Origin: Parabacteroides sp. FAFU027
Lineage (GTDB): Bacteria > Bacteroidota > Bacteroidia > Bacteroidales > UBA7332
Assembly: GCF_022808675.1 (NCBI RefSeq)
Contig: NZ_JAKZKV010000001.1
Coordinates: 558,001 to 622,000 of the forward strand
Direction of reading: 5' to 3'
Length of the DNA: 64,000 nucleotides
Shown here piece by piece: positions 1-64,000 of the stretch. The position numbers and the translations under genes were made by a program. Within the stretch, counting starts at the first letter, position 1; the number at the start of each line of letters is the position of its first letter. A model generated the notes under the pieces. It worked only from the letters and a program-made list of their open reading frames with translations. It was not told where the DNA came from and did no database searches.

Positions 1-96
1 AGGAATGGTTATTTTTGGGTCTCGATCGGAAAATCTGATATTTTGGTGTGGATTTTTCGGGCCATTTTTAAAAGAAAATAAAGCCGTGCTTTGATC

Positions 97-181
97 TTTT
101 GATGACGAAGACAAGAGCCTGTCGCCTAACAACTTACTGCGGATTGGATTTGTTAACAGAGGCCATTAGCAGACTACGGAC
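97..181 (+). repeat. attC-like intergenic repeat, copy 1
   Basis: An 85-base stretch starting near GACGAAGACAAGAGCCTGTC closely resembles bases 1738-1830, in the same orientation. It contains GCCTAAC, which fits the integron R'' box RYYYAAC, and a dyad TAACAA...TTGTTA around TACTGCGG. The expected partner box GTTRRRY is poor (GTTAACA). The two copies bracket the AT-rich gene at 218-1696. It may be a degenerate cassette recombination site or only a phylum-typical intergenic repeat; the similarity is seen, the function is inferred. Confidence 0.5.
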
Positions 182-217
182 GGAAACCATGCAGATACTT
201 AGAAATATATTATTACA

Positions 218-1696
218 ATGAATAAATCAACAATCATACTAGTGATGTCATTTTGGTATTTATCTATAATAAGCCAAACTCTCCCAGATAAAATAGTTAT
301 CATAAAAAACATATATCAGAATCAGTATTTTTCAAAGAATGAAGAAATATTCAAGTCAGATACCATAGTACTGTCCAATAAAAAGAAGATTAATAATCTA
401 TATACACAACTTGTCAGATTCGATAAAGAAGAACAATTACTAAACAGACTTGGAATTGATACTACTTTTACACAAAACAGTCCAGATAAATTATTGAAAG
501 GATTTAATGACAATAATAAGAGTAAGTTCGATTGGAACCAGAAACAAAAGGAATTCATATTCAAAAAACTAACGGACATCAATGTTTACAAATCCGAATT
601 AAATGAATATCTGTATAGGTATAACCTCTATAGCACTTATCACCATTTCCCGAAGTTTTTTAAGTCTCATCGAATTTCATATTGTGGGATGGGGACACCA
701 ATATATAACCGGGAATATTTGATTTTGCTTTACAACAAAAAAGACATATCTGATATTTTCACATCTCGCAAATGCCCCTCTGGCTTTAACACTCCATACA
801 AAAACAGATCAAACAGAGCCACTTACGATTTTAAGATCGACTTGCTACTGAATAAACTTTTTAAGCAAAAGATCAATCTTGATAAACTTTTAAAAGGAGA
901 TGATTTACTCAAATACATTGTGAATCAGATTATAAGAAACAACACGAAAGAACTATATAAGTTAAGTGCATATTCATTCGAAAAAGAGATTTCAGAATTA
1001 TCGACAGATTTCGATATAATTTCTTCCGAAGAAGTATATGGTAGAGGTCGGTACATTTGGGATGAGCCCAAGACGATAAAAGTTTCGCTCAAAAACAAAT
1101 ACATGTTACCAAATGTCTACCTGCAATTTTTGGATAGTAAATATGGTAGTACCCTCTATTCAAGAGATTCGATAAAAAAAGACTATAAAGAAATTATATC
1201 ACGTGTTCAGGCTATATCTTTCATTACAAATTATCTAAAACAAGATTCAAGTGCCCGGCTTGATATATACTACTTCAATAATAGCGGAATAAACAAATAC
1301 AATATAGAAGAAGTTAATAAAAAACCATCCGATTGGAAGAAGCAAGATGAATATATCGAAAGTTTAAAATGGTATACCACAAACAATATCAAGCCATCAT
1401 TTGATTTAGAAAAAGCAATAAAGACTTCTGAAAGAATAAATTGTGGATGCAATTATAAACTCGATAGCGAGTTCATTAAGAAAGCAATATTTATTGAAAT
1501 CACCAGTAAAAGGAATGCTAGTTCGATTTGGTTTTTATTACCAGATAATACTTTAATTCTTTATCATGTAAATTCATATAACATAGATGATGTAACTGTG
1601 TTGGATATAAGATTGAATAGTCTGGGGGACAGCTTTGAATTACCTTTTGCATGTTTACGATTTGACAAAAACGGGAAATTATTTGAGAAAAAATAA
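218..1696 (+). CDS. Hypothetical exported protein, AT-rich orphan
   Basis: A 492-residue protein that I do not recognise. The first 20 residues (IILVMSFWYLSIISQ) form a hydrophobic stretch, so it is probably exported or membrane-anchored. The body is rich in Lys, Asn, Ile and Tyr, without further membrane spans; near residues 408-410 there is a CGC motif. The coding sequence is clearly more AT-rich than the neighbouring housekeeping genes, which suggests transfer. It stands alone between two directly repeated attC-like sequences, as a gene cassette would. The ATG follows an A/T-rich leader with no clear ribosome site. The protein is complete, with a normal stop. Confidence 0.7.
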   Translation: MNKSTIILVMSFWYLSIISQTLPDKIVIIKNIYQNQYFSKNEEIFKSDTIVLSNKKKINNLYTQLVRFDKEEQLLNRLGIDTTFTQNSPDKLLKGFNDNNKSKFDWNQKQKEFIFKKLTDINVYKSELNEYLYRYNLYSTYHHFPKFFKSHRISYCGMGTPIYNREYLILLYNKKDISDIFTSRKCPSGFNTPYKNRSNRATYDFKIDLLLNKLFKQKINLDKLLKGDDLLKYIVNQIIRNNTKELYKLSAYSFEKEISELSTDFDIISSEEVYGRGRYIWDEPKTIKVSLKNKYMLPNVYLQFLDSKYGSTLYSRDSIKKDYKEIISRVQAISFITNYLKQDSSARLDIYYFNNSGINKYNIEEVNKKPSDWKKQDEYIESLKWYTTNNIKPSFDLEKAIKTSERINCGCNYKLDSEFIKKAIFIEITSKRNASSIWFLLPDNTLILYHVNSYNIDDVTVLDIRLNSLGDSFELPFACLRFDKNGKLFEKK

Positions 1697-1737
1697 AACA
1701 CTCTTGGGGCCCATCAAATAGGTAGATAAATGTGGCG

Positions 1738-1830
1738 GCTTTGATTTTCCGTAAACGAAGACTGAAGCCTGTCGCTGAACGACCTACAGCGGTTTAGGTT
1801 TGTTTTTTGTGGAAATTAGTAGGCAGCAAA
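1738..1830 (+). repeat. attC-like intergenic repeat, copy 2
   Basis: This is the second copy of the repeat at 97-181, in direct orientation. Shared blocks are GCTTTGAT, ACGAAGAC, AGCCTGTCGC, AAC-AC-TAC-GCGG, TTTGTT and ATTAG-AG. The first half, CTGAACGACCTA, can pair imperfectly with TAGGTTTGTTT around CAGCGG. If it is an integron-type site, it would be the recombination site belonging to the 218-1696 cassette. Confidence 0.5.
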
Positions 1831-1871
1831 AGAATTAAACAGAAAGAGAACACACAAAACATTATCAACAA

Positions 1872-2717
1872 ATGACAGAGATCAATACAAGATCAGGAAA
1901 ACCAATATCGTTAAGAGAAGTCATTCTAATCTTCAGAGAAAAACCAGTATGGACAATACCATTATTGGCTATCATAGCAATAAACATTGCCTTTGCATTG
2001 AGCACAGCTGATCTTTATGAAACGAATATTGAGGGAAGTATTACAACTGCGTTTTTTAGTCTTTGGTTTTTCTCTACCTCTTTAATTCTGGCGTGTGTCG
2101 TTTTATTACAAATGATGAAACAGGACAAAACCGAAGAAAATGAGAATCTGGTTCAAGCTTTATGGAGATTACTGAATGTAAGAACCATCTTATTTTTGCT
2201 TTTGTCACTGGGTTGGGTTATAATCAGTATTCCTCTATTGATCTTCGACTTTCTATTCAGTAATACTTATAGCAAGACTGAAGATTTAGATTTCACTCTT
2301 AAAGTGACTGCCATCAATGTTGCAAACGGACTTTCATCGATTAGTGATTTACCTTTAAGATTGAAAATAAGAGCTATAAGACAGATCCAGTTTATGATAC
2401 TACCAGTATTAATCTGGGAAGAGAAAGGCTTATTTACCAGCTATAAAAGGAGCAAGTTTATTGTACGGAAACAGATAAGCGAAACCATCTTAAATCCGGA
2501 CATAACCTATAGAATGTTGTTTTACGCACTGGCCCCTTCACTGGGTTTAGTTGTCCTGACGATTAAATACAAACTTGTAATTTCCACCTTGTCAGGTTGG
2601 CTCTCCCTGATTTATGCCGTTATATTAGTCTGTTTTATGTTTTATGCAGATCATATCTTAGTATTTGATAAGTATATGAGATTCACAGAAGAGAATCCCA
2701 GAACCTCAAATACTTAA
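1872..2717 (+). CDS. Multi-pass membrane protein, unknown function
   Basis: A 281-residue protein with about five hydrophobic spans, near residues 30-50, 58-82, 106-130, 213-232 and 238-262, and a soluble loop from about 135 to 205. The first 28 residues are polar and likely cytoplasmic. No catalytic motif is visible. The overall shape recalls the loosely defined bacterial integral membrane families with a long central loop, but I cannot name one. It lies just after the second attC-like repeat and could itself be cassette cargo, or the first resident gene beyond it. Confidence 0.65.
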   Translation: MTEINTRSGKPISLREVILIFREKPVWTIPLLAIIAINIAFALSTADLYETNIEGSITTAFFSLWFFSTSLILACVVLLQMMKQDKTEENENLVQALWRLLNVRTILFLLLSLGWVIISIPLLIFDFLFSNTYSKTEDLDFTLKVTAINVANGLSSISDLPLRLKIRAIRQIQFMILPVLIWEEKGLFTSYKRSKFIVRKQISETILNPDITYRMLFYALAPSLGLVVLTIKYKLVISTLSGWLSLIYAVILVCFMFYADHILVFDKYMRFTEENPRTSNT

Positions 2718-2994
2718 TCCTCCGTTCGGAGTAGCGTTCGATAACCGTAGTTTGGTCGGTTGGTCGGTTGGTCGTTAGGTAGTTGAGCGAAGACTCTGTC
2801 TTCGTTCGTGCTGGAAGCCAGCCTCCCGGCTGGCAAAATGAGCTACCATTGGCGCGGGTTTAGCGACAGAGCAGACCGATAAGAAAAGGAATGATTATTA
2901 CAGCTATTTCCTTCCATTCGCTTAATTTTGCAGATGAAACGTAAATGATTCAAGTTACAATTCCTAATTATACAACAATGCAATAAGGATCACT
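2718..2994. other. Intergenic region with palindromes and short tandem repeat
   Basis: This gap holds three tandem copies of TTGGTCGG (about 2751-2776), a hairpin CGAAGACtctGTCTTCG, a second hairpin GCCAGCctcccGGCTGGC, and a copy of the TTGGCGCGGGTTTAGCGA motif (2849-2869) found again near 6223 and 6484. No gene is seen. Confidence 0.7.
2933..2940 (+). promoter_or_regulatory. -7 box TAATTTTG
   Basis: TAATTTTG matches the Bacteroidota TAnnTTTG consensus about 55 bases before the start codon of the Ntn hydrolase. Confidence 0.6.
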
Positions 2995-4116
2995 ATGAAA
3001 AAATCTATTTTTCATTTCTCTATTCTCCTGATAGGAGTCTTCGTGCTAAATACATTCTCATCAAATGCCTGTTCGGCTTTTATGTTAAAAGGAAAAGGCT
3101 ATTGCACGATCGGATTTAATGAAAACTGGAAAACAATGCCCGGGATAGTCGTAGTCAATCCCAGGGGGATAGAAAAACAGAGTCTGAGTTGGAATTTTCT
3201 GACCGCTGAGATAGCTACTTCTGAAAAACGGATCAAATGGAAGTCTAAATATGGATCGGTTAGCTTCAACCTCCTTGGAATAGATATGCCCTGCTACGGA
3301 ATGAATGAAAAAGGGCTTTTCATCGTGGAGCTTTATTTGGATAAAACTTTTTCGACCCCTGACAGCACCAAAGCATCTATGTTTTGGGCCCAATGGATAC
3401 AATATCAGCTCGACCGTTATGCTTCTGTACCAGAGCTAATCGCCAATCTCGATAAGGCACCGGTGATCGATTGGTGGCCAACATTCCCCGGCAGTCATTT
3501 TTTTGTGAGCGATAAAAAGGGAAACACTGCTGCTTTAGAGATAATTGATGGCGTTTTTCGGGTATCAACAGCTAAGGCAATGCCAATTCCAGTGCTTTGC
3601 AATAAACCCTATCAGCAAGAATTGCAAAGTTTGAATAAATACCAGGCATTCGGAGGTGCAGAACCCTTCAATCTTTATTCCCGGAAATGGGATGATCGTT
3701 TTGAAAAAGCGGCCCACCTTTTGAAATCGTATGATAGCAGTAAGATGTCTCCTTTGACCTATTCGTGGAATTTACTCGATAGCGTGAAGCCCGGACAATG
3801 GCAATTTGTAGCCGATGTTCTCAATGAGGAGCTCTATTTTCGTTCCAATGTAGGTAAAGCAATCAAATGTTTGAAGCTTAATCAATGTGACTTCTCGAAC
3901 AAATTGTCAATACTTTATTTGGATATTAATTCTATGTCAGAGGGTAATGTTCATTCGAATCTAATGCCTCTCACTGTTTCCCTTAATCGTAATTATGTGG
4001 AGCAAGGATTTCCAGTCGGGTATGAGAATGCTGCGTTTTATAAATCCCGGGGGTACGTGAATTTGAAACATGCAATAGATGAATACGTACGCCGAACATA
4101 TCGGTTGAAAGAATAG
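2995..4116 (+). CDS. Linear amide C-N hydrolase, choloylglycine hydrolase-like (Ntn family)
   Basis: This is a 373-residue exported hydrolase of the N-terminal nucleophile superfamily. After a signal peptide of about 25 residues comes ACSAFML; Cys26 would become the N-terminal nucleophile after cleavage. The following GKGYCTIGFNENW block fits the substrate-side strand of the choloylglycine hydrolase/penicillin V acylase group. These enzymes cleave linear amide bonds in bile salts, N-acyl amino acids or penicillin V; the true substrate cannot be read from the sequence. A TAATTTTG promoter box precedes the gene, and the next gene starts 55 bases downstream, so the two may be cotranscribed. The length fits the family. 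Confidence 0.85.
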   Translation: MKKSIFHFSILLIGVFVLNTFSSNACSAFMLKGKGYCTIGFNENWKTMPGIVVVNPRGIEKQSLSWNFLTAEIATSEKRIKWKSKYGSVSFNLLGIDMPCYGMNEKGLFIVELYLDKTFSTPDSTKASMFWAQWIQYQLDRYASVPELIANLDKAPVIDWWPTFPGSHFFVSDKKGNTAALEIIDGVFRVSTAKAMPIPVLCNKPYQQELQSLNKYQAFGGAEPFNLYSRKWDDRFEKAAHLLKSYDSSKMSPLTYSWNLLDSVKPGQWQFVADVLNEELYFRSNVGKAIKCLKLNQCDFSNKLSILYLDINSMSEGNVHSNLMPLTVSLNRNYVEQGFPVGYENAAFYKSRGYVNLKHAIDEYVRRTYRLKE

Positions 4117-4170
4117 AAATCATACTAACCGGGCGCCAATGTACTTGCCCCAAAATCATCCATAATAAAT

Positions 4171-5091
4171 ATGACTGTAAATCATTCATCGTTTACAAGA
4201 GACGAGAATAATAGCAATGTGTGGTTGTCTCAAAACAGCGACCAGGAATTTAAATACACCGATCAGGGTATTTCACCGATAGTACTTGAAAGTGAAGCAG
4301 AGGTAGGCAAGGCGATGTTAAATGAGCTGTACAGTACAGCGGCGGCCAAAGAAGGAGATATCAATATTGCCCTGCTTGGCGGAAGAGGAGCGCAGGAGTT
4401 GCACCGTTTGCTGGGAGAGATTGCAAAGGGCACCGAACAGGATGCGCTTCTTGCCCGGCTGAATGTCTTTACTCAGGATGCCCTTGCACCTATGGGGATG
4501 AAGAACGGGTTAAGTTTTGTGCGTGATTTTGAGCGCATACTGGGAGATGATTTCTTCAAAAAGATAAAAAGCTTCACTCCCATGCGTACGGATACGGAAG
4601 ATATAGAGTCTTCGCTGATCGGGTATCTGACTAAACTGGAAGAGCTGGGCGGTTTGGATATATTCTTTATCGGACACGGTCCGGAACAAAACCAAGCATC
4701 ACACCTGGCTTATATAAAACCTTTCTCCGGTGCACTGAATCACCATGTTGCAGGGATTATCCCGATTTCAAGCACCATACTGGAACACCACATCAACAAG
4801 TTTAAAGCGGGAGGCAGTATTATTAGTGAAAGTGATGAAAAGGAGTGCAGATCCGCTAAATACATCCTCACATTAGGGCCGGCTGCAATATTAGGAGCCA
4901 AAAAGATCGTTCAGTCTGTAGTTGATGCCGACTCTGCTCCTGCTAAGATTCAGACGTATGCCAACGTGCTTAACACCCGTATAAGTGCTGATAAAGAAGA
5001 GGCGATGCAGCAATTAAATGCCAATCCCGGCTTATGGATCAGGCTGCATACTAATACTAAGTCTTTTGTGTTGCCTAATTTAGGGGTGTAA
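4171..5091 (+). CDS. Glucosamine-6-phosphate deaminase/6-phosphogluconolactonase-like protein
   Basis: A 306-residue cytoplasmic protein with the NagB/RpiA/phosphogluconolactonase fold. LLGGRGAQELHRLLGE fits the phosphate-binding loop region, and YILTLGPAAILGAKKI fits the conserved C-terminal helix of the family. The active-site segment reads FFIGHGPEQNQASHLAY, where true deaminases have GxGxDGHIAFNEP. The Asp is replaced by Glu, several residues are inserted and the final Glu is missing, so catalysis is doubtful or altered. It may be a sugar-phosphate enzyme with a different specificity. It lies 55 bases after the Ntn hydrolase, so cotranscription is plausible. Confidence 0.75.
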   Translation: MTVNHSSFTRDENNSNVWLSQNSDQEFKYTDQGISPIVLESEAEVGKAMLNELYSTAAAKEGDINIALLGGRGAQELHRLLGEIAKGTEQDALLARLNVFTQDALAPMGMKNGLSFVRDFERILGDDFFKKIKSFTPMRTDTEDIESSLIGYLTKLEELGGLDIFFIGHGPEQNQASHLAYIKPFSGALNHHVAGIIPISSTILEHHINKFKAGGSIISESDEKECRSAKYILTLGPAAILGAKKIVQSVVDADSAPAKIQTYANVLNTRISADKEEAMQQLNANPGLWIRLHTNTKSFVLPNLGV

Positions 5092-5096
5092 TTTGC

Positions 5097-5157
5097 AGCT
5101 ACAAGCTGCTTGAATTTCCAGCACGAGGTACCGCTACGCTCAAACTCGCGCTAGTGG
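5097..5157 (+). repeat. REP-like hairpin repeat, copy 1
   Basis: First, shorter copy of a repeat seen three times in 1.6 kb. It has two nested dyads: AGCTACAAGCTGCT, and CCAGCACGAG...CTCGCGCTAGTGG. Other copies are at 5790-5871 and 6592-6673, all in the same orientation. Confidence 0.75.
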
Positions 5158-5215
5158 GGGAACTTCACTCCGATTAATCATTTCACATATAACGAGTTTC
5201 AATTAAACAGCTCAT

Positions 5216-5500
5216 ATGAAATTTACAGTAGAAATTGGCGAAATCGAGAAACAAGTAATTTTCTTTAGTTTCAATAAATTCTGGGGAAACCTTAAAATAT
5301 CCGTCAATGGAAAGACAATAATAAGAGATCTAAGAACGGCTTCTGCTGATCTCGTAAAATCATACGAATTTAAAGTTGGAGTAAAGGAAATCCACAATAT
5401 AAGAATTGAAAAGATTAGACCTTTACTTTTTGCGGGTCTACGAACAAATGACTACAAAGTTTACGTTGATGGAGAGCTTTATAAAGTATTTAAAGATTGA
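5216..5500 (+). CDS. Small hypothetical protein
   Basis: A 94-residue protein with no signal peptide and no membrane span, and an alternating pattern that suggests beta strands (KFTVEIGEIEKQVIFFSF, LKISVNGKTII, YKVYVDGELYKVF). I do not recognise the family. The open frame is complete, and a GC-rich hairpin lies 55 bases after its stop. It stands alone in a repeat-rich region. Confidence 0.5.
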   Translation: MKFTVEIGEIEKQVIFFSFNKFWGNLKISVNGKTIIRDLRTASADLVKSYEFKVGVKEIHNIRIEKIRPLLFAGLRTNDYKVYVDGELYKVFKD

Positions 5501-5553
5501 GTGATTGCCTCGCATATCACCGGATATGAAACCGTATAAGAATGATGTACCGT

Positions 5554-5582
5554 CGGGGCGTGATCTGCGATCCGCCCCTTTG
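5554..5582 (+). terminator. Hairpin terminator after the 94-residue gene
   Basis: GGGGCG-t-GATC-tgc-GATC-c-GCCCC forms a strong hairpin followed by TTTGTT. Confidence 0.6.
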
Positions 5583-5789
5583 TTATTATAAGCATTTGTA
5601 ATACGAATAAAAATAGGTAATATATTAGCGTCATTGCTAAAATGCTTATTTCTATAGCGGAATAGTTTGTTGTCGGATTGTAAATCCTATTACTATTTAA
5701 AAGGTGGGATTGCAAATCCCACCGACGGTTCCACAACTTTCCACTGTTTATCCGGAGGAACTGGAGCTGCCTTTACGCACGAGGATGAA

Positions 5790-5871
5790 GAATTCTTCGA
5801 ATTCTGAAACAGCTACAAGCTGTTTAGATTTCCAGCACGAGTTACCGCTACGCTCAAACTCGCGCTAGTGG
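5790..5871 (+). repeat. REP-like hairpin repeat, copy 2
   Basis: Full-length copy with three dyads in a row: GAATTCTTCGAATTC, AACAGCTACAAGCTGTT, and CCAGCACGAGTT...AACTCGCGCTAGTGG. It is nearly identical to 6592-6673. Confidence 0.8.
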
Positions 5872-5958
5872 AAGCAAACGATTTCGTATTCTGGTAGTCG
5901 GTTATCCCACTTCAAAAATAAGTGAATCCTGTCGGAATTACGTCATCACAGTAAAAGA

Positions 5959-6168
5959 GTGCGTGATCGCATACTTTTACTGCGTTCGCGTATAAAAAGC
6001 ATGCGTGCATGCACCGAAAGTGTGCGATCACGCAGCCAAAGTGTGCGTGATCGCACGCCAAGTGTTAAACACCGCACACTTTCTGTGCGTGATCGCAGTA
6101 AAAGTGTTAAACATCGCACGGTTTTTGTGCATGATCGCATGCCGGGTGTGCGTGATCGCATGAAATGT
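5959..6168. repeat. Tandem array, ten units of exactly 21 bp
   Basis: Units start at 5959 and every 21 bases up to 6148. The common core is GTGCGTGATCGCA followed, after three variable bases, by AAAGT. One unit (6022) carries the core as its reverse complement (TGCGATCACGCA), and two units (6064, 6106) carry GTTAAACAC/TCGCAC instead. Sequence varies but the 21-base register does not slip. Because 21 is seven codons, long open frames with heptad repeats appear on both strands; I regard these as by-products. Confidence 0.85.
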
Positions 6169-6254
6169 GTGGAAATGGGCTGTTTATGGCTTCTCCTTCA
6201 CACGAATTTGAAAAGTAACTTCTTGGCGCGGGTTTAGCGATAGTGAAAAAAGAC

Positions 6255-6287
6255 AAAGGTCAGAAAGAACGAATCTTTCTGACCTTT
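6255..6287. terminator. Bidirectional terminator hairpin, repeated sequence copy 1
   Basis: AAAGGTCAGAAAGA-acgaa-TCTTTCTGACCTTT, flanked by A and T runs. Nearly the same hairpin occurs at 13093-13139 and 57699-57731, but here no gene ends close by. Confidence 0.7.
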
Positions 6288-6591
6288 GCTTTTTCATATC
6301 CTGAATCGGGAGAGGCTAACATCGTTGCCCGTAGGCATTAAAAACCAACCGTGCAACGAATAACCCAGCTAAACAATGCATAATCTGCATCGATTATTTT
6401 TAAATGCGACGAATATCAACCTTATTTACCGCAAAATATGCAACGAATAAAAGCTCTTTTTTGTGCGAGTTTGAAAAGTAACTCCTGGCGCTGGTTTTGC
6501 TATAGCGTACCCCGTGCCTAAAACTGAGACAGCTTGTAGCTGTCCTTTTCAAAAAGCTAAATGGGCTAAACTGAGCAAAATATATGATGCA

Positions 6592-6673
6592 GAATTCTTC
6601 GAATTCTAAAACAGCTACAAGCTGTTTAGATTTCCAGCACGAGTTCCCGCTGCGCTCAAACTCGCGCTAGTGG
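6592..6673 (+). repeat. REP-like hairpin repeat, copy 3
   Basis: Full-length copy, nearly identical to 5790-5871, with GAATTCTTCGAATTC, the AGCTACAAGCT dyad and the CACGAG...CTCGCGCTAGTGG dyad. Confidence 0.8.
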
Positions 6674-6926
6674 GAGGGTTATTATTTTTTCCGCCCCTAT
6701 ATCCCCTGAAGGGGACTTTTGCAGCAGCAAAAACAAGTAAAGCAGCACATTTATTGACCGACTTAACCAGAATACGGTGTTGTTTGCACTACTTCTCCCC
6801 TCCTGAAAGCTAACGGGATTGGGGCGGTTGGGAGGGCGCAATAGGCAGACCTCCCATAGAGCTCCGGAACGAATACGGCACAAGGACTCGGGAGTCATCA
6901 TCAGTAGATAGGACGCAATGTGAGTA

Positions 6927-6967
6927 AAAAAAAACAGGCGCTTCCTTCAACGTAAGCGCCTGTTTTT
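6927..6967 (-). terminator. Terminator downstream of the AhpD-like gene
   Basis: AAAAACAGGCGCTT-ccttcaacgt-AAGCGCCTGTTTTT is a 14-bp stem with A/T runs on both sides; it lies about 80 bases past the stop of the minus-strand gene. Confidence 0.75.
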
Positions 6968-7045
6968 CCATTTTCAAATAAATAAGACAAATAGAGAAAG
7001 GGTTGACTTTGAGAGGACATTGCCGGAGCAAAGCCATCCATCCTA

Positions 7046-7444
7046 TTAGTGACGCATAAGATGCATCTCTTCACGGATATGTGCACAAGCCTGGTCAATT
7101 TCTTTCTTAAACTGTGCAAAGTCAATCTGCATTCCATGAATATAAGTGCTCCATCCGGAGGAATCCTTAGCAATGTGTACGGCATTTTCGATTTCAGCAT
7201 CAGTGGCGCCATTTAGCTTGGCCATCTGAGTATGGAAATATGCACAAAACTGACATTTCATTGCTGCTGCAATGCCCAGACCGATTAGTTCACGATATTT
7301 TGCTGGAATAGCGGCATCTTCGATCTGAGTTTTCTTGAATAGTTGCCATTCAGTTTCCAGAACTGAATCAGGCAACGTCTTGAACATAGAGGGAACCACT
7401 CCCATCATGTGTTCAATCTCCTGATAAATTTTCTTGCGGCTCAT
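7046..7444 (-). CDS. Carboxymuconolactone decarboxylase/AhpD-like protein
   Basis: A 132-residue protein of the CMD/AhpD family, all-helical and often a peroxidase partner or thiol-disulfide protein. The signature is MKCQFCAYFHTQMA: a CxxC pair plus the helix His of the AhpD active site. I chose the ATG that gives MSRKKIYQEIEHMMG; an upstream start would add 16 residues that do not look like the family. It stands alone, with a strong terminator downstream. The exact reaction is not known from sequence; a role against oxidative stress is the usual inference. Confidence 0.85.
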   Translation of the reverse strand: MSRKKIYQEIEHMMGVVPSMFKTLPDSVLETEWQLFKKTQIEDAAIPAKYRELIGLGIAAAMKCQFCAYFHTQMAKLNGATDAEIENAVHIAKDSSGWSTYIHGMQIDFAQFKKEIDQACAHIREEMHLMRH

Positions 7445-8081
7445 GATCTTTGTTTTTAAAGTGAATAATCTGTATATCTGAATACAGTACATTAAAACAA
7501 ATCACAAGCACCTATGTTCTTGCATTTCACATGTTTAACCCACCAAAACAGTAACACATACAGGTACCAATTAATTCATAGTACATAACGGAAAGACAGA
7601 CTGTACACCTACTTTTAATACTCCCCGAACTATGTGTCTTGTTTTTAACCCTGCTTATTTTCTTCATCCGTGAGGAATATCCCTATCCAGACTGGCTAAA
7701 ACCCAATATCTTGCTCTTTAAAGAATGCTGATACAGCAACAGATTGAAACCGCTTTTCTCTTTTATAAAGACTAATACATACCCTTCACACTCTTTTCAC
7801 GAACATTGCCAGTAGGGTATTTGGAGATATATCAGTAGAGAATGGATTTTCTTTATTGATTTATAGCAGGATCTTACGGGTGGAGCGGTTTATTACGGTT
7901 TATTGAATGGATTAGTCGATTAGGTAAAACCGGGGAACGGGAAATAGAATGATCCGGAATTTAATCCCGGAAACAGGCTCTCACCCAATTAAAACCCGTA
8001 TTCTACCAGAATTTACCTTTGTGTCAAAGCTGAAATTAGTAATTTCGTCAAGGGTCTATTATATTCTAGTTAAACAACACC
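7445..8081. other. Intergenic region with possible decayed MITE end
   Basis: Mostly AT-rich DNA without an open frame. At 7941-7981 the sequence begins GAAATAG and ends AAACAGGCTCT, as do the right end of the MITE-like element at 15281-15324 and a fragment at 9415-9459. The promoter of the next gene follows. Nothing else is recognised. Confidence 0.5.
8014..8021 (+). promoter_or_regulatory. -7 box TACCTTTG
   Basis: TACCTTTG matches the Bacteroidota -7 consensus 61 bases before the DUF1593 start codon. Confidence 0.6.
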
Positions 8082-9374
8082 ATGACAAAACACATTCTGC
8101 TACTTCTCTTTGTACTATCTACAATGACACTGGCGGCTCAACAGCCTGTTCCCGTAAAACCACGTATCCTGATCAGCACAGATATCGGTGGCACCGATCC
8201 TGATGATAATCAGTCGATGGCTCATTTACTCATGTATAGCGACCGGTTTCATATCGAGGGGCTGGTCTCCTCCCCTTCCTATGGCAATGGAAGCACCAAG
8301 GAGATTCTGCGAATGATCGGGTTGTACGAAAAAGATCTACCGCAACTCCGGAAGCACCGGAATGGCCTGGCATCACCTGATTATCTGCGCTCTGTTACCC
8401 GGCAGGGACACCGGGGCAATGCACCCTACATCGGGTATGCCGAAGCATCAGAGGGTTCGGAGTGGATTATCCGCTGTGCCCGCAAAAAAAGCACACAACC
8501 TTTGTGGATATTGGGCTGGGGAGGTCTGGAGGATCTGGCCCAGGCACTACACGATGCTCCGGATATTCAAGATAAAATCAGGGTTTACTGGATCGGAGGT
8601 CCAAACAAGAAGTGGAGCGCAAACAGTTACGCCTATATTGCAGCGAACTTCCCCAACATTTGGTTTATTGAAGTCAACTCCTCCTATTACGGGTTCTTTT
8701 CCAATAATGATTCCCCTGACAGTATCAGGAGCACCAACTACTACGGCCATTGCATCCAGGCCAGAGGATATTTGGGAAAAGACTTCAAAAACTATTACAA
8801 GGGAGAAGTAAAGATGGGCGATACCCCTTCGTTGCTCTACATGATGGATGGCAATCCCTCTGACCCGACCCGTGAAAGCTGGGGCGGAAGCTTCGAAAAG
8901 TTCACCTACAGTCCGAGGGTGATATTTAACCGGACTACCACTGTGGCCGACACTGTCGCTTTTTGTACCGTGATGGAGTTTCACTTCCAGGGTCCTGTGA
9001 TTAACCTTCGGCCTGACTCTGCCTGTTTTTACATGGAGACTATCTACAAGAATAATATCCAGCGATGGCCCGGGTACTATCTGGGAAACGGAGAATATGC
9101 GCTTCGGTATATTCCCAAGCAGGCTGAAGTGGTCAACTACCGCTTTACATCCGGCGTTGCTGGATTTGCATCCGGAGAAGGCCGCATCGTAGTGACCAAC
9201 AACTGGCCGGGAAAACCTCATGCAACCGATTATCAGCTGGGTGCAAACTGGTTCACCGATAAGGCTGACTTGTCACTCTATGACGGAAAGATTCAGGGAG
9301 GAAAAACAATACTGAAATGGAGGAGCGATATTTTGTCCGATTGGGCAAAACGCTGGAGTTGGTTGGCAAAGTGA
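8082..9374 (+). CDS. DUF1593 nucleoside hydrolase-like exported protein
   Basis: A 430-residue protein starting with a signal peptide of about 19 residues (ILLLLFVLSTMTLAAQ). The motif RILISTDIGGTDPDDNQSM is the metal-binding Asp cluster of the nucleoside-hydrolase fold, as found in DUF1593 (Sde182-like) proteins. LWILGWGGLEDLAQAL and IRVYWIGGPNKKW fit later strands of that fold. Family members are linked to polysaccharide use in Bacteroidota, and a glycosidic substrate is likely, but none can be named. It has its own promoter box. Sequences resembling MITE right ends lie on both sides (7941-7981 and 9415-9459). Confidence 0.85.
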   Translation: MTKHILLLLFVLSTMTLAAQQPVPVKPRILISTDIGGTDPDDNQSMAHLLMYSDRFHIEGLVSSPSYGNGSTKEILRMIGLYEKDLPQLRKHRNGLASPDYLRSVTRQGHRGNAPYIGYAEASEGSEWIIRCARKKSTQPLWILGWGGLEDLAQALHDAPDIQDKIRVYWIGGPNKKWSANSYAYIAANFPNIWFIEVNSSYYGFFSNNDSPDSIRSTNYYGHCIQARGYLGKDFKNYYKGEVKMGDTPSLLYMMDGNPSDPTRESWGGSFEKFTYSPRVIFNRTTTVADTVAFCTVMEFHFQGPVINLRPDSACFYMETIYKNNIQRWPGYYLGNGEYALRYIPKQAEVVNYRFTSGVAGFASGEGRIVVTNNWPGKPHATDYQLGANWFTDKADLSLYDGKIQGGKTILKWRSDILSDWAKRWSWLAK

Positions 9375-9401
9375 TGATGCGAGAATCAGATAAAAGGCTT
9401 A

Positions 9402-9409
9402 ATTTTGGG
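9402..9409 (+). promoter_or_regulatory. -7 box TAATTTTG
   Basis: A consensus -7 box 59 bases before the start of the next gene; the transcript would begin inside or next to the MITE-end fragment. Confidence 0.5.
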
Positions 9410-9414
9410 GCAAA

Positions 9415-9459
9415 ATAGTCCTAAAAAGTATCGCAACGAAATTTAAACAGGCTCTTATC
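9415..9459 (+). repeat. Solo right end of the MITE-like element
   Basis: AAATAGTCCT...AAATTTAAACAGGCTCTTA matches the last 45 bases of the element at 15128-15324, including the terminal repeat. No left end is seen upstream, so it is a solo end or a decayed copy. Confidence 0.65.
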
Positions 9460-9467
9460 AAAACAGG

Positions 9468-10130
9468 ATGATGAAAATAAGATTTGCAATTATAGCGGTG
9501 GTATTGATTCTAAGTATCGGTTCTCTTTCCGCTAAAAAAGCACCCGGATTTATTATCAAACACAATTGTGACACTATATTCGGAGAGGTAAATATTTCAT
9601 TCTTTGATCCCTATTCGGGCGGATTTGTATTTTATGGAATAAATCTGGAGCCTTTTCAGTCGGTATTGTATTTTAGAGAAAAAAACAGTACTCGTTTTAC
9701 GGCTTTCACACCAAAAGATATTGCGGGTTTCGGTTTTACTTACAAATCGGTAAACTATAGATTCAAGACATTATTGGTTGAATATAGAAGTATCATCAAG
9801 TCTGAAAGAAAAAGGCTTCGGTTTTTAAACCTGATTTACCAGGGACAGCTGGCTCTTTACAAAGAAATAGTAAGAAAAGAGAGTTATTTTACAACAGGCG
9901 CACCCAATAGACTGGTAGATTATTACGATTACTATTTGTACGATGACAAACACGGACTAAAAAGAGTCATCCCAACAAAAGAGTTTAGAACATTAAAAGA
10001 TATGCTTCAATTCTATGGAATACATCCGAATTTCATAGAGATTCTTCCTTCAGATGCCCGGTTTAAAGATGTAAAGTATTTTCTTGAAGAGTACGATCTG
10101 TGGAAACGATGGCTCTATTATTATCTGTGA
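9468..10130 (+). CDS. Hypothetical exported protein
   Basis: A 220-residue protein with a signal peptide of about 22 residues (FAIIAVVLILSIGSLSAK). The mature part is rich in Tyr, Phe and Lys and begins with APGFIIKHNCDTIFGEVNISF. This pattern, a short strand with an 'I-x-GDTI-GE' look, recurs in Bacteroidota exported proteins of unknown role. No catalytic motif or lipobox is seen. It has its own promoter box, and the start may be either of two adjacent ATG codons. I do not recognise a named family. Confidence 0.65.
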   Translation: MMKIRFAIIAVVLILSIGSLSAKKAPGFIIKHNCDTIFGEVNISFFDPYSGGFVFYGINLEPFQSVLYFREKNSTRFTAFTPKDIAGFGFTYKSVNYRFKTLLVEYRSIIKSERKRLRFLNLIYQGQLALYKEIVRKESYFTTGAPNRLVDYYDYYLYDDKHGLKRVIPTKEFRTLKDMLQFYGIHPNFIEILPSDARFKDVKYFLEEYDLWKRWLYYYL

Positions 10131-10738
10131 CCTGTAATTCAGCAGTTAAACGAAGCAAGGCCAACCTTTTACCAGAGAAAAAGCTACTGCCATCCCTCCC
10201 GGAGTGAATTTAGAGAAAGAGGAGAGAAAAGAGGCAGGTTTGGGTTATATTTCGAAGCCCCAAACAGAGAAATGGAAATAGAATAAGAAGCTTTACAGAA
10301 AAAGTTTTGCGTTTTTTACTCACAATCAAGAGATTCATATCTCCTCATCCGAAAATCTCGTCTGGTACAATTTGAAAAACACAACGACCGCCCCTCTGTT
10401 AGTGGATGTATCAGGGACCACAGCACGATCAACTACCGCATAATCTTATCAGCACAAGACATTAGCGCACACATATACAGCCTCTTACAAACTTAATCCT
10501 GGCTAAATAATTCATTTAAGCATGGATGAGAAAAGTGCAAACTGTAAGGGTTTGTTTCCCTCCGAAATTGTGACGCTATTTTACAATAAACTACCTCGTA
10601 TATTGCTACTAATCATACACTTCCCCTATCCACCCCTTCATTAATCGCGTGGTATAAAACAATAATTTTTGTAGTTTTGTAAAGTACGTGTACTTATTTT
10701 TCCAAGAACAACAAACGTAAAAACCGCAAAAATCTACC
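10131..10738. other. Gene-free region
   Basis: 608 bases without a supported gene. A stretch of about 40 codons near 10322-10443 is open and reads like protein (ENLVWYNLKNTTTAPLLVDV) but has no start codon; it may be a gene remnant or chance. A consensus promoter box lies at the right end. Confidence 0.5.
10672..10679 (+). promoter_or_regulatory. -7 box TAGTTTTG
   Basis: A consensus -7 box 59 bases before the start codon of the 244-residue exported protein; it likely serves this gene and the GH43 gene after it. Confidence 0.6.
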
Positions 10739-11473
10739 ATGGATATTAAACGAAAAACATTGTCATTAGCGATTAGTTCTGCTATTTTGACAGGATTAGG
10801 ATTACAGGGAAGTTACGCTACCACAAGAGCCGAAATGAATGGTACTACCCAAAGCGATACTACGCGAAGTATCTCCGCATACTTCACTCCGGCCACGACT
10901 ACCAAAAAGGCTCCCGATGCGAAAGGATTCATTCGACGTTGGTTACTATTAGAGCCCATTAACAAACCCAACCGTAGCAATGCTGTTTTTACCGACAGCT
11001 ACCTCAGAACGGCATTCTCAACCGAGTATTTTCCAAACCAGTTTACGGCTCTCCCCAAAGATGGAGATAAAGTAAAGGTCGGCGAACAGGAACTTGCATG
11101 GCACGCATTGGATAGTAAAAACTTCAATGTTAAATTGTTCCGTTTTGCCTATGGATTAAGAAAGCCCATTTACGGAGTGCTGTTTTGGTCGGTAACCGTG
11201 GTTGACTGTCCACGCGAAATGAAAAACGTAAGAATGGCCGTAGGATCCAACTCGGCATCGATGTGGTGGCTCAACGGCAAGGAAGCCGTGCTACTTTCGG
11301 GAGACCGGCGTATGGTTATGGACGATTGCGTATCGCCCCGCCTCACACTGAACAAAGGAAGAAATATCATTCGTGGAGCCGTAATCAATGGTCCGGGAAT
11401 GAGCGATTTCTGTGTTCGCTTCCTGGATGAAAACGGAAAGCCGATCAAAGATCTCTCCATTAGCTGCGAATAA
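10739..11473 (+). CDS. Exported protein paired with the GH43 gene
   Basis: A 244-residue exported protein with a signal peptide ending near residue 27 (GLGLQGSYA). The segment from about residue 60 begins APDAKGFIRRWLLLEPI and ends in a jelly-roll-like pattern (ASMWWLNGKEAV, RNIIRGAVINGPGMSDFCVRF), as in carbohydrate-binding or PA14-like modules. Proteins of this look sit near xylan or arabinan enzymes in Bacteroidota. It is followed after 84 bases by a GH43 gene on the same strand, so a shared role in hemicellulose or pectin side-chain use is inferred. No catalytic residues are visible. Confidence 0.65.
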   Translation: MDIKRKTLSLAISSAILTGLGLQGSYATTRAEMNGTTQSDTTRSISAYFTPATTTKKAPDAKGFIRRWLLLEPINKPNRSNAVFTDSYLRTAFSTEYFPNQFTALPKDGDKVKVGEQELAWHALDSKNFNVKLFRFAYGLRKPIYGVLFWSVTVVDCPREMKNVRMAVGSNSASMWWLNGKEAVLLSGDRRMVMDDCVSPRLTLNKGRNIIRGAVINGPGMSDFCVRFLDENGKPIKDLSISCE

Positions 11474-11557
11474 AATCAGGTTAGTCCTTCCATCAAATCA
11501 GAATGTGGGACGACTGGTAGAAAAACAAATTGACCTTAAAAAACAAATTATACTCAG

Positions 11558-13009
11558 ATGAACTTTAAAACTAAAATAATGGGCATAACAGCCCTGCTAT
11601 CGTTACTGTTAGCCGGAACTTTGAACGCACAAACCGGGAAACCATTCATACATGATCCATCAACCATCATGGAGTGTGACGGGAAGTATTACACATTTGG
11701 TACAGGTAGCGGCGGATTAATATCCGAAGACGGTTGGACCTGGAACGGTGGTGCCATACGCCCAGGTGGAGGTGCAGCTCCGGATGTGATAAAAATCGGC
11801 GATCGATACCTTATTGCTTATGGCTCAACCGGTGGCGGACTGGGTGGCGGACACGATGGTAAAATAAATACCATGTGGAATAAAACTCTTGACCCTAAAT
11901 CGCCAGATTTTAAGTTCACTGAACCCGTTGTAGTGGCTTCATCTGCCAATATGGAAGATAACGATGCCATTGATCCGGGACTTCTGCTCGATCCTACTGA
12001 CGGCCGTTTGTGGTTGTCATACGGCACCTATTTCGGGTTTATTCGTCTTGTAGAGCTCGATCCGAAAACCGGGAAACGGGTAGAAGGTAACAAAGCCATC
12101 AATATTGCCATCGACTGCGAAGCTACCGATTTGATGTACCGCGATGGCTGGTATTACCTGTTAGGTACACACGGAACCTGCTGTGACGGTCCGAATTCAA
12201 CCTATAATATCGTTGTCGGTCGTTCCAGAAAAGTTACAGGCCCTTACCTCGACAATATGGGACGCGATATGCTGGAAGGTGGCGGTAAAATGGTGATTGC
12301 TGCCGGAGGAAGAGTAACCGGACCGGGACATTTCGGTCGTTGGATACTGGGTGATGGTGTAGAAAAACTGTCGTGCCACTTCGAAGCCGATTTGGATCAG
12401 GGCGGCCGTAGCGTATTAGGCATTCGCCCACTGTTATGGAAAAACGGATGGCCTGTTGCCGGAGACAACTTCAAAGAAGGCACTTACGAAATTGAATCGG
12501 AAAGAAGGGGATATGCTTTGGAACTGGTAGTGGACTTTACAAGAATGCCGGGTGGCATGCGTGGATTCGGTCACAACACTGACGAACCGATCAAACCCGT
12601 TGCGTCGCAGGAGTTGGCCGATGTGATTAAAACCTGGCCGACCGGAAATATTAGTGTGAGAATCGGAGACTACATGTTCCGCCCTCATCAGAAATGGACA
12701 ATCACAGCAGTTCCCTATGCAGGTGGATGCCCCGGAGGACCTTACTACAAAATAGTAATCGCAGGCACTGACCGTGCGTTGGCTGCAACTGCAGATGCAG
12801 AAGTAATAACGGTACCAACATTTACCGGTGCACCCGAACAATTGTGGCGCATCGATCAACTGACCGATGGAACTTACAGGATTATGCCTAAAATAGTTCC
12901 TAATTCGAAAGGACAACTGGCTTTGATTTCCTCGGGGGACAGCACACCCACTCTTGGCAAATTTGATATGAATAGCGACAATTCCAAATGGAATTTCAAA
13001 GCTCACTAA
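11558..13009 (+). CDS. GH43 family glycosidase (arabinanase/arabinofuranosidase-like)
   Basis: A 483-residue exported protein with a signal peptide to about residue 25. The five-bladed propeller of GH43 starts at PFIHDPSTIMECDGKYYTFGT, where the Asp in HDPS is the expected general base. NDAIDPGLLLDP supplies the second Asp, and IDCEATDLMYRDGWYYLL supplies the Glu acid. The C-terminal part from about residue 300 ends with EQLWRIDQLTDGTYRIMPK, a ricin-type lectin pattern. Known members cut arabinan or arabinoxylan. It is likely in an operon with the gene before it. A strong bidirectional terminator follows at 13093. Confidence 0.85.
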   Translation: MNFKTKIMGITALLSLLLAGTLNAQTGKPFIHDPSTIMECDGKYYTFGTGSGGLISEDGWTWNGGAIRPGGGAAPDVIKIGDRYLIAYGSTGGGLGGGHDGKINTMWNKTLDPKSPDFKFTEPVVVASSANMEDNDAIDPGLLLDPTDGRLWLSYGTYFGFIRLVELDPKTGKRVEGNKAINIAIDCEATDLMYRDGWYYLLGTHGTCCDGPNSTYNIVVGRSRKVTGPYLDNMGRDMLEGGGKMVIAAGGRVTGPGHFGRWILGDGVEKLSCHFEADLDQGGRSVLGIRPLLWKNGWPVAGDNFKEGTYEIESERRGYALELVVDFTRMPGGMRGFGHNTDEPIKPVASQELADVIKTWPTGNISVRIGDYMFRPHQKWTITAVPYAGGCPGGPYYKIVIAGTDRALAATADAEVITVPTFTGAPEQLWRIDQLTDGTYRIMPKIVPNSKGQLALISSGDSTPTLGKFDMNSDNSKWNFKAH

Positions 13010-13092
13010 ATGATTCCTTGTGAAATGCTTGTGTTGTTGACAACACAGGCATAAAATATATCAATTCCACCTTACAATAATGAAACAATTTG

Positions 13093-13139
13093 ATAAAGCA
13101 AAGGTCAGAAAGAGCTATTCTTTCTGACCTTTGCTTTAT
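13093..13139. terminator. Bidirectional terminator, repeated sequence copy 2
   Basis: ATAAAGCAAAGGTCAGAAAG and its reverse complement form a perfect 20-bp stem with a 7-base loop, between the convergent GH43 and cyclophilin genes. Similar hairpins lie at 6255 and 57699. Confidence 0.85.
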
Positions 13140-13156
13140 CATATCTTTATCGGAAA

Positions 13157-13591
13157 TTATTCCGACACTTCGATTTTCAGAATCTTATCGCCCCGACGAA
13201 TCAGGTCAATCACTTCCAAACCTTCCACTACCTTACCAAAGCAAGTGTGTTGACGGTCCAGATGAGAAGTATTTGTGCGCGAATGGCAGATGAAGAACTG
13301 CGAACCACCGGTATTGCGTCCGGCATGTGCCATGGACAATACGCCTCTGTCGTGGTACTGGTTGCCACCTTTCAGCTCACAAGGGATAGAATAACCGGGG
13401 CCACCTGCTCCTGTACCGTCAGGACATCCGCCCTGAATCACAAAATCAGGAATTACACGGTGGAAAGTCAACCCATCGTAAAATCCTTCTTTAGCCAGCT
13501 TGATAAAGTTAGCTACGGTTTTAGGAGCATCCTGCTCGTAAAACTCAACCAGCATCTCGCCTTTTTCGGTAATAATCTTAGCCGTTTTCAT
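13157..13591 (-). CDS. Cyclophilin-type peptidyl-prolyl cis-trans isomerase
   Basis: A 144-residue single-domain cyclophilin that speeds cis-trans change at prolyl bonds. The motifs are FHRVIPDFVIQGGCPDGTG (catalytic Arg and Phe), GVLSMAHAGRNTGGSQFFI (the Met-Gln-Phe pocket) and the final CFGKVVEGLEVID. It begins MKTAKIITEKGEM with no signal peptide, so it is cytoplasmic. It is convergent with the GH43 gene and shares the hairpin between them. Confidence 0.95.
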   Translation of the reverse strand: MKTAKIITEKGEMLVEFYEQDAPKTVANFIKLAKEGFYDGLTFHRVIPDFVIQGGCPDGTGAGGPGYSIPCELKGGNQYHDRGVLSMAHAGRNTGGSQFFICHSRTNTSHLDRQHTCFGKVVEGLEVIDLIRRGDKILKIEVSE

Positions 13592-13770
13592 AAGTACGTA
13601 TCTATTTATAATTGTTTCTATAGTTATATCAGTACAAAGGTCGTGATGTTTTGCATCATTCTCAAATCCTGACCTGGTTATTCATTTTATTTAATCACAA
13701 AAGAGATAATGTTACATTTTGGGAAGAATACTGAAGCGTAAACGGCAAGAAAAAGATTTTTGAATGTTTC

Positions 13771-13830
13771 CGGTTAGAGCGCATAATTCATAATCATGAG
13801 GTTCCCAGTTCAATCCCGGGTCGCACTACT
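13771..13830 (+). pseudogene. tRNA-Met (CAT) fragment lacking its 5' end
   Basis: The sequence from GGTTAGAGCGC through the anticodon loop TTCATAA, the T arm and the 3' acceptor TCGCACT is tRNA-like. The bases before it (TTGAATGTTTCC) do not supply the acceptor 5' strand AGTGCGA or the start of the D arm. The anticodon stem (CATAA/TCATG) and the T stem (CCCAG/CCGGG) each carry a mismatch. It is probably a dead copy. Confidence 0.7.
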
Positions 13831-13831
13831 C

Positions 13832-13868
13832 AAAAAAGCACTTACCACCAATCTTGTAAGTGCTTTTT
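13832..13868 (+). terminator. Terminator after tRNA fragment 1
   Basis: AAAAAGCACTTAC-caccaatctt-GTAAGTGCTTTTT is a 13-bp stem with a T run. Confidence 0.8.
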
Positions 13869-13907
13869 AATTCTCACTAAATTTTTCTCAATTGCAAAGG
13901 AATTGAT

Positions 13908-13967
13908 GGCGCGATAGTTCAGTTGGTAAGAGCGCATGATTCATAATCATGAGGTCGTAAGTTTAAT
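13908..13967 (+). pseudogene. tRNA-Met (CAT) fragment lacking its 3' end
   Basis: GGCGCGATAGTTCAGTTGG supplies the acceptor and D arm, and CATGA-TTCATAA-TCATG is a perfect anticodon arm. After GAGGTCGTAAGTTTAA the sequence turns into TAATTTATCC, so the T stem does not close and the 3' acceptor strand is missing. It is the reverse case of the fragment 137 bases upstream; the two share the central block and a related downstream hairpin. Confidence 0.7.
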
Positions 13968-13986
13968 AATTTATCCCCCTATAAAC

Positions 13987-14021
13987 AAAGAGCACTTATC
14001 CGGATTAGGTAAGTGCTCTTT
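13987..14021. terminator. Terminator after tRNA fragment 2, bidirectional
   Basis: AAAGAGCACTTA-tccggattagg-TAAGTGCTCTTT. It shares AGCACTTA/TAAGTGCT with the hairpin at 13832 and also lies just past the stop of the minus-strand lipoprotein gene. Confidence 0.75.
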
Positions 14022-14035
14022 CGCTTTTCTACTAA

Positions 14036-14845
14036 TTATTCAGCATAAGCCTCATGATAAACCAGATTGGTCAGGCTGATGATATACTGTTTCGGATTGG
14101 TATTGATATACCTTACACTGTATTTCATCGGGTACCAACCTTCGCTTTGGAATGCAGCCGGTTGCCTGATTTCGATGGTTTCGTTCGGTTGAGTCAGCAA
14201 ATAATCCCGTGTAATCATCGGTTCGTAGAAGATGAAACGTCCGTCATAACTACCAAAGATAAAGGTTTTGGTAAATGTCCCCCCATTGAATTCCGGAGCA
14301 AGCAAATCGACCCAGTGAGCTCCCATTTGCGGTACTCCTCCCGGAATCTTCCAATACATCGGCGGGCAGAAGATTGAGTCAGGTACGTGGGCAAACTGTA
14401 CGGTATCGTTAGGTCCGATTGCCAGCCGTTGAGCATCGGTAAATCCAAAGTAGAAGTGGAAATCAAAGTGGGGCTTGTCATAGACGTGTGCCGGCTCGTG
14501 TCCCATCGGGTTCCAGTCAATCAACGCATGGGTAAAGTTTGTTTTTCCCGCTTTGAGATGGAAGGGAAGGGTGATGGAAGTGGGTTGTTCCGGCAGGCTT
14601 GACAAAGTGGCCTCGTTGAGAATAATACCCAGCTCGACAGGCGTGCCGCTCAGGCTTTCGGTATAGTAGGTCTTAACGTTGCCATTTCCCAATCTGACAA
14701 CATTGCCGTAGTAAGTAACTGTCTTATCCGCATTGGCGGATTTGAGTTGTGACTGATCGCTGAGCGATCCCAAATCGGCTAGTTCTTGCTGACATCCGGC
14801 CAGCAATACAAGAACCAGAATGAATAATGATCTTATTTTTGTCAT
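14036..14845 (-). CDS. Lipoprotein with DUF5602/TTHB210-like domain
   Basis: A 269-residue lipoprotein: the hydrophobic leader ends in LLAGC, so Cys18 would be lipidated. The central region NPMGHEPAHVYDKPHFDFHFYFGF, with a clustered His pattern, fits the TTHB210-like (DUF5602) fold, whose function is unknown. The cluster could hold a metal; that is inference. No partner gene is next to it, and the upstream gap is about 900 bases long. Confidence 0.75.
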   Translation of the reverse strand: MTKIRSLFILVLVLLAGCQQELADLGSLSDQSQLKSANADKTVTYYGNVVRLGNGNVKTYYTESLSGTPVELGIILNEATLSSLPEQPTSITLPFHLKAGKTNFTHALIDWNPMGHEPAHVYDKPHFDFHFYFGFTDAQRLAIGPNDTVQFAHVPDSIFCPPMYWKIPGGVPQMGAHWVDLLAPEFNGGTFTKTFIFGSYDGRFIFYEPMITRDYLLTQPNETIEIRQPAAFQSEGWYPMKYSVRYINTNPKQYIISLTNLVYHEAYAE

Positions 14846-15127
14846 GACTGATTTGAATTTAAGGTTGAATAATGACGAAATGTTAGAGGTTAAATAATGA
14901 TGAAAAATAACTCTTAAAGGAAGACGCCTGCCAATCTGCTTAAATGCGGTGTGGTAGAGTCCCGTGGTCCCGACAGCTTAGAGTCCCGCATCGGGGATCA
15001 TGTGCTGCCTTTCATTCATCCAATTTATGCAAAAGGAAAAAGAAATAAGAAGTCGTATAGTGTCGGAATCGGGTTCCGGTATTATGTTCTGATATTATGA
15101 TATGCGGCATTTTCCGCTTTAAGGGTG

Positions 15128-15324
15128 AGAGCCTGTTTAAATTTTACCGAAACATTTTCATATAAGGAGGCGAAACTCCTTTCTTTGCTCCTTTTTTAGC
15201 CTCTTTCGGGTATATTTTTCACTTTTCCCCCTTGATTTAGCCAGCTAAATCTGCGGGATAAAAGCAAAAAATCCCCCTCGAAATAGTCCTGAAAAAGTCG
15301 AGCAATAAAATTTAAACAGGCTCT
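15128..15324. mobile_element. MITE-like element with perfect 19-bp terminal inverted repeats
   Basis: The ends are AGAGCCTGTTTAAATTTTA and its exact reverse complement, 197 bases apart end to end. The inside has no open frame, so it would need a transposase from elsewhere. If the true ends start at GAGCC, the flanking trinucleotides are TGA and TTA, both of the TNA type but not identical. The right end is found alone at 9415-9459 and, decayed, at 7941-7981. Confidence 0.75.
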
Positions 15325-15716
15325 TAGGTTTAACAACAATCTTAGTCGGACTATATCCGTACTGCTTTTACTGGAAACGGGATAAGTTGTGGCTCCCGTT
15401 TTCGTTTGCTGCTTTTCAATCGGCTTCGATAAATTAGAACAACTCTAAAATACTTTTGATTGATGCCGGAATAGAGTTTTAGGAAAAGTTATCCGTTAGG
15501 TATGCGATTGTTCAATCACTGTTGCATACTGTTGACTAAAAGCCTATTGTGCAAAAATGTGCGTCCGGATGTTTGTAAAGATTTAGAAAACAGGTAATGC
15601 CAATATTGTTACAGAGAATGATGAAATGGAAAAGTGAAGGGTATCTGTCAGATTTACGACTAAAGCTGCTTCATGCATTTATAAAGCTCCGTACATCGCT
15701 ATCCACCACTTTTCAC

Positions 15717-15724
15717 TAACTTTG
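15717..15724 (+). promoter_or_regulatory. -7 box TAACTTTG
   Basis: A consensus -7 box 26 bases before the M3 peptidase start codon. Confidence 0.65.
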
Positions 15725-15749
15725 CCTTCATCCATAAGAAAAAACAGAT

Positions 15750-17840
15750 ATGAAACGAATAAAACGATTACTAACCGTAATATTATCATCCAGTTACATT
15801 ATGACACAAGCAACCAATCCTTTTCTGATCAAACCGGCAACACCGTTTGAGACAGTACCTTTTGATAAAATCAAAATCGAGCATTACGAACCGGCTTTCG
15901 ATGAAGCCATGAAGCTTCACAATATTGAGATCGATGCTATTGTCAATAACCACCAGGCTCCTACATTTGCCAATACAATTGAGGCGCTGGAACATTCGGG
16001 CCATATCCTCAATCTGGTTTCATCTGTATTCTTCAACCTCAACAGTGCAGAGAGCAACGACCAGATGATGGATCTTTCGCAAAAGATTTCCCCGAAACTG
16101 ACTGAACACAGCAATAATATCACGCTCAATGAGAAACTGTTTGACCGGGTGAAAGCGGTATATGACCAACGTGACAAACTTGGACTGAATCCGGAACAGA
16201 AAATGCTGCTCGAACGCACCTACATCAGCTTCGAAAAGAACGGGGCTAACCTGAAAGGCGAGGATAAGGAAAAATTCCGCAAGCTTTCGACCGACCTGGC
16301 ACAAGCAACTCTTATGTTCGGACAAAATGTATTGAAAGAGACCAACAAATACCTGCTCGAACTGACCGACAAAAGCGAGCTTGCAGGACTTCCCGCAGAT
16401 GTTATCGATGCGGCTGCCCTTCGCGCCAAAGATAAAAAGAAAACCGGATGGGCATTTGACCTCTCCATGCCGAGCTACGTGGCATTTATGAAATACTCCG
16501 ACCGTCGCGACCTGCGCGAAAAGCTTTACATGGCATATAACAGCAAATGTATGAACGGCGGCGAATTTGACAACCGTGAGCTAATCAAAAAAATATCCCA
16601 ACTCCGCATGGAGATCGCCCAACTGATGGGCTACAAAAACTATGCGGAATATGCCCTCCGCGACCGTATGGCTAAAAACGAAAACAACGTTTACGATCTG
16701 CTCAACAAACTGCTCGATGCCTACAAACCGGTTGCACTGGAAGAATACAAAGAGCTGCAGGGCTACGCTATCGGCCACGAGAATAAAGACATCACGTTGA
16801 TGCCGTGGGATTTCTCTTACTACGCTGAAAAGCTGAAGGATGCCAAATTTCAGATCAACGACGAACTGCTCCGCCCCTACTTCGAGCTGGAGAATGTAAA
16901 AAAAGGCGTTTTCGGCCTGGCAACCGAGCTATACGGATTGACATTTAAGAAAAACGAGAAGATCCCGGTGTACAACCCCGAAGTGGAAGCCTTCGAAGTA
17001 TATGATGTACACAAGAAATTCATCGCTATCCTCTATACCGACTTCCATCCCCGCAGCGGCAAACGCAACGGAGCCTGGATGACGGAATACAAAGGTCAGT
17101 ACAAACTCAATGGAAAAGACAACCGTCCATCCATCTCGCTGGTAATGAACTTTACCCGGCCGACTGCATCCAAACCGGCATTGCTGACTTACGACGAAGT
17201 GAACACCTTCCTGCATGAATTCGGACACTCGCTTCACGGCATGCTAACTCAATGCACCTACGAATCTCTCTCCGGCACGAATGTTTACCGTGACTTCGTG
17301 GAGCTTCCTTCACAGTTTATGGAGAATTACATGAGCCAGAAAGAGTTCCTGGACCGTTTTGCCGTGCACTACCAAACCGGAGAAAAAATCCCCGCCGAGC
17401 TCGTTAAAAAAATCAAAGAAGCGGATAACTTCAATGTGGCGTACGCAACTGTTCGCCAGTTAAATTTCGGCTTCCTGGATATGGCGTGGCACACTCTCAC
17501 CTCATCATTCGGCGGTGACCCACTGGTTTTCGAAAGCGAGGCATGCTCTAAAACCCAGATATTGCCCAAAGTGGATGGCGTCTCTATCAGCACGGCATTC
17601 AACCACATCTTTGCAGGGGGTTATGCAGCAGGATATTACAGCTACAAATGGGCAGAAGTACTCGATGCTGATGCTTTCTCGCTTTTCGAGCAAAAAGGGA
17701 TATTCAGCAAGGAGGCTGCCGACTCATTCCGCAAAAACATATTAGAAAAAGGAGGCACCGAAGACCCGATGGTTTTATATAAAAAATTCCGTGGACAGGA
17801 GCCAACCATTGATGCTTTATTGAAAAGAACCGGAATATAA
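15750..17840 (+). CDS. dcp: M3 family metallopeptidase, peptidyl-dipeptidase Dcp
   Basis: A 696-residue zinc peptidase of the oligopeptidase A/Dcp family, which trims dipeptides or cuts short peptides. The zinc site is HEFGHSLHGML near residue 489, and the downstream Glu lies in YRDFVELPSQFMENY. An N-terminal hydrophobic stretch (LLTVILSSSYIMTQA) can act as a signal peptide, which puts the enzyme in the periplasm. The length fits the family. It has its own promoter box and no obvious partner. Dcp and oligopeptidase A are hard to tell apart by eye; Bacteroidota annotations usually use Dcp. Confidence 0.93.
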   Translation: MKRIKRLLTVILSSSYIMTQATNPFLIKPATPFETVPFDKIKIEHYEPAFDEAMKLHNIEIDAIVNNHQAPTFANTIEALEHSGHILNLVSSVFFNLNSAESNDQMMDLSQKISPKLTEHSNNITLNEKLFDRVKAVYDQRDKLGLNPEQKMLLERTYISFEKNGANLKGEDKEKFRKLSTDLAQATLMFGQNVLKETNKYLLELTDKSELAGLPADVIDAAALRAKDKKKTGWAFDLSMPSYVAFMKYSDRRDLREKLYMAYNSKCMNGGEFDNRELIKKISQLRMEIAQLMGYKNYAEYALRDRMAKNENNVYDLLNKLLDAYKPVALEEYKELQGYAIGHENKDITLMPWDFSYYAEKLKDAKFQINDELLRPYFELENVKKGVFGLATELYGLTFKKNEKIPVYNPEVEAFEVYDVHKKFIAILYTDFHPRSGKRNGAWMTEYKGQYKLNGKDNRPSISLVMNFTRPTASKPALLTYDEVNTFLHEFGHSLHGMLTQCTYESLSGTNVYRDFVELPSQFMENYMSQKEFLDRFAVHYQTGEKIPAELVKKIKEADNFNVAYATVRQLNFGFLDMAWHTLTSSFGGDPLVFESEACSKTQILPKVDGVSISTAFNHIFAGGYAAGYYSYKWAEVLDADAFSLFEQKGIFSKEAADSFRKNILEKGGTEDPMVLYKKFRGQEPTIDALLKRTGI

Positions 17841-17940
17841 AAATGAAAAAATCCACCTGATACACTGAACCATTTTCTGAACGTTACGTTATTTGAGTCG
17901 TGAACACTATTTATACTGAATATAAAAAACAAATTGATTT

Positions 17941-18438
17941 ATGGCTACAGTAACATTAAAAGGAAACGAGTTTAACACATCAGGTAATTTACCATCAGTA
18001 GGCAGCGAAGCCCCTGCATTCGAATTGGTAAAAAACGATTTGGGTAACCTGAGCCTGGCTGAACTAAAAGGCAAGAAAGTGGTTTTGAATATCTTCCCAA
18101 GCTTAGACACTGCAACCTGCGCAACTTCAGTTCGCAAATTCAACGTTGATGCTGCTAAAAAAGACAACGTGGTGGTATTGGGCATTTCAAAAGACCTTCC
18201 GTTTGCCAGTGGTCGCTTCTGCTCAACAGAAGGAATTGATAAAGTAATCACTTTGTCTGCTTTCCGTGATAAAGGATTCGGTGCAGCTTACGGAGTGGAT
18301 ATTGTGGATGGCCCATTGGCCGGACTCTTTGCGCGTTCAGTTGTGGTAATTGACGAAAACGGCAAAGTGGTTTATACAGAACTGGTACCTGAAACAGTAA
18401 ATGAACCAAATTACGAAGCCGCATTGGCTGCATTGTAA
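17941..18438 (+). CDS. tpx: Thiol peroxidase
   Basis: A 165-residue atypical 2-Cys peroxiredoxin that reduces hydroperoxides with thioredoxin. The peroxidatic Cys60 lies in [15 protein letters not shown] and the resolving Cys94 in [10 protein letters not shown], both at the usual Tpx positions. There is no signal peptide. It stands alone, followed by a clear hairpin terminator. Confidence 0.97.
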
Positions 18439-18460
18439 TTGCCAATTGCATAGAACATTG

Positions 18461-18504
18461 AAGCGGTTTAGTTGGGTGAACATCCAATTAAACCGCTTTT
18501 GTTT
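18461..18504 (+). terminator. Terminator after tpx
   Basis: AAGCGGTTTA...TAAACCGCTT with TTGTTTTT after it. Confidence 0.8.
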
Positions 18505-18635
18505 TTAATTACTATATTACACTATTGAATGGTTTTCTGCTGCAAAATGATTTTATCTCATTGAAATAATATCCCGGAGAACTCCTTTTTAAGTATTATC
18601 TATAGCCTGCGGATATTCATACGAAAAATTTTTAT

Positions 18636-18643
18636 TATCTTTG
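18636..18643 (+). promoter_or_regulatory. -7 box TATCTTTG
   Basis: A consensus -7 box 31 bases before the start of the glycogen-synthase N-domain gene. Confidence 0.7.
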
Positions 18644-18673
18644 CAGACCCAAATCGAATAGATTGATTTTAGA

Positions 18674-19498
18674 ATGAAAGCCACCAAAGTATTATTTATC
18701 TCTCAAGAGGTAATGCCCTATCTCCCGGAATCGGAAATCTCAACCATTTGCAGACAACTACCCCAAGGAATACAGGAACGAGGAAAAGAAATCCGCAATT
18801 TCATGCCTAGATTCGGCTGTATCAACGAACGCCGTAACCAACTGCATGAAGTAATCCGTCTTTCGGGTATGAACCTGATCATTGACGATACGGATCACCC
18901 GCTCATTATCAAAGTGGCATCTATCCAATCTGCCAGAATGCAGATTTACTTCATCGACAACGATGACTACTTCCAGCGCAAAGGTACGGTAGCCGACGAC
19001 GATGGCACCGAATATGAAGACAACGATGAACGTTGTATATTCTTTGCCCGTGGTGTGCTCGAAACCGTTAAGAAGCTCCGCTGGACTCCCGATATTATCC
19101 ACTGCCACGGCTGGATTACCGCTTTGGCTCCCCTTTACATTAAAAAAGTATATTCCGACGATCCGTTCTTCAGTAACTCTAAAATCGTATATTCTGTGTA
19201 CGATCACGACTTCCAGAACAAATTTCGTCCGAATTTCAGCGAAATGCTCCGTCTTGACGGAATTACTGATGAAGATGTTGCTTCAATTGTCGGAAAAGAG
19301 GCTACCTTTGCCGACCTGTCCAAGTTTGCAATGCAATTTTCAGACGGCGTAATCCAGGGTAGCGCAAACATCAACGAAGAGGTAAAATCTGCCGCACTCA
19401 GCAGTGGACTTCCTTTCCTTGATTACCAGCAACCTGATGTTTACATCGATGCTTATAATGAATTTTATGACAAGGTATGGGAGAATGCAAATAAATAA
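18674..19498 (+). CDS. Glycogen/starch synthase N-terminal domain protein
   Basis: A 274-residue protein made only of the N-terminal Rossmann-like half of GT5 glycogen synthases. It starts with KVLFISQEVMPYLPESEIS, as in the synthase KxGGL region, and has WTPDIIHCHGWITALAPLYIK, the typical DIIHxHDW segment. The KTGGL-type ADP-glucose motif is changed, and the whole C-terminal nucleotide-binding half is missing, so glycosyl transfer is unlikely. It could be a regulatory or scaffolding relative. As far as I recall, such proteins stand next to DUF4270 genes in other Bacteroidota; the next gene here is one. Confidence 0.85.
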   Translation: MKATKVLFISQEVMPYLPESEISTICRQLPQGIQERGKEIRNFMPRFGCINERRNQLHEVIRLSGMNLIIDDTDHPLIIKVASIQSARMQIYFIDNDDYFQRKGTVADDDGTEYEDNDERCIFFARGVLETVKKLRWTPDIIHCHGWITALAPLYIKKVYSDDPFFSNSKIVYSVYDHDFQNKFRPNFSEMLRLDGITDEDVASIVGKEATFADLSKFAMQFSDGVIQGSANINEEVKSAALSSGLPFLDYQQPDVYIDAYNEFYDKVWENANK

Positions 19499-19659
19499 AA
19501 ATTATTTACAGCTCCCCGCTTAACATATAATTTAATTGCTACTTTTGGGCACTGTTGAATAGACTTTACAACTATGAAACCGGCATGCACAGGCATTCTT
19601 TTCAAAGTATGATGATGCTGCAGGTTTCATGTATAGCCAACCAAATCCATTAATGACAG

Positions 19660-21015
19660 ATGAAGTTAAAGTATTTGTTTTTAGCCTTGGCATCATACGC
19701 CCTTTTCTCATGCAATGACACATTAGACCAGATCGGCTCTATCTTACAGCCGAATTCTGACATTCTTGCAGTATCCAACGATACCTTTAATATCGAATCA
19801 GCCACCGTCATCTTAGATTCTATCTATGCCAAGACTGACATTGGTCTGTTAGGGAAATTCCACGACGACACTTACGGAAACCTCACCTGTGACTACTTCG
19901 GGCAGGTACGCTGTCCGGATGATTTCTCGTTAACCACAAAAGGAGAAGAGTTGCTCTCACTTGACTCTGCATCTATCGCCCTGCAATATACTTCCTATGT
20001 TGGTGACTCTCTGGAGCCCATGCAGATTTCCGTGTACAGAATGAAGAATACAGACGCATTCAGTAACGGAAAAAACCTGTACTCTAATCACAATACGCCC
20101 AAATCAAGTGATTTAACTTTTTGGAGAAAAAAGACTGTATCAACCTACGATGCTTCTATACCTGATTCTCTAAGATCAACCAGCTCTACCAGGTATCTGT
20201 ACATGACGTTACCCGCCGGCTCCATAGATACATTGGTAAAAAAGGCTAAAAACCCGACTGAGTTTAACAAGTACATCCCCGGGCTTTATTTCACCACAAA
20301 CTATGGAACAAAAGCCATCATTAAAACTACCGGGAGTTTCATCCTCCTCCATTATACTTATAAAAAAGACACTGACACAATTTCCAATCAGTCATATCCT
20401 CTGGCATTTACTAAAGAGCTTTTTCAGATCAACCATTACCAAAACAACACCAACTGGCAAGAATTAGATACGATCAACTACTCATACATAAAAACGCCAG
20501 TCGGTTTAGTTACCAAACTCCCTATTCCATTAGGGCAAATGGCCGATTCATTGATTAAACATAATGCAGAACGCCTAAATGGAGTCAAACTCGCCTTAGG
20601 ATCAGTACGCGTTGAGAAACTGACTAGCGTACTGCAGCCACCCACATATCTTTTATTGGTTAAAAAGACGCAGATGGATTCCCTGTTTAGCGGTAAGATA
20701 ACTTTTGATGCAGAGAAACATCTCTATGCCACATTCTCAAAAACAAACAACACCTACACATTTTCCAACCTCCGCACCGCACTTAACGATGATTTGAATG
20801 CTCTTGCTAATCAGATCAAAGCAGCAAAAGAGGAGGGAAATGCAACCAAACTAAGTTCACTGATCAACCAAAAACAAGAGTTTTACCTGGTGCCTTTTAC
20901 CATACAGAACTCAAACACCAGCGGAACGATAACCGCCATTTCGCACGACTTTGCTCCTTCAGCCGTAAAACTGAAGACCAAAGACCTCAAAATGTCTATC
21001 ATTTATTCTAAATGA
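19660..21015 (+). CDS. DUF4270 family lipoprotein
   Basis: A 451-residue lipoprotein. The leader MKLKYLFLALASYALFSCND has a lipobox with Cys18. The mature part follows the DUF4270 pattern, with DTLDQIG at the start and TDIGLLGKFHDDTYGNLTCDYFGQVR early on. The family is limited to Bacteroidota and lies on the outer membrane; its function is unknown. There is one plausible ATG and no visible ribosome site. A hairpin terminator follows directly. It forms a likely unit with the glycogen-synthase N-domain gene 161 bases upstream. Confidence 0.85.
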   Translation: MKLKYLFLALASYALFSCNDTLDQIGSILQPNSDILAVSNDTFNIESATVILDSIYAKTDIGLLGKFHDDTYGNLTCDYFGQVRCPDDFSLTTKGEELLSLDSASIALQYTSYVGDSLEPMQISVYRMKNTDAFSNGKNLYSNHNTPKSSDLTFWRKKTVSTYDASIPDSLRSTSSTRYLYMTLPAGSIDTLVKKAKNPTEFNKYIPGLYFTTNYGTKAIIKTTGSFILLHYTYKKDTDTISNQSYPLAFTKELFQINHYQNNTNWQELDTINYSYIKTPVGLVTKLPIPLGQMADSLIKHNAERLNGVKLALGSVRVEKLTSVLQPPTYLLLVKKTQMDSLFSGKITFDAEKHLYATFSKTNNTYTFSNLRTALNDDLNALANQIKAAKEEGNATKLSSLINQKQEFYLVPFTIQNSNTSGTITAISHDFAPSAVKLKTKDLKMSIIYSK

Positions 21016-21035
21016 TCCAAACAAAAGCATACGAC

Positions 21036-21070
21036 AATCGCTTGTACCCTTTGGTGCAAGCGATTTTTTT
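21036..21070 (+). terminator. Terminator after the DUF4270 gene
   Basis: AATCGCTTG-tacccttTGGTg-CAAGCGATT followed by seven T. Confidence 0.85.
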
Positions 21071-21136
21071 ATATCCAAATAGCCCATTCTCCTTTGTAAA
21101 AATCCTAAACACGCAATCGGGAGACGTATTATTTAT

Positions 21137-21144
21137 TAAATTTG
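21137..21144 (+). promoter_or_regulatory. -7 box TAAATTTG
   Basis: The box sits just before the ATG at 21163 and overlaps an earlier in-frame TTG, which therefore cannot be the start. Confidence 0.7.
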
Positions 21145-21162
21145 TCGTTCATAAATCCACGT

Positions 21163-22020
21163 ATGGCAAAGAAAAAAAGAGGTAAAACTTTTTGGCAGCA
21201 TATCCGTTTCCAGTACAAGCTTTCGATACTGAATGAAAAGACACTTGAAGAGGTGTGGGCGTACAAATTATCGTTGCTTTCAGCTTTTTGGGCCGGACTT
21301 GCTCTTTTCATCTTTGCCGTTTTAATTGTTTCCACCCTGATCGTTTACACCCCCATTAAAAACTTCCTTCCCGGATACCTGGATGTGAAAGCACGAAACG
21401 ACATTCAAAACAATGCCCTGAGGCTGGATTCGCTGGAAGAACAAATCAGTAATCAGGATAAATATCTGGCCAATCTGAAAGGGGTACTCAGAGGAGATAT
21501 CAAACTCGACTCTATATCTGTGATCGACTCCCTGATCAGCGTTAGTCCGGAAAATGTGAAAGCGTCAAAAGCTGAACTCGCATACCGGGCACAATACGAA
21601 GAGGATGAAAAATACAACCTGTCCATTCAGCCGAAATCTTCAAACGGAGAGAAAAGCATCGTATTTACCCGTCCTGTAAAAGGGGTAATTTCGCAAAACT
21701 TTAATCCGTCAATCAAGCAATTCGGCATTGCTGTCGCTGCCAATGCTAACAGCCCGGTAATGTCTGTCCTCGAAGGAAATGTCATTCAAACCGGATATCT
21801 GCCTAACGGAACCGAATTCATCCAGGTGCAACACACTGACGGTTATATTTCCATATATAAAAATTGCAGCCGGATATTGAAATCGCCGGGAGATAATGTT
21901 CATGCAGGGGAAGCGTTGGGCACAACAGCGACTTCATCGGATAAGAAAAGCATTCCGGTAATCATTGAAATCTGGTATAAAGGCAAACCTGTTAATCCAT
22001 CCCAATATATTGTATTTTAA
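21163..22020 (+). CDS. M23-like (LytM) membrane protein, probably non-catalytic
   Basis: A 285-residue protein starting MAKKKRGKTFW. One membrane span lies near residues 42-68, then a coiled-coil-like stretch (about 80-115), then an M23/LytM domain from about residue 165 (FTRPVKGVISQNFNPS). The zinc ligands of true M23 peptidases are missing: HxGxD is FGIAVAA, and the HxH strand reads VIIEIWYKG. It is thus likely a non-catalytic LytM factor, like EnvC or NlpD, that controls other hydrolases. It ends four bases before dxr and so leads a dxr-rseP operon. Confidence 0.8.
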   Translation: MAKKKRGKTFWQHIRFQYKLSILNEKTLEEVWAYKLSLLSAFWAGLALFIFAVLIVSTLIVYTPIKNFLPGYLDVKARNDIQNNALRLDSLEEQISNQDKYLANLKGVLRGDIKLDSISVIDSLISVSPENVKASKAELAYRAQYEEDEKYNLSIQPKSSNGEKSIVFTRPVKGVISQNFNPSIKQFGIAVAANANSPVMSVLEGNVIQTGYLPNGTEFIQVQHTDGYISIYKNCSRILKSPGDNVHAGEALGTTATSSDKKSIPVIIEIWYKGKPVNPSQYIVF

Positions 22021-22024
22021 ACCA

Positions 22025-23176
22025 ATGAAGAAGAAACAACTGGCCATTCTGGGCTCAACCGGTTCGATCGGAACCCAAGCTCTGGAGGTCGTAGCAGAAA
22101 ATTCTGAACTTTACGAAATATACGCTTTAACGGCCAATAATAACGTCGACCTGCTGATTGAGCAGGCTCGTCAATTCCAACCCGAAGCGGTAATCATTGC
22201 CAATACTGAAAAATACGGCGAACTCAAAGAAGCTCTTAAGGATCTCCAGATTAAAATTTACGCCGGGAATGAGGCCATTGCCCAAATTGTAGAATCAGAA
22301 CCGATTGATATGGTGCTGACTGCAATGGTCGGTTTCTCGGGATTACAGCCCACCATCCAGGCCATCCGTGCCGGAAAGGCAATTGCATTGGCAAATAAAG
22401 AGACACTGGTGGTTGCCGGTGAGTTAATCAACGAGTTGGCGCTGAAACACCGCACCCCTATCCTACCGGTCGATTCAGAACACTCGGCCATTTTCCAGTG
22501 TCTGGTGGGAGAAGCGGACAATAAAGTAGAGAAAATTATCCTTACCGCATCCGGTGGTCCGTTCCGCACAACACCGATTGAACAACTGGCACACGTAACG
22601 AAACACCAGGCATTGAAACATCCAAACTGGGATATGGGCGCTAAGATCACTATCGACTCAGCTACAATGATGAACAAAGGCTTTGAGGTCATCGAAGCGA
22701 AATGGTTATTTGACCTGAAACCGGAAGAGATCGAGGTGGTAGTGCATCCGCAATCCATCATCCATTCCATGGTGCAATTTGAAGACGGAGGAATCAAAGC
22801 TCAAATGGGTATGCCTGACATGAAACTTCCGATCAGCTACGCCTTCTCTTTTCCGAAAAGATTAGCTAGTAAATCTCCTCGCGTGGACTGGAAAACCTGC
22901 ACAGAGTTTACTTTCGAGCAACCAGACCTGAAGAAGTTCCGCAACCTGGCATTTGCCTACGAAGCGATGGCTACCGGTGGAAATATGCCCTGCATCCTGA
23001 ATGCAGCCAATGAAATCGTCGTGGCAGCTTTCCTTCAGGATAAAATCGGCTTCCTGCAAATGTCCGACATCATCGAAAAGACCATGCAGAAAGCGTCATT
23101 TATCCAACATCCGGGATATGAAGATTACATCGCGACTGACAGCGAGGCCCGTGCAATTGCCCAGTCGTTACTATAA
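22025..23176 (+). CDS. dxr: 1-deoxy-D-xylulose 5-phosphate reductoisomerase
   Basis: A 383-residue enzyme that makes methylerythritol 4-phosphate, the first committed step of the MEP isoprenoid pathway, using NADPH. KKQLAILGSTGSIGTQALEV is the NADPH loop. PVDSEHSAIFQCL holds the metal ligands, and LTASGGPFR and HPNWDMGAKITIDSATMMNKG are the flexible loop and substrate site. I start at MKKKQLAIL; an upstream ATG in the same frame lies inside the preceding gene and would add 20 foreign residues. It sits between the M23-like gene and rseP. Confidence 0.97.
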   Translation: MKKKQLAILGSTGSIGTQALEVVAENSELYEIYALTANNNVDLLIEQARQFQPEAVIIANTEKYGELKEALKDLQIKIYAGNEAIAQIVESEPIDMVLTAMVGFSGLQPTIQAIRAGKAIALANKETLVVAGELINELALKHRTPILPVDSEHSAIFQCLVGEADNKVEKIILTASGGPFRTTPIEQLAHVTKHQALKHPNWDMGAKITIDSATMMNKGFEVIEAKWLFDLKPEEIEVVVHPQSIIHSMVQFEDGGIKAQMGMPDMKLPISYAFSFPKRLASKSPRVDWKTCTEFTFEQPDLKKFRNLAFAYEAMATGGNMPCILNAANEIVVAAFLQDKIGFLQMSDIIEKTMQKASFIQHPGYEDYIATDSEARAIAQSLL

Positions 23177-23210
23177 ATACAATTCAAAAACAAACAGAAA
23201 ACAATAAACA

Positions 23211-24533
23211 ATGGAGTCATTTTTGATCAAAGCTTTACAGCTTATATGCAGCCTTTCGATACTGGTGATCGTACACGAATTCGGGCACTTTATCTTTGCC
23301 CGGATCTTCAAAGTCCGTGTCGAAAAGTTCTATCTCTTTTTCAATCCCTGGTTCAGTCTCTTCAAATTCAAACCTAAAAACAGTGAAACCGAATACGGAG
23401 TGGGCTGGCTTCCGTTGGGTGGTTATGTAAAAATTGCAGGGATGATCGACGAGTCGATGGACAAAGAACAGATGGCGTTGCCCGCCCAGCCTTTCGAGTT
23501 CCGTTCCAAACCTGCCGGGCAGCGATTGATGATCATGGTGGCCGGTGTGGTGATGAACTTCCTGTTGGCGATTTTTCTTTATGCCATGATCTCATTTACC
23601 TGGGGCGACAAATACGTTCCGTTGAAAAATGCCAGACTGGGTATGGAGTTCAGCGAAACAGCACAACGCATCGGATTTCATGATGGGGATATCCTGCTGA
23701 GTACCGACAAAAAAGAGCTGGAGCGTTTTGACGCTGACATCCTGTCGGATATTTCAAAAGCGAAACAGGTAAACGTTTTGCGTAACGGACAGGTGGTTTC
23801 AGTGGCTATTCCGGCAGACTTTATGCAACAGTTGTTGCGCGACAAGAAAGGATTTGCACTGATGCGTATTCCGATGGTAGTAAAACGCATCATGTCTGGC
23901 AAACCTGCTGAAAAAGCCGGCATTCAGGAAAGAGACAGTATCACGTCCGTGAATGGAGTGAAAACAGTTACAGCATTTGCTGCAATGGATGCCCTCTACA
24001 AAAACCAGAACAAACCGATCAAACTGGGATTCTACCGCAACGGCAAAGAGCATCAGGTGATTATTACTCCAGACTCAAAAGGTAAAATCGGTATTGAGCT
24101 AATGGCTGAAACCGATATTTACTCACCGAAAATCAAAAGTTACGGTTTCTTCGAATCCATCCCGGCGGGCATCAACAAAGGTGTAGGTAAACTGACCGGA
24201 TATGCCAGCAGCATGAAATATGTATTTACTAAAGAAGGAGCCAGCAGCCTCGGCGGATTTGGAACTCTGGGTAGCATCTTCCCTTCGCAGTGGAACTGGT
24301 TGGGCTTCTGGGAGATCACCGCATTCCTATCGGTTATTCTTGCCTTTATGAATATCCTGCCTATTCCAGCTCTGGACGGTGGTCATGTATTGTTCCTCTT
24401 GTACGAGGTAATTACCGGTAGAAAACCTAGCGACAAATTTCTTGAATACGCTCAAATCGCCGGTATGGTATTGTTGTTCAGCTTACTGATCTATGCAAAT
24501 GGAAACGATCTCTTCCGCTTTTTTGCGAAATAA
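23211..24533 (+). CDS. rseP: RIP metalloprotease RseP (site-2 protease)
   Basis: A 440-residue intramembrane zinc protease of family M50B that cleaves anti-sigma factors and leftover signal peptides. VHEFGH (His22, Glu23, His26) and the second motif ALDGGH near residue 388 form the active site. In between lies at least one PDZ-like segment (MSGKPAEKAGIQERDSITSV). There are four main membrane spans. It follows dxr by 34 bases; the dxr-rseP pairing is common. A strong terminator follows. Confidence 0.96.
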   Translation: MESFLIKALQLICSLSILVIVHEFGHFIFARIFKVRVEKFYLFFNPWFSLFKFKPKNSETEYGVGWLPLGGYVKIAGMIDESMDKEQMALPAQPFEFRSKPAGQRLMIMVAGVVMNFLLAIFLYAMISFTWGDKYVPLKNARLGMEFSETAQRIGFHDGDILLSTDKKELERFDADILSDISKAKQVNVLRNGQVVSVAIPADFMQQLLRDKKGFALMRIPMVVKRIMSGKPAEKAGIQERDSITSVNGVKTVTAFAAMDALYKNQNKPIKLGFYRNGKEHQVIITPDSKGKIGIELMAETDIYSPKIKSYGFFESIPAGINKGVGKLTGYASSMKYVFTKEGASSLGGFGTLGSIFPSQWNWLGFWEITAFLSVILAFMNILPIPALDGGHVLFLLYEVITGRKPSDKFLEYAQIAGMVLLFSLLIYANGNDLFRFFAK

Positions 24534-24553
24534 TTAATCCGGAATAATTCATA

Positions 24554-24592
24554 AAAACGGGATGGGAATACAATTTTCTCATCCCGTTTTTA
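24554..24592 (+). terminator. Terminator after rseP
   Basis: AAAACGGGATG...CATCCCGTTTT with T-rich sequence after it. Confidence 0.85.
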
Positions 24593-24750
24593 GTTTATAA
24601 CCTGTCAGCCTATTTTGAATGGATATAACTTATGCCACTTTGTAAAACCGTTCAATTAACGCTGATTAACCTGAGCAACAGTAGGGTTACTGTTTTCTCT
24701 CTCGGTGTAAATATGTAGTCAAATAATTTTCTTCTAAACAAACTATATTT

Positions 24751-24906
24751 ATGACAAAGGTTGTATTAGCATTTTCTGTTATCGCCATCAGCATGCTTAG
24801 CAGTTGTACAAAAAAACAAACCGAACCCGATGTTACAACTGGAGCAACAACTAAAAGCGCTGTCGTAACCGACTCGACAAGTAATAGCTCCAGTGTGAAG
24901 AACTAA
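24751..24906 (+). CDS. Small lipoprotein, 51 residues
   Basis: The open frame from ATG at 24751 reads MTKVVLAFSVIAISMLSSC and then a short polar tail rich in Thr and Ser, ending SSVKN. It has a positive start, a hydrophobic core and a lipobox LSSC with Cys19, which is a complete lipoprotein signal. A terminator hairpin follows 47 bases after the stop, so it is probably a real small gene. The tail of about 32 residues has no domain. It may be an outer-membrane or surface peptide; the function is unknown. Confidence 0.7.
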   Translation: MTKVVLAFSVIAISMLSSCTKKQTEPDVTTGATTKSAVVTDSTSNSSSVKN

Positions 24907-24952
24907 ATTGAATGACTATCCCTTAGGTATTAGTTTTTTAAGGATCCTACCC

Positions 24953-24985
24953 AGCCACGTGTCTCCGGACAGGTGGCTTTTTTTG
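24953..24985 (+). terminator. Terminator after the small lipoprotein gene
   Basis: AGCCAC-g-TGTC-tccg-GACA-g-GTGGCT followed by a run of T. Confidence 0.8.
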
Positions 24986-25219
24986 TATATAAGGTTATCC
25001 AACATTTACTCCGTTCTTTGGTTTATAATCTGTATTTTAGGGCTCAAAACGATCGTCCATCAGTTTCTTATACAGAAAACGCATCATAGCATAAACATAC
25101 AAATGGGATTGAGAAACAACCAACTCAATGTACAAAATAAGGCTTAGAATAAAAATTTCACAAATAAAAATCGACCAAACCTCTTTACGCTCGTATAATA
25201 AGTAAACAGCACTAAAAAG

Positions 25220-25810
25220 ATGAAACAACAAGACCTGGAAATACTCATAAATAAGTGCCGGAAAAATGACCATAAGGCATTTCGTGTGATTGTTGAAAGC
25301 TATCAGGCAATGGTCTTTTCTCTTTCTTTCAGGCTCTTGTGTAATGAGGAAGAAGCTAAAGATACGGTACAGGAGACGTTTCTCAAAGTATGGATGAATA
25401 TTGAGAAATACCGCACAGATACGAAATTCAGTACGTGGATCTACACAATAACCACAAACCTTTGTCTTGATAAGCTCAAATCTGCCAGATATACGACGAC
25501 AGGAAGTACTCAACCGGAGATTGCGGAACGACTGATTTCACCTGAAAACATCGAACAACAGCTAATCAATTCCGATCTGGGAAAAATCATAGAAACACTT
25601 GCAGGTGAATTATCCCCCAAACAAAGGGTTGTATTTACACTTCATTATCTGGAAGAGATCGATATCGGCGAGATCGCAGTGATCACCGGAATGACGACCG
25701 ATAAGATTAAGAGCAATCTTTTTCTGGCCCGAAAAACGATAAAAGAAAAACTCGAAAAATTAGAGACACGATATGAAACGAGCATGAATAAATGTTCATC
25801 AAGTCGATGA
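25220..25810 (+). CDS. RNA polymerase sigma factor, ECF type
   Basis: A 196-residue sigma-70 factor with region 2 (NDHKAFRVIVESYQAMVFSL, then DTVQETFLKVWMNIEKY) and region 4 (LSPKQRVVFTLHYLEEIDIG and the helix-turn-helix after it). It directs RNA polymerase to a set of unknown promoters. The next gene encodes a small single-span protein that looks like its anti-sigma factor. The last 14 or so codons belong to a block that is repeated after the anti-sigma gene (26253-26360). Confidence 0.93.
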   Translation: MKQQDLEILINKCRKNDHKAFRVIVESYQAMVFSLSFRLLCNEEEAKDTVQETFLKVWMNIEKYRTDTKFSTWIYTITTNLCLDKLKSARYTTTGSTQPEIAERLISPENIEQQLINSDLGKIIETLAGELSPKQRVVFTLHYLEEIDIGEIAVITGMTTDKIKSNLFLARKTIKEKLEKLETRYETSMNKCSSSR

Positions 25811-25874
25811 TATGATATGCGATACCGATAGATATCGGTACCATACGTAGCCAAAACATAATAAATAATGACGT
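25769..25874 (+). repeat. Duplicated spacer block, copy 1
   Basis: The block starts in the sigma gene at ATATGAAACGAGCATG, runs through the hairpin TACCGATA-ga-TATCGGTA and CCATACGTAG, and ends just before the ATG of the next gene. Copy 2 lies at 26253-26360. Confidence 0.8.
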
Positions 25875-26243
25875 ATGAAAAATACAGACGATAAACTAGA
25901 CCTTTTGATCAGCAAACTTCAGGAGCAGACGCCTAAAGCTGACAATCCGATGGAACTGACCGATGATATTCTAAAACGGATCGAACAGAGACCGGTAAAA
26001 CGACCACCTGTCCTGTTGTTTACAATCCGGATGATATCGACCATTGCTGCATCATTGCTGTTGTTGTTCTTTCTGAAAGAACAATCGATTGAGGCTGCTT
26101 ACCCGCAAAACAAGCACCTATATGTTGTAATAGCGAAATCTCAAACAGAACTTTCACAGCAAGGCATGGTAAAAAGTTACCTCAATCACATCCGTAACAA
26201 TTCGATTAAAAACGAGAGATTAAAATCATTGCTTAACCAATAA
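25875..26243 (+). CDS. Putative anti-sigma factor, single membrane span
   Basis: A 122-residue protein with a polar N-terminal half (LISKLQEQTPKADNPMELTDDILKRIE), one membrane span near residues 50-66 (ISTIAASLLLLFFL) and a short outer part with LYVVIAKSQTELSQQGMVKSY. The position right behind an ECF sigma gene and the topology fit an anti-sigma factor without the zinc HxxxCxxC motif. This function is inferred from context. Confidence 0.7.
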   Translation: MKNTDDKLDLLISKLQEQTPKADNPMELTDDILKRIEQRPVKRPPVLLFTIRMISTIAASLLLLFFLKEQSIEAAYPQNKHLYVVIAKSQTELSQQGMVKSYLNHIRNNSIKNERLKSLLNQ

Positions 26244-26252
26244 ATAATATGA

Positions 26253-26360
26253 GGATATGAAACGAGCATGCACTAACATTCACCAAAGAGAATAACATTG
26301 TATGCGATACCGATAGCTATCGGTACCATACGTAGCTAAAACAAAAATAAATCATAACGT
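26253..26360 (+). repeat. Duplicated spacer block, copy 2
   Basis: This copies 25769-25874: ATATGAAACGAGCATG, TATGCGATACCGATAGCTATC with its hairpin, CCATACGTAG and AAAACA, again ending just before an ATG. Differences lie in the middle. Here the sigma C-terminal codons are a non-coding relic. Confidence 0.8.
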
Positions 26361-27497
26361 ATGAAAGCACTACATTTCTTCCTGATCCTGATTCCGGCTA
26401 TGATGTTGTTTTCCTGTAAAAACAACGCAAAAGAAATGCGTACCGTGATCAATCCTGACGGCTCATGCTACCGGGAATTCAAAGCAGCAGGTCAACGGGA
26501 ATTTTTGTTGGGAGATTCATCCCAAAAAGCCAATCCATTCCCAGTCAAAATGGATTCTACCTGGAAAATATCATGGCAATACAAAGAGCAGCCCCGTTGT
26601 TATAAATTTCCGGTCACTATGGCTGAGCTTGACTCGATAACGGGTCCACTACCCAATCGACATTCAAGTGAAGTGGAACAATATTCCGTGTTTCTTAAGA
26701 GAGACTTTAAGTCTGTCGAAGATATGGCGACCAATTTCAAACTGGATCCCGAGCATAGCCTGAGTCATGTAAAAGTCCGGTACAATCTTGAGAAAAGCTT
26801 CCGCTGGTTTTACACTTATTATCATTATCGCGAGACCTATCCTAAACTCAACATTAAATTTGAAGCCCCGATCAGTGAATATATGAGTAAGGATGAGGCA
26901 AACTTCTGGTTTACCGGACAACCGGAGATCACCAAAGGGCTAAATGGAATGGAGATCCGCGAGTTAATGGGCAATCTGGAGGACAAATACAACCGTTGGT
27001 TGACTTACAACATCTGGAGCCTGGAGTATAAAGCGCTAATCAGATATTATGACCGGATTCCTAATCCACCGGTGTCCAAAGCGACGTTTATCACGCTCAG
27101 AGACTCCATCTATGAAAGTAAAGGTGCAAAATCATTGGATAATTTAGATGTAGAAGAGAGTCTGAACAAGTTCTTTAAAACCAATCAGTTTTCCATTTTA
27201 TGGAAAGCGCCGGACGCACCGATGAAGAAAGCAGAAGATGAAATGATCGGAAAACGTTTTGCCTGGATGTTTGACACCTATTTCCTTTATAAACTGGAGA
27301 TGCCGGGAACGGTCATTTTCACCAACAGCAATATCACCGAAGGTAAAACATTAGTCTGGCACCTTTCTTCCCCTCGTTTTTTGCTGAATGACTTTACCAT
27401 TGAAGCCGAATCACGCAAAGCCAACATCTGGGCATTTCTGATCACCGGACTAATTGTGGTCGTGGCTGTTGGAAGCTTTGTCTTCAAACGTAGATAA
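26361..27497 (+). CDS. Lipoprotein with C-terminal membrane span
   Basis: A 378-residue protein with a lipoprotein leader ending in MLFSC (Cys19) and a membrane span at the very end (IWAFLITGLIVVVAVGSFVF) followed by KRR. The body has KMDSTWKISWQYKEQPRC and other Trp-rich stretches, with no known motif. The combination of lipid anchor and C-terminal anchor suggests an envelope sensor or structural protein. It is the third gene of the sigma operon and may belong to its regulon; I cannot name a family. Confidence 0.7.
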   Translation: MKALHFFLILIPAMMLFSCKNNAKEMRTVINPDGSCYREFKAAGQREFLLGDSSQKANPFPVKMDSTWKISWQYKEQPRCYKFPVTMAELDSITGPLPNRHSSEVEQYSVFLKRDFKSVEDMATNFKLDPEHSLSHVKVRYNLEKSFRWFYTYYHYRETYPKLNIKFEAPISEYMSKDEANFWFTGQPEITKGLNGMEIRELMGNLEDKYNRWLTYNIWSLEYKALIRYYDRIPNPPVSKATFITLRDSIYESKGAKSLDNLDVEESLNKFFKTNQFSILWKAPDAPMKKAEDEMIGKRFAWMFDTYFLYKLEMPGTVIFTNSNITEGKTLVWHLSSPRFLLNDFTIEAESRKANIWAFLITGLIVVVAVGSFVFKRR

Positions 27498-27653
27498 TAA
27501 GACTTCATCTACAAAAAACCTTGGAGGTTTAATCAATCAATCAGTTTATACCCCATAGCCTCTCCCCGGCTTTGTCTTTCATTTAATGTTCTCCCTGCCT
27601 CAATCAGACACTTTCACTTATTCTTTTGTAAAGACAAATAATGGAGAATTGCC

Positions 27654-27875
27654 GGAAACTCAGTTTCCAATGAGAACTAAGATCAGTTTGACCTGGAAAC
27701 TCAGTTTCTAACGAGAACGGAGCTCAGATCTGCCCGGAAACTCAGTTTCTGATAAGAACCGAGGTCAGTTCTGCCTGGAAACTGAGTTTCTGACAAGAAC
27801 TGACCTCGGTTGGGGCTGGAAACTGAGTTTCCGGGGGGTGGTGAGGGGGAGGTGGAAACTGAGTTTCCGGAGAGT
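27654..27875. repeat. Tandem array of 41-bp units with a palindromic core
   Basis: The core GGAAACTCAGTTTCC, a perfect palindrome, starts at 27654, 27695, 27736, 27777 and 27818, each 41 bases apart, and at 27854 after a shorter unit. Within a unit, a second weaker CAGTT block falls about 21 bases after the first, so each unit looks like 21+20. It sits between convergent genes. The rest of the gap (27498-27943) holds no gene. Confidence 0.85.
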
Positions 27876-27943
27876 AAGCAAAATCTTTCCCAAAGATTGG
27901 GACTTTGGAAATAGTTGAAAACCGACGAGTCCTTTACTTTGCC

Positions 27944-29314
27944 CTACACCTTAAACGTCAGCGTAAAACGATTTAACCCATCCTGCGGTACATCATAGGA
28001 AATCCGGGCATCATGATGATGCAGGATACGTTCCACAATGCGTAACCCAAGGCCGGTTCCGTCTGTTTTGCGAGCATTGCTGCCACGGGCAAAAGCCTTG
28101 TAGAGGTTCTGTTGTTCTGTTTCGGAAAGCGTTTTGCCATTATTCGTCACAATGACTTTAATATTTTCAGGTTCCTGCCTGAGCAGAATATTCACCTGTT
28201 TGTCGGCGGAGTAGAGGTAAGCATTTTTCAGCAGATTGGTAAATACAATCTTCAGCAGATTCATATCTCCCCGAATTTCAAAATCTGCATCTATCGTTTC
28301 GTCACTATCAATATCAAACTGAATGCGGTAATCCGGAAAAGTTTTCTGCGTCACTTGCATTGCCTCGAAAATCGCTTCGTCGATGCGACACGGTGGTAAA
28401 AAGCCGGAAGCCCTTTTCTTATCAATCCGTGACAACAGCAACAACGAGGAAATGATATCAGCCATCTGCGTCGCATCTTCCTGTATGCTATGAAGATATT
28501 TTACTGTATTGGGGCTGTGTTGTTCCTGCAAAAGGAGGTTATGCAACTGCATGAGGATACGTGCCACCGGCGTTCGCAGCTCGTGGGAGGCATTATCGGT
28601 AAATTCCTTCTGCTGTTTGTAAGCCACATCGATACGGTCCATCATCTGGTTAAAAGACTTGGCCAAAGCATTAACCTCATCGTTTTTTCCTGAATCTTCC
28701 AGACGCACGTCCATCTTCTTTCCTGAAATTTCAGCAATCCGGTCTTTGAATTTATCCAAAGTAGAAAAACTTCGCACACTAACGTAATAAGACAAGCCCA
28801 TTACCGACAAAGTGCCAAAGATAAAAGCGCCCAAAAGGACATATCCGAGATAGGCCATCTGCCGGTGAGCGTATTTATCTTCTGCCGAAATCAGGACAAA
28901 GTAGTCCTTCTCACGGTTTCTTGAGTCGTGGAAATATCCATAGAAATCAATTTTATCCTGGTGACGGTAAAATGATTTATGTGACTTGAGGTATTCGATA
29001 TCCTTCTGGCTCCAGTCAACAGGAGCATATCCCATGTTACTGTACACCAATACCCCCTCATGGTTAAATACCAGGAGTTTTTCGTTGTAGAGCTTGTCGA
29101 TCGGGTTCTGGTCGAGAATGCGCATCATCTGCCGGGGAGGCAGCTTCGCATTGACCAGTAGTTTGACGGTAGAAAAGACTTTCTGTTCCAATCGCATCCG
29201 AAACTGGTCATTCCGGTAATCAGAAAAGAGTGAGAAAATGACAATCAGCACTATGCCCAGAATCGTTGAAAACAAGATGCTGAAATAGATCGCAAAGCGC
29301 TGCTTGAGATTCAT
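27944..29314 (-). CDS. Sensor histidine kinase
   Basis: A 456-residue membrane sensor kinase. Spans lie near residues 8-30 and 157-180, with a periplasmic loop of about 125 residues between them. A HAMP segment (about 180-232) follows, then the DHp helix FTDNASHELRTPVARI with His244, and the ATPase domain with the N box (NLLKNAYLYS) and the GTGLGLRIVERIL box. It pairs with the response regulator just upstream, whose stop overlaps its start by one base. The signal is unknown; the fold order is like CusS/RprX-type kinases. Confidence 0.93.
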   Translation of the reverse strand: MNLKQRFAIYFSILFSTILGIVLIVIFSLFSDYRNDQFRMRLEQKVFSTVKLLVNAKLPPRQMMRILDQNPIDKLYNEKLLVFNHEGVLVYSNMGYAPVDWSQKDIEYLKSHKSFYRHQDKIDFYGYFHDSRNREKDYFVLISAEDKYAHRQMAYLGYVLLGAFIFGTLSVMGLSYYVSVRSFSTLDKFKDRIAEISGKKMDVRLEDSGKNDEVNALAKSFNQMMDRIDVAYKQQKEFTDNASHELRTPVARILMQLHNLLLQEQHSPNTVKYLHSIQEDATQMADIISSLLLLSRIDKKRASGFLPPCRIDEAIFEAMQVTQKTFPDYRIQFDIDSDETIDADFEIRGDMNLLKIVFTNLLKNAYLYSADKQVNILLRQEPENIKVIVTNNGKTLSETEQQNLYKAFARGSNARKTDGTGLGLRIVERILHHHDARISYDVPQDGLNRFTLTFKV

Positions 29315-29994
29315 TATTCTTCTGATTTAAGGTAATATCCAAATCCGGGACGGGTATGGATTAATTTAGGAGAAAAATCGCGGTCAATCTTCTTCCGGAG
29401 GAAATTGATATAGACTTCGATGGTATTGGTTCCGGTTTCAAAGTTAATATCCCAAACCGACTCGGAAATGGTCTGCTTGGAAACCGTACGCCCATTGGCT
29501 CCTGCCAAAAGGACTAATAGCTGATATTCCTTTGGAGAAAGGGAAATTTCATTACTATCACGGTAAACTTTCTTCTCTGAAAGATTGATTTCGAGATTTT
29601 CAATCTTAATTATTTCATCAGCATTCTGCGGCTGAAGTTGACGACGCATCAGCGACTGGATGCGGATAAACAGCTCATCAAAATGAAAGGGTTTCACCAG
29701 ATAATCATCGGCTCCGCGGTTGAAAGCATCTACTTTATCCTCGATCTCGCCAAAGGCGGTAAGCATGATGATGGGGGTCACTTTATTGACCTGACGAACC
29801 TGAGCACAGACCTCCATCCCATTAATCCCCGGCACATTGATGTCGAGTATCAACAGATCGTATTCAGCCTGGCGAAACTGTTTCATAAACAAGTTGCCAT
29901 CATACACGGCATCGCATTCCATTTTCTTTTCTTCCAAAAATACACGGACTTCAGAAGATAGCTTGAAATCGTCTTCGAGGAGTAATACTTTCAT
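29314..29994 (-). CDS. OmpR/PhoB-family response regulator
   Basis: A 226-residue regulator: a receiver domain with the acidic pair EDD at residues 7-9, phosphoacceptor Asp51 (LLILDINVPG) and the Lys in LVKPFHFDEL. A winged-helix DNA-binding domain follows (ISLSPKEYQLLVLLA to TIEVYINFLRKKID). It would be phosphorylated by the kinase encoded next to it. It lies directly downstream of hemE, so part of its expression may come from the haem operon. Confidence 0.94.
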   Translation of the reverse strand: MKVLLLEDDFKLSSEVRVFLEEKKMECDAVYDGNLFMKQFRQAEYDLLILDINVPGINGMEVCAQVRQVNKVTPIIMLTAFGEIEDKVDAFNRGADDYLVKPFHFDELFIRIQSLMRRQLQPQNADEIIKIENLEINLSEKKVYRDSNEISLSPKEYQLLVLLAGANGRTVSKQTISESVWDINFETGTNTIEVYINFLRKKIDRDFSPKLIHTRPGFGYYLKSEE

Positions 29995-30007
29995 AGGTCT
30001 TTATTTT

Positions 30008-30084
30008 TAGGATTGAAGGTCCCGATAGCTAGGGAGAGGGATTGAGGGGATGAATCATTCCCAAATCTTCAAATCCTCTAATTT
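30008..30084 (-). repeat. Haem-operon spacer repeat, copy 1 (after hemE)
   Basis: On the coding strand it reads GATTTGAAGATTTGGGAATG, ATTCATCCCCTCAATCCCTC and so on. It matches the spacers after hemC and hemA. Confidence 0.65.
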
Positions 30085-31116
30085 TCATCGTTGCCAATCC
30101 ACTCGTTTTACCCAATCTGCCAGAAATTTAGCCTTTTCATAAGACAATCCGGGCATAAAACCGTGGCCAAGATTGAAGATAAAGTTAGTGTGTTTGCGAC
30201 CAAATTCAAGAACAGGCTGTAACTGACGCTCCATTTCTACCTCTGAAGCATAAAGCAAACGGGGATCAACATTACCCTGCAAACCAATGGCAGGATGCAC
30301 CAGCTTACGCGCAATTTCGAGCGGAGTCTGCCAGTCTACACTCAGAAAGTCGCAATCTTCGGGGGTAATTTCGGTAATCCCCACTCCGATTCCTTTCGGG
30401 AAAAAGATAAACGGAACACCTTTATCGCGGACTGCTTTGGCAATCTTGCGCACAGCAGGCATAAAGAGCTCCTGATACATCGTAAACGGAATCAACCCTG
30501 CATGTGTATCGAATAACTGGAATACCTCAACTCCGTGTTCTATTTGACCTAAAGCATAAGTGATAGAGAGCTCGGTCACCTGATCAATCAACGTTCGTGT
30601 CGCTTCCGGATTTTCATACAGAAACTTGATTGCATCGGGGAAATCGCCTTTGCGGCCAAGACCTTGCAACATAAATAACAGCACTGTCAATGGCGCTCCG
30701 CAAAACCCAATCAACGGTGTTTTTTCCGGACGAGTCTTGATGATCTCATCAATCACTGCATAAATATAGTTGAGCTTCGACGGATCTGGCTTCAGATCAG
30801 CCAGCGGATTTTCACGAAATGCCAACGGTTTTTCAAATACCGGGCCGTTATCCGTAAAGTCCAGTCCCATGCCAAGAGCATAAGGAATTACCAGGATATC
30901 GGAAAAAAGAATGGCAGCATCAACCCCCAAATCATTGACCGGAAGCAAGGTTACTTCGGCTGCAACTTCGGGCTTCTGCATCATCTGCCAGAAGGTATAG
31001 TTTTCTTTAATCTTAAGGTAGGAAGGCAATACACGGCCTGCCTGACGCATAAACCAGAATGGAGGACGTTCGGTTGCCTCTCCGCGAAGGGTCTTGAGTA
31101 TAAGGGATTCCTGCAT
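30085..31116 (-). CDS. hemE: Uroporphyrinogen decarboxylase
   Basis: A 343-residue enzyme that turns uroporphyrinogen III into coproporphyrinogen III. The start ERPPFWFMRQAGRVLPSY is the family signature with the invariant Arg residues, and GFCGAPLTVLLFMLQG is the second signature. It is the last gene of the cluster hemA-hemC-hemB-hemL-hemE. hemD, which makes its substrate, is not in this window. Confidence 0.98.
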   Translation of the reverse strand: MQESLILKTLRGEATERPPFWFMRQAGRVLPSYLKIKENYTFWQMMQKPEVAAEVTLLPVNDLGVDAAILFSDILVIPYALGMGLDFTDNGPVFEKPLAFRENPLADLKPDPSKLNYIYAVIDEIIKTRPEKTPLIGFCGAPLTVLLFMLQGLGRKGDFPDAIKFLYENPEATRTLIDQVTELSITYALGQIEHGVEVFQLFDTHAGLIPFTMYQELFMPAVRKIAKAVRDKGVPFIFFPKGIGVGITEITPEDCDFLSVDWQTPLEIARKLVHPAIGLQGNVDPRLLYASEVEMERQLQPVLEFGRKHTNFIFNLGHGFMPGLSYEKAKFLADWVKRVDWQR

Positions 31117-31130
31117 AAAATTTCTCGTTG

Positions 31131-31190
31131 AACGCTAAGTCGCAAAGACGTTACGTTTTTTTGTTCTTGGCGTCTTTGCGACTTTGCGTT
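31131..31190. repeat. Long hairpin between hemL and hemE
   Basis: AACGCTAAGTCGCAAAGACG and CGTCTTTGCGACTTTGCGTT are inverted repeats of 20 bases with one mismatch, separated by 20 bases. As I recall, this type of sequence (CGCAAAGTCGCAAAGACG) is common between genes in Bacteroidota. Confidence 0.8.
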
Positions 31191-31201
31191 TAAATTAATC
31201 T

Positions 31202-32494
31202 TTATAACTGCTTCATCGCATTCAAAGCAGCCTCAACGGTCTGGTCAATCATCTCATCGGTATGGGCGATTGAGACAAAACCGGCCTCGAATTGCGACGG
31301 TGCTAAATAAACACCTGCATCGAGTGAAAGTTTAAAGAAGCGTGCAAAACGTTTGGTGTCTGATTTCATCACATCATCAAAACTCTTCACGGATTGTTCT
31401 TCGGTAAAGAACAACGTAAACATGGAACCGACACGATTTACCACACCCGGAATGCCGGTTTCTGCCAGACATTTTTTCAAACCTTTTGCTAAACGGGCCG
31501 CTTTCATATCCATCACGTTGTAGAAGAACGGCGTTTGTTCAAGGATTCTCAGGGTCGCCAATCCGGCTGCCATAGCCAATGGGTTTCCGGATAATGTTCC
31601 GGCCTGATAAACCGGACCTTTAGGTGCCAGTTGATCCATAATTTCCTGCTTACCGCCATAAGCCCCAACAGGAAGACCTCCACCGATGATTTTTCCTAAT
31701 GTAGTCAAATCCGGAGTGATGCTATACAATTCTTGAGCACCACCGGCAGCCAGACGGAATCCGGTCATTACCTCGTCGAAAATCAGCACAGTACCGTATT
31801 CTGTACAAAGGTCACGAACGCCTTGCAAGAAGTCTTTCAGAGGCTCAACAACACCCATATTCCCGGTCACAGGTTCCAGAATTACAGCCGCAATGTGTTC
31901 ACCATGTTTCTCGAACAATTGCTTAACAGACTCCAGGTCATTATATTTTGCAATCAAAGTGCTTTGTGCAGTTCCGGTGGTAACGCCCGGAGAATTTGGG
32001 GTACCAAAAGTCAGTGCTCCCGAACCGGCTTTAATCAGGAAGCTGTCGTTGTGACCGTGGTAACAACCTTCAAACTTCAACACCAGTTCACGTCCGGTGA
32101 AACCGCGAGCCAGACGCAATGCGCTCATAGTCGCTTCGGTTCCTGAATTTACCATACGAACCGACTCGATAGAAGGCATCATACGCTTAATCATCATCGC
32201 CATTTCGGTTTCGAGCAATGTAGGTGCACCGTAGCTCACGCCTAATTCTGAAACTTCCTTTAAAGCATCAAGGACACTTTGGTGTGCATGACCCAAAATC
32301 ATCGGGCCCCATGAACCGACATAGTCGATGTACTCGTTACCATCGATGTCATACACTTTTGCGCCTTTGGCTCTTGCGATAAAAAGGGGATCCCCATCTA
32401 CGCTTTTAAACGAGCGTACGGGTGAGTTCACGCCTCCGGGAATGTGTTTTTGCGCCTCCCGAAAAGCGGCAATACTGTTTTTGTAGTCTCTCAT
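31202..32494 (-). CDS. hemL: Glutamate-1-semialdehyde 2,1-aminomutase
   Basis: A 430-residue PLP enzyme that makes 5-aminolevulinate from glutamate-1-semialdehyde in the C5 pathway. It has [32 protein letters not shown] and [16 protein letters not shown], where the Lys near residue 265 binds PLP. It works right after HemA, encoded in the same cluster. The gap before it (32495-32667) holds short repeats. Confidence 0.98.
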
Positions 32495-32530
32495 TGTGTT
32501 GTTATATTTTAAGGAATAAAGGGAGGAACT

Positions 32531-32648
32531 GTAGTTATTGTAGTCAATGTAGTTATATGTAACTTTAGATTATAAAGGCAGGTGGAAATAAATCCGCCTT
32601 CTATTTACTACCTATTACTACTTTATCTTCTATTACTACTTTGTCTCC
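32531..32648. repeat. Short tandem repeats between hemB and hemL
   Basis: GTAGTTATT-GTAGTCAAT-GTAGTTATA is a 9-bp tandem at 32531-32557, and CTATTACTACTTT recurs 18 bases apart at 32612 and 32630. This spacer does not carry the repeat seen in the other haem-operon gaps. Confidence 0.6.
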
Positions 32649-32667
32649 ATTAATCCGCAGAAATCTC

Positions 32668-33636
32668 TTATAAATCACCCAACACATCCTGTGCGTGGTA
32701 AGTGATGATAATATCGGAACCTGCCCGTTTGATGGAAGTCAGGATTTCGTGAACAATGCGTTTTTCATCAATCCAGCCTTTCTCGGCAGCGGCTTTTACC
32801 ATCGCAAATTCACCGCTGACATTGTAAGCAGCCACCGGCATATTGAAGTTTGTTTTAACCTTCTGAATAATATCGAGGTAGCTCAATGCCGGTTTTACCA
32901 TCACGATGTCAGCTCCTTCTTCGATGTCAAGCGCCACTTCACGCAATGCTTCGTTTGAATTGGCCGGATCCATCTGGTAAGTGCGACGGTCCCCAAACTG
33001 AGGCGTACTCTCGGCAGCTTCACGGAAAGGACCGTAGAAAGCAGAGGCGTATTTAGCCGAATAGGCCATGATCGGTGTCATTTGAAATCCGTTGGCATCC
33101 AATGCCTGTCGGATAGCCCCGACCCGACCGTCCATCATATCGCTTGGGGCAACCATGTCAATCCCTTCCTCAGCCAGTGATACACTTTGTTTGGCCAATG
33201 TTACCAGAGTAAGATCATTGTCCACATCTCCGTTGACAATGGTTCCGCAATGGCCGTGTGTGGTATATTCGCAGTTGCAGACGTCAGCAATCAGATACAA
33301 ACCCGGCACCTCCTTTTTTAATGCGCGGGCAGCTTTCTGGACAATGCCGTTATGTTCACAGGCTACCAATCCATGCTCATCTTTGTGCTCGGGAATTCCG
33401 AAAAGCAGCACCGACTTTAAACCCTTATCGTAAAGTGCTTTGGCATTTTCCACCAACAAATCCACGGACATCTGATAGTTGCCGGGCATGGAGCTGATGG
33501 GATTGCTGACCTTCGTGCCCGGGCAGACAAACAAAGGCATCACCAAATCGTCGCGAGTCAGTACAGTCTCGCGTACCAGGTCTCTTAATACGGGTGATTT
33601 GCGCAAACGACGCAAACGGGTAACTGGAAATGACAT
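32668..33636 (-). CDS. hemB: Porphobilinogen synthase (delta-aminolevulinate dehydratase)
   Basis: A 322-residue enzyme that joins two 5-aminolevulinate molecules into porphobilinogen. [14 protein letters not shown] carries the three-Cys zinc site, and [12 protein letters not shown] carries the second active-site Lys. The zinc-dependent Cys form is the one found here. It sits in the haem cluster between hemC and hemL. Confidence 0.98.
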
Positions 33637-33662
33637 ATTGAAAATCTTTATTTGTTAAAATT

Positions 33663-33728
33663 CGGGGAATGAGGGAGTGAGGGATTGAGGGAATGATTTT
33701 CCATTCTCAAATCTTCAAATTATCTCAT
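33663..33728 (-). repeat. Haem-operon spacer repeat, copy 2 (after hemC)
   Basis: On the coding strand: GATAATTTGAAGATTTGAGA, ATGGAAAATCATTCCCTCAA and TCCCTCACTCCCTCATTCCC. The repeat reaches into hemC, whose last codons (AGA-ATG-AGA-TAA) lie in it. Confidence 0.75.
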
Positions 33729-34646
33729 TCTCACATCTGCTAGTAATTTCTCTGCCCCTTTTTCTTTGAGCAATTCAGCTAATTGAATGCCCAACTTTTC
33801 AGGCTCTGCAATATCACCGGTAAGCGTTTCGCGAATCATCTCTTTGCCATCAACCGAGGCTACAAATCCGCTCAGCTTTAACTGTTCGTTTTCCAACCGG
33901 GAATAACAGCCCAGCGGCACCTGACAGCCTCCTTCGAGAGTTCGCAGGAAAGCACGCTCAGCAGCTACAACCTGCCAGGTTTCGGCATGGTTGATTTTGG
34001 ATAAAATGGTTTCCACGCGCGGATCATCCTGACGCATCTCAATCGCGATAGCGCCCTGACTCACCGCTGGCATGATCACTTCAGGATCGATAACTTCGGT
34101 AATGTAACGATCCAAACCCAGGCGTTGCAATCCGGCTGCGGCCATAATCATAGCATCGCAGTAACCTTCTTCCATCCGTTTCAGGCGGGTATTGACATTT
34201 CCACGGATATCTTTCAACGTAACATCGGGATGCACCTGCAATAAACCTGCCTGACGGCGCAGGCTTGAAGTGGCAATCACGTCACCGGCTTTCATCTCGG
34301 AAAGCTTGCGTCCATCGCGACTTACAAAAGCATCACGAAATTCTGCACGCTCCAATACCGCCCCAAGTTTCAATCCTTCGGGCAAGGTGGTGGGTAAGTC
34401 CTTGAGACTGTGCACGGCGATATCGACCGAACCATCGAGAAGAGCATTCTCAATCTCTTTGGTAAAAAGGCCTTTATCCCCGATCTTGGACAAAGCCACA
34501 TCCAGAATCTTATCACCTTTCGTGTGGATGATTTCAATCTCCACGGTCAGTTCGGGAAAAGCTTCTTGCAATTCGCTTTTTACTTTCTCCGCCTGATAAA
34601 GGGCAAGCTGGCTGCCACGGGTTCCTATTCTTACTTTATTCATCAA
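33720..34646 (-). CDS. hemC: Hydroxymethylbilane synthase (porphobilinogen deaminase)
   Basis: A 308-residue enzyme that links four porphobilinogen units into hydroxymethylbilane. KVRIGTRGSQLALYQA is the start signature, ATSSLRRQAGLL is the substrate Arg region, and EGGCQVPLGCY holds the Cys near residue 240 that carries the dipyrromethane cofactor. Two adjacent ATG codons can start it. The C-terminus VRMR is encoded within the spacer repeat. Confidence 0.98.
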   Translation of the reverse strand: MMNKVRIGTRGSQLALYQAEKVKSELQEAFPELTVEIEIIHTKGDKILDVALSKIGDKGLFTKEIENALLDGSVDIAVHSLKDLPTTLPEGLKLGAVLERAEFRDAFVSRDGRKLSEMKAGDVIATSSLRRQAGLLQVHPDVTLKDIRGNVNTRLKRMEEGYCDAMIMAAAGLQRLGLDRYITEVIDPEVIMPAVSQGAIAIEMRQDDPRVETILSKINHAETWQVVAAERAFLRTLEGGCQVPLGCYSRLENEQLKLSGFVASVDGKEMIRETLTGDIAEPEKLGIQLAELLKEKGAEKLLADVRMR

Positions 34647-34652
34647 TTATTA

Positions 34653-34727
34653 GGGAATGAAGGGATGAGGGATTGAGGGAATGATTTTCTCATTTCCAAA
34701 TCCTCACATCTTCAAATTATCTTATTC
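34653..34727 (-). repeat. Haem-operon spacer repeat, copy 3 (after hemA)
   Basis: On the coding strand: GATAATTTGAAGATGTGAGG, ATTTGGAAATGAGAAAATCA and TTCCCTCAATCCCTCATCCC. It starts at the hemA stop codon and fills most of the gap to hemC. Confidence 0.75.
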
Positions 34728-35975
34728 CTTCTTAAACAGCTCCGAAACAAACTGCAACGAATCCAGAGTCTTACCATTATCGGTCATGTCCTTCAGATTC
34801 TTCACCAGCAGATTCATGTAACGTTGTGTGAGCTGCTGATCGTATTCGACGATGGCATCGTAAACCTCGTTGGAGTGTTTTTTCTTTGCCTCGGCCAGTT
34901 CGAGCTGGCTGAACTTCTGAAATTTCGAGGAAATCGCCTTGATCACCGGACGCAGGGAACGGCTGGCCATCCACTCATTGAAGTCGGCCACTACCTCTTC
35001 GATGATCTCCATCGCCGAATCCACACATTCCAGCTTCCTTTCAGCGCTTTCACGAACCACCTCTTCGAGGTCATCCACGCCGAAAAGCTGCACCCCAGCC
35101 AGGTCACCAATGTTTTCATCAATATTCCGCGGGACGGAGAGGTCGATAAAAACCTGCGTGCCACATTCCTCGCATTGCTGTGCCTGTTCCACCATTTCGG
35201 AAGTAATCAGCAACGATTGGGCGCCAGTGGCCACCACCACGATATCGTATTTATGCAAATGCTGGTTGAATTCGTCGAAATGAAGTACGTCACCATTGTG
35301 TTCGTCGGCCAATGCCTGAGCCCGTTCAAGGGTGCGGTTGGCCACGGTGATCTGCGTAACGCCTTTCTGCACGATGTTTTGCAGGGCCAGGCTTCCGGTC
35401 TCTCCTGCCCCGACCAGCAAAACCGACTTATCGGTTAAATCACCGAAAAGCTGAGCACAAAGCTCCACTGCCGCACTACTTACTGAGGTTGTCCCCAGCT
35501 TGATGCCGGTTTCGGTGCGCACCCGTTTACCTGCCTCAAAAGACTTTTGAAAAAGGCGCATCAACACGGCATCGGTCAATGCCGCTTTGGTGCAAAAAAG
35601 ATAAGACTCTTTCACCTGTCCGATGATCTGGTCTTCGCCGAGAATCATCGAATCGAGCCCCGAAGCCACTTTGTACAAGTGGCGCACGGCATCGCATCCC
35701 CACAGGTGATAAAACTGATGCCAGCAGTTCAGGTCAATATTCTTAAACCGGAGCATCGCGTTGAAGACCAATTCAAAAGCGCTCTGGCGGTCATATTTAT
35801 CTTGTGAAAAATAGAGTTCGGTGCGGTTGCAGGTCGAAAGAAGCACGATATCGGAAATCTCCGTCTCCTGTTGCAAGAACTCTGAAAACGGGACAATCTC
35901 TTCGTTGGGAAAAGCGAACTTCTCCCTCACTTCGAGCGGTGCGGTTTTATAACTAATGCCTAACAGACCTATCAT
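34722..35975 (-). CDS. hemA: Glutamyl-tRNA reductase
   Basis: A 417-residue enzyme that reduces glutamyl-tRNA to glutamate-1-semialdehyde, the first step of the C5 pathway. MIGLLGISYKTAPLEVREKF is the usual start; VLLSTCNRTELY carries catalytic Cys49, and SVLLVGAGETGSLAL is the NADPH loop. I use the ATG before IGLLG; an earlier in-frame start would add 23 foreign residues. It leads the haem operon, with a consensus promoter box about 92 bases upstream. Confidence 0.97.
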   Translation of the reverse strand: MIGLLGISYKTAPLEVREKFAFPNEEIVPFSEFLQQETEISDIVLLSTCNRTELYFSQDKYDRQSAFELVFNAMLRFKNIDLNCWHQFYHLWGCDAVRHLYKVASGLDSMILGEDQIIGQVKESYLFCTKAALTDAVLMRLFQKSFEAGKRVRTETGIKLGTTSVSSAAVELCAQLFGDLTDKSVLLVGAGETGSLALQNIVQKGVTQITVANRTLERAQALADEHNGDVLHFDEFNQHLHKYDIVVVATGAQSLLITSEMVEQAQQCEECGTQVFIDLSVPRNIDENIGDLAGVQLFGVDDLEEVVRESAERKLECVDSAMEIIEEVVADFNEWMASRSLRPVIKAISSKFQKFSQLELAEAKKKHSNEVYDAIVEYDQQLTQRYMNLLVKNLKDMTDNGKTLDSLQFVSELFKKE

Positions 35976-36066
35976 CTTTACTGTAATTATTACTGTTGTT
36001 GGGTTAAACTCAGGAAATACATTCCTGCAATAACAGACAAACAACAGCTTTGTTTATTACGGGACA

Positions 36067-36074
36067 CAAAGATA
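36067..36074 (-). promoter_or_regulatory. -7 box TATCTTTG for the haem operon
   Basis: The minus strand reads TATCTTTG. The leader to hemA is about 85 bases and carries a perfect hairpin CAGGAA-tgta-TTCCTG near 36012-36030. Confidence 0.65.
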
Positions 36075-36185
36075 AGTCATAAATCCCACTCTGCCGAGCC
36101 TCCCGAACGATGAAATTCCATATTTAAACGGGTTATTTGCCCCGAAATAATGACTTTTCACAGATGTAAACGGTAGTTATGGATA

Positions 36186-36682
36186 TAACGGGACATGGTA
36201 ACAGTATAACGATCCAAGATCAGAATATAACGATAAAAGGTACGGCTGTAACGACGCAGAATATGATATAACGGCCCTAAGGAAGCAATATCGCTACGCA
36301 GAATGCGATATAACGATACAAGGTTCGCCTGTAACGGTGCAGAATGGGATATAACGGTTGAAGGTTCGCCTGTAACTATGCAGAATGCGATATAACGATG
36401 AAAGTTCTGCCTGTAACGACGCAGAATGGAGTATAACCGTTGAAGATTGGTCTGTAACGATACGGGGGATTCATGCCCGAATGCGGGAGACGGTTGCCGG
36501 AATACAGGATGCGTTTGCCGTATCACGGGAACCTCTTGCCGGAGTAAGGGAACCTCTTGCCGGATAACGGGAAAGGGTTGCCGGACTAAGGGATTCTTTT
36601 GCCCGAACACGGGAGACGCTTGCCGGAATGAGGGATGCTGTTGCCGGAGTAAGGGAAATGGTTGCCGGAATGAGGGAAACGG
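36186..36682. repeat. Compound tandem array: 21+20 bp units, then ten 21-bp units
   Basis: In the first part (36186-36472) TAACG recurs at steps of 21 and 20 bases in turn, e.g. 36311, 36332, 36352, 36373, 36393, 36414, 36434 and 36455, giving 41-bp units. In the second part, TTGCCGGA-type units start at 36473 (ATGCCCGA) and then every 21 bases from 36494 to 36662 without a slip; the common form is TTGCCGGAATAAGGGAA. It lies between divergent hemA and the lipoprotein gene. The frames open across it are by-products of the period. Confidence 0.88.
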
Positions 36683-36861
36683 CTAACTGAGCAATATTTC
36701 TGTTAATTACAACTATAACCGGCTATATCATTGACAGTTTTCTTGAAATGATTACTTTTAGAGCGGAAAAAGTTTTTTTTTGAGTGAATGATGTTGATAT
36801 ATTTAATGGAAAAGAAATCCTATACACCCAACGGCTATTACAAAAAAAAAACACATAAAAA

Positions 36862-37509
36862 ATGAAACATAAGATTTGCCTCTTTGCGATAGTTATTTTA
36901 AGTGCTTGTACCGTAAAAACCACGCACAAAACAGTCAATAAGATTAAGTTTAGTAACAAAGTAATCTCTGACTCACTATTAGCTAAAATACCGTCAATCA
37001 AATATTCAAGATTTGAGTTGAATTCAAACTCAAATCAGAAAATCGAACAACGCTATATCAAACTAACCCAAAATCAAATTGACTTTTTCTTTACATTTAA
37101 AGAGCAAAAGAAACTCAATGATTTTATGGAGTTTAAAACATATTTCCTCGGAAAGAAACAACTAAGCAAAGATAAACAGGCCATCTTTCTGATTTGCGAT
37201 GCTGACTATATGGGCATCTACCTGTATTGTGCGATAATAAATCAAACCGGAAAATTAATCGGAAAATTCAATCCCGCATATCTGGAAGTCGATGCCGATT
37301 ATTCGATAAATGGGAAAGGTGAATTTGTTAATGATTCGACCTACCGATTTACTGAAGTAGATTTTCAATACATTGACGACAATCACAAAAAAGCGACACA
37401 AGATTCGTTGATTAGAATTTTCCACATCACACCAAAGCAAATTCAGATAATGAAGGAAACAAAATTCCCTACCGATACAATTAGAGAAGAGGAAAATCTC
37501 ATAAACTAA
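36862..37509 (+). CDS. Hypothetical lipoprotein
   Basis: A 215-residue protein with a lipoprotein leader MKHKICLFAIVILSAC (Cys16). The mature part is Lys- and Ile-rich and has no known motif; FLICDADYMGIYLYCAI is its most hydrophobic part. The gene is AT-rich relative to icd next to it. It lies alone between the tandem array and a bidirectional terminator. I do not recognise the family. Confidence 0.6.
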   Translation: MKHKICLFAIVILSACTVKTTHKTVNKIKFSNKVISDSLLAKIPSIKYSRFELNSNSNQKIEQRYIKLTQNQIDFFFTFKEQKKLNDFMEFKTYFLGKKQLSKDKQAIFLICDADYMGIYLYCAIINQTGKLIGKFNPAYLEVDADYSINGKGEFVNDSTYRFTEVDFQYIDDNHKKATQDSLIRIFHITPKQIQIMKETKFPTDTIREEENLIN

Positions 37510-37520
37510 AATATTCAAAC

Positions 37521-37558
37521 AAAAAAGTGAGACCGCAAATCGCAATCTCACTTTTTTC
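37521..37558. terminator. Bidirectional terminator
   Basis: AAAAAAGTGAGA-ccgcaaatcgcaa-TCTCACTTTTTT between the convergent lipoprotein and icd genes. Confidence 0.88.
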
Positions 37559-37577
37559 ATTTATCAGAAAGGCTTAA

Positions 37578-38810
37578 TTACAAGCCCATTTTCTTTTTCA
37601 AACCGGCATCGATAGCATCGAGAAACTCTTCGGTGTAGAGGTAATGCTCACCGTGGTTCACCTTGTTACCGTGAATACAAACGGCAAGGTCTTTGGTCAT
37701 TTTACCGCTTTCCACCACTTCGATACAGACCTGTTCGAGTGCGTTACTGAAGTCAATCAACTCCTGGTTGCCGTCCAGTTTGCCACGGAAAGCCAGACCG
37801 CGGGTCCAGGCAAAGATAGAGGCAATCGGGTTGGTAGAGGTCGGTTTACCTTTCTGGTGCTCGCGGTAGTGACGGGTCACAGTTCCGTGGGCAGCTTCCG
37901 CCTCCATCGTCTTGCCGTCAGGAGTCACCAGTACCGAAGTCATCAAACCTAACGACCCGAAGCCCTGAGCCACAGTGTCGCTCTGCACGTCTCCGTCGTA
38001 GTTTTTACAAGCCCACACGAAGTTTCCGTTCCATTTCAATGCGCTGGCCACCATGTCGTCAATCAGGCGGTGCTCGTAGGTAATACCCGCTGCGTCAAAC
38101 TGAGCTTTGAACTCGTTTTGGTAAACATCTTCGAAGATATCTTTGAAGCGACCGTCGTATTTCTTCAGGATGGTATTTTTGGTAGAAAGGTAAAGCGGCC
38201 ATTTTTTGCTCAACGCCATATTGAAACAGCTGCGTGCAAAACCGTAGATACTTTCGTCGGTATTGTACATGGTCATGGCCACGCCGTCGCCTTTGTAATT
38301 ATACACCTCGAATACCTGAGGCTCGCCACCATCTTCCGGCGTAAAGGTCATGGTCAGTTTACCTTTGCCCTTGATCACGGTATCGGTGGCACGGTACTGA
38401 TCGCCAAAGGCATGACGACCCACGATAATCGGAGCAGTCCAGTTAGTCACCAGGCGGGGAACGTTTTTGATTACGATCGGCTCACGGAATACGGTTCCGT
38501 CCAGAATGTTACGGATAGTACCGTTAGGTGATTTCCACATCTGTTTGAGGTGAAATTCTTTTACGCGGGCCTCATCGGGAGTGATGGTTGCGCACTTGAT
38601 ACCCACGCCATATTGTTTGATTGCGTTGGAAGCTTCGATGGTAATCTGGTCATTTGTATTGTCACGTGACTCAATGCCCAGGTCGTAATATTTGATATCT
38701 ACATCAAGATAAGGAAGGATCAGCTTGTCTTTGATAAACTTCCAGATGATGCGGGTCATTTCGTCCCCATCAAGCTCCACAACGGGATTGGCTACTTTGA
38801 TTTTACTCAT
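37578..38810 (-). CDS. icd: NADP-dependent isocitrate dehydrogenase, eukaryote-type
   Basis: A 410-residue enzyme that converts isocitrate to 2-oxoglutarate with NADP. It belongs to the homodimeric subfamily that also holds the mitochondrial and cytosolic eukaryotic enzymes: [20 protein letters not shown] at the start, [20 protein letters not shown] as the isocitrate loop, and [12 protein letters not shown] with the metal Asp. The E. coli-type enzyme has a different layout. A promoter box lies upstream, and a terminator is shared with the convergent gene. Confidence 0.96.
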
Positions 38811-38853
38811 AAGTGATATATTTGAATTGTTATTTACGATACGATACAGCGCG

Positions 38854-38861
38854 CAAAGTTA
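38854..38861 (-). promoter_or_regulatory. -7 box TAACTTTG for icd
   Basis: The minus strand reads TAACTTTG about 44 bases before the icd start codon. Confidence 0.6.
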
Positions 38862-39064
38862 AAAAAATCGACACGAATCGCTTATTCAAACAGAATATAA
38901 ATTAGAACTGTTCACGATAAATGCTCCGGTCGTTGATCTAACAAAGCCTGTCCGGTTCATCCATTTGACTTAAAACCATCAATTTGTTTATTAATTAATG
39001 TTTTATCAGACGCTATAGCCGGTCTATTTTTCCCCGAATCTCAAAAATATAGAACTTTTCAAAC

Positions 39065-39072
39065 TATATTTG
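39065..39072 (+). promoter_or_regulatory. -7 box TATATTTG for rsfS-ftsH
   Basis: The box overlaps an earlier in-frame TTG (39070), which supports the ATG at 39112 as the rsfS start. Confidence 0.65.
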
Positions 39073-39111
39073 CGAATGAATTGTTCGTTAAAGCGTAATT
39101 TAAAAGACAAG

Positions 39112-39471
39112 ATGGATAATACACAGGATTTGCTGGAGAAAGTTATCGAAGGAATTCAGGATAAAAAAGGAAACAGAATAACCGTTGTTGACTTACAAGA
39201 GATTGACGATGCGATATGCCGTTACATGGTCGTGTGCCAGGGAGGTTCTACCACCCAGGTGGGTGCGATTGCCAATAACGTGGTAGATCATGTGCGGACT
39301 CACAACGGCGATAAGCCGATTGCCCAGGATGGAAGAAAAAACATGGAATGGGTGGCTATTGACTTCGGTTCGGTGATGACACACATTTTCCTCCCCGAAA
39401 CCCGTGAATATTACAAGCTGGAACAACTCTGGGAAGACGCCAAACTTACACAGATTGAAGATATCTATTAA
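39112..39471 (+). CDS. rsfS: Ribosomal silencing factor RsfS
   Basis: A 119-residue protein that binds ribosomal protein L14 and keeps the subunits apart in starvation. ICRYMVVCQGGSTTQVGAIA and WVAIDFGSVMTHIFLPETREYYKLEQLW are the family hallmarks. The start MDNTQDLLEKV follows the promoter by a short leader. It lies 20 bases before ftsH, an arrangement I recall from other Bacteroidota. Confidence 0.95.
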   Translation: MDNTQDLLEKVIEGIQDKKGNRITVVDLQEIDDAICRYMVVCQGGSTTQVGAIANNVVDHVRTHNGDKPIAQDGRKNMEWVAIDFGSVMTHIFLPETREYYKLEQLWEDAKLTQIEDIY

Positions 39472-39491
39472 AAAACACAAGACCAAATATT

Positions 39492-41480
39492 ATGGAGCAA
39501 CCACAAAATCCGAATAACAAAAAGCCCAATTTTAAAATCAACCTCTACTGGATTTATACCGTCATCGCTTTTATTCTGATCGGAGGCTATTACTATAGCA
39601 ACATGCAGAATACCACCGATGTGAGCTGGTCAAAATTCCAGAAATACGCCAAAGATGGTTCAATCAAGAATATTGTCGTCTATCAGGGACAAAATATGCT
39701 GGAGGCGACCGTACAGGATTCGGCGATTCAGAAAGTAACCGGCAAAACTAAACAGGAGGTTGGCAGCAACCCTAAAATCACGGTTCAAATCCCCTCTTCC
39801 GATAAAATCAGCGACCTTGTATCCCAATGGGAAAAGGAGAATGGCGTTAGCGTTCCCCTTAAATACGAAAAAGGGAATGATTTCTTCAGCCAGTTTTTGT
39901 GGACATTCGGTCCGCTCATCCTGCTGGCATTCGTCTGGATCTATTTTATGCGTCGTATGTCGGGACAAGGCGGTGCCGGCGGTGGCGTATTCAACGTTGG
40001 CAAAGCCAAAGCGCAAATCTTCGATAAATCAGCACAAAATAAGGTTACGTTTAAAGACGTTGCCGGACTTTCCGAAGCCAAACAGGAGGTAGAAGAGATT
40101 GTGGAATTCCTCCGCAACCCGTCTAAATTCACCGAGCTGGGTGGTAAAATCCCGAAAGGCGCCCTGCTGATTGGCCCTCCGGGAACCGGTAAAACCCTTC
40201 TGGCTAAAGCTGTAGCAGGAGAAGCGGATGTACCTTTCTTCTCGTTGTCAGGTTCTGATTTCGTGGAAATGTTTGTCGGTGTGGGAGCTTCCCGCGTACG
40301 TGACCTTTTCCGTCAGGCAAAAGAAAAAGCACCGTGTATCATCTTCATCGATGAGATTGACGCTGTGGGTCGTGCCCGCGGCAAAAACCCGAGCATGGGC
40401 GGTAATGATGAGCGCGAAAGCACCCTCAACCAGCTGCTTACTGAAATGGACGGTTTTGGCACCAACAGCGGTATCATCGTGATGGCTGCTACCAACCGCG
40501 TCGATATCCTGGATAAAGCCTTACTCCGCGCAGGTCGTTTCGACCGTCAAATCAACGTGGATTTGCCTGACCTGAATGACCGTAAAGAAATTTTCGGGGT
40601 TCACCTTCGCCCGATTAAGATTGACGAATCTGTAAATATCGAATTCCTTTCACGCCAGACTCCGGGCTTCTCCGGGGCTGATATCGCCAACGTTTGTAAC
40701 GAAGCGGCTTTGATCGCAGCCCGTAACGGTAAAACATACGTGCAAAAACAAGATTTCATGGATGCCGTGGACCGTATCATAGGTGGATTGGAAAAGAAAA
40801 CAAAAATCACCACCCGCGAAGAACGTGAAGCCATTTCCATTCACGAATCGGGTCACGCTACCCTGAGCTGGTTCCTCGAACATGCCAGCCCGCTGGTTAA
40901 GGTGACCATCGTTCCCCGTGGACGTGCATTGGGTGCTGCCTGGTATTTACCGGAAGAACGCCAAATCACAACCAAAGAGCAGATGCTGGACGAAATGTGC
41001 GCAACATTGGGCGGACGTGCTGCTGAAGAAATCTTCCTCGGTCGCATTTCAACCGGCGCAATCAATGACCTGGAGCGCGTAAACAAACAGGCTTATGCCA
41101 TGATTGCTTACTACGGCATGAGCGATAAGCTTTCAAACATCTGCTACTACGACTCAACCGGTCAGGAATACGGATTCACGAAGCCTTACAGCGAATCAAC
41201 CGCCCTGCTGATTGACCAGGAAGTAAACAAGATGATAAACGAGCAGTACGACCGTGCTAAAGAGATGCTACTTGCTCATAAGGACGGACACCGCGCCCTG
41301 ACAGACAAACTGCTCGAAACCGAAGTAATCTACAAAGAAGACCTTGAAAAAATATTCGGAGAAAGATTATGGAAATCCCGCAGTGAAGAGGTTCTGGCAA
41401 ATGTAGAGCCTAAAGCAGACGAGCCGAAGGATGAAAGCAGCGAAAACGACGAAATCAATCAGGACGTTCAACCTCTTTAA
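39492..41480 (+). CDS. ftsH: ATP-dependent zinc metalloprotease FtsH
   Basis: A 662-residue membrane AAA+ protease that degrades misfolded membrane proteins and regulators. Two spans lie near residues 15-35 and 135-155. The AAA domain has GPPGTGKT (about 227), [11 protein letters not shown] and the second region of homology ([18 protein letters not shown]). The zinc site HESGH is near residue 451. The C-terminal tail is acidic. Cotranscribed with rsfS; a terminator follows. Confidence 0.98.
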
Positions 41481-41504
41481 TTCATTTTCGCACCAATATA
41501 GCAC

Positions 41505-41538
41505 AACGGAGAGGGCACATCGGCTTCTCCGTTTTTTG
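41505..41538 (+). terminator. Terminator after ftsH
   Basis: AACGGAGA...TCTCCGTTTTTTG. Confidence 0.8.
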
Positions 41539-41554
41539 TGCCCGAAACTTTTTA

Positions 41555-41562
41555 TATCTTTG
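41555..41562 (+). promoter_or_regulatory. -7 box TATCTTTG for cdsA
   Basis: A consensus -7 box 26 bases before the cdsA start codon, directly after the ftsH terminator. Confidence 0.7.
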
Positions 41563-41587
41563 CCGCATTAAATTCAAAGACACACTA

Positions 41588-42403
41588 ATGCCTGAACTTT
41601 TAAAACGCTCTATCACCGGATTCATACTCGTAGGAGTAATGATTTCTGCGATTCTGTTCCATCCGGTTTCCGCCCTTTCCGTATTTATCCTGATAACTTT
41701 TGCCGGCCTTTATGAATTTTACGGTCTTATGAACCGCCTCGAATTTGTAAAAAGCCAGAAGCTGATACATGCTGTTGCAGGAGCCTATTTACTTATGATC
41801 TCTTATTTGGGTGCAACCGGAGAATTCCACAAATGGCTGCTTCTCCCCTATTTTATCTACTTCATCTATCTCTACATTGCCGAATTGTACAAAGAAAAGG
41901 GAGCTTCAATACAGAATAACGCTTTAGCTCTTTTCGGACATCTTTATATTGCTGTTCCATTTGCCATCCTGATGTGGTTTGGCTATGTCCACAGCGATGA
42001 ATATAATCCAATCTTACCTTTAGCCCTGTTTGCGTCTATCTGGATAAATGATTCAGGCGCCTATCTGGTTGGAGTTAAATTCGGGAAACACCGTCTGTTT
42101 GAACGCATTTCCCCGAAAAAATCATGGGAAGGATTTGCCGGCGGACTCTTCTTCGCCCTGATGGGTTCATTGGTATTTGCTCACTTCAGCGATGTCCTGA
42201 ATGTATGGCAATGGCTCGGTTTTGCCTTTACCGTATCAATCAGCGCCACTTACGGAGACTTGTTTGAGTCCATGCTGAAACGATCGCTCAACATCAAGGA
42301 TTCAGGAAATATCCTGCCGGGGCACGGGGGCATCCTCGACCGCTTCGACGCACCGCTATTGGCAATTCCTGCTGCGGCGGCGTATCTGCTTCTATTTGCA
42401 TAA
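41588..42403 (+). CDS. cdsA: Phosphatidate cytidylyltransferase
   Basis: A 271-residue membrane enzyme that makes CDP-diacylglycerol from phosphatidate and CTP for phospholipid synthesis. It has about seven hydrophobic spans. The C-terminal part holds the family signature: ISPKKSWEGFAGGL, GDLFESMLKRSLNIKDSGNILPGHGGILDRFD. It is a single-gene unit with its own promoter and terminator. Confidence 0.96.
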   Translation: MPELLKRSITGFILVGVMISAILFHPVSALSVFILITFAGLYEFYGLMNRLEFVKSQKLIHAVAGAYLLMISYLGATGEFHKWLLLPYFIYFIYLYIAELYKEKGASIQNNALALFGHLYIAVPFAILMWFGYVHSDEYNPILPLALFASIWINDSGAYLVGVKFGKHRLFERISPKKSWEGFAGGLFFALMGSLVFAHFSDVLNVWQWLGFAFTVSISATYGDLFESMLKRSLNIKDSGNILPGHGGILDRFDAPLLAIPAAAAYLLLFA

Positions 42404-42424
42404 AACACTAACCGTTAAATATTT

Positions 42425-42456
42425 AAGGGCATTCGTTTTCGAATGTCCTTTTTTAT
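42425..42456 (+). terminator. Terminator after cdsA
   Basis: AAGGGCATTCG-tttt-CGAATGTCCTT followed by T. Confidence 0.88.
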
Positions 42457-42559
42457 TTCCTGAAAGCCATGAAAGCCTCTTCCCCATCAAAATCCTGTGT
42501 AAAATATTAAAATACACACATTTTCCCTGTCTGATTTTTCCTGCTATCTAAAAAATTAC

Positions 42560-42567
42560 TACTTTTG
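42560..42567 (+). promoter_or_regulatory. -7 box TACTTTTG for kduI
   Basis: A consensus -7 box 75 bases before the kduI start. Confidence 0.65.
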
Positions 42568-42641
42568 CGCAATCGGTTGCGCAAATTCCAAAACCGAGCC
42601 ATTTTTCCTATTCCTACATACAAATACAAAATAAAGTTTTT

Positions 42642-43487
42642 ATGAAAACAAACTATGAAATTCGCTATGCATCTCACCCGCAAGATGCTAAAAATTACGA
42701 CACTGCCCGTCTTCGTAAAGAGCATTTGATTGAAAATCTTTTTACGGCAAATGAAGTAAACATGGTTTACAGCCTTTACGACCGTATGGTGGTAGGTGGC
42801 GCTCTTCCTGCCGGCGAAGTATTGCCTATCGAAGCAATCGACCCGTTGAAAGCTCCTCACTTCCTACACCGTCGTGAATTGGGTATCTTCAACGTTGGTG
42901 GCGGTAAAGGTATCGTAAAAGTGGGTGATGTAACATACGAACTCAACTATAAAGAAGCGCTTTACCTGGGTGCTGGCGACAGAGAAGTTACTTTTGCAAG
43001 TGCTGATGCTTCAAACCCTGCCAAACTTTACTTTAACTCCTGCCCTGCTCACAAAACTTGTCCTGATAAAAAAGTGACTAAAGCTGATGCGTTGGTAATG
43101 GAACTGGGTTCTTTGGAAACTGCTAACCACCGTAACATCAACAAAATGTTGGTTCGGGAAGTAGTCGAGACATGCCAGCTTCAAATGGGTATGACCGAAC
43201 TGAAACCGGGCAGCATCTGGAACACCATGCCGGCACACACTCACAGCCGTCGTATGGAGGCTTACTTCTATTTCGAAGTACCGGAAGGACAGGCAGTTTG
43301 CCACTTCATGGGCGAACCTACTGAAACCCGTCACATCTGGATGACCGGCGACCAGGCTGTATTGTCTCCTGAATGGTCTATCCACTCTGCTGCTGCTACC
43401 TACAACTACACCTTCATCTGGGGTATGGGTGGCGAAAACCTCGACTACGGAGACCAGGATTTCTACAAACATACTGAATTGAGATAA
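42642..43487 (+). CDS. kduI: 5-dehydro-4-deoxy-D-glucuronate isomerase
   Basis: A 281-residue cupin-type zinc isomerase that turns 4-deoxy-L-threo-5-hexulose uronate into 3-deoxy-D-glycero-2,5-hexodiulosonate, after lyases cut pectin or other polyuronates. NTMPAHTHSRRMEAYFYF supplies the two His and the Glu of the metal site, and MTGDQAVLSPEWSIHSAA supplies the third His. The length matches the family. kduD follows after 110 bases. Confidence 0.97.
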   Translation: MKTNYEIRYASHPQDAKNYDTARLRKEHLIENLFTANEVNMVYSLYDRMVVGGALPAGEVLPIEAIDPLKAPHFLHRRELGIFNVGGGKGIVKVGDVTYELNYKEALYLGAGDREVTFASADASNPAKLYFNSCPAHKTCPDKKVTKADALVMELGSLETANHRNINKMLVREVVETCQLQMGMTELKPGSIWNTMPAHTHSRRMEAYFYFEVPEGQAVCHFMGEPTETRHIWMTGDQAVLSPEWSIHSAAATYNYTFIWGMGGENLDYGDQDFYKHTELR

Positions 43488-43503
43488 ATACGTCTGAATC
43501 ATA

Positions 43504-43545
43504 TATTCCGGACTGCAAATACTTTCATCAGGGTAGGTCCGGAAT
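43504..43545 (+). promoter_or_regulatory. Hairpin between kduI and kduD
   Basis: ATTCCGGAC and GTCCGGAAT form a perfect 9-bp inverted repeat over a 24-base loop, without a T run. It could protect the kduI mRNA end or act as an operator; the role is not known. Confidence 0.45.
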
Positions 43546-43597
43546 TATTTTGATTCATGTATTCGATATTTCTACTCATCACATAAAAAAATCATCA

Positions 43598-44392
43598 ATG
43601 GTAAACTTTTCATTAGAAGGAAAAATTGCTCTGGTAACCGGAGCATCTTACGGAATCGGTTACGCAATTGCCTCTGGTCTGGCAAAAGCAGGCGCTACTA
43701 TCGTATTTAACGATATCAATCAGGATGCTGTAAACAAAGGTCTGGCCGCATACGAGGCTGACGGTATCAAAGCTAAAGGTTATGTTGCTGACGTAACCAA
43801 CGAAGAGCAAATTCAGGCAATGGTTGCTCAAATCGAGAAAGAAGTTGGCACTATCGACATTTTGGTAAACAATGCGGGTATCATCAAACGTATGCCAATG
43901 CACGAAATGTCAGCTGCCGAATTCCGTCAGGTAATTGATATCGACCTGAATGGTCCGTTCATCTGCTCAAAAGCGGTATTGCCAGCTATGATGAAGAAAA
44001 AATCAGGTAAAATCATCAACATCTGCTCTATGATGAGTGAACTTGGCCGCGAAACTGTATCTGCTTATGCAGCTGCTAAAGGTGGTCTGAAAATGTTGAC
44101 TAAAAACATCGCTTCTGAGTACGGTGAATACAACATCCAGTGTAACGGTATTGGCCCGGGCTACATCGCAACTCCTCAGACCGCTCCATTGCGCGAGCTT
44201 CAGGCTGATGGTTCACGTCACCCATTCGACCAGTTCATCATTGCTAAAACCCCTGCTGCTCGTTGGGGAAATCCAGCAGACTTGGTTGGTCCTGCGGTAT
44301 TCCTTGCATCAAGCGCTTCTGACTTCGTAAACGGACACGTTCTTTACGTTGACGGTGGTATCCTGGCATACATCGGTAAACAGCCGAAATAA
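43598..44392 (+). CDS. kduD: 2-deoxy-D-gluconate 3-dehydrogenase (KduD)
   Basis: A 264-residue short-chain dehydrogenase that reduces the KduI product to 2-keto-3-deoxygluconate. KIALVTGASYGIGYAIASGL is the NAD loop, ILVNNAGIIKRMP the second, and the catalytic Ser-Tyr-Lys are in INICSMMSELGRETVSAYAAAKGG. I start at MVNFSLEGK; an in-frame TTG upstream lies inside the spacer and would add 16 foreign residues. A terminator follows. Confidence 0.93.
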   Translation: MVNFSLEGKIALVTGASYGIGYAIASGLAKAGATIVFNDINQDAVNKGLAAYEADGIKAKGYVADVTNEEQIQAMVAQIEKEVGTIDILVNNAGIIKRMPMHEMSAAEFRQVIDIDLNGPFICSKAVLPAMMKKKSGKIINICSMMSELGRETVSAYAAAKGGLKMLTKNIASEYGEYNIQCNGIGPGYIATPQTAPLRELQADGSRHPFDQFIIAKTPAARWGNPADLVGPAVFLASSASDFVNGHVLYVDGGILAYIGKQPK

Positions 44393-44409
44393 TTTACCAA
44401 ATAAATAGA

Positions 44410-44460
44410 CGACAGGCTACGAATGACGATTATTCCGATGTTCGTAGCTTGTCTCGTTTT
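44410..44460 (+). terminator. Terminator after kduD
   Basis: GACAGGCTACGAAT...TTCGTAGCTTGTC followed by TCGTTTT. Confidence 0.8.
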
Positions 44461-44470
44461 AGAGAAAATG

Positions 44471-44478
44471 TAAATTTG
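44471..44478 (+). promoter_or_regulatory. -7 box TAAATTTG
   Basis: A consensus -7 box 52 bases before the DUF4861 start; the gene therefore has its own promoter. Confidence 0.6.
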
Positions 44479-44529
44479 CATAGCGAAGAATCTTTCTTCG
44501 AAATTAATTAACTTCTTAATCTCTGAATA

Positions 44530-45651
44530 ATGAAAAAACTATCATTTCTTGCCGTTGCTCTGCTGGGAATGCTGGGCGTTTTGAAAGCTGAAATTGTTAT
44601 CAGCAATCCATCCGGCCTGCAACGTACCAATGAAACCGTGGAAATTAAATGGTCTGACGTAGTTTCTCAAACCAAGCTTAAAGCCGGACAGCAAGTTGTC
44701 GTGCTGGATGCTGCAGGTAAAGAAATCCCTAGCCAGGTTGTGTTTGAAGGTAAAAAAACGCCTCAGAAACTGATTTTTCAGGTAACTCTGGCACCTAAAA
44801 AATCTGCCAGCTTTAAACTTCAGATAGGCACTCCGCAGAAATATACAGCTAAAGCTTACGGTCGCTTCGTTCCTGAACGCAAAGATGACTACGCATGGGA
44901 AAATGACCGTTCTGCTTATCGTGTTTATGGCCCCGCCCTGCAACCTATCGACGGACCCAGCAACGGAATTGACGTTTGGAGTAAACGCACCGAGGAACTG
45001 GTAATCAATGAAAGATATGCAGGAGAAACAGCTAAACCCGGATATTACCACGAAGACCACGGTAACGGTCTTGACTTCTACAAAGTAGGACGTACACTGG
45101 GCGCCGGCGCTATGGCTCCTTACTCCAACAATACAATGTGGCTGGCAAACAACTTTGTAAGACAGGAAAATATGGACAATGGTCCTATCCGCACCTCTGT
45201 CCGTCTGGATTACGGTAAATTTATTGTAAATGGAGACACCATCACAGAAACCAGAATCATTTCACTGGATGCAGGTTCACAACTCAACAAAATATCTGAG
45301 ATCTATTGGAAAACCAAAGGGCCGATGCCTGTTGTTGCCGGTATTGTAAAACGTGACGGCGCCGACTCTATAGCATTCAATGCACAAAAAGGCTATGCTG
45401 CATACTGCGAACCAAACACCAAAGACGGAACCACTTATCTGGCTCTAGTCTTGCCCCGTGCCTGGAAATCAGTAAAAGCGGAGAAAGGTCACATCCTGGC
45501 AGAAACAGATTATATTCCAAATAAAAAGCTGGTTTACTATTCAGGTGCAGGCTGGAGCAAATGGGGCTTCCCTACCCGCAAAGCCTGGGTAAAATATGTA
45601 CAGGATTATGCTGCAAAACTGCGCGAACCGCTGATGATTATCGTCAAATAA
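44530..45651 (+). CDS. DUF4861 family exported protein
   Basis: A 373-residue exported protein with a signal peptide to about residue 20. ISNPSGLQRTNETVEIKWSD, YGRFVPERKDDYAWENDRSA and NNTMWLANNFVRQENMDNGP are typical of DUF4861. Family members occur in polyuronate loci (pectin, ulvan) of Bacteroidota; some have been linked to cutting uronic-acid oligosaccharides. The place right behind kduI-kduD supports a role in uronate-polymer use, but the reaction is not proven. It is convergent with serS. Confidence 0.85.
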   Translation: MKKLSFLAVALLGMLGVLKAEIVISNPSGLQRTNETVEIKWSDVVSQTKLKAGQQVVVLDAAGKEIPSQVVFEGKKTPQKLIFQVTLAPKKSASFKLQIGTPQKYTAKAYGRFVPERKDDYAWENDRSAYRVYGPALQPIDGPSNGIDVWSKRTEELVINERYAGETAKPGYYHEDHGNGLDFYKVGRTLGAGAMAPYSNNTMWLANNFVRQENMDNGPIRTSVRLDYGKFIVNGDTITETRIISLDAGSQLNKISEIYWKTKGPMPVVAGIVKRDGADSIAFNAQKGYAAYCEPNTKDGTTYLALVLPRAWKSVKAEKGHILAETDYIPNKKLVYYSGAGWSKWGFPTRKAWVKYVQDYAAKLREPLMIIVK

Positions 45652-45676
45652 ACAACAGACAATATTCTTAAAATGG

Positions 45677-45712
45677 AAAGCCCTGCCGAATTTATTTTTC
45701 GACAGGGCTTTC
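45677..45712. terminator. Bidirectional terminator
   Basis: AAAGCCCTGCCG-aatttattttt-CGACAGGGCTTT between the convergent DUF4861 and serS genes. Confidence 0.88.
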
Positions 45713-45735
45713 TTATTTTGAAGTTGAAATTTCGA

Positions 45736-47007
45736 TTAATCAATCATTTCAAATCCGGCATATGGAACCAACGCCTTTGGCACACGGATACCGTTTGGAG
45801 TCTGATTGTTTTCAAGCAACGCAGCAACAATGCGAGGCAATGCAAGGGCGCTACCGTTCAAGGTATGGCAAAGCTGAGGTTTCTTGTCTTCGCTCTTGAA
45901 ACGGCATTTCAGACGGTTTGCCTGGTAGCTCTCAAAGTTCGAAACAGAGCTAACCTCCAACCAACGCTCCTGAGCTGCTGAATACACTTCAAAGTCGAAT
46001 GTCAATGCAGAGGTAAAGCTCATATCACCACCACACAGGCGAAGAATACGCCATGGCAACTCCAGCTTATCAACCAAAGTCTGTACATAATTCACCATCT
46101 CCTGCAATGATTCGTACGATTTATCCGGATGCTGGATTTGTACAATCTCCACTTTATCGAACTGGTGCAGACGATTCAAACCGCGAACATCTTTACCGTA
46201 AGAACCTGCTTCACGACGGAAACAAGCCGAATATGCTGTATTTTTGATTGGCAAATCGTTTTCGCTCAGGATTACATCACGATAGATGTTGGTTACAGGT
46301 ACCTCAGCGGTAGGAATCAGATAAAGGTTATCCAATTGAGCCAGGTACATCTGTCCTTCTTTATCCGGCAACTGACCGGTTCCGTAGCCCGAAGCTTCGT
46401 TTACTACGTAAGGAGGTTGCACTTCCAGATAACCGGCATCACGCGCATTGTCCAGGAAGAAGTTAATCAACGCACGCTGCAAACGGGCGCCTTTGCCTTT
46501 GTAAACAGGGAAACCCGCTCCGGTGATTTTCACACCCAATTCAAAATCAATCAGGTCATATTTTTTAGCCAAATCCCAGTGTGGAACAGCGCCGTCATAT
46601 AATTCCGGAACCACACCACCGGTACGCTCAACAACGTTATCTTCAGCCACACGACCTTCAGGCACCTGCTCACTTGGCAGGTTAGGAATAGTTACCAAAA
46701 GTGATTGAAGTTCTTCATCGAAAGCTTTCATCTGGGCTTCCAGATATTTAACGCCCTCTTTCATTTCGGCAACACGGGCACGGGCAGTTTCTGCCTCTTC
46801 TTTCCGGCCCTCTTTCATCATCTGACCGATGGTTTTCGACAAACCGTTCAGTTCAGCCAATGTAGCATCCAGTTCTGACTGTGTTGCTCTTCTGTTTTTA
46901 TCTGCCTCCAATACCTGAGCAATTACCTCTTTTGCGTCGAAATGCTTTTTAGCTAACCGGCTGATTACCTCATCCGTATTTTCTTTGATTACCTGAAGTG
47001 TAAGCAT
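45736..47007 (-). CDS. serS: Serine--tRNA ligase
   Basis: A 423-residue class II aminoacyl-tRNA synthetase. The N-terminal coiled coil (about residues 25-105) holds the long arm of tRNA-Ser. The catalytic core has LIPTAEVPVTN, FRREAGSYGKDVRGLNRLHQF (motif 2) and LNGSALALPRIVAALLEN (motif 3). The leader of about 120 bases carries a small hairpin GAAAC-attta-GTTTC; I see no T-box features. Confidence 0.98.
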   Translation of the reverse strand: MLTLQVIKENTDEVISRLAKKHFDAKEVIAQVLEADKNRRATQSELDATLAELNGLSKTIGQMMKEGRKEEAETARARVAEMKEGVKYLEAQMKAFDEELQSLLVTIPNLPSEQVPEGRVAEDNVVERTGGVVPELYDGAVPHWDLAKKYDLIDFELGVKITGAGFPVYKGKGARLQRALINFFLDNARDAGYLEVQPPYVVNEASGYGTGQLPDKEGQMYLAQLDNLYLIPTAEVPVTNIYRDVILSENDLPIKNTAYSACFRREAGSYGKDVRGLNRLHQFDKVEIVQIQHPDKSYESLQEMVNYVQTLVDKLELPWRILRLCGGDMSFTSALTFDFEVYSAAQERWLEVSSVSNFESYQANRLKCRFKSEDKKPQLCHTLNGSALALPRIVAALLENNQTPNGIRVPKALVPYAGFEMID

Positions 47008-47135
47008 GTTATTTTGTTCTATAAAGGCCCTTGAAACCCCGGACCCAATATGTGATTAAATTAATTTATAGCGCTTTACAACGAAACTAAATGTTTCAGT
47101 ATCCCCTGATATTATATGAGTATAAAACAGGATTG

Positions 47136-47143
47136 CAAAGATA
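47136..47143 (-). promoter_or_regulatory. -7 box TATCTTTG for serS
   Basis: The minus strand reads TATCTTTG about 129 bases upstream of serS. Confidence 0.6.
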
Positions 47144-47155
47144 ATGCTTATAAAC

Positions 47156-47197
47156 AAAAACTCCCGACTTTACACGAAGTAAAATCGGGAGTTTAAA
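47156..47197 (-). terminator. Terminator after rpmA
   Basis: CTCCCGACTTTAC-acgaa-GTAAAATCGGGAG with A/T runs on both sides, directly past the rpmA stop. Confidence 0.85.
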
Positions 47198-47217
47198 ATG
47201 CTTTGATCAATTATTTC

Positions 47218-47475
47218 TTAGCTAAGTGGCTCAACTGAAATAAATGATTTGTTTTCTCCTTTTTTGCGGAAAGTTACAGTACCATCAACCAAAGCGAACA
47301 AAGTGTGGTCTTTACCCATACCTACGTTTTCACCAGCGTGGTGAACTGTTCCTCTTTGACGTACAATGATGTTACCTGCTTTTGCAAATTGTCCACCGAA
47401 TATTTTTACGCCTAATCGTTTGCTTTCTGATTCGCGACCGTTCTTCGAACTACCTACACCTTTCTTATGTGCCAT
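47218..47475 (-). CDS. rpmA: 50S ribosomal protein L27
   Basis: An 85-residue ribosomal protein near the peptidyl-transfer centre. [20 protein letters not shown] and [17 protein letters not shown] are invariant. The N-terminus starts directly with AHKKG, without the cleavable extension seen in Firmicutes. It follows rplU after 20 bases, the usual order. Confidence 0.98.
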
Positions 47476-47495
47476 TTTTCTTTCAATTTAAAGGA

Positions 47496-47807
47496 TTAAG
47501 CAACAACTTCTTTAATTAAAATCTCAGTAAAGCTTTGACGGTGACCGTTGCGTTTTTTGTAACCTTTTCTTCTTTTCTTTTTGAAAACGATTACTTTTTC
47601 GCCTTTCACGTGTGACAAAACTTCAGCAACTACTTTAGCGCCTTCCACTACCGGAGCACCAATAGTCAGTTTACCTTCGTTGTCAACCAACAAAACTTTG
47701 TCGAACTCTACAGAAGCTCCTCTTTCAGCTTCAACACGGTGAACAAACAATCTTCTGCCAGCTTCAGCTTTGAATTGTTGTCCTTGAATTTCTACAATAA
47801 CGTACAT
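47496..47807 (-). CDS. rplU: 50S ribosomal protein L21
   Basis: A 103-residue ribosomal protein. [20 protein letters not shown] and [20 protein letters not shown] are the family blocks. It leads the rplU-rpmA operon; its mRNA has a leader of about 80 bases that could carry control hairpins. Confidence 0.98.
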
Positions 47808-47893
47808 CTGTTATTTATAAATTACAGGTTACCTCCGTAAGGCGGGTTTGCATCCCTGCACTCCTCTTGACTGCCTACCCCGGAATCAGGCCG
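47808..47893 (-). promoter_or_regulatory. Leader of rplU-rpmA, possible regulatory structure
   Basis: Between the promoter and the rplU start the coding strand has short hairpins TGCA-ggga-TGCA and CCGCC-ttac-GGAGG. Ribosomal protein L21 leaders are known to be structured in Bacillus; whether this one is a regulatory RNA is inference. Confidence 0.3.
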
Positions 47894-47901
47894 CAAATTT
47901 A
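47894..47901 (-). promoter_or_regulatory. -7 box TAAATTTG for rplU-rpmA
   Basis: The minus strand reads TAAATTTG about 87 bases upstream of the rplU start. Confidence 0.65.
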
Positions 47902-47961
47902 GGAATTTATTTTCAGGAAACAAAGTCAAAAGTCTGCTTTTGCAACGAATTTAATCAAAAA

Positions 47962-48003
47962 ACAGAGCCGATTGATCTATTGTGAATCAGTCGGCTCCTG
48001 TAT
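47962..48003 (-). terminator. Terminator after the phosphohexomutase gene
   Basis: GAGCCGA-ttgatctattgtgaatcag-TCGGCTC, close to the stop of the minus-strand gene. Confidence 0.65.
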
Positions 48004-48024
48004 TATGAATTTTATTATCTCAAA

Positions 48025-49773
48025 TTAAATTCCTAGAGATGCTTTTACTGCATTTACTTTAGCTTCTGCAGTTGCACAAGCATTGGCGTAATCTTCGCGT
48101 GATTTCATCACACCTGCCACCTCAACGTAGAACTTGATTTTCGGCTCAGTTCCCGAAGGACGAACTGATACTTTTGTTCCGTCTTCGGTGAAATACTGAA
48201 GAACATTTGAAGTAGTCGGCATATCGAGGATCATCTTCTCGTTTTCGATTTTGTCGTAGCCGGTCAGGTTAGCATAATCCTTGACAAGGGTTACTTTCGA
48301 ACCTGCGATTTCAGCCATCGGATTCTGACGGAAGTCTTTCATCATCTGTTCGATTTCCTCAGCACCTGATTTACCTTTTTTGGTTACCGAGATACCTTTT
48401 TCCATGCGGAAACCGTACTCAACGTAAATATCCAGCAACAATTCGTACAGTGATTTACCGTTGTCTTTTGCCCATGCAGCCACCTCAGCCATCAATGCAC
48501 AAGATGAAACGGCATCTTTGTCACGAACGAAATCTTCAGGAAGGAAGCCATAGCTTTCCTCACCACCACCGATGTATTGTTTTTTGCCTTCGAGCTCGCC
48601 GATGATTGCTGCAATCCATTTGAAACCGGTATAGCAGTCAAACATTTCGATCTTATTTTTCTCAGCAATTTTTGCAATCAACTCAGTCGTTACAATCGTT
48701 TTCACGATGTACTCTTTGCCGGTCATTTTGCCACTCTCTTTATAACGCTGAATCAGGTAGTTCAGGAAGATCAAAGCAATCTGGTTACCGTTGATCAGGA
48801 TAAACTCGCCTTTATCGTTTTTAGCTGCAACACCCAGGCGGTCAGCATCAGGATCAGAAGCCAACACCAGTTCGGCATCGGTTTCGATTGCTTTTTTGAT
48901 AGCCATATCCAATGCAGCAGGCTCTTCAGGGTTTGGAGAATATACGGTTGGGAAATCTCCGCTCACTACATCCTGCTCAGGTACGTGAATGATATTGGTG
49001 AAACCGAATGCAGCCAAAGCCTGAGGTACAAGTTTCACACCGGTTCCATGAATCGGGGTGTAAACAATCTTCATGTCTTTGTTACGCTCGATTGCTTCAG
49101 GAGAAAGAGAAATCGTTTTCAGTTTTTCAACATAGATATTATCGATTTCTTCTCCAAGAATTTCAACAAGTTTAGGATTACCTTTGAACTTGATATCTTT
49201 TGCAGTACGGATTTTATTTACTTCAACGATTGTATTCTTATCGTGAGGAGGAATCATTTGAGCACCGTCATTCCAGTAAGCTTTGTAGCCGTTATACTCT
49301 TTCGGATTGTGAGATGCAGTCAGGATGATACCGCTCTGGCAACCCAGGTGACGGATTGCAAATGACATTTCGGGAGTCGGACGAAGGTCTTCAAACAAAT
49401 ATGCTTTGATGCCGTTTGCAGAGAAGATTTCGGCAGAAATTTCAGAAAATTTGCGGCTGTTGTTACGACAGTCGTGGCCGATACAAACTTTGATCTGCGG
49501 CAGATCGCTGAATTCCTGAAGCAGATAATTGGACAAGCCCTGAGTCGCAGCACCTACGGTGTAGATATTCATGCGATTTGTTCCAACGCCCATGATTCCG
49601 CGCAGACCACCGGTACCGAATTCAAGGTCTTTATAGAAACATTCGATGAGTTCGGTTTTGTCTTCTGCATCGAGCATTCTTTGTACTTCCGCACGGGTTT
49701 CGGCGTCATACTCTTCGCCTAACCAGATTTTAGCTTTGGCAGTTACTTCTTTCAATAGAGATTCTTGTTCCAT
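48025..49773 (-). CDS. Phosphoglucomutase/phosphomannomutase
   Basis: A 582-residue alpha-D-phosphohexomutase that moves phosphate between C1 and C6 of glucose or mannose. GIILTASHNPKEYNGYK carries the phosphoserine, DPDADRLGVAAKN the metal Asp triad, GGGEESYGFL the sugar-binding loop and VRPSGTEPKIKFY the phosphate-binding loop. The length fits the long Bacteroidota form. Whether glucose or mannose is preferred cannot be told by eye. Confidence 0.95.
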   Translation of the reverse strand: MEQESLLKEVTAKAKIWLGEEYDAETRAEVQRMLDAEDKTELIECFYKDLEFGTGGLRGIMGVGTNRMNIYTVGAATQGLSNYLLQEFSDLPQIKVCIGHDCRNNSRKFSEISAEIFSANGIKAYLFEDLRPTPEMSFAIRHLGCQSGIILTASHNPKEYNGYKAYWNDGAQMIPPHDKNTIVEVNKIRTAKDIKFKGNPKLVEILGEEIDNIYVEKLKTISLSPEAIERNKDMKIVYTPIHGTGVKLVPQALAAFGFTNIIHVPEQDVVSGDFPTVYSPNPEEPAALDMAIKKAIETDAELVLASDPDADRLGVAAKNDKGEFILINGNQIALIFLNYLIQRYKESGKMTGKEYIVKTIVTTELIAKIAEKNKIEMFDCYTGFKWIAAIIGELEGKKQYIGGGEESYGFLPEDFVRDKDAVSSCALMAEVAAWAKDNGKSLYELLLDIYVEYGFRMEKGISVTKKGKSGAEEIEQMMKDFRQNPMAEIAGSKVTLVKDYANLTGYDKIENEKMILDMPTTSNVLQYFTEDGTKVSVRPSGTEPKIKFYVEVAGVMKSREDYANACATAEAKVNAVKASLGI

Positions 49774-49838
49774 TATGTGTGTATCAATTTGTGTATAGTC
49801 TTTATCCTACAAGTGTCAAAACGACACAATTGAATCGG

Positions 49839-49846
49839 CAAAGATA
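49839..49846 (-). promoter_or_regulatory. -7 box TATCTTTG
   Basis: The minus strand reads TATCTTTG about 66 bases before the phosphohexomutase start, right at the end of the C69 gene. Confidence 0.6.
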
Positions 49847-49850
49847 GAAA

Positions 49851-51497
49851 TTAAAACGAAACCTTAAGTCGGTCACCCGTATCTTTCACAATTGATTTGT
49901 AAAATTCTTTAGAATACCCCGGCTGGAGTGGTTTGGCTGAAACACCGTCATTGGTTCGTTGGAATTTGCCATCTTTTTCCCGCTTGATATTACCGTCAAT
50001 GTATTTTACCATTAGATATTCACCCAGTTTTTTCCAGCTCTCTAAAGTCGATTGCGCTTTGGTGATACTGTAATCATTCAACAGTTTTGCAACCTTTTCA
50101 GGACTCTGGGAATAAAGGTCGATGGCTGATTTTTCAATGACAGGCTGAGAGGCTTTGAATTCATCTTCAAGTTTTTTCTGCACCAACCTGATATCAGCTG
50201 ACATATAATTGTATTTCGAATAGGCCATATTAGCTACCCAGTTATTGATCCAGAAAGCCGATGTCCAGGAGAAAGTCAGCAAATCGCCATTTCCCACTTT
50301 AAAACATTCGGGAACTTCTGTTATGGAACAATACATCGGGATATAAACCGAAGTTGCGGCATCATCCACCCCAAACCAAAGCACTCCTCCTATCGGATTA
50401 GGCAGATAGTTGCGCATCTGTGCGACGAACGAGAATCCGGTCTGCTGAGTAGCAATCGCCCGCTCATTGATATACTCAATACTGTCCACTTTAAAGGTCA
50501 GCGGACGCCAGCGGTATGGACAGGCAAACGGTCCCGCACCAATATCTTTGGTCATATCGAAAGGCGTACCCTCAAAGTGGTCGCGCATCGCATTCATCAT
50601 GTTTTGGGGAGAGATCTTTCTATCCGGCTTTATGTAAAGAGGAAGAGGTTCTTTCGATTTGCCATATAGGTAGGGCAAATATTTATCCATTCCGGAGCTA
50701 AACATATTGTAGAAGCTCCATACACGGGCATCACAACTGCGTATTGCTTCAAAATCAGCCGGGGCATAGGCATCGGCAAAGCTGAAATCCGTATTCAGGC
50801 CAGAGAAATAACCTTTTTGGCGGGCAAATGATATCACATCGGGGGAATAGATGCAGTTATCGGGATCTTCAAGTGGAAAAGTATGGATACGGGCATGGTT
50901 GGCATGGGCCGAGATGCAGTCATCCGGAATACGGACGGCTACCCAAACCGCACCTTTATTGCGTAGCCCCTTTCCTATCATTTCCATAATCCAGACCTCA
51001 TTCGGGTCGGCAATGGTGAAAGACTCGCCTTCACTGCGGTAACCGTATTTCTGAACTAATAAGGTCATGGTCCCGATGGCTTCCCGTGCTGTACGGGCAC
51101 GTTGGAGTGTAATGTAAATCAGGCTGCCATAATCCATAACAGCAGTTGTGTCCACAAGCCCTTCACGGCCACCGAATGTCGTTTCGCCAATGGTTAGTTG
51201 GCATTCATTCATATTCCCGACTACATTGTATGTTCGCTCAGTCTGGGGAATCTGCCCGAGAAGATGATTCGTATCCCATTCTCTGACATCAAGCATCTCA
51301 CCGGGCGAATGAGTCGCAGCCGGCCAGTGGTATAATTCACCATATAACACATGAGAATCTGCCGCATAGGTAACCAATGTAGAACCATCCGTTGACGCAC
51401 CTTTCCCCACGATAAGGTTTGTACAGGCCTCAACAGCCGGAATTGCCATATTCACAAACAGTATTGCACTTAATATTCGCCTATATATACGCTTCAT
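49851..51497 (-). CDS. C69 family dipeptidase
   Basis: A 548-residue exported peptidase of the N-terminal nucleophile type. After a signal peptide of about 24 residues comes ACTNLIVGKGASTDGSTLV with Cys25 as nucleophile. GNMNECQLTIGETTFGGRE and WIMEMIGKG are family blocks. Relatives such as PepD split dipeptides, so a role in periplasmic peptide use is likely. It is a separate transcription unit with its own promoter. Confidence 0.93.
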   Translation of the reverse strand: MKRIYRRILSAILFVNMAIPAVEACTNLIVGKGASTDGSTLVTYAADSHVLYGELYHWPAATHSPGEMLDVREWDTNHLLGQIPQTERTYNVVGNMNECQLTIGETTFGGREGLVDTTAVMDYGSLIYITLQRARTAREAIGTMTLLVQKYGYRSEGESFTIADPNEVWIMEMIGKGLRNKGAVWVAVRIPDDCISAHANHARIHTFPLEDPDNCIYSPDVISFARQKGYFSGLNTDFSFADAYAPADFEAIRSCDARVWSFYNMFSSGMDKYLPYLYGKSKEPLPLYIKPDRKISPQNMMNAMRDHFEGTPFDMTKDIGAGPFACPYRWRPLTFKVDSIEYINERAIATQQTGFSFVAQMRNYLPNPIGGVLWFGVDDAATSVYIPMYCSITEVPECFKVGNGDLLTFSWTSAFWINNWVANMAYSKYNYMSADIRLVQKKLEDEFKASQPVIEKSAIDLYSQSPEKVAKLLNDYSITKAQSTLESWKKLGEYLMVKYIDGNIKREKDGKFQRTNDGVSAKPLQPGYSKEFYKSIVKDTGDRLKVSF

Positions 51498-51543
51498 TCG
51501 GTCTGATTTACTGATTATAGTACTATCTCTGAATTCTATACGA

Positions 51544-51551
51544 CAAAAATA
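51544..51551 (-). promoter_or_regulatory. -7 box TATTTTTG for the C69 gene
   Basis: The minus strand reads TATTTTTG about 47 bases upstream of the C69 start. Confidence 0.55.
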
Positions 51552-51880
51552 AACGAAAATGAGAACTTCCTTTCGTCAGGAAATAATAATTCTTGTGAAT
51601 CTCTAAAAGACAAGTCACCCCCAATCTCACATTTAGGTAGAAAAGAACGCCCCGGATTTTACAGGAATGTAATCCCGCACAATTCACAGCCCTATGTAAT
51701 CATCTAAATATGTGCAACCTACCAGTTTGGCACAGTTTTTATAATATGATAAATGGGAAATTCGGGAGAGATTTCTGAATTCGTTATTCATCAAAAGGGA
51801 CAACGAGTAAAAGTCCGCCATCTCATCTGCAGAAATTCCCGTGATTAAAGAATAGGACAAACCACAAATCAACAAAAACT
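51552..51880. other. Divergent intergenic region
   Basis: About 330 AT-rich bases between the C69 dipeptidase and trmO. I see no clear promoter for trmO, no repeat and no gene. Confidence 0.5.
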
Positions 51881-52369
51881 ATGGACGAAATCATTATCAA
51901 ACCTATCGGGATTATTCACACACCGTTTGACGATGTGAGAAACATGCCGATACAACCTATTGCCGCCGAGGGCGTATTCGGGCTGGTAGAGGTCTTTTCC
52001 GAATTCGCACCCGGACTGAAGGATCTGGAAGGATTCTCACACATTACACTGGTGTACCGTTTTCACAAAATTGAAAGTTACGAACTGGAAGTAATCCCCT
52101 TCATGGACGATCAGCCTCACGGCATCTTTTCCTGCAAAGCGCCCAAACGCCCCAATGCAATCGGAATCTCTACGGTCAAACTGATGAAAATAGATGGTAA
52201 CATTCTGCACATAGAACAACCCGATATGCTTAATGGCACTCCACTGATAGACATCAAGCCTTTTTATCCCCGCTACGATAACCGTCAGGATGTAACTATC
52301 GGCTGGTTGGAGAAAAATAAAAACCTTCCGCTTGAACAACTGCGGGCCGATGAAAGATTCAAATCATAA
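51881..52369 (+). CDS. trmO: tRNA (N6-threonylcarbamoyladenosine37-N6)-methyltransferase TrmO
   Basis: A 162-residue protein of the TsaA/YaeB family, which uses S-adenosylmethionine to methylate t6A37 in a threonine tRNA. KPIGIIHTPFDDVRNMPIQP is the start signature, and GIFSCKAPKRPNAIGISTVK the central one with the conserved Arg-Pro-Asn. The next gene follows after 33 bases. Confidence 0.93.
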   Translation: MDEIIIKPIGIIHTPFDDVRNMPIQPIAAEGVFGLVEVFSEFAPGLKDLEGFSHITLVYRFHKIESYELEVIPFMDDQPHGIFSCKAPKRPNAIGISTVKLMKIDGNILHIEQPDMLNGTPLIDIKPFYPRYDNRQDVTIGWLEKNKNLPLEQLRADERFKS

Positions 52370-52402
52370 TACACTTTTACAGGAACCACAAATGCAATCA
52401 TT

Positions 52403-53575
52403 ATGAACACGCTATATACTGCCGCCAATAACCAGCCGGAAATATGGGAAGAGCTTTTATCCGAAATCGATATCCCGGTTCAAATCCCGACAGATGATCT
52501 CTCATCCCGTATTTTCACGACAGCTACCTGCCTGAGAAGCTTCGGCGTAAGCCCGGAAAAACTCTCCATAGCCCGTAAGATAGCCCGGATGGAAGAAAAT
52601 GCAGCTACGGATAATGGAAAACCTTTCATGGTGGCTCTCCTCCCCTGCGGCATGCGCAATGCCTTCAAGGAGGCGTTCTTCGAAAAGTTTCCGCAATATG
52701 CCGATGATGACGAACAGGTGGTGATCGACGGAAACCTCAATTTTGAGAAACAGTTTTACAGCTACCTCGACCACATAGGTTCAACGGAAGAGTTACCCGA
52801 TATCCTGATCACCTCCGACATCAACAATCTATACTACCGTGATTTCATGTACAAATTCCTGCTACATGAGGGTTTCGACCGACTGAATTATCCGGTATAC
52901 GACTATTTCTCCGATATGAACCCCGACCATCCCCAAGGGGCGATGAAGATGATTTCTTCCAATATGCTGGTGATGGTGATCAATCAGAAACACTATTCAA
53001 CCTCAGCCAAACCCCAGGAATGGTACGAAATTCTTGATAAAAAACTGGAGAAGAAACTGGTACTTCGTGGAGATAAAGATTTCTTTTGCAACGCGGTTCT
53101 CTATCCTTTTTACAAAGAATACGGTGACGAAGCCCTTCGCGTATTGGGTAAAAACACACTTAAGGGAATGCATCCGGCCGAGATGGTACGCGAAATCAAC
53201 ACCAAAAAGGAGAATGACGTAGCGGTTTATGTCATGCCCTATTCATTTGCCTGCAAAGTAAGAAACGTCAACTTTACGACAGTTTGGCCTAAGGACGGAG
53301 CCATTGTCAGTCCGGTGCAGATACTGGTGAAAAGAGGGAAAGCCGCCCAACACAAAGAGCTGCTTGATTTTATATTTGGAAAAATCATGGGAGAACAGCT
53401 TGAGCAGAACGGATTCCCATCCTTTCATGCCGATACCATCAAACGTTACCCGGGCAGAAAACTAAAATGGGTGGGATGGAATTTCTTTATCGAAAATGAT
53501 TTACAAGAAGTAAAAATGAAAATGCAGGAAGCTTTTATGGAGAGTTTTCATAGCAGTGGGATCTATTTACGCTAA
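52403..53575 (+). CDS. ABC-type substrate-binding-like protein without signal peptide
   Basis: A 390-residue protein with the two-lobe fold of periplasmic iron/thiamine-type binding proteins, judged from PFMVALLPCGMRNAFKEAFF, LPDILITSDINNLYYRDFMY and the long C-terminal helix pattern. The N-terminal 70 residues form a separate helical segment. There is no signal peptide and no lipobox, so it appears to stay in the cytoplasm, which is odd for such a fold. No permease gene is adjacent. The role is unknown. A bidirectional terminator follows. Confidence 0.7.
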   Translation: MNTLYTAANNQPEIWEELLSEIDIPVQIPTDDLSSRIFTTATCLRSFGVSPEKLSIARKIARMEENAATDNGKPFMVALLPCGMRNAFKEAFFEKFPQYADDDEQVVIDGNLNFEKQFYSYLDHIGSTEELPDILITSDINNLYYRDFMYKFLLHEGFDRLNYPVYDYFSDMNPDHPQGAMKMISSNMLVMVINQKHYSTSAKPQEWYEILDKKLEKKLVLRGDKDFFCNAVLYPFYKEYGDEALRVLGKNTLKGMHPAEMVREINTKKENDVAVYVMPYSFACKVRNVNFTTVWPKDGAIVSPVQILVKRGKAAQHKELLDFIFGKIMGEQLEQNGFPSFHADTIKRYPGRKLKWVGWNFFIENDLQEVKMKMQEAFMESFHSSGIYLR

Positions 53576-53606
53576 CTAACATCCCGGCAAAACACTTATA
53601 TACCTC

Positions 53607-53640
53607 AAACCTAACAGGTTTTAAAAACCTGTTAGGTTTA
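53607..53640. terminator. Bidirectional terminator
   Basis: AAACCTAACAGGTTT-ta-AAAACCTGTTAGGTTT between convergent genes; it reaches the stop of the radical SAM gene. Confidence 0.88.
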
Positions 53641-54645
53641 GAGTTCACTTACCCGATATTGAAGTTTTTTCAGGGAATCATTCTCCACCAGTTTCACTTC
53701 ACGATACGACTCCAGCAACTTCCTTTTATTTATCCCCTTAAATCCGGCTGCATAATTGACCTGTCCGGATGGTACTTCTATCAGAATCCGCCTTGCCTTA
53801 TTTTCAACCGATACTTCAGCTAATTCGTCTGCCCAGATAGCCGAAAGCATCATCTCCTTCATGGCCGGATGGAACGGACCGGCAAGGATATTTGTACCGG
53901 AACGCAAATCATCAGAAGCGTGTAAGCCGACGCGCAGCACACGCACATCCTGACTGATAAAATAGCGCAACACCTCTTCCCCCCAGCTGATTGCCTCATC
54001 CAGCGTAAGCGGGTGATATTTACCCTGCCCGTACAATGTCGCCAATGCTGTATCCGGGATCACCAGGCAAGGATAGATGCGGGTGGAAACGGCCCCCAAT
54101 GCAACAATCTCACGGGCCGTATGCAATGCTTTTTCATGGGTATCGCCCGGCAATCCCAGCATCATTTGCAATCCGTAAGGAATCCCCGCCGTTTTCAATA
54201 GTTCAACAGCCCGATAGACATCTTCTTTGGTATGCCCACGCCCCGAGGCCTTGAGTACCTCATCATCGGTCGATTGCACACCCAGCTCCACCTCCGAGAT
54301 GGGATAATCCCGCAAAAGGCCAACCGTCTCAGGGGTGATATAATCCGGACGGGTGGACAAGCGGATGCCATGCACCCTCTTTTGGCGTATATACCCGGCG
54401 GCAAGGTCTAAGTACACCTTCTGCTCTGGAAGAGGAATCCCGGTGAAGTTACCGCCGAAGAAAGCAATATTCACCACAGTATTGTCCGTAGCTGTAGAGA
54501 GATAAGTGCGGATAATCCTGTCCACCTCCGGTATGTCAGGCACAGTCATTTGCCCCGAGATCTTCTGCTGATTGCAAAAGACACAGCGGTTGGGGCAAGC
54601 CAGCTCCGGTATAAATACGGGTATGTTGATGTGTTTCTTTTTCAA
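53638..54645 (-). CDS. Radical SAM protein, Elp3-like
   Basis: A 335-residue radical SAM protein. VFIPELACPNRCVFCNQQ has the CxxxCxxC iron-sulfur motif, and IAFFGGNFTGIPL, STRPDYI, VELGVQST and GLPGD follow in the order of the Elp3/HemN-type core. It lacks the acetyltransferase domain of Elp3. I start at a TTG (54645), because a promoter box lies at 54665-54672 inside the longer open frame, which would otherwise add 41 unlikely residues. The substrate is unknown, perhaps RNA. Confidence 0.85.
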   Translation of the reverse strand: MKKKHINIPVFIPELACPNRCVFCNQQKISGQMTVPDIPEVDRIIRTYLSTATDNTVVNIAFFGGNFTGIPLPEQKVYLDLAAGYIRQKRVHGIRLSTRPDYITPETVGLLRDYPISEVELGVQSTDDEVLKASGRGHTKEDVYRAVELLKTAGIPYGLQMMLGLPGDTHEKALHTAREIVALGAVSTRIYPCLVIPDTALATLYGQGKYHPLTLDEAISWGEEVLRYFISQDVRVLRVGLHASDDLRSGTNILAGPFHPAMKEMMLSAIWADELAEVSVENKARRILIEVPSGQVNYAAGFKGINKRKLLESYREVKLVENDSLKKLQYRVSEL

Positions 54646-54664
54646 GCGGGAGTTTTTAAAGGCA

Positions 54665-54672
54665 CAAAGGTA
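54665..54672 (-). promoter_or_regulatory. -7 box TACCTTTG for the radical SAM gene
   Basis: The minus strand reads TACCTTTG 20 bases before the TTG start; it rules out an upstream ATG. Confidence 0.6.
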
Positions 54673-54941
54673 ATGCTTTCTCCCCGGAATTATCAGATCA
54701 CACCGACTCTCCCGGCTATAAAAAAAGGTGTAAAATACCCGATGACCTCTCCCTCCCAACCTTCCCAATATCGATTTCTACCAGGGACGATTCGCTACAG
54801 CAACACCCCTTATATACCTGTATCTGAGCAAAATATGATCGCATCGATTTTTTTTTCAAAAAAGTTGCATTTTTCTTTGTCAATTAAAATATTGTCCGTT
54901 TCTTTGTGGCATAGCAACATAGGTCACTAAATTATTATGCC

Positions 54942-55760
54942 ATGATTAACATTCAAAACTTATCATTTCATTACAAAAAGAAATCGCCGCTATTCAAGGA
55001 TTTTTCGTTGGAATTAGAAAGCGGAAGTATTGTTGGGCTGCTCGGTAAAAACGGTGCGGGCAAATCGACCTTACTACATCTGTTGGCTGGACTTATCATG
55101 CCGCAGGAAGGTAAAATATCGGTCAATGGCTATGTGCCGTTCGACCGGAAGCCGTCCTTTCTGGCAGATGTTTACATGGTGCCGGAGGAATTCGCATTTC
55201 CGCACATAAGTATAAACACATATGTGAAAGCGTTCAGTCCTCTGTATCCCGACTTCGATCATCAAAAGCTGCAAAACATTTTTTCTGAATTCGAATTGAA
55301 GCCCACCGCAAACCTAAACAGGCTTTCACACGGACAACGCAAGAAATTCCTGATTGCGTTTGCTCTTTCCACCAATTGTAAAATGCTGGTATTAGACGAA
55401 CCGACCAATGGACTTGACATTCCGTCCAAAAGCCAGTTTCGGAAGATTATGGTGAGTTCGGTTACCGACGATCAATTAGTAATTATCTCCACCCATCAGG
55501 TGAAAGACATTGACACTGTAATCGACAAGGTCGTTGTGATTGAAGATGGAGAGATTATTTACCGCGAAAATATTCAGGACATAACCGGAAAAGTATATTT
55601 TGACATAGTGCCAAGTCTGAATGGAATCGATAGAATCATTCACCACGAGCGATGCCCAATGGGACAAAAAATCATTATTCCGGCTATTGATGGCAAGGAG
55701 TCGAATATTGATCTGGAATTGTTGTTTAATGCTATTATTAACCAGAAAATCAAGTCGTAA
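54942..55760 (+). CDS. ABC transporter ATP-binding protein
   Basis: A 272-residue ATPase subunit. Walker A is GLLGKNGAGKST, the signature is LSHGQRKKF, and Walker B is MLVLDEPTNGLD. It is the first of four genes that follow each other with gaps or overlaps of a few bases, with a membrane protein, a GntR regulator and an exported protein. This layout, with a YtrA-type regulator, is typical of small ABC exporters induced by envelope stress. The weak box TTTCTTTG upstream may be its promoter. Confidence 0.93.
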   Translation: MINIQNLSFHYKKKSPLFKDFSLELESGSIVGLLGKNGAGKSTLLHLLAGLIMPQEGKISVNGYVPFDRKPSFLADVYMVPEEFAFPHISINTYVKAFSPLYPDFDHQKLQNIFSEFELKPTANLNRLSHGQRKKFLIAFALSTNCKMLVLDEPTNGLDIPSKSQFRKIMVSSVTDDQLVIISTHQVKDIDTVIDKVVVIEDGEIIYRENIQDITGKVYFDIVPSLNGIDRIIHHERCPMGQKIIIPAIDGKESNIDLELLFNAIINQKIKS

Positions 55761-55766
55761 CAATAT

Positions 55767-56633
55767 ATGAAAACAAATCAATTTTTCAGCTTACAACGTT
55801 TTTGCCTTCTTCTGAGAAGTGACCTGTTAATCAATTACAAGAAATATACCCTAATCATTGTGGGGGCATTTATAATGGGTTTTGTTGTGCTCTATGGCAA
55901 TATGCCAAAAATTGTCTATGGCGATATACAAGACTGGAATACTTTTGGTTCTAACAAATACCTGGGCATTTTCATAGCTTCGTTATTGGCATTGGGGGTA
56001 TTGGTTGGCAGTTCGTTTCCCGATTTCGGATCAAAGGTCAGGACTACTAATTACTTACTCATCCCGTCTTCTACCTTTGAGAAATTTTGCAGCCAGATTT
56101 TTATCCGCTTTATTTGCGGAGGAGGTCTCTTCCTCGTTTTGTTTTGGATAGATGCACAATTGGCACGCTCCATATCGGTAATGCAAATGGTGGATGTGAA
56201 AACCAACCTTCATTATGCTAATGCAGAGCTGGTCATCCAGAAATTTAATTACGGCATGATTTTCATGCAAGAAACAACTCGTTACCCAAATATGAAAGTT
56301 GTTCATTATCCGGCTATTGGGACATGGGGTATTAGTATGCTTGTTATATCTGTAGGTTTATATTTATTCTCAGTAAGATTGTATTTTAAGAAACTCGGAT
56401 TGGTAAAAAGCATCATCTCGTTTGCGGCTCTATTTTTCATATTATTCTTGTTTATGGTTATTTATTCGCACATATTTTATCCGAATACAGAAGGATTTGA
56501 AGTACATCTACAAGATTATACTGCCTGGAATATTTTAAGCAATGTTGAAATATGGCTTTGTGTGATTGGTTTCGTATCACCATTATTCCTGCTTCCAATG
56601 GGATATTTCAAGCTTAAAGAAAAACAGGTATGA
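55767..56633 (+). CDS. Membrane protein, putative ABC permease subunit
   Basis: A 288-residue membrane protein with about six spans, near residues 24-44, 66-84, 113-130, 178-198, 210-236 and 258-276. There is a loop of about 45 residues after the third. It begins six bases after the ATPase gene, which makes it the partner permease. Its stop overlaps the start of the next gene (ATGA). The substrate is not known. Confidence 0.8.
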   Translation: MKTNQFFSLQRFCLLLRSDLLINYKKYTLIIVGAFIMGFVVLYGNMPKIVYGDIQDWNTFGSNKYLGIFIASLLALGVLVGSSFPDFGSKVRTTNYLLIPSSTFEKFCSQIFIRFICGGGLFLVLFWIDAQLARSISVMQMVDVKTNLHYANAELVIQKFNYGMIFMQETTRYPNMKVVHYPAIGTWGISMLVISVGLYLFSVRLYFKKLGLVKSIISFAALFFILFLFMVIYSHIFYPNTEGFEVHLQDYTAWNILSNVEIWLCVIGFVSPLFLLPMGYFKLKEKQV

Positions 56634-57007
56634 GCATAGATTTTAAATCGGCAAAGGGTATTTTCCAGCAAATAGCCGATAACCTTTGCCACCAAATACT
56701 GGAAGGCAAGCTGGCTCCCGGCGAACGTGTACCTTCAGTGCGCGATCTGGCGGTGGAGTTTGAAGTCAACCGCAACACACTGCTGCGAACGTATGCCATG
56801 CTCGAAGACAACGGCATCATTGTGAATAAGCGTGGAATCGGTTTTTTTGTAGCCGACAATGCCATCGAGCTCATCCGCACATCCGAGAAACAGGAATTCT
56901 ACACGAATGACCTGCCAATGCTTATCCAAAAGATAAGGCTGCTAAAACTCACGGCAGATGATTTAAATGATTTATTATTAGCCATTAATGAAAACAAGAA
57001 ACAATGA
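56630..57007 (+). CDS. GntR family transcriptional regulator, YtrA type
   Basis: A 125-residue regulator: a winged helix (IFQQIADNLCHQILEGKLAPGERV, then VNRNTLLRTYAMLEDNGII) with only a short helical tail, as in the YtrA subgroup. It overlaps both neighbours by ATGA, so it is translated with them. It likely represses its own operon until a cell-wall-active or similar signal appears; this is inferred from the known YtrA systems. Confidence 0.92.
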   Translation: MSIDFKSAKGIFQQIADNLCHQILEGKLAPGERVPSVRDLAVEFEVNRNTLLRTYAMLEDNGIIVNKRGIGFFVADNAIELIRTSEKQEFYTNDLPMLIQKIRLLKLTADDLNDLLLAINENKKQ

Positions 57008-57672
57008 AAACAAGCCTGAAAATAATTATCGCATTTGCATTTTTCCTGTCAGGGAGTATGCTCTTTTTATTTGCTGACGCCATAAGACATAATACCGAAG
57101 AGATCGCTAAAATTAGCTTCAAAGAGTATCCGTTACCAGAAAATTTCAAAGTAATTGTTGCAGAAAAAGGGTCAGACGTAAACATCGTTCGCTCGGATAG
57201 TACTTCAATCAAGATTGAATATATAAAGGGGAAAGCAGTTCCTGCTAAGATGTACGAAGTAATCAATGATACGTTGTACGTTTACGGTGGACTTCGCACA
57301 TTTGTAAAATGTGATAATATAACGACTGTAATTGGCAAACATCAATGGTGGTTTGGTGTTTATAAGTTCGCACCACAATTAATAAAACTACGAATGACGG
57401 GCGGAACTGCAACTTACAGCAATGAAGAAATTGAAGAGAAGCCCTTTGATATTGACTTGAGCATTTGTGAGGATGCTAATATTGAGGTTAAGAATGTGAA
57501 TTTGAGAAATCTGAATGTATCAATTGACAGAGCGCATGTAAACTTAGACTGCCATATCCAAAACCTCGCCGGAAAAGTGATTAATCACTCCGATTTAAAG
57601 GGGATTCAATCTGCTCAGAATATCTCTGTTCAACGCGATACCACGAGTGCTTATTCGTCAGTAAGTTACTGA
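57004..57672 (+). CDS. Exported protein, DUF2807-like (beta-helix adhesin type)
   Basis: A 222-residue protein with a signal peptide or anchor at residues 5-25. The middle part (ENFKVIVAEKGSDVNIVRSD, STSIKIEYIKG) and the end (ANIEVKNVNLRNLNVSIDRA) show the repeated short strands of the DUF2807 head-to-tail fold common in Bacteroidota. It overlaps the GntR gene by four bases. Such proteins are exported; its link to the ABC exporter is not known. Confidence 0.7.
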   Translation: MKTSLKIIIAFAFFLSGSMLFLFADAIRHNTEEIAKISFKEYPLPENFKVIVAEKGSDVNIVRSDSTSIKIEYIKGKAVPAKMYEVINDTLYVYGGLRTFVKCDNITTVIGKHQWWFGVYKFAPQLIKLRMTGGTATYSNEEIEEKPFDIDLSICEDANIEVKNVNLRNLNVSIDRAHVNLDCHIQNLAGKVINHSDLKGIQSAQNISVQRDTTSAYSSVSY

Positions 57673-57698
57673 CAGTAATACCAGCAGCATAAAATAAC

Positions 57699-57731
57699 AA
57701 AGGTCAGAAAGAGCGATTCTTTCTGACCCTT
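57699..57731 (+). terminator. Terminator, repeated sequence copy 3
   Basis: AAGGTCAGAAAG-agcgatt-CTTTCTGACCCTT after the four-gene operon; nearly the same stem as at 6255 and 13093. Confidence 0.8.
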
Positions 57732-57892
57732 GCTGTATAAGATTTTAACCGGAAATAACCTGATCGCCTGTGAGACCAGACAAAGCAAATCGCCCCACCC
57801 AATCACAAAATCGCCACTATCACTTTGACAGAAAAAACAAACCATTCACTCAAAAAAGGTAAGCAAATACCCCAATATCCGGTTTTTACCCG

Positions 57893-57936
57893 ATACGTGG
57901 ACCATACGTGGAGCATACGTGGAGCATACGTGGAGC
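57893..57936 (+). repeat. 11-bp tandem array A
   Basis: ATACGTGGAGC (first unit ATACGTGGACC) starts at 57893, 57904, 57915 and 57926. Confidence 0.85.
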
Positions 57937-58283
57937 ATCAGCGGTACAAAACAGGGAGTATTTTGTGGTTTGGTGAATAGCAAAATGTCAAAACGTGTGC
58001 AGCAAAGAAAAGAACTACAACATCCTCTGATACGGGTTAGACTTTCGCAAAACCCTCGCTAACGAGGGGCAACGGCATTTCCTTTTGTCAATGAGAAGAT
58101 CAGTACGTGAAACCTTTACCCCCAATAAATATAAATACTTTTAGGAAACTTCACTGGTAAATACAACCTGATATACAAGAGATTTCCATTATTAATATGC
58201 AATATTACCAGCCCAATACACAACAATCCGAAAGTAAACAAACCAAAACCATTTCAATATAAAACCATACATCAACTACTGAC

Positions 58284-58338
58284 ACTATAGAATCCTTAGA
58301 GCATCCCTATAGTGTCCCTAGAGCATCACCGGAGGATG
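58284..58338 (+). repeat. 11/22-bp tandem array B
   Basis: CTATAG...TTAGAGCATC and CTATAG...CTAGAGCATC start 22 bases apart (58285, 58307). Cut in 11-base steps, the units end in GAATC, GCATC, GTGTC and GCATC. Confidence 0.7.
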
Positions 58339-58638
58339 AACAGAGGCAGGGCAATTTCTACAAGTTAATCCCCCTGCCAGATAAATACTATCCGGTAAAT
58401 TACCGGAACGGTGTTATCTGTCGAATGCCTTTTTTATTATAACGCTGACAGGAGCAAGCACGCTGTCGGGTTCTTCGGCTCACCTTGATGTGCGGCCTCT
58501 CCTGATAATTCACTCCCGTTTTTTAGGTTCTGCTAAAACATAGCCGCTCACACACCGCCGACTATTGCCTCTCCCCCTCCGTTATCATTCTGACAGAAAA
58601 AATGCAACATTGCGGCTTTTTCATCAAACCACCCGGAT

Positions 58639-58692
58639 GTGGACAACTGTGGAGCATATGTGGAGTTGCTGTGGAGTTGCTGTAGAGGAAGA
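58639..58692 (+). repeat. 11-bp tandem array C
   Basis: GTGGAG starts at 58649, 58660 and 58671, with a weaker GTAGAG at 58682 and GTGGAC at 58639 (10 bases before). Two units are GTGGAGTTGCT. Confidence 0.75.
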
Positions 58693-58806
58693 GCGTAGTT
58701 GTCTGCAATGAAAACAGGAGAAATTCATGACAATATGTCAACTCGGAATCTAGTAAATTATTCCAGACTGAATGACAGTCTATTTTTCAAACGCCGGATA
58801 TATTCC

Positions 58807-58814
58807 TACTTTTG
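58807..58814 (+). promoter_or_regulatory. -7 box TACTTTTG
   Basis: The box overlaps an earlier in-frame TTG (58812) and so supports the ATG at 58842 as the start. Confidence 0.7.
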
Positions 58815-58841
58815 TACTCAGTAACAATATTCCCCAATCCA

Positions 58842-60023
58842 ATGAATACACTCTTTGACGACGATGAAATGGGTACGCTGCCTCAACCTCAACCGGAGAT
58901 AAAGCAATCCATTAAAATAGTCCCATCTAAAGATAAACCGCTCAGCAAGCAACAGCAGACCTTCAACCGTCTGACGAAACGGATTGAAAATCTGCAAAAA
59001 GAGATTGCCATCGAATCGGAAAAACTGGAGCTGATACTCGGTCTCTATTCCGAAAAAATTCCCTCACTTGAAATAGCCATTGCTGAAAAACAGATAAAAC
59101 TGGCGAAGAAACTTTCTTATTCATCGAGGTCAATTAAATATGGCAAGCGACAACTAGAAAATCTGGGGCAGGTTATCGTCTATTTGCTCAACGAAGCCTT
59201 CACCAGCATCGAACCTGATGAAGAGACGGAAGCGCTCTACGACCAATGGTCTGAAACTTCTTTTTCCGAGGAGAAAGAACTACAGGAGACTGAGATGAGA
59301 ATGATGATGGAGGATATGCTGCGCGAGCAGATGGGTATTGACCTTGACCTGTCGGACATGGATGATTCTCCGGAAGCGTTTGCCCGGATGCAGCAAAAGA
59401 TTAAGGAGGAGCTAGACAAAAAAACAAAGGAAGAGAAACACCAAAACGCAAACAAAACGAAGACCAAAAAGCAGTTGGAGAAGGAGTTGAAGCTGAAAGA
59501 GGCGGAAACGATGAAGCTGAAAAGCCTCCGCAACATCTATATCTCACTGGCGAAAGCCCTGCACCCCGACACAGAGACCGACCCGACCGAAAAACTGCGC
59601 AAGGAAGAACTGATGAAAAAGGTGACCATTGCCTATAACGAAAAAGACTTACCGGCTTTGCTGCAACTGGAGATGGAGTGGGTAACTGCAGAAAGCGACC
59701 ATTTGGCCAATATGCCGGACGAAAAGCTGAAACTCTATATCACATCGCTCAGGGAGCAGGTGGCGGAACTGGAAAGGGAACGGAATGCGCTTTACCACCA
59801 TCCACGATTTAGCAACATCAGGCATTTTGCTCATTACCACGAGGCGAGCGCCCGTCGTGAAATCAGCAACATGGTCGGAGCCCATAAAAAACAGAAAAAG
59901 TCCCTTGAAGAGCTTTATTCGATTATATCAAAGCCTAATCCGAAAAATGCCATTATGGAATTTGTCAATAGTACTATTGAATACTTCGAAAGAAGAAGTA
60001 TGTGGGATTTGATGAATTTCTGA
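58842..60023 (+). CDS. Coiled-coil protein with internal J-domain-like segment
   Basis: A 393-residue cytoplasmic protein. Residues 38-110 and 145-235 are highly charged and predicted coiled coil. In between and after lies LRNIYISLAKALHPDTETDP with an HPD triad at residues 241-243, followed by EELMKKVTIAYNEKDLPALL, which fits helices II-III of a J domain. J domains stimulate DnaK ATPase. Here it is in the middle, without Gly/Phe or zinc regions, so this would be a special co-chaperone. It has its own promoter and terminator. Confidence 0.75.
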   Translation: MNTLFDDDEMGTLPQPQPEIKQSIKIVPSKDKPLSKQQQTFNRLTKRIENLQKEIAIESEKLELILGLYSEKIPSLEIAIAEKQIKLAKKLSYSSRSIKYGKRQLENLGQVIVYLLNEAFTSIEPDEETEALYDQWSETSFSEEKELQETEMRMMMEDMLREQMGIDLDLSDMDDSPEAFARMQQKIKEELDKKTKEEKHQNANKTKTKKQLEKELKLKEAETMKLKSLRNIYISLAKALHPDTETDPTEKLRKEELMKKVTIAYNEKDLPALLQLEMEWVTAESDHLANMPDEKLKLYITSLREQVAELERERNALYHHPRFSNIRHFAHYHEASARREISNMVGAHKKQKKSLEELYSIISKPNPKNAIMEFVNSTIEYFERRSMWDLMNF

Positions 60024-60056
60024 TTTAAACAGAATATCAAGGATAGCATTCATATC

Positions 60057-60093
60057 AAAAAGCCGCCTCAACATGTCTTGAGACGGCTTTTTT
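60057..60093. terminator. Bidirectional terminator
   Basis: AAAAGCCGCCTCAA-catgtc-TTGAGACGGCTTTTTT between convergent genes. Confidence 0.88.
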
Positions 60094-60095
60094 GA

Positions 60096-60434
60096 TTAAT
60101 TATTCTCTTGTCTTTTAGCCAGAATATTTTCAGTACCCCACGTTTCCAGTTCACGGAAAACCGAAGATAGGCTTTTCCCCAGGTCTGTCAACGTATATTC
60201 CACACGCGGAGGAATCTCCTTAAACTCCTGACGGATTATCAGGCCATCACTTTCCAACTCTTTCAGTTGCTCGGTCAGCACCTTTCGGGAGATATTGGGA
60301 ATACGAACCGCTATTTCTCCGAAACGTTTCGTCCCCGGAGAGAGACAATAGAGAATAATCGTTTTCCACCTACCTCCAATCAATTCAAGTGTGGCAGTAA
60401 TGGGACAATTTGTGGTGCTATTAAAATTCGCCAT
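60096..60434 (-). CDS. HxlR family transcriptional regulator
   Basis: A 112-residue winged-helix regulator. CPITATLELIGGRWKTIILY is the HxlR signature with the conserved Cys, followed by RFGEIAVRIPNISRKVLTEQL and a wing RVEYTLTDLGKSL. HxlR proteins sense quinones, aldehydes or oxidants through such a Cys. It is divergent from an NmrA-type oxidoreductase gene, which is its likely target. Confidence 0.93.
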   Translation of the reverse strand: MANFNSTTNCPITATLELIGGRWKTIILYCLSPGTKRFGEIAVRIPNISRKVLTEQLKELESDGLIIRQEFKEIPPRVEYTLTDLGKSLSSVFRELETWGTENILAKRQENN

Positions 60435-60504
60435 AATGGTTACTATTACGTTACTACTTTTATTCCTGTTACCAGAAAGTAACCTGTTACAATCTAAAAC
60501 TATT

Positions 60505-60535
60505 ATTAGTTACTTTGCGTAACAAAGGTAGTAAT
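60505..60535. promoter_or_regulatory. Divergent promoter/operator region
   Basis: TTACTTTG (plus strand, 60510) and CAAAGGTA (60523, read as TACCTTTG on the minus strand) face each other within a partly palindromic GTTAC/GTAAC-rich stretch. The minus-strand box would serve hxlR; the region is a good candidate operator. Confidence 0.5.
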
Positions 60536-60682
60536 AAACACCGTATCAGTTTCATCAGACAACGAATGATATGTTTATTTAACGGCTATAATGCCATCAA
60601 AATCAACCTGATATTGGTTTTATAAAAATAAGCCTTTGAAAATACTTAGTTCTAAATCCTCAAACAAGAAAGGAAAATCAAA

Positions 60683-61531
60683 ATGAAAATCGGAGTAACA
60701 GGAGCGACCGGCCAATTGGGTCGCATCGTAGTAGCCAAACTGAAAGAAAGAATTTTAGCAGAGAGTATTGTAGCCTTGGTACGCACACCACAAAAGGCCG
60801 CTGATTTGGGTGTGGAAGCCCGTGAATTTGACTACAACAAAGCGGAGGGACTGGCAACATCGCTTCAGGGAATTGACGCATTATTACTTATCTCAGGTAA
60901 CGAAATCGGACAACGCGCCCCCCAACATGCCAACGTAATCAACGCCGCCAAAGAAGCCGGTATCAAATGGATTGTTTACACCAGCTTGCTGCATGCCGAT
61001 AAATCTTCACTCAGTCTGGCGGGTGAGCACCTGGCCACCGAAGAGGCATTGAAAGCATCCGGTATCCCCTACACACTGCTGCGCAACGGATGGTACACAG
61101 AGAACTACACCGGTTCGGTACAGGGAGCCATTGCCGGAGGTGCATTTATCGGAAGCGCGGGTGAAGGAAAGATAGCTTCTTCGGCACGGGCTGATTATGC
61201 TGAAGCTGCAGCTGTTGTCCTGACCAGTGAGGGCCATCAGGGTAAAGTTTATGAATTGGCGGGTGACGAATATTATACTTTGAATGATTTGGCTGCCGAG
61301 ATTTCCCGGCAGACCGGAAAAGATATTCCTTACAAAAACCTGCCAGAGAGTGAGTATGCAAACATATTGAAGAGTTTTGGTATTCCGGAAGGTTTCGCCG
61401 CAGCCATTGCAAGCTGGGATACCAGTGCCTCAAAAGACGATTTGTTTGATGCAGGTCATCAACTCTCCAAACTGATTGGAAGAGCGACCACACCGTTGGC
61501 TAAAGTGGTGGCGGATGCTTTGGCTGGATAA
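60683..61531 (+). CDS. NmrA/QorB-type SDR oxidoreductase
   Basis: A 282-residue atypical short-chain dehydrogenase. KIGVTGATGQLGRIVV is the NADP loop, and IKWIVYTSLLHADKSS and PYTLLRNGWYTENY fit the NmrA/quinone oxidoreductase 2 group (QorB/YtfG). It probably reduces quinones. Divergent transcription with the HxlR gene suggests control by it. A terminator follows. Confidence 0.92.
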   Translation: MKIGVTGATGQLGRIVVAKLKERILAESIVALVRTPQKAADLGVEAREFDYNKAEGLATSLQGIDALLLISGNEIGQRAPQHANVINAAKEAGIKWIVYTSLLHADKSSLSLAGEHLATEEALKASGIPYTLLRNGWYTENYTGSVQGAIAGGAFIGSAGEGKIASSARADYAEAAAVVLTSEGHQGKVYELAGDEYYTLNDLAAEISRQTGKDIPYKNLPESEYANILKSFGIPEGFAAAIASWDTSASKDDLFDAGHQLSKLIGRATTPLAKVVADALAG

Positions 61532-61568
61532 GTTATTGACAGGATTATATTGTCGTAACCTTGATATT

Positions 61569-61602
61569 AAGCGGTTTCAGTAATCACTGGAGCCGCTTTT
61601 CA
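61569..61602 (+). terminator. Terminator after the NmrA-type gene
   Basis: AAGCGG-t-TTCAGT-aatc-ACTGGA-g-CCGCTTTTC, an imperfect hairpin followed by T. Confidence 0.7.
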
Positions 61603-61640
61603 TGTCGGTTTATTTGTTATAGTAGAAAACCATCAGGTAT

Positions 61641-62978
61641 ATGCAAGACAAATCAATCTCAAATGGTAATGGAAAACTCAGGCGGGCATTAGGTCTCTGG
61701 CCGGCAACAGCTATTGTTATCGGCAATATGATTGGTTCGGGTATCTTCACCTCACCACAATCCCTGGCAGCAGGTTCAAATCCGACCGCCTCGCTGATTG
61801 CCTGGGCTATCACTTCCATCGGCTCGCTTTGTGTGGCCCTGGTATTTGCCCGGCTCGGAGTCCTGAATCCCTGTACCGGAGGCCCAGTCGTTTATACCCG
61901 GATGGCATTCGGAGAATTTGCCTCTTTCCTTATTGCATGGACCTTCTGGATTGGAATGTGGGTTGGAAATGCAGCCATCATCACCGCCATAGTCAGGTAT
62001 TCAACCGTATTCTTTCCTATTCTGAAAGAAAATGGGCTATTGGCATTTCTTTTTTCATCAGCCATTCTTTGGTTTTTCACGCTGATCAATATCAAGGGGG
62101 TAAAAGAGGCCGGAGTCGTAAGTATAATCACAACGCTGTCGAAGGTGATAACCCTGCTGATTATCATGGTTATTGCCTTCCGGGGATTTGATTCCGACAA
62201 CCTGAATACAGTAGCCAATCCCGAGCACCAGGGATTCGGGACAATCCCGGTAGCCGTTGCCATCACCTTATGGGCCTATATCGGACTTGAAAGCGCCTCG
62301 CTAACCGGAGGCGAAATCAAAAATCCCAACCGCAATGTACAACGAAGCACCATTATCGGATTTTCGATAACTGCGGTATTGTATATTTTGACCGCAGTGG
62401 CAACTATGGGAAGTTTGCCACAGGAAAAACTGGCTCACGCAGCAGCCCCGATGTCCGATATTATCAACCATATCACCGGAGCCCGATGGGGAGGTTGGTT
62501 TGTCGCTCTGGGAGTAATCATTGCGGCAAGCGGCACCATCTCGGGTTGGGTGCTGACGACAGCCCGTACAGCCTTTGCCGCAGGGGAAGAGAAACTGTTT
62601 CCCCCTTTCTTCGCCAGGGTACATCCCCGCTTTGCCACACCAAACGTTTCCCTGATCATATCAGGCATATTAACCAACCTTCTACTCAGTCTGAATTATG
62701 TTCAATCTCTTACCGAGGCATTTGACTTTCTTATTTTACTGGCCACTCTCACCTTTATGCCAGCCTACAGCTTCTCGGCTGCAGCAATGATATTACTTGA
62801 TAACAAGGACGAAAAGTCCCTGAAAAGAGTCTTCCGCCGCTCCATCATTCCCTTGCTGGCTTTTCTTTACTGCATTTACGCCACTTATTCGGCAGGCGCA
62901 ACCATGGCGATGTATGGATTCCTACTGATGCTTAGCGGCATCCCGGTCTTTGTATTTATGAGATTGAAAAGAGGATGA
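61641..62978 (+). CDS. APC family amino acid permease
   Basis: A 445-residue membrane protein with about 12 spans. The first span carries GNMIGSGIFTSP, the helix break that binds the amino-acid backbone in APC transporters such as AdiC. LWAYIGLESASLTGGEIKNP is the conserved span 6 with its Trp/Glu region. The substrate, perhaps arginine, agmatine or another amino acid, cannot be told. No decarboxylase gene is adjacent, so an acid-resistance antiporter is not supported. Confidence 0.92.
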   Translation: MQDKSISNGNGKLRRALGLWPATAIVIGNMIGSGIFTSPQSLAAGSNPTASLIAWAITSIGSLCVALVFARLGVLNPCTGGPVVYTRMAFGEFASFLIAWTFWIGMWVGNAAIITAIVRYSTVFFPILKENGLLAFLFSSAILWFFTLINIKGVKEAGVVSIITTLSKVITLLIIMVIAFRGFDSDNLNTVANPEHQGFGTIPVAVAITLWAYIGLESASLTGGEIKNPNRNVQRSTIIGFSITAVLYILTAVATMGSLPQEKLAHAAAPMSDIINHITGARWGGWFVALGVIIAASGTISGWVLTTARTAFAAGEEKLFPPFFARVHPRFATPNVSLIISGILTNLLLSLNYVQSLTEAFDFLILLATLTFMPAYSFSAAAMILLDNKDEKSLKRVFRRSIIPLLAFLYCIYATYSAGATMAMYGFLLMLSGIPVFVFMRLKRG

Positions 62979-63059
62979 AAGCTTGTGAATCTTATCCATA
63001 ATCCACAGGAATAGAATCAGATAAATTCTAGTTTGTGCTTACTCTATTAAAAATCCTGC

Positions 63060-63067
63060 TACTTTTG
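63060..63067 (+). promoter_or_regulatory. -7 box TACTTTTG
   Basis: A consensus -7 box about 114 bases before the hydrolase start. Confidence 0.6.
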
Positions 63068-63180
63068 CTTAAAACAAAAACCTGTCTATGCCAGACTCGT
63101 CCGGAAAAAACGAAGTGTAATCATACACATGACAATTAAAATCTATCCTTCTTATAGAAATGAAAACTAACTTGGAAACT

Positions 63181-64000
63181 ATGAAAAAGATATTGGCATT
63201 TGCTGCTCTATTCATTGCACTCTGCAATGTATCAGCAAAGGAAGTTACCGGTGACTGGAACGGGACCTTAAACATCAATGGCATGAAGCTGAGAGTTGTG
63301 TTTCATATTTTAAAAACTGATAAAGGCTACTCCGCAACCATGGATAGTCCGGATCAGGGAGCCAAAGGAATCCCGATGACATCTGCAACTTATGATAACA
63401 AAACATTGACACTGCTCTATGATGCGGCCAAAATCAACTATTCCGGTCAGGTTATAAACAGCGACTCCATTGCCGGGACATTCACCCAAATGGGTATTTC
63501 ATTTCCTCTAGGGCTAAGCCGGAAAGCTTCTGTGAGTGATAAACCAAAACGACCACAGGAGCCCACCCCACCCTTTCCCTATAAATCGGAAAATATAACA
63601 TTCACCCATACAACAGAGAAATTCACTCTTGCCGGTACGTTTACCTACCCTGCCAATGGGAAAAACTTTCCGGTGGTAGTCCTGATTTCCGGAAGCGGGC
63701 CACAGAACCGGGACGAAGAGATCATGGGACATAAACCATTTCTGGTACTGGCCGATTATCTGACCCGAAACGGAATTGCCGTTCTCCGGTTTGATGACCG
63801 TGGCTGCTACGATTCGAAAGGCGATTTTTCCAGGGCAACCACAAATGATTTTGTCACCGATGTAGAATCAGCCATTGCCTATCTCAAAACCCGTAAGGAA
63901 ATTAATCCGAAGAAAATAGGACTGATCGGTCACAGTGAAGGTGGCATCATCGCACCGTTGGTGGCTTCTCATAACAAAGATGTCAGCTATATCGTTATGA
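63181..64000 (+). CDS. Exported alpha/beta hydrolase, cut by the window end
   Basis: The first 273 residues of an open frame that continues beyond the window. A signal peptide (MKKILAFAALFIALCNVSA) is followed by a lipocalin-like N-terminal domain to about residue 115 (VTGDWNGTLNINGMKLRVVF). The hydrolase fold begins near residue 135: FPVVVLISGSGPQNRDEEI, then IAVLRFDDRGCYDSKGDF and the nucleophile elbow IGLIGHSEGGIIAPL with Ser. An in-frame ATG at 63160 is an alternative start. Related proteins are serine esterases or peptidases (S9/S33-like). The Asp and His of the triad lie outside the window. Confidence 0.85.
   Translation, partial: MKKILAFAALFIALCNVSAKEVTGDWNGTLNINGMKLRVVFHILKTDKGYSATMDSPDQGAKGIPMTSATYDNKTLTLLYDAAKINYSGQVINSDSIAGTFTQMGISFPLGLSRKASVSDKPKRPQEPTPPFPYKSENITFTHTTEKFTLAGTFTYPANGKNFPVVVLISGSGPQNRDEEIMGHKPFLVLADYLTRNGIAVLRFDDRGCYDSKGDFSRATTNDFVTDVESAIAYLKTRKEINPKKIGLIGHSEGGIIAPLVASHNKDVSYIVM

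Follow-up and report, generated by a model that had tools for sequence, protein, structure and literature searches.

The stretch of DNA analysed here (the window, 64,000 nucleotides from Parabacteroides sp. FAFU027) contains an intergenic array of ten 21-bp units, which appears to belong to a genome-wide class of intergenic arrays whose units stay about two turns of B-DNA apart even as their sequence drifts. The arrays share a period, and between the genome studied and a related one (G002) their sequences drift, entire units are gained and lost, and no change in length other than by whole units is seen. As an explanation we tentatively favour a spacing-constrained DNA scaffold, on which a protein would assemble at two-turn intervals; we regard this as quite possible.

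The window array lies between convergent genes, and each of its ten units measures exactly 21 bp, with zero internal indels (Table 1). Its self-match was 0.54 at lag 21 and 0.62 at lag 42, values reached by none of 1000 dinucleotide shuffles (best-lag mean 0.33, maximum 0.45). The ten-unit, 21-bp periodicity is real and non-random, and the register and the shuffle control both agree with an earlier note on this DNA, which had described ten units of exactly this length, one of them with an inverted core. That note had also ascribed a common core to the units. The core GTGCGTGATCGCA is present, exactly in four of the ten units and with at most two mismatches in five, but it is not found in every unit: the other five have four to six mismatches, and two units are of a second type (GTTAAACAyCGCAC). 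The mean pairwise identity among units is 0.56, and the array lacks the pattern of identical repeats and spacers of a CRISPR.

Table 1. Array features located in the window; G002 is the related genome used for comparison.
Feature	Position	Strand	Support
Ten 21-bp units, cores TGCG-N4-CGCA and GTTAAACAyCG	5959..6168	+	Register, shuffle control, syntenic G002 array
Degenerate upstream unit, or leader (CGTCATCACAG...)	5938..5958	+	Aligned in contig-9 paralog and G002
Inverted-core unit (GTGCGATCACGCA)	6022..6042 (core 6022-6034)	-	Same position in contig-9 paralog
Tail 3' of the window array (GTGGAAATGGGCTGTTTATGGC...)	6169..6209	+	Similar tail after contig-9 and contig-3 copies
Second array, 41-bp period (2 x 20.5), palindromes GGAAACTCAGTTTCC alternating with GAACTGAGCTCAGTTC	27651..27834	+	One extra 41-bp unit in G002
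Third array, 41-bp period (2 x 20.5), TATAACG / TGTAACG units	36180..36461	+	Many substitutions against G002, length unchanged
Fourth array, ten 21-bp units TGCCGGAATAAGGGAAACGGT	36474..36682	+	Length unchanged in G002 over the covered part (to 36656)

The genome (4.9 Mb in 35 contigs) holds further copies of the window array. Contig 9 carries a collinear paralog (88% over 199 nt), contig 3 a partial copy and contig 5 a re-ordered copy. Those on contigs 5 and 9 maintain the 21-bp register without shift, and by eye the contig-3 copy has one extra base in a unit. Within the window, the third array contains two one-base register shifts. The five neighbouring proteins scanned against Pfam comprise a choloylglycine-hydrolase-family protein, a carboxymuconolactone decarboxylase, a Sde182 nucleoside-hydrolase-like protein and two proteins with no match; a replication gene, the expected neighbour of plasmid iterons, is absent among these five.

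Other repeated sequences were observed in the window. A dispersed element with CAGCTACAAGCTG and GCTCAAACTCGCGCTA boxes occurs in three copies around the window array (5070-5160, 5784-5874 and 6586-6676), and relatives of it are found near the contig-9 paralog and the array at C3:128510. The dispersed REP-like element adjoining the window array was considered as a part of it; only 2 of 30 array regions have this element within 300 bp, compared with 3 of 171 gap midpoints, and it is therefore not a component of the array. A palindromic, terminator-like sequence (CAAAGGTCAGAAAGA...TCTTTCTGACCTTTG) has three copies (6254-6312, 13099-13157 and 57698-57756; 80-86% alike over 59 nt), the first of them followed by T runs on both strands. 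Short tandem repeats with 11-bp units (ATACGTGGAGC / TGTGGAGTTGC) are present at 57893-57938 and 58637-58687, the latter related to the array at C1:351179. Rfam detected no RNA family in the window other than one tRNA match, a weak one at 13908-13981 (30.6 bits) where ARAGORN reported none; two tRNA-like repeats 153 bp apart (13772-13814 and 13925-13967) are perhaps pseudo-tRNAs.

A lag scan (lags 12-130, threshold z ≥ 5.5) of 664 kb of the 4.9-Mb genome (C1:1-400000, C3:1-200000 and the window) revealed 45 arrays, and block shuffles of 10 windows (640 kb) gave 3 scan positions above the threshold, with a maximum z of 5.7. Setting aside 12 arrays inside long frames (at least 90% within one frame of at least 150 codons, so that an array outside long frames is one covered to less than 90%) and two tandem clusters, at C1:481 and C1:362731, judged by eye from their consensus to be tRNA-like, left 31. 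Their period is 21 bp or a multiple in 18, 41 bp (2 x 20.5) in five, 22 bp in one and 23 bp in four; the remaining three repeat at 43, 11 (lags 22 and 33) and 14 bp. Hence 23 of the 31 repeat at 20.5 or 21 bp and 28 lie within 20.5-23 bp, and next to one of the 18 lies an additional 41-bp array, the third of Table 1. The earlier note had expected arrays with a period of about 21 bp elsewhere in the genome, and they proved abundant.

The 14-bp array was dropped and the other 30 regions were carried forward. BLAST related 12 of them to one another, as six pairs, and the others had no match to any sampled array; when the arrays are printed in register, most show units with a conserved core and a variable remainder. 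This near-uniform repeat length across mostly unrelated sequences suggests that the class is defined by its period and that spacing is more important than sequence. When a circular profile was fitted to 39 arrays (30 from the own-genome sample, two paralogs, two from the congeneric genome G001 and five loci from named MAGs; the 43-bp array was left out), the register shifted by one base 7 times over 9332 bases, next to 2862 mismatches; detection bias applies to this count of shifts. The 23-bp arrays (C1:301439-301976, 323161-323395 and 377994-378168; C3:14155-14285) form a sub-class in which all four have a dyad-symmetric unit at P < 0.05, and 23 bp is also the length of the BrickBuilt repeat of Porphyromonas gingivalis (PMC4596501).

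We also considered a role tied to gene context, such as that of terminators between convergent genes, and rejected it, as there was no clear context bias. According to the gene calls of an in-house codon-usage caller, 15 of 28 arrays are located between tandem, 7 between divergent and 6 between convergent genes, compared with 124, 44 and 17 of the control gaps of at least 150 bp. In the tandem context, the preference for gene 3' ends was not significant (11 vs 5, P 0.21).

The genome G002 is mostly about 90-96% identical to ours in syntenic DNA. Among 11 array loci compared, the array is present in G002 in eight and missing in two, and one locus had no match. The two G002 loci lacking the array comprise one empty site, where an array-bearing segment of about 400 bp is missing between matching flanks, and one unrelated open frame. 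The latter, of about 1.1 kb, lies between the same flanks in place of the array C1:211205-211542 (G002 C307:1481-2637). With two of the 10 informative loci devoid of an array, any single array is dispensable. The syntenic copy of the window array is shorter at two places, each time by exactly 21 bp. The gap at about 6030 is exclusive to G002, and the one at about 6126 is common to G002 and the contig-9 paralog, so that the window copy probably gained one unit there. Thus the term slip-free, used in the earlier note, is wrong for this array: whole 21-bp units are gained and lost.

Across the eight syntenic arrays, 2029 sites contain 186 substitutions and 5 indels, of 21, 21, 21, 41 and 62 bp; in the non-coding flanks, 3659 sites contain 247 substitutions and 17 indels of 1-4 bp. 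The difference in small indels between arrays and flanks was significant (Fisher P 1.6e-4) and unchanged at three gap penalties, and stretches called coding contained two more indels, of 13 and 3 bp. The 62-bp indel was counted as unit-sized (63-1), being three units of which the outermost, a degenerate one, has a 1-bp change. At these loci the sequence of the arrays drifts no more slowly than that of the flanks, although one locus, where units may have been exchanged, inflates the array substitutions (65 of 152 in a seven-locus count). Homopolymer runs are fewer in the arrays than in the flanks (18 vs 104); corrected for this, 6.9 non-unit indels were expected and 0 counted (P(0) 0.001); splitting the 62-bp case yields one 1-bp indel and a hand-calculated P(at most 1) of about 0.008. 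Since the arrays were found by a fixed-lag scan, the branch of the scanned genome (G000) is biased toward indel-free arrays; restricted to the G002 branch, a calculation by hand gives an expectation of about 3.4 and a P of about 0.03. The earlier note had linked its reading to the scarcity of indels inside the arrays of related genomes, and in G002 we observed whole-unit changes only, next to non-coding flanks with many small indels. Its proposal of selection on spacing is moderately supported by these counts as regards a constraint on length, and is tempered by a scan that favours indel-free arrays.

The fixed length might also have arisen in selfish or neutral intergenic minisatellites of the BrickBuilt/PgRS kind, in which spacing would be maintained without selection. 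This is the main rival explanation, somewhat doubtful in our estimate. The period would be set by the first duplication, through a staggered cut of fixed length or through a template jump, and preserved afterwards by in-register recombination between units. Such a history is consistent with the paralogous copies with a common tail at several places in the genome, with the presence or absence of arrays between relatives (the missing segment and the unrelated open frame described above) and with the gain and loss of whole units; furthermore, the 22-, 23- and 41-nt repeats of P. gingivalis constitute nearly the same set of periods (PMC4596501). It does not explain why small indels are lacking inside the arrays while substitutions accumulate, nor why one period is common to mostly unrelated families. 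In addition, terminal repeats of the IS5 type (GAGACCTTTGCA type, at most two mismatches) are not beyond chance in the window (3 matches vs 4.9 expected); located at 4422, 6712 and 31804, they do not enclose the array, and any target duplication is hypothetical.

To characterize the units further, we evaluated their symmetry and folding. In 17 of 31 arrays the consensus unit is dyad-symmetric beyond column permutation, and in 14 there is no significant dyad; the consensus of the window array has a symmetry of 0.59 against a null of 0.44 (P 0.004), and is thus palindromic in the manner of a REP/BIME unit. The window array also folds far better than its shuffles on both strands (z -7.45 and -6.00). 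These properties are those expected of REP/BIME-like hairpin arrays, which would act in RNA or single-stranded DNA by protecting mRNA 3' ends, by termination or as the target of a hairpin-recognising transposase, and in 16 of 31 arrays the fold z is -3 or lower on both strands (mean z -4.8 vs -1.9 in 40 control intergenic segments). We rank this alternative third and consider it unlikely. The fold z is above -3 on both strands in 13 of the 31 arrays, a bimodality that led us to reject RNA structure as a property of the whole class, and strands with z below -2 amount to 58% in arrays vs 45% in controls. Moreover, a hairpin does not require a fixed spacing of 21 bp, and the preference for gene 3' ends was, as indicated above, not significant.

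Pairing between the arms was also assessed. Complementarity over 28 arrays was 0.507 within the same unit and 0.508 across units, and same-unit pairing was significantly better (P < 0.05) in five of them; the window array (0.48 vs 0.55) is among the 23 in which it was not. The clearest exception in favour of hairpins is the 21-bp array C3:191199-191607 (L058), with 0.66 vs 0.51 (P 0.0005), where compensations of the GACTTCAAGTC / GAGTTGAACTC type can be seen by eye. Arms generally devoid of covariation argue against hairpins as the common function. Their independent conservation fits better with recognition by a symmetric protein than with base pairing. Curved DNA was rejected as a common property, as only 4 of 31 arrays, including the window array (P 0.027), had A/T phasing above that of column-permuted units; the combined P of 0.008 leaves at most a weak signal for curvature.

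A period of 21 bp corresponds to seven codons, and the arrays could in principle encode heptad repeats. A 92-codon frame crosses the window array (5959-6237), at least one frame is open in 7 of the 18 own-genome arrays whose period is 21 or 42, a called frame encloses 2 of 30 array regions, and 21-bp periodic coding repeats are known in the group, as illustrated by an in-frame heptad in L183. The remaining 11 of the 18 have stops in all six frames, and the 41-bp and 23-bp arrays are unable to keep a frame; one 41-bp unit was moreover gained or lost relative to G002. In six arrays compared with G002 the substitutions are mostly non-synonymous in nearly every frame, with no synonymous bias; both open frames of the window array acquire two stops each in G002, and the 92-codon frame that crosses it has no Pfam match. 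Coding by the window array is very unlikely, and heptad coding, which we consider scarcely credible as the explanation of the class, was rejected for it and for most of the others; individual arrays, such as the two inside a called frame, may still code.

To gain insight into the distribution of these arrays, GTDB contigs were scanned for TGCG-N4-CGCA-N9-TGCGTGATCGCA. Five stretches were retrieved, three from two Paludibacter MAGs, one from Prolixibacteraceae and one from an uncultured Bacteroidetes, and all five hold arrays with a period of about 21 bp; in L025 the core is present in both orientations, and L026 has two one-base register shifts. The recurrence of TGCG-N4-CGCA units at 21 bp in the Paludibacter and Prolixibacteraceae MAGs is a point in favour of the scaffold. 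The stretches of Paludibacter LaCa_MAG_3 and Prolixibacteraceae UBA12447 contain 41- and 21-bp arrays beyond the initial matches, at a density biased by the choice of stretches partly around known matches. Non-coding repeats of 51, 72, 16 and 102 bp are present in the Paludibacter and Prolixibacteraceae stretches as well, which makes the period lock less exclusive there. The second Paludibacter MAG (G151, UBA6032) showed no further array in 100 kb.

Among 148 genomes of the order, the window array was matched at E ≤ 0.001 in its own genome only. In G001, of the same genus, 196 kb contain three arrays with periods of 21, 41 and 21 bp, one of them under an open frame over 85% of its span; by eye, their unit sequences differ from those of our genome. 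Synteny with G001 (18-kb stretches; L105, L106) was observed to stop at array-bearing gene gaps at two of four block ends, few cases in all (window 36044-36862 and C3:137938-138289). A thin sample of 18 other families of the order (530 kb, slightly stricter threshold, lags up to 100; windows with N were dropped in the scan of G003) gave a single non-coding array with a period of 20.5-23 bp, of 23 bp in G016, together with non-coding arrays of other periods, 33/15 and 87 bp (G011, G015). The 21-bp array of L183 proved to be coding, the heptad frame mentioned above, and was left out of the non-coding arrays.

According to the scaffold model, the duplex itself would be the functional element. Each unit would be contacted by a protein, probably dimeric for the dyad-symmetric families, and neighbouring bound proteins would touch, so that the units would have to follow one another at a fixed interval along a single face of the helix. 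In this arrangement the gain or loss of a whole unit would be tolerated, and a shift of the register by one or two bases would not; for the window array, the dimers on one DNA face proposed by the earlier note are a possible form of it. The four arrays with a 23-bp period, a length other than two helical turns, speak against the model, as do the 14 arrays without a significant dyad, the dispensability of any single array, the unbiased gene context and the lack of a common sequence that one protein could read; the binding protein is still hypothetical. A broader proposal, which we judge improbable, is that the arrays represent an undescribed chromosomal system of a group of Bacteroidales, with some two hundred intergenic scaffolds of mostly unrelated sequence per genome (an extrapolation from 31 in 664 kb to 4.9 Mb) following one two-turn ruler and read by spacing and symmetry, not by sequence. 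If true, the scaffolds might have a part in nucleoid organisation, or flag sites for a duplication enzyme of fixed length (a ruler). Arrays of free sequence and fixed period throughout a genome would amount to a natural experiment on the information carried by DNA spacing alone, and would offer a testable route to a spacing-reading protein or to such an enzyme.

Tandem repeats are normally recognised by their sequence and vary in length. Plasmid iterons are tandem direct repeats about two helical turns long; the arrays described here differ from them in that tens occur in 664 kb of chromosome and in that no rep gene was found among the five neighbours scanned. BldC, which binds direct repeats of varying number as cooperative multimers through short, sequence-specific half-sites, AATTXXXX(C) (PMC5859096), is a precedent for filament-forming binding to direct repeats, whereas here the protein partner is hypothetical. 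In marine Beggiatoaceae, 169 intergenic sets of TAACTGA direct repeats were described in one genome (PMC4679880), where one 7-nt sequence is repeated; in our arrays the sequences differ and the length is shared. REPs are short palindromic extragenic repeats with many copies, most of them in two families with GTAG or CGTC tags (PMC3733652). A palindromic unit is shared with the REP/BIME elements, but the common property here is the period rather than the sequence, and about half of the arrays are non-palindromic.

The array class falls among the bacterial intergenic minisatellites, a known kind. In the portion of the open-licence literature consulted, sequence-unrelated, length-locked 21-bp arrays have no recognisable report beyond the 22-, 23- and 41-nt repeats of P. 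gingivalis. In that species, the BrickBuilt and the related PgRS (MITE464) elements are MITEs with 23- or 41-nt imperfect tandem repeats, and 22-nt repeats are found there too (PMC4596501). As far as they are described in that report, our arrays resemble them in being intergenic and dispersed in a genome of the order Bacteroidales, in the gain and loss of whole repeats, which in P. gingivalis occurs between strains, and in their presence or absence at some sites; BrickBuilt elements also have predicted long stem-loops (PMC4596501). BrickBuilt is one sequence family of 19 copies, with a defined leader and tail, IS5-like TIRs and 0-6% indels within the element (PMC4596501). In contrast, our arrays comprise mostly unrelated families with one period, chiefly 21 bp, and the window array has no internal indel. 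Neither its 21-bp period nor the IS5-like ends in the window, whose number and position were given above, correspond to BrickBuilt/PgRS, and the 23- and 41-bp arrays of the genome are likened to them by length alone. The nearly identical set of periods makes a common origin of the phenomenon plausible. Arrays of free sequence and fixed period, as proposed here for Parabacteroides sp. FAFU027, would make the 22-, 23- and 41-nt minisatellites of P. gingivalis, so far isolated cases, part of a broader class.
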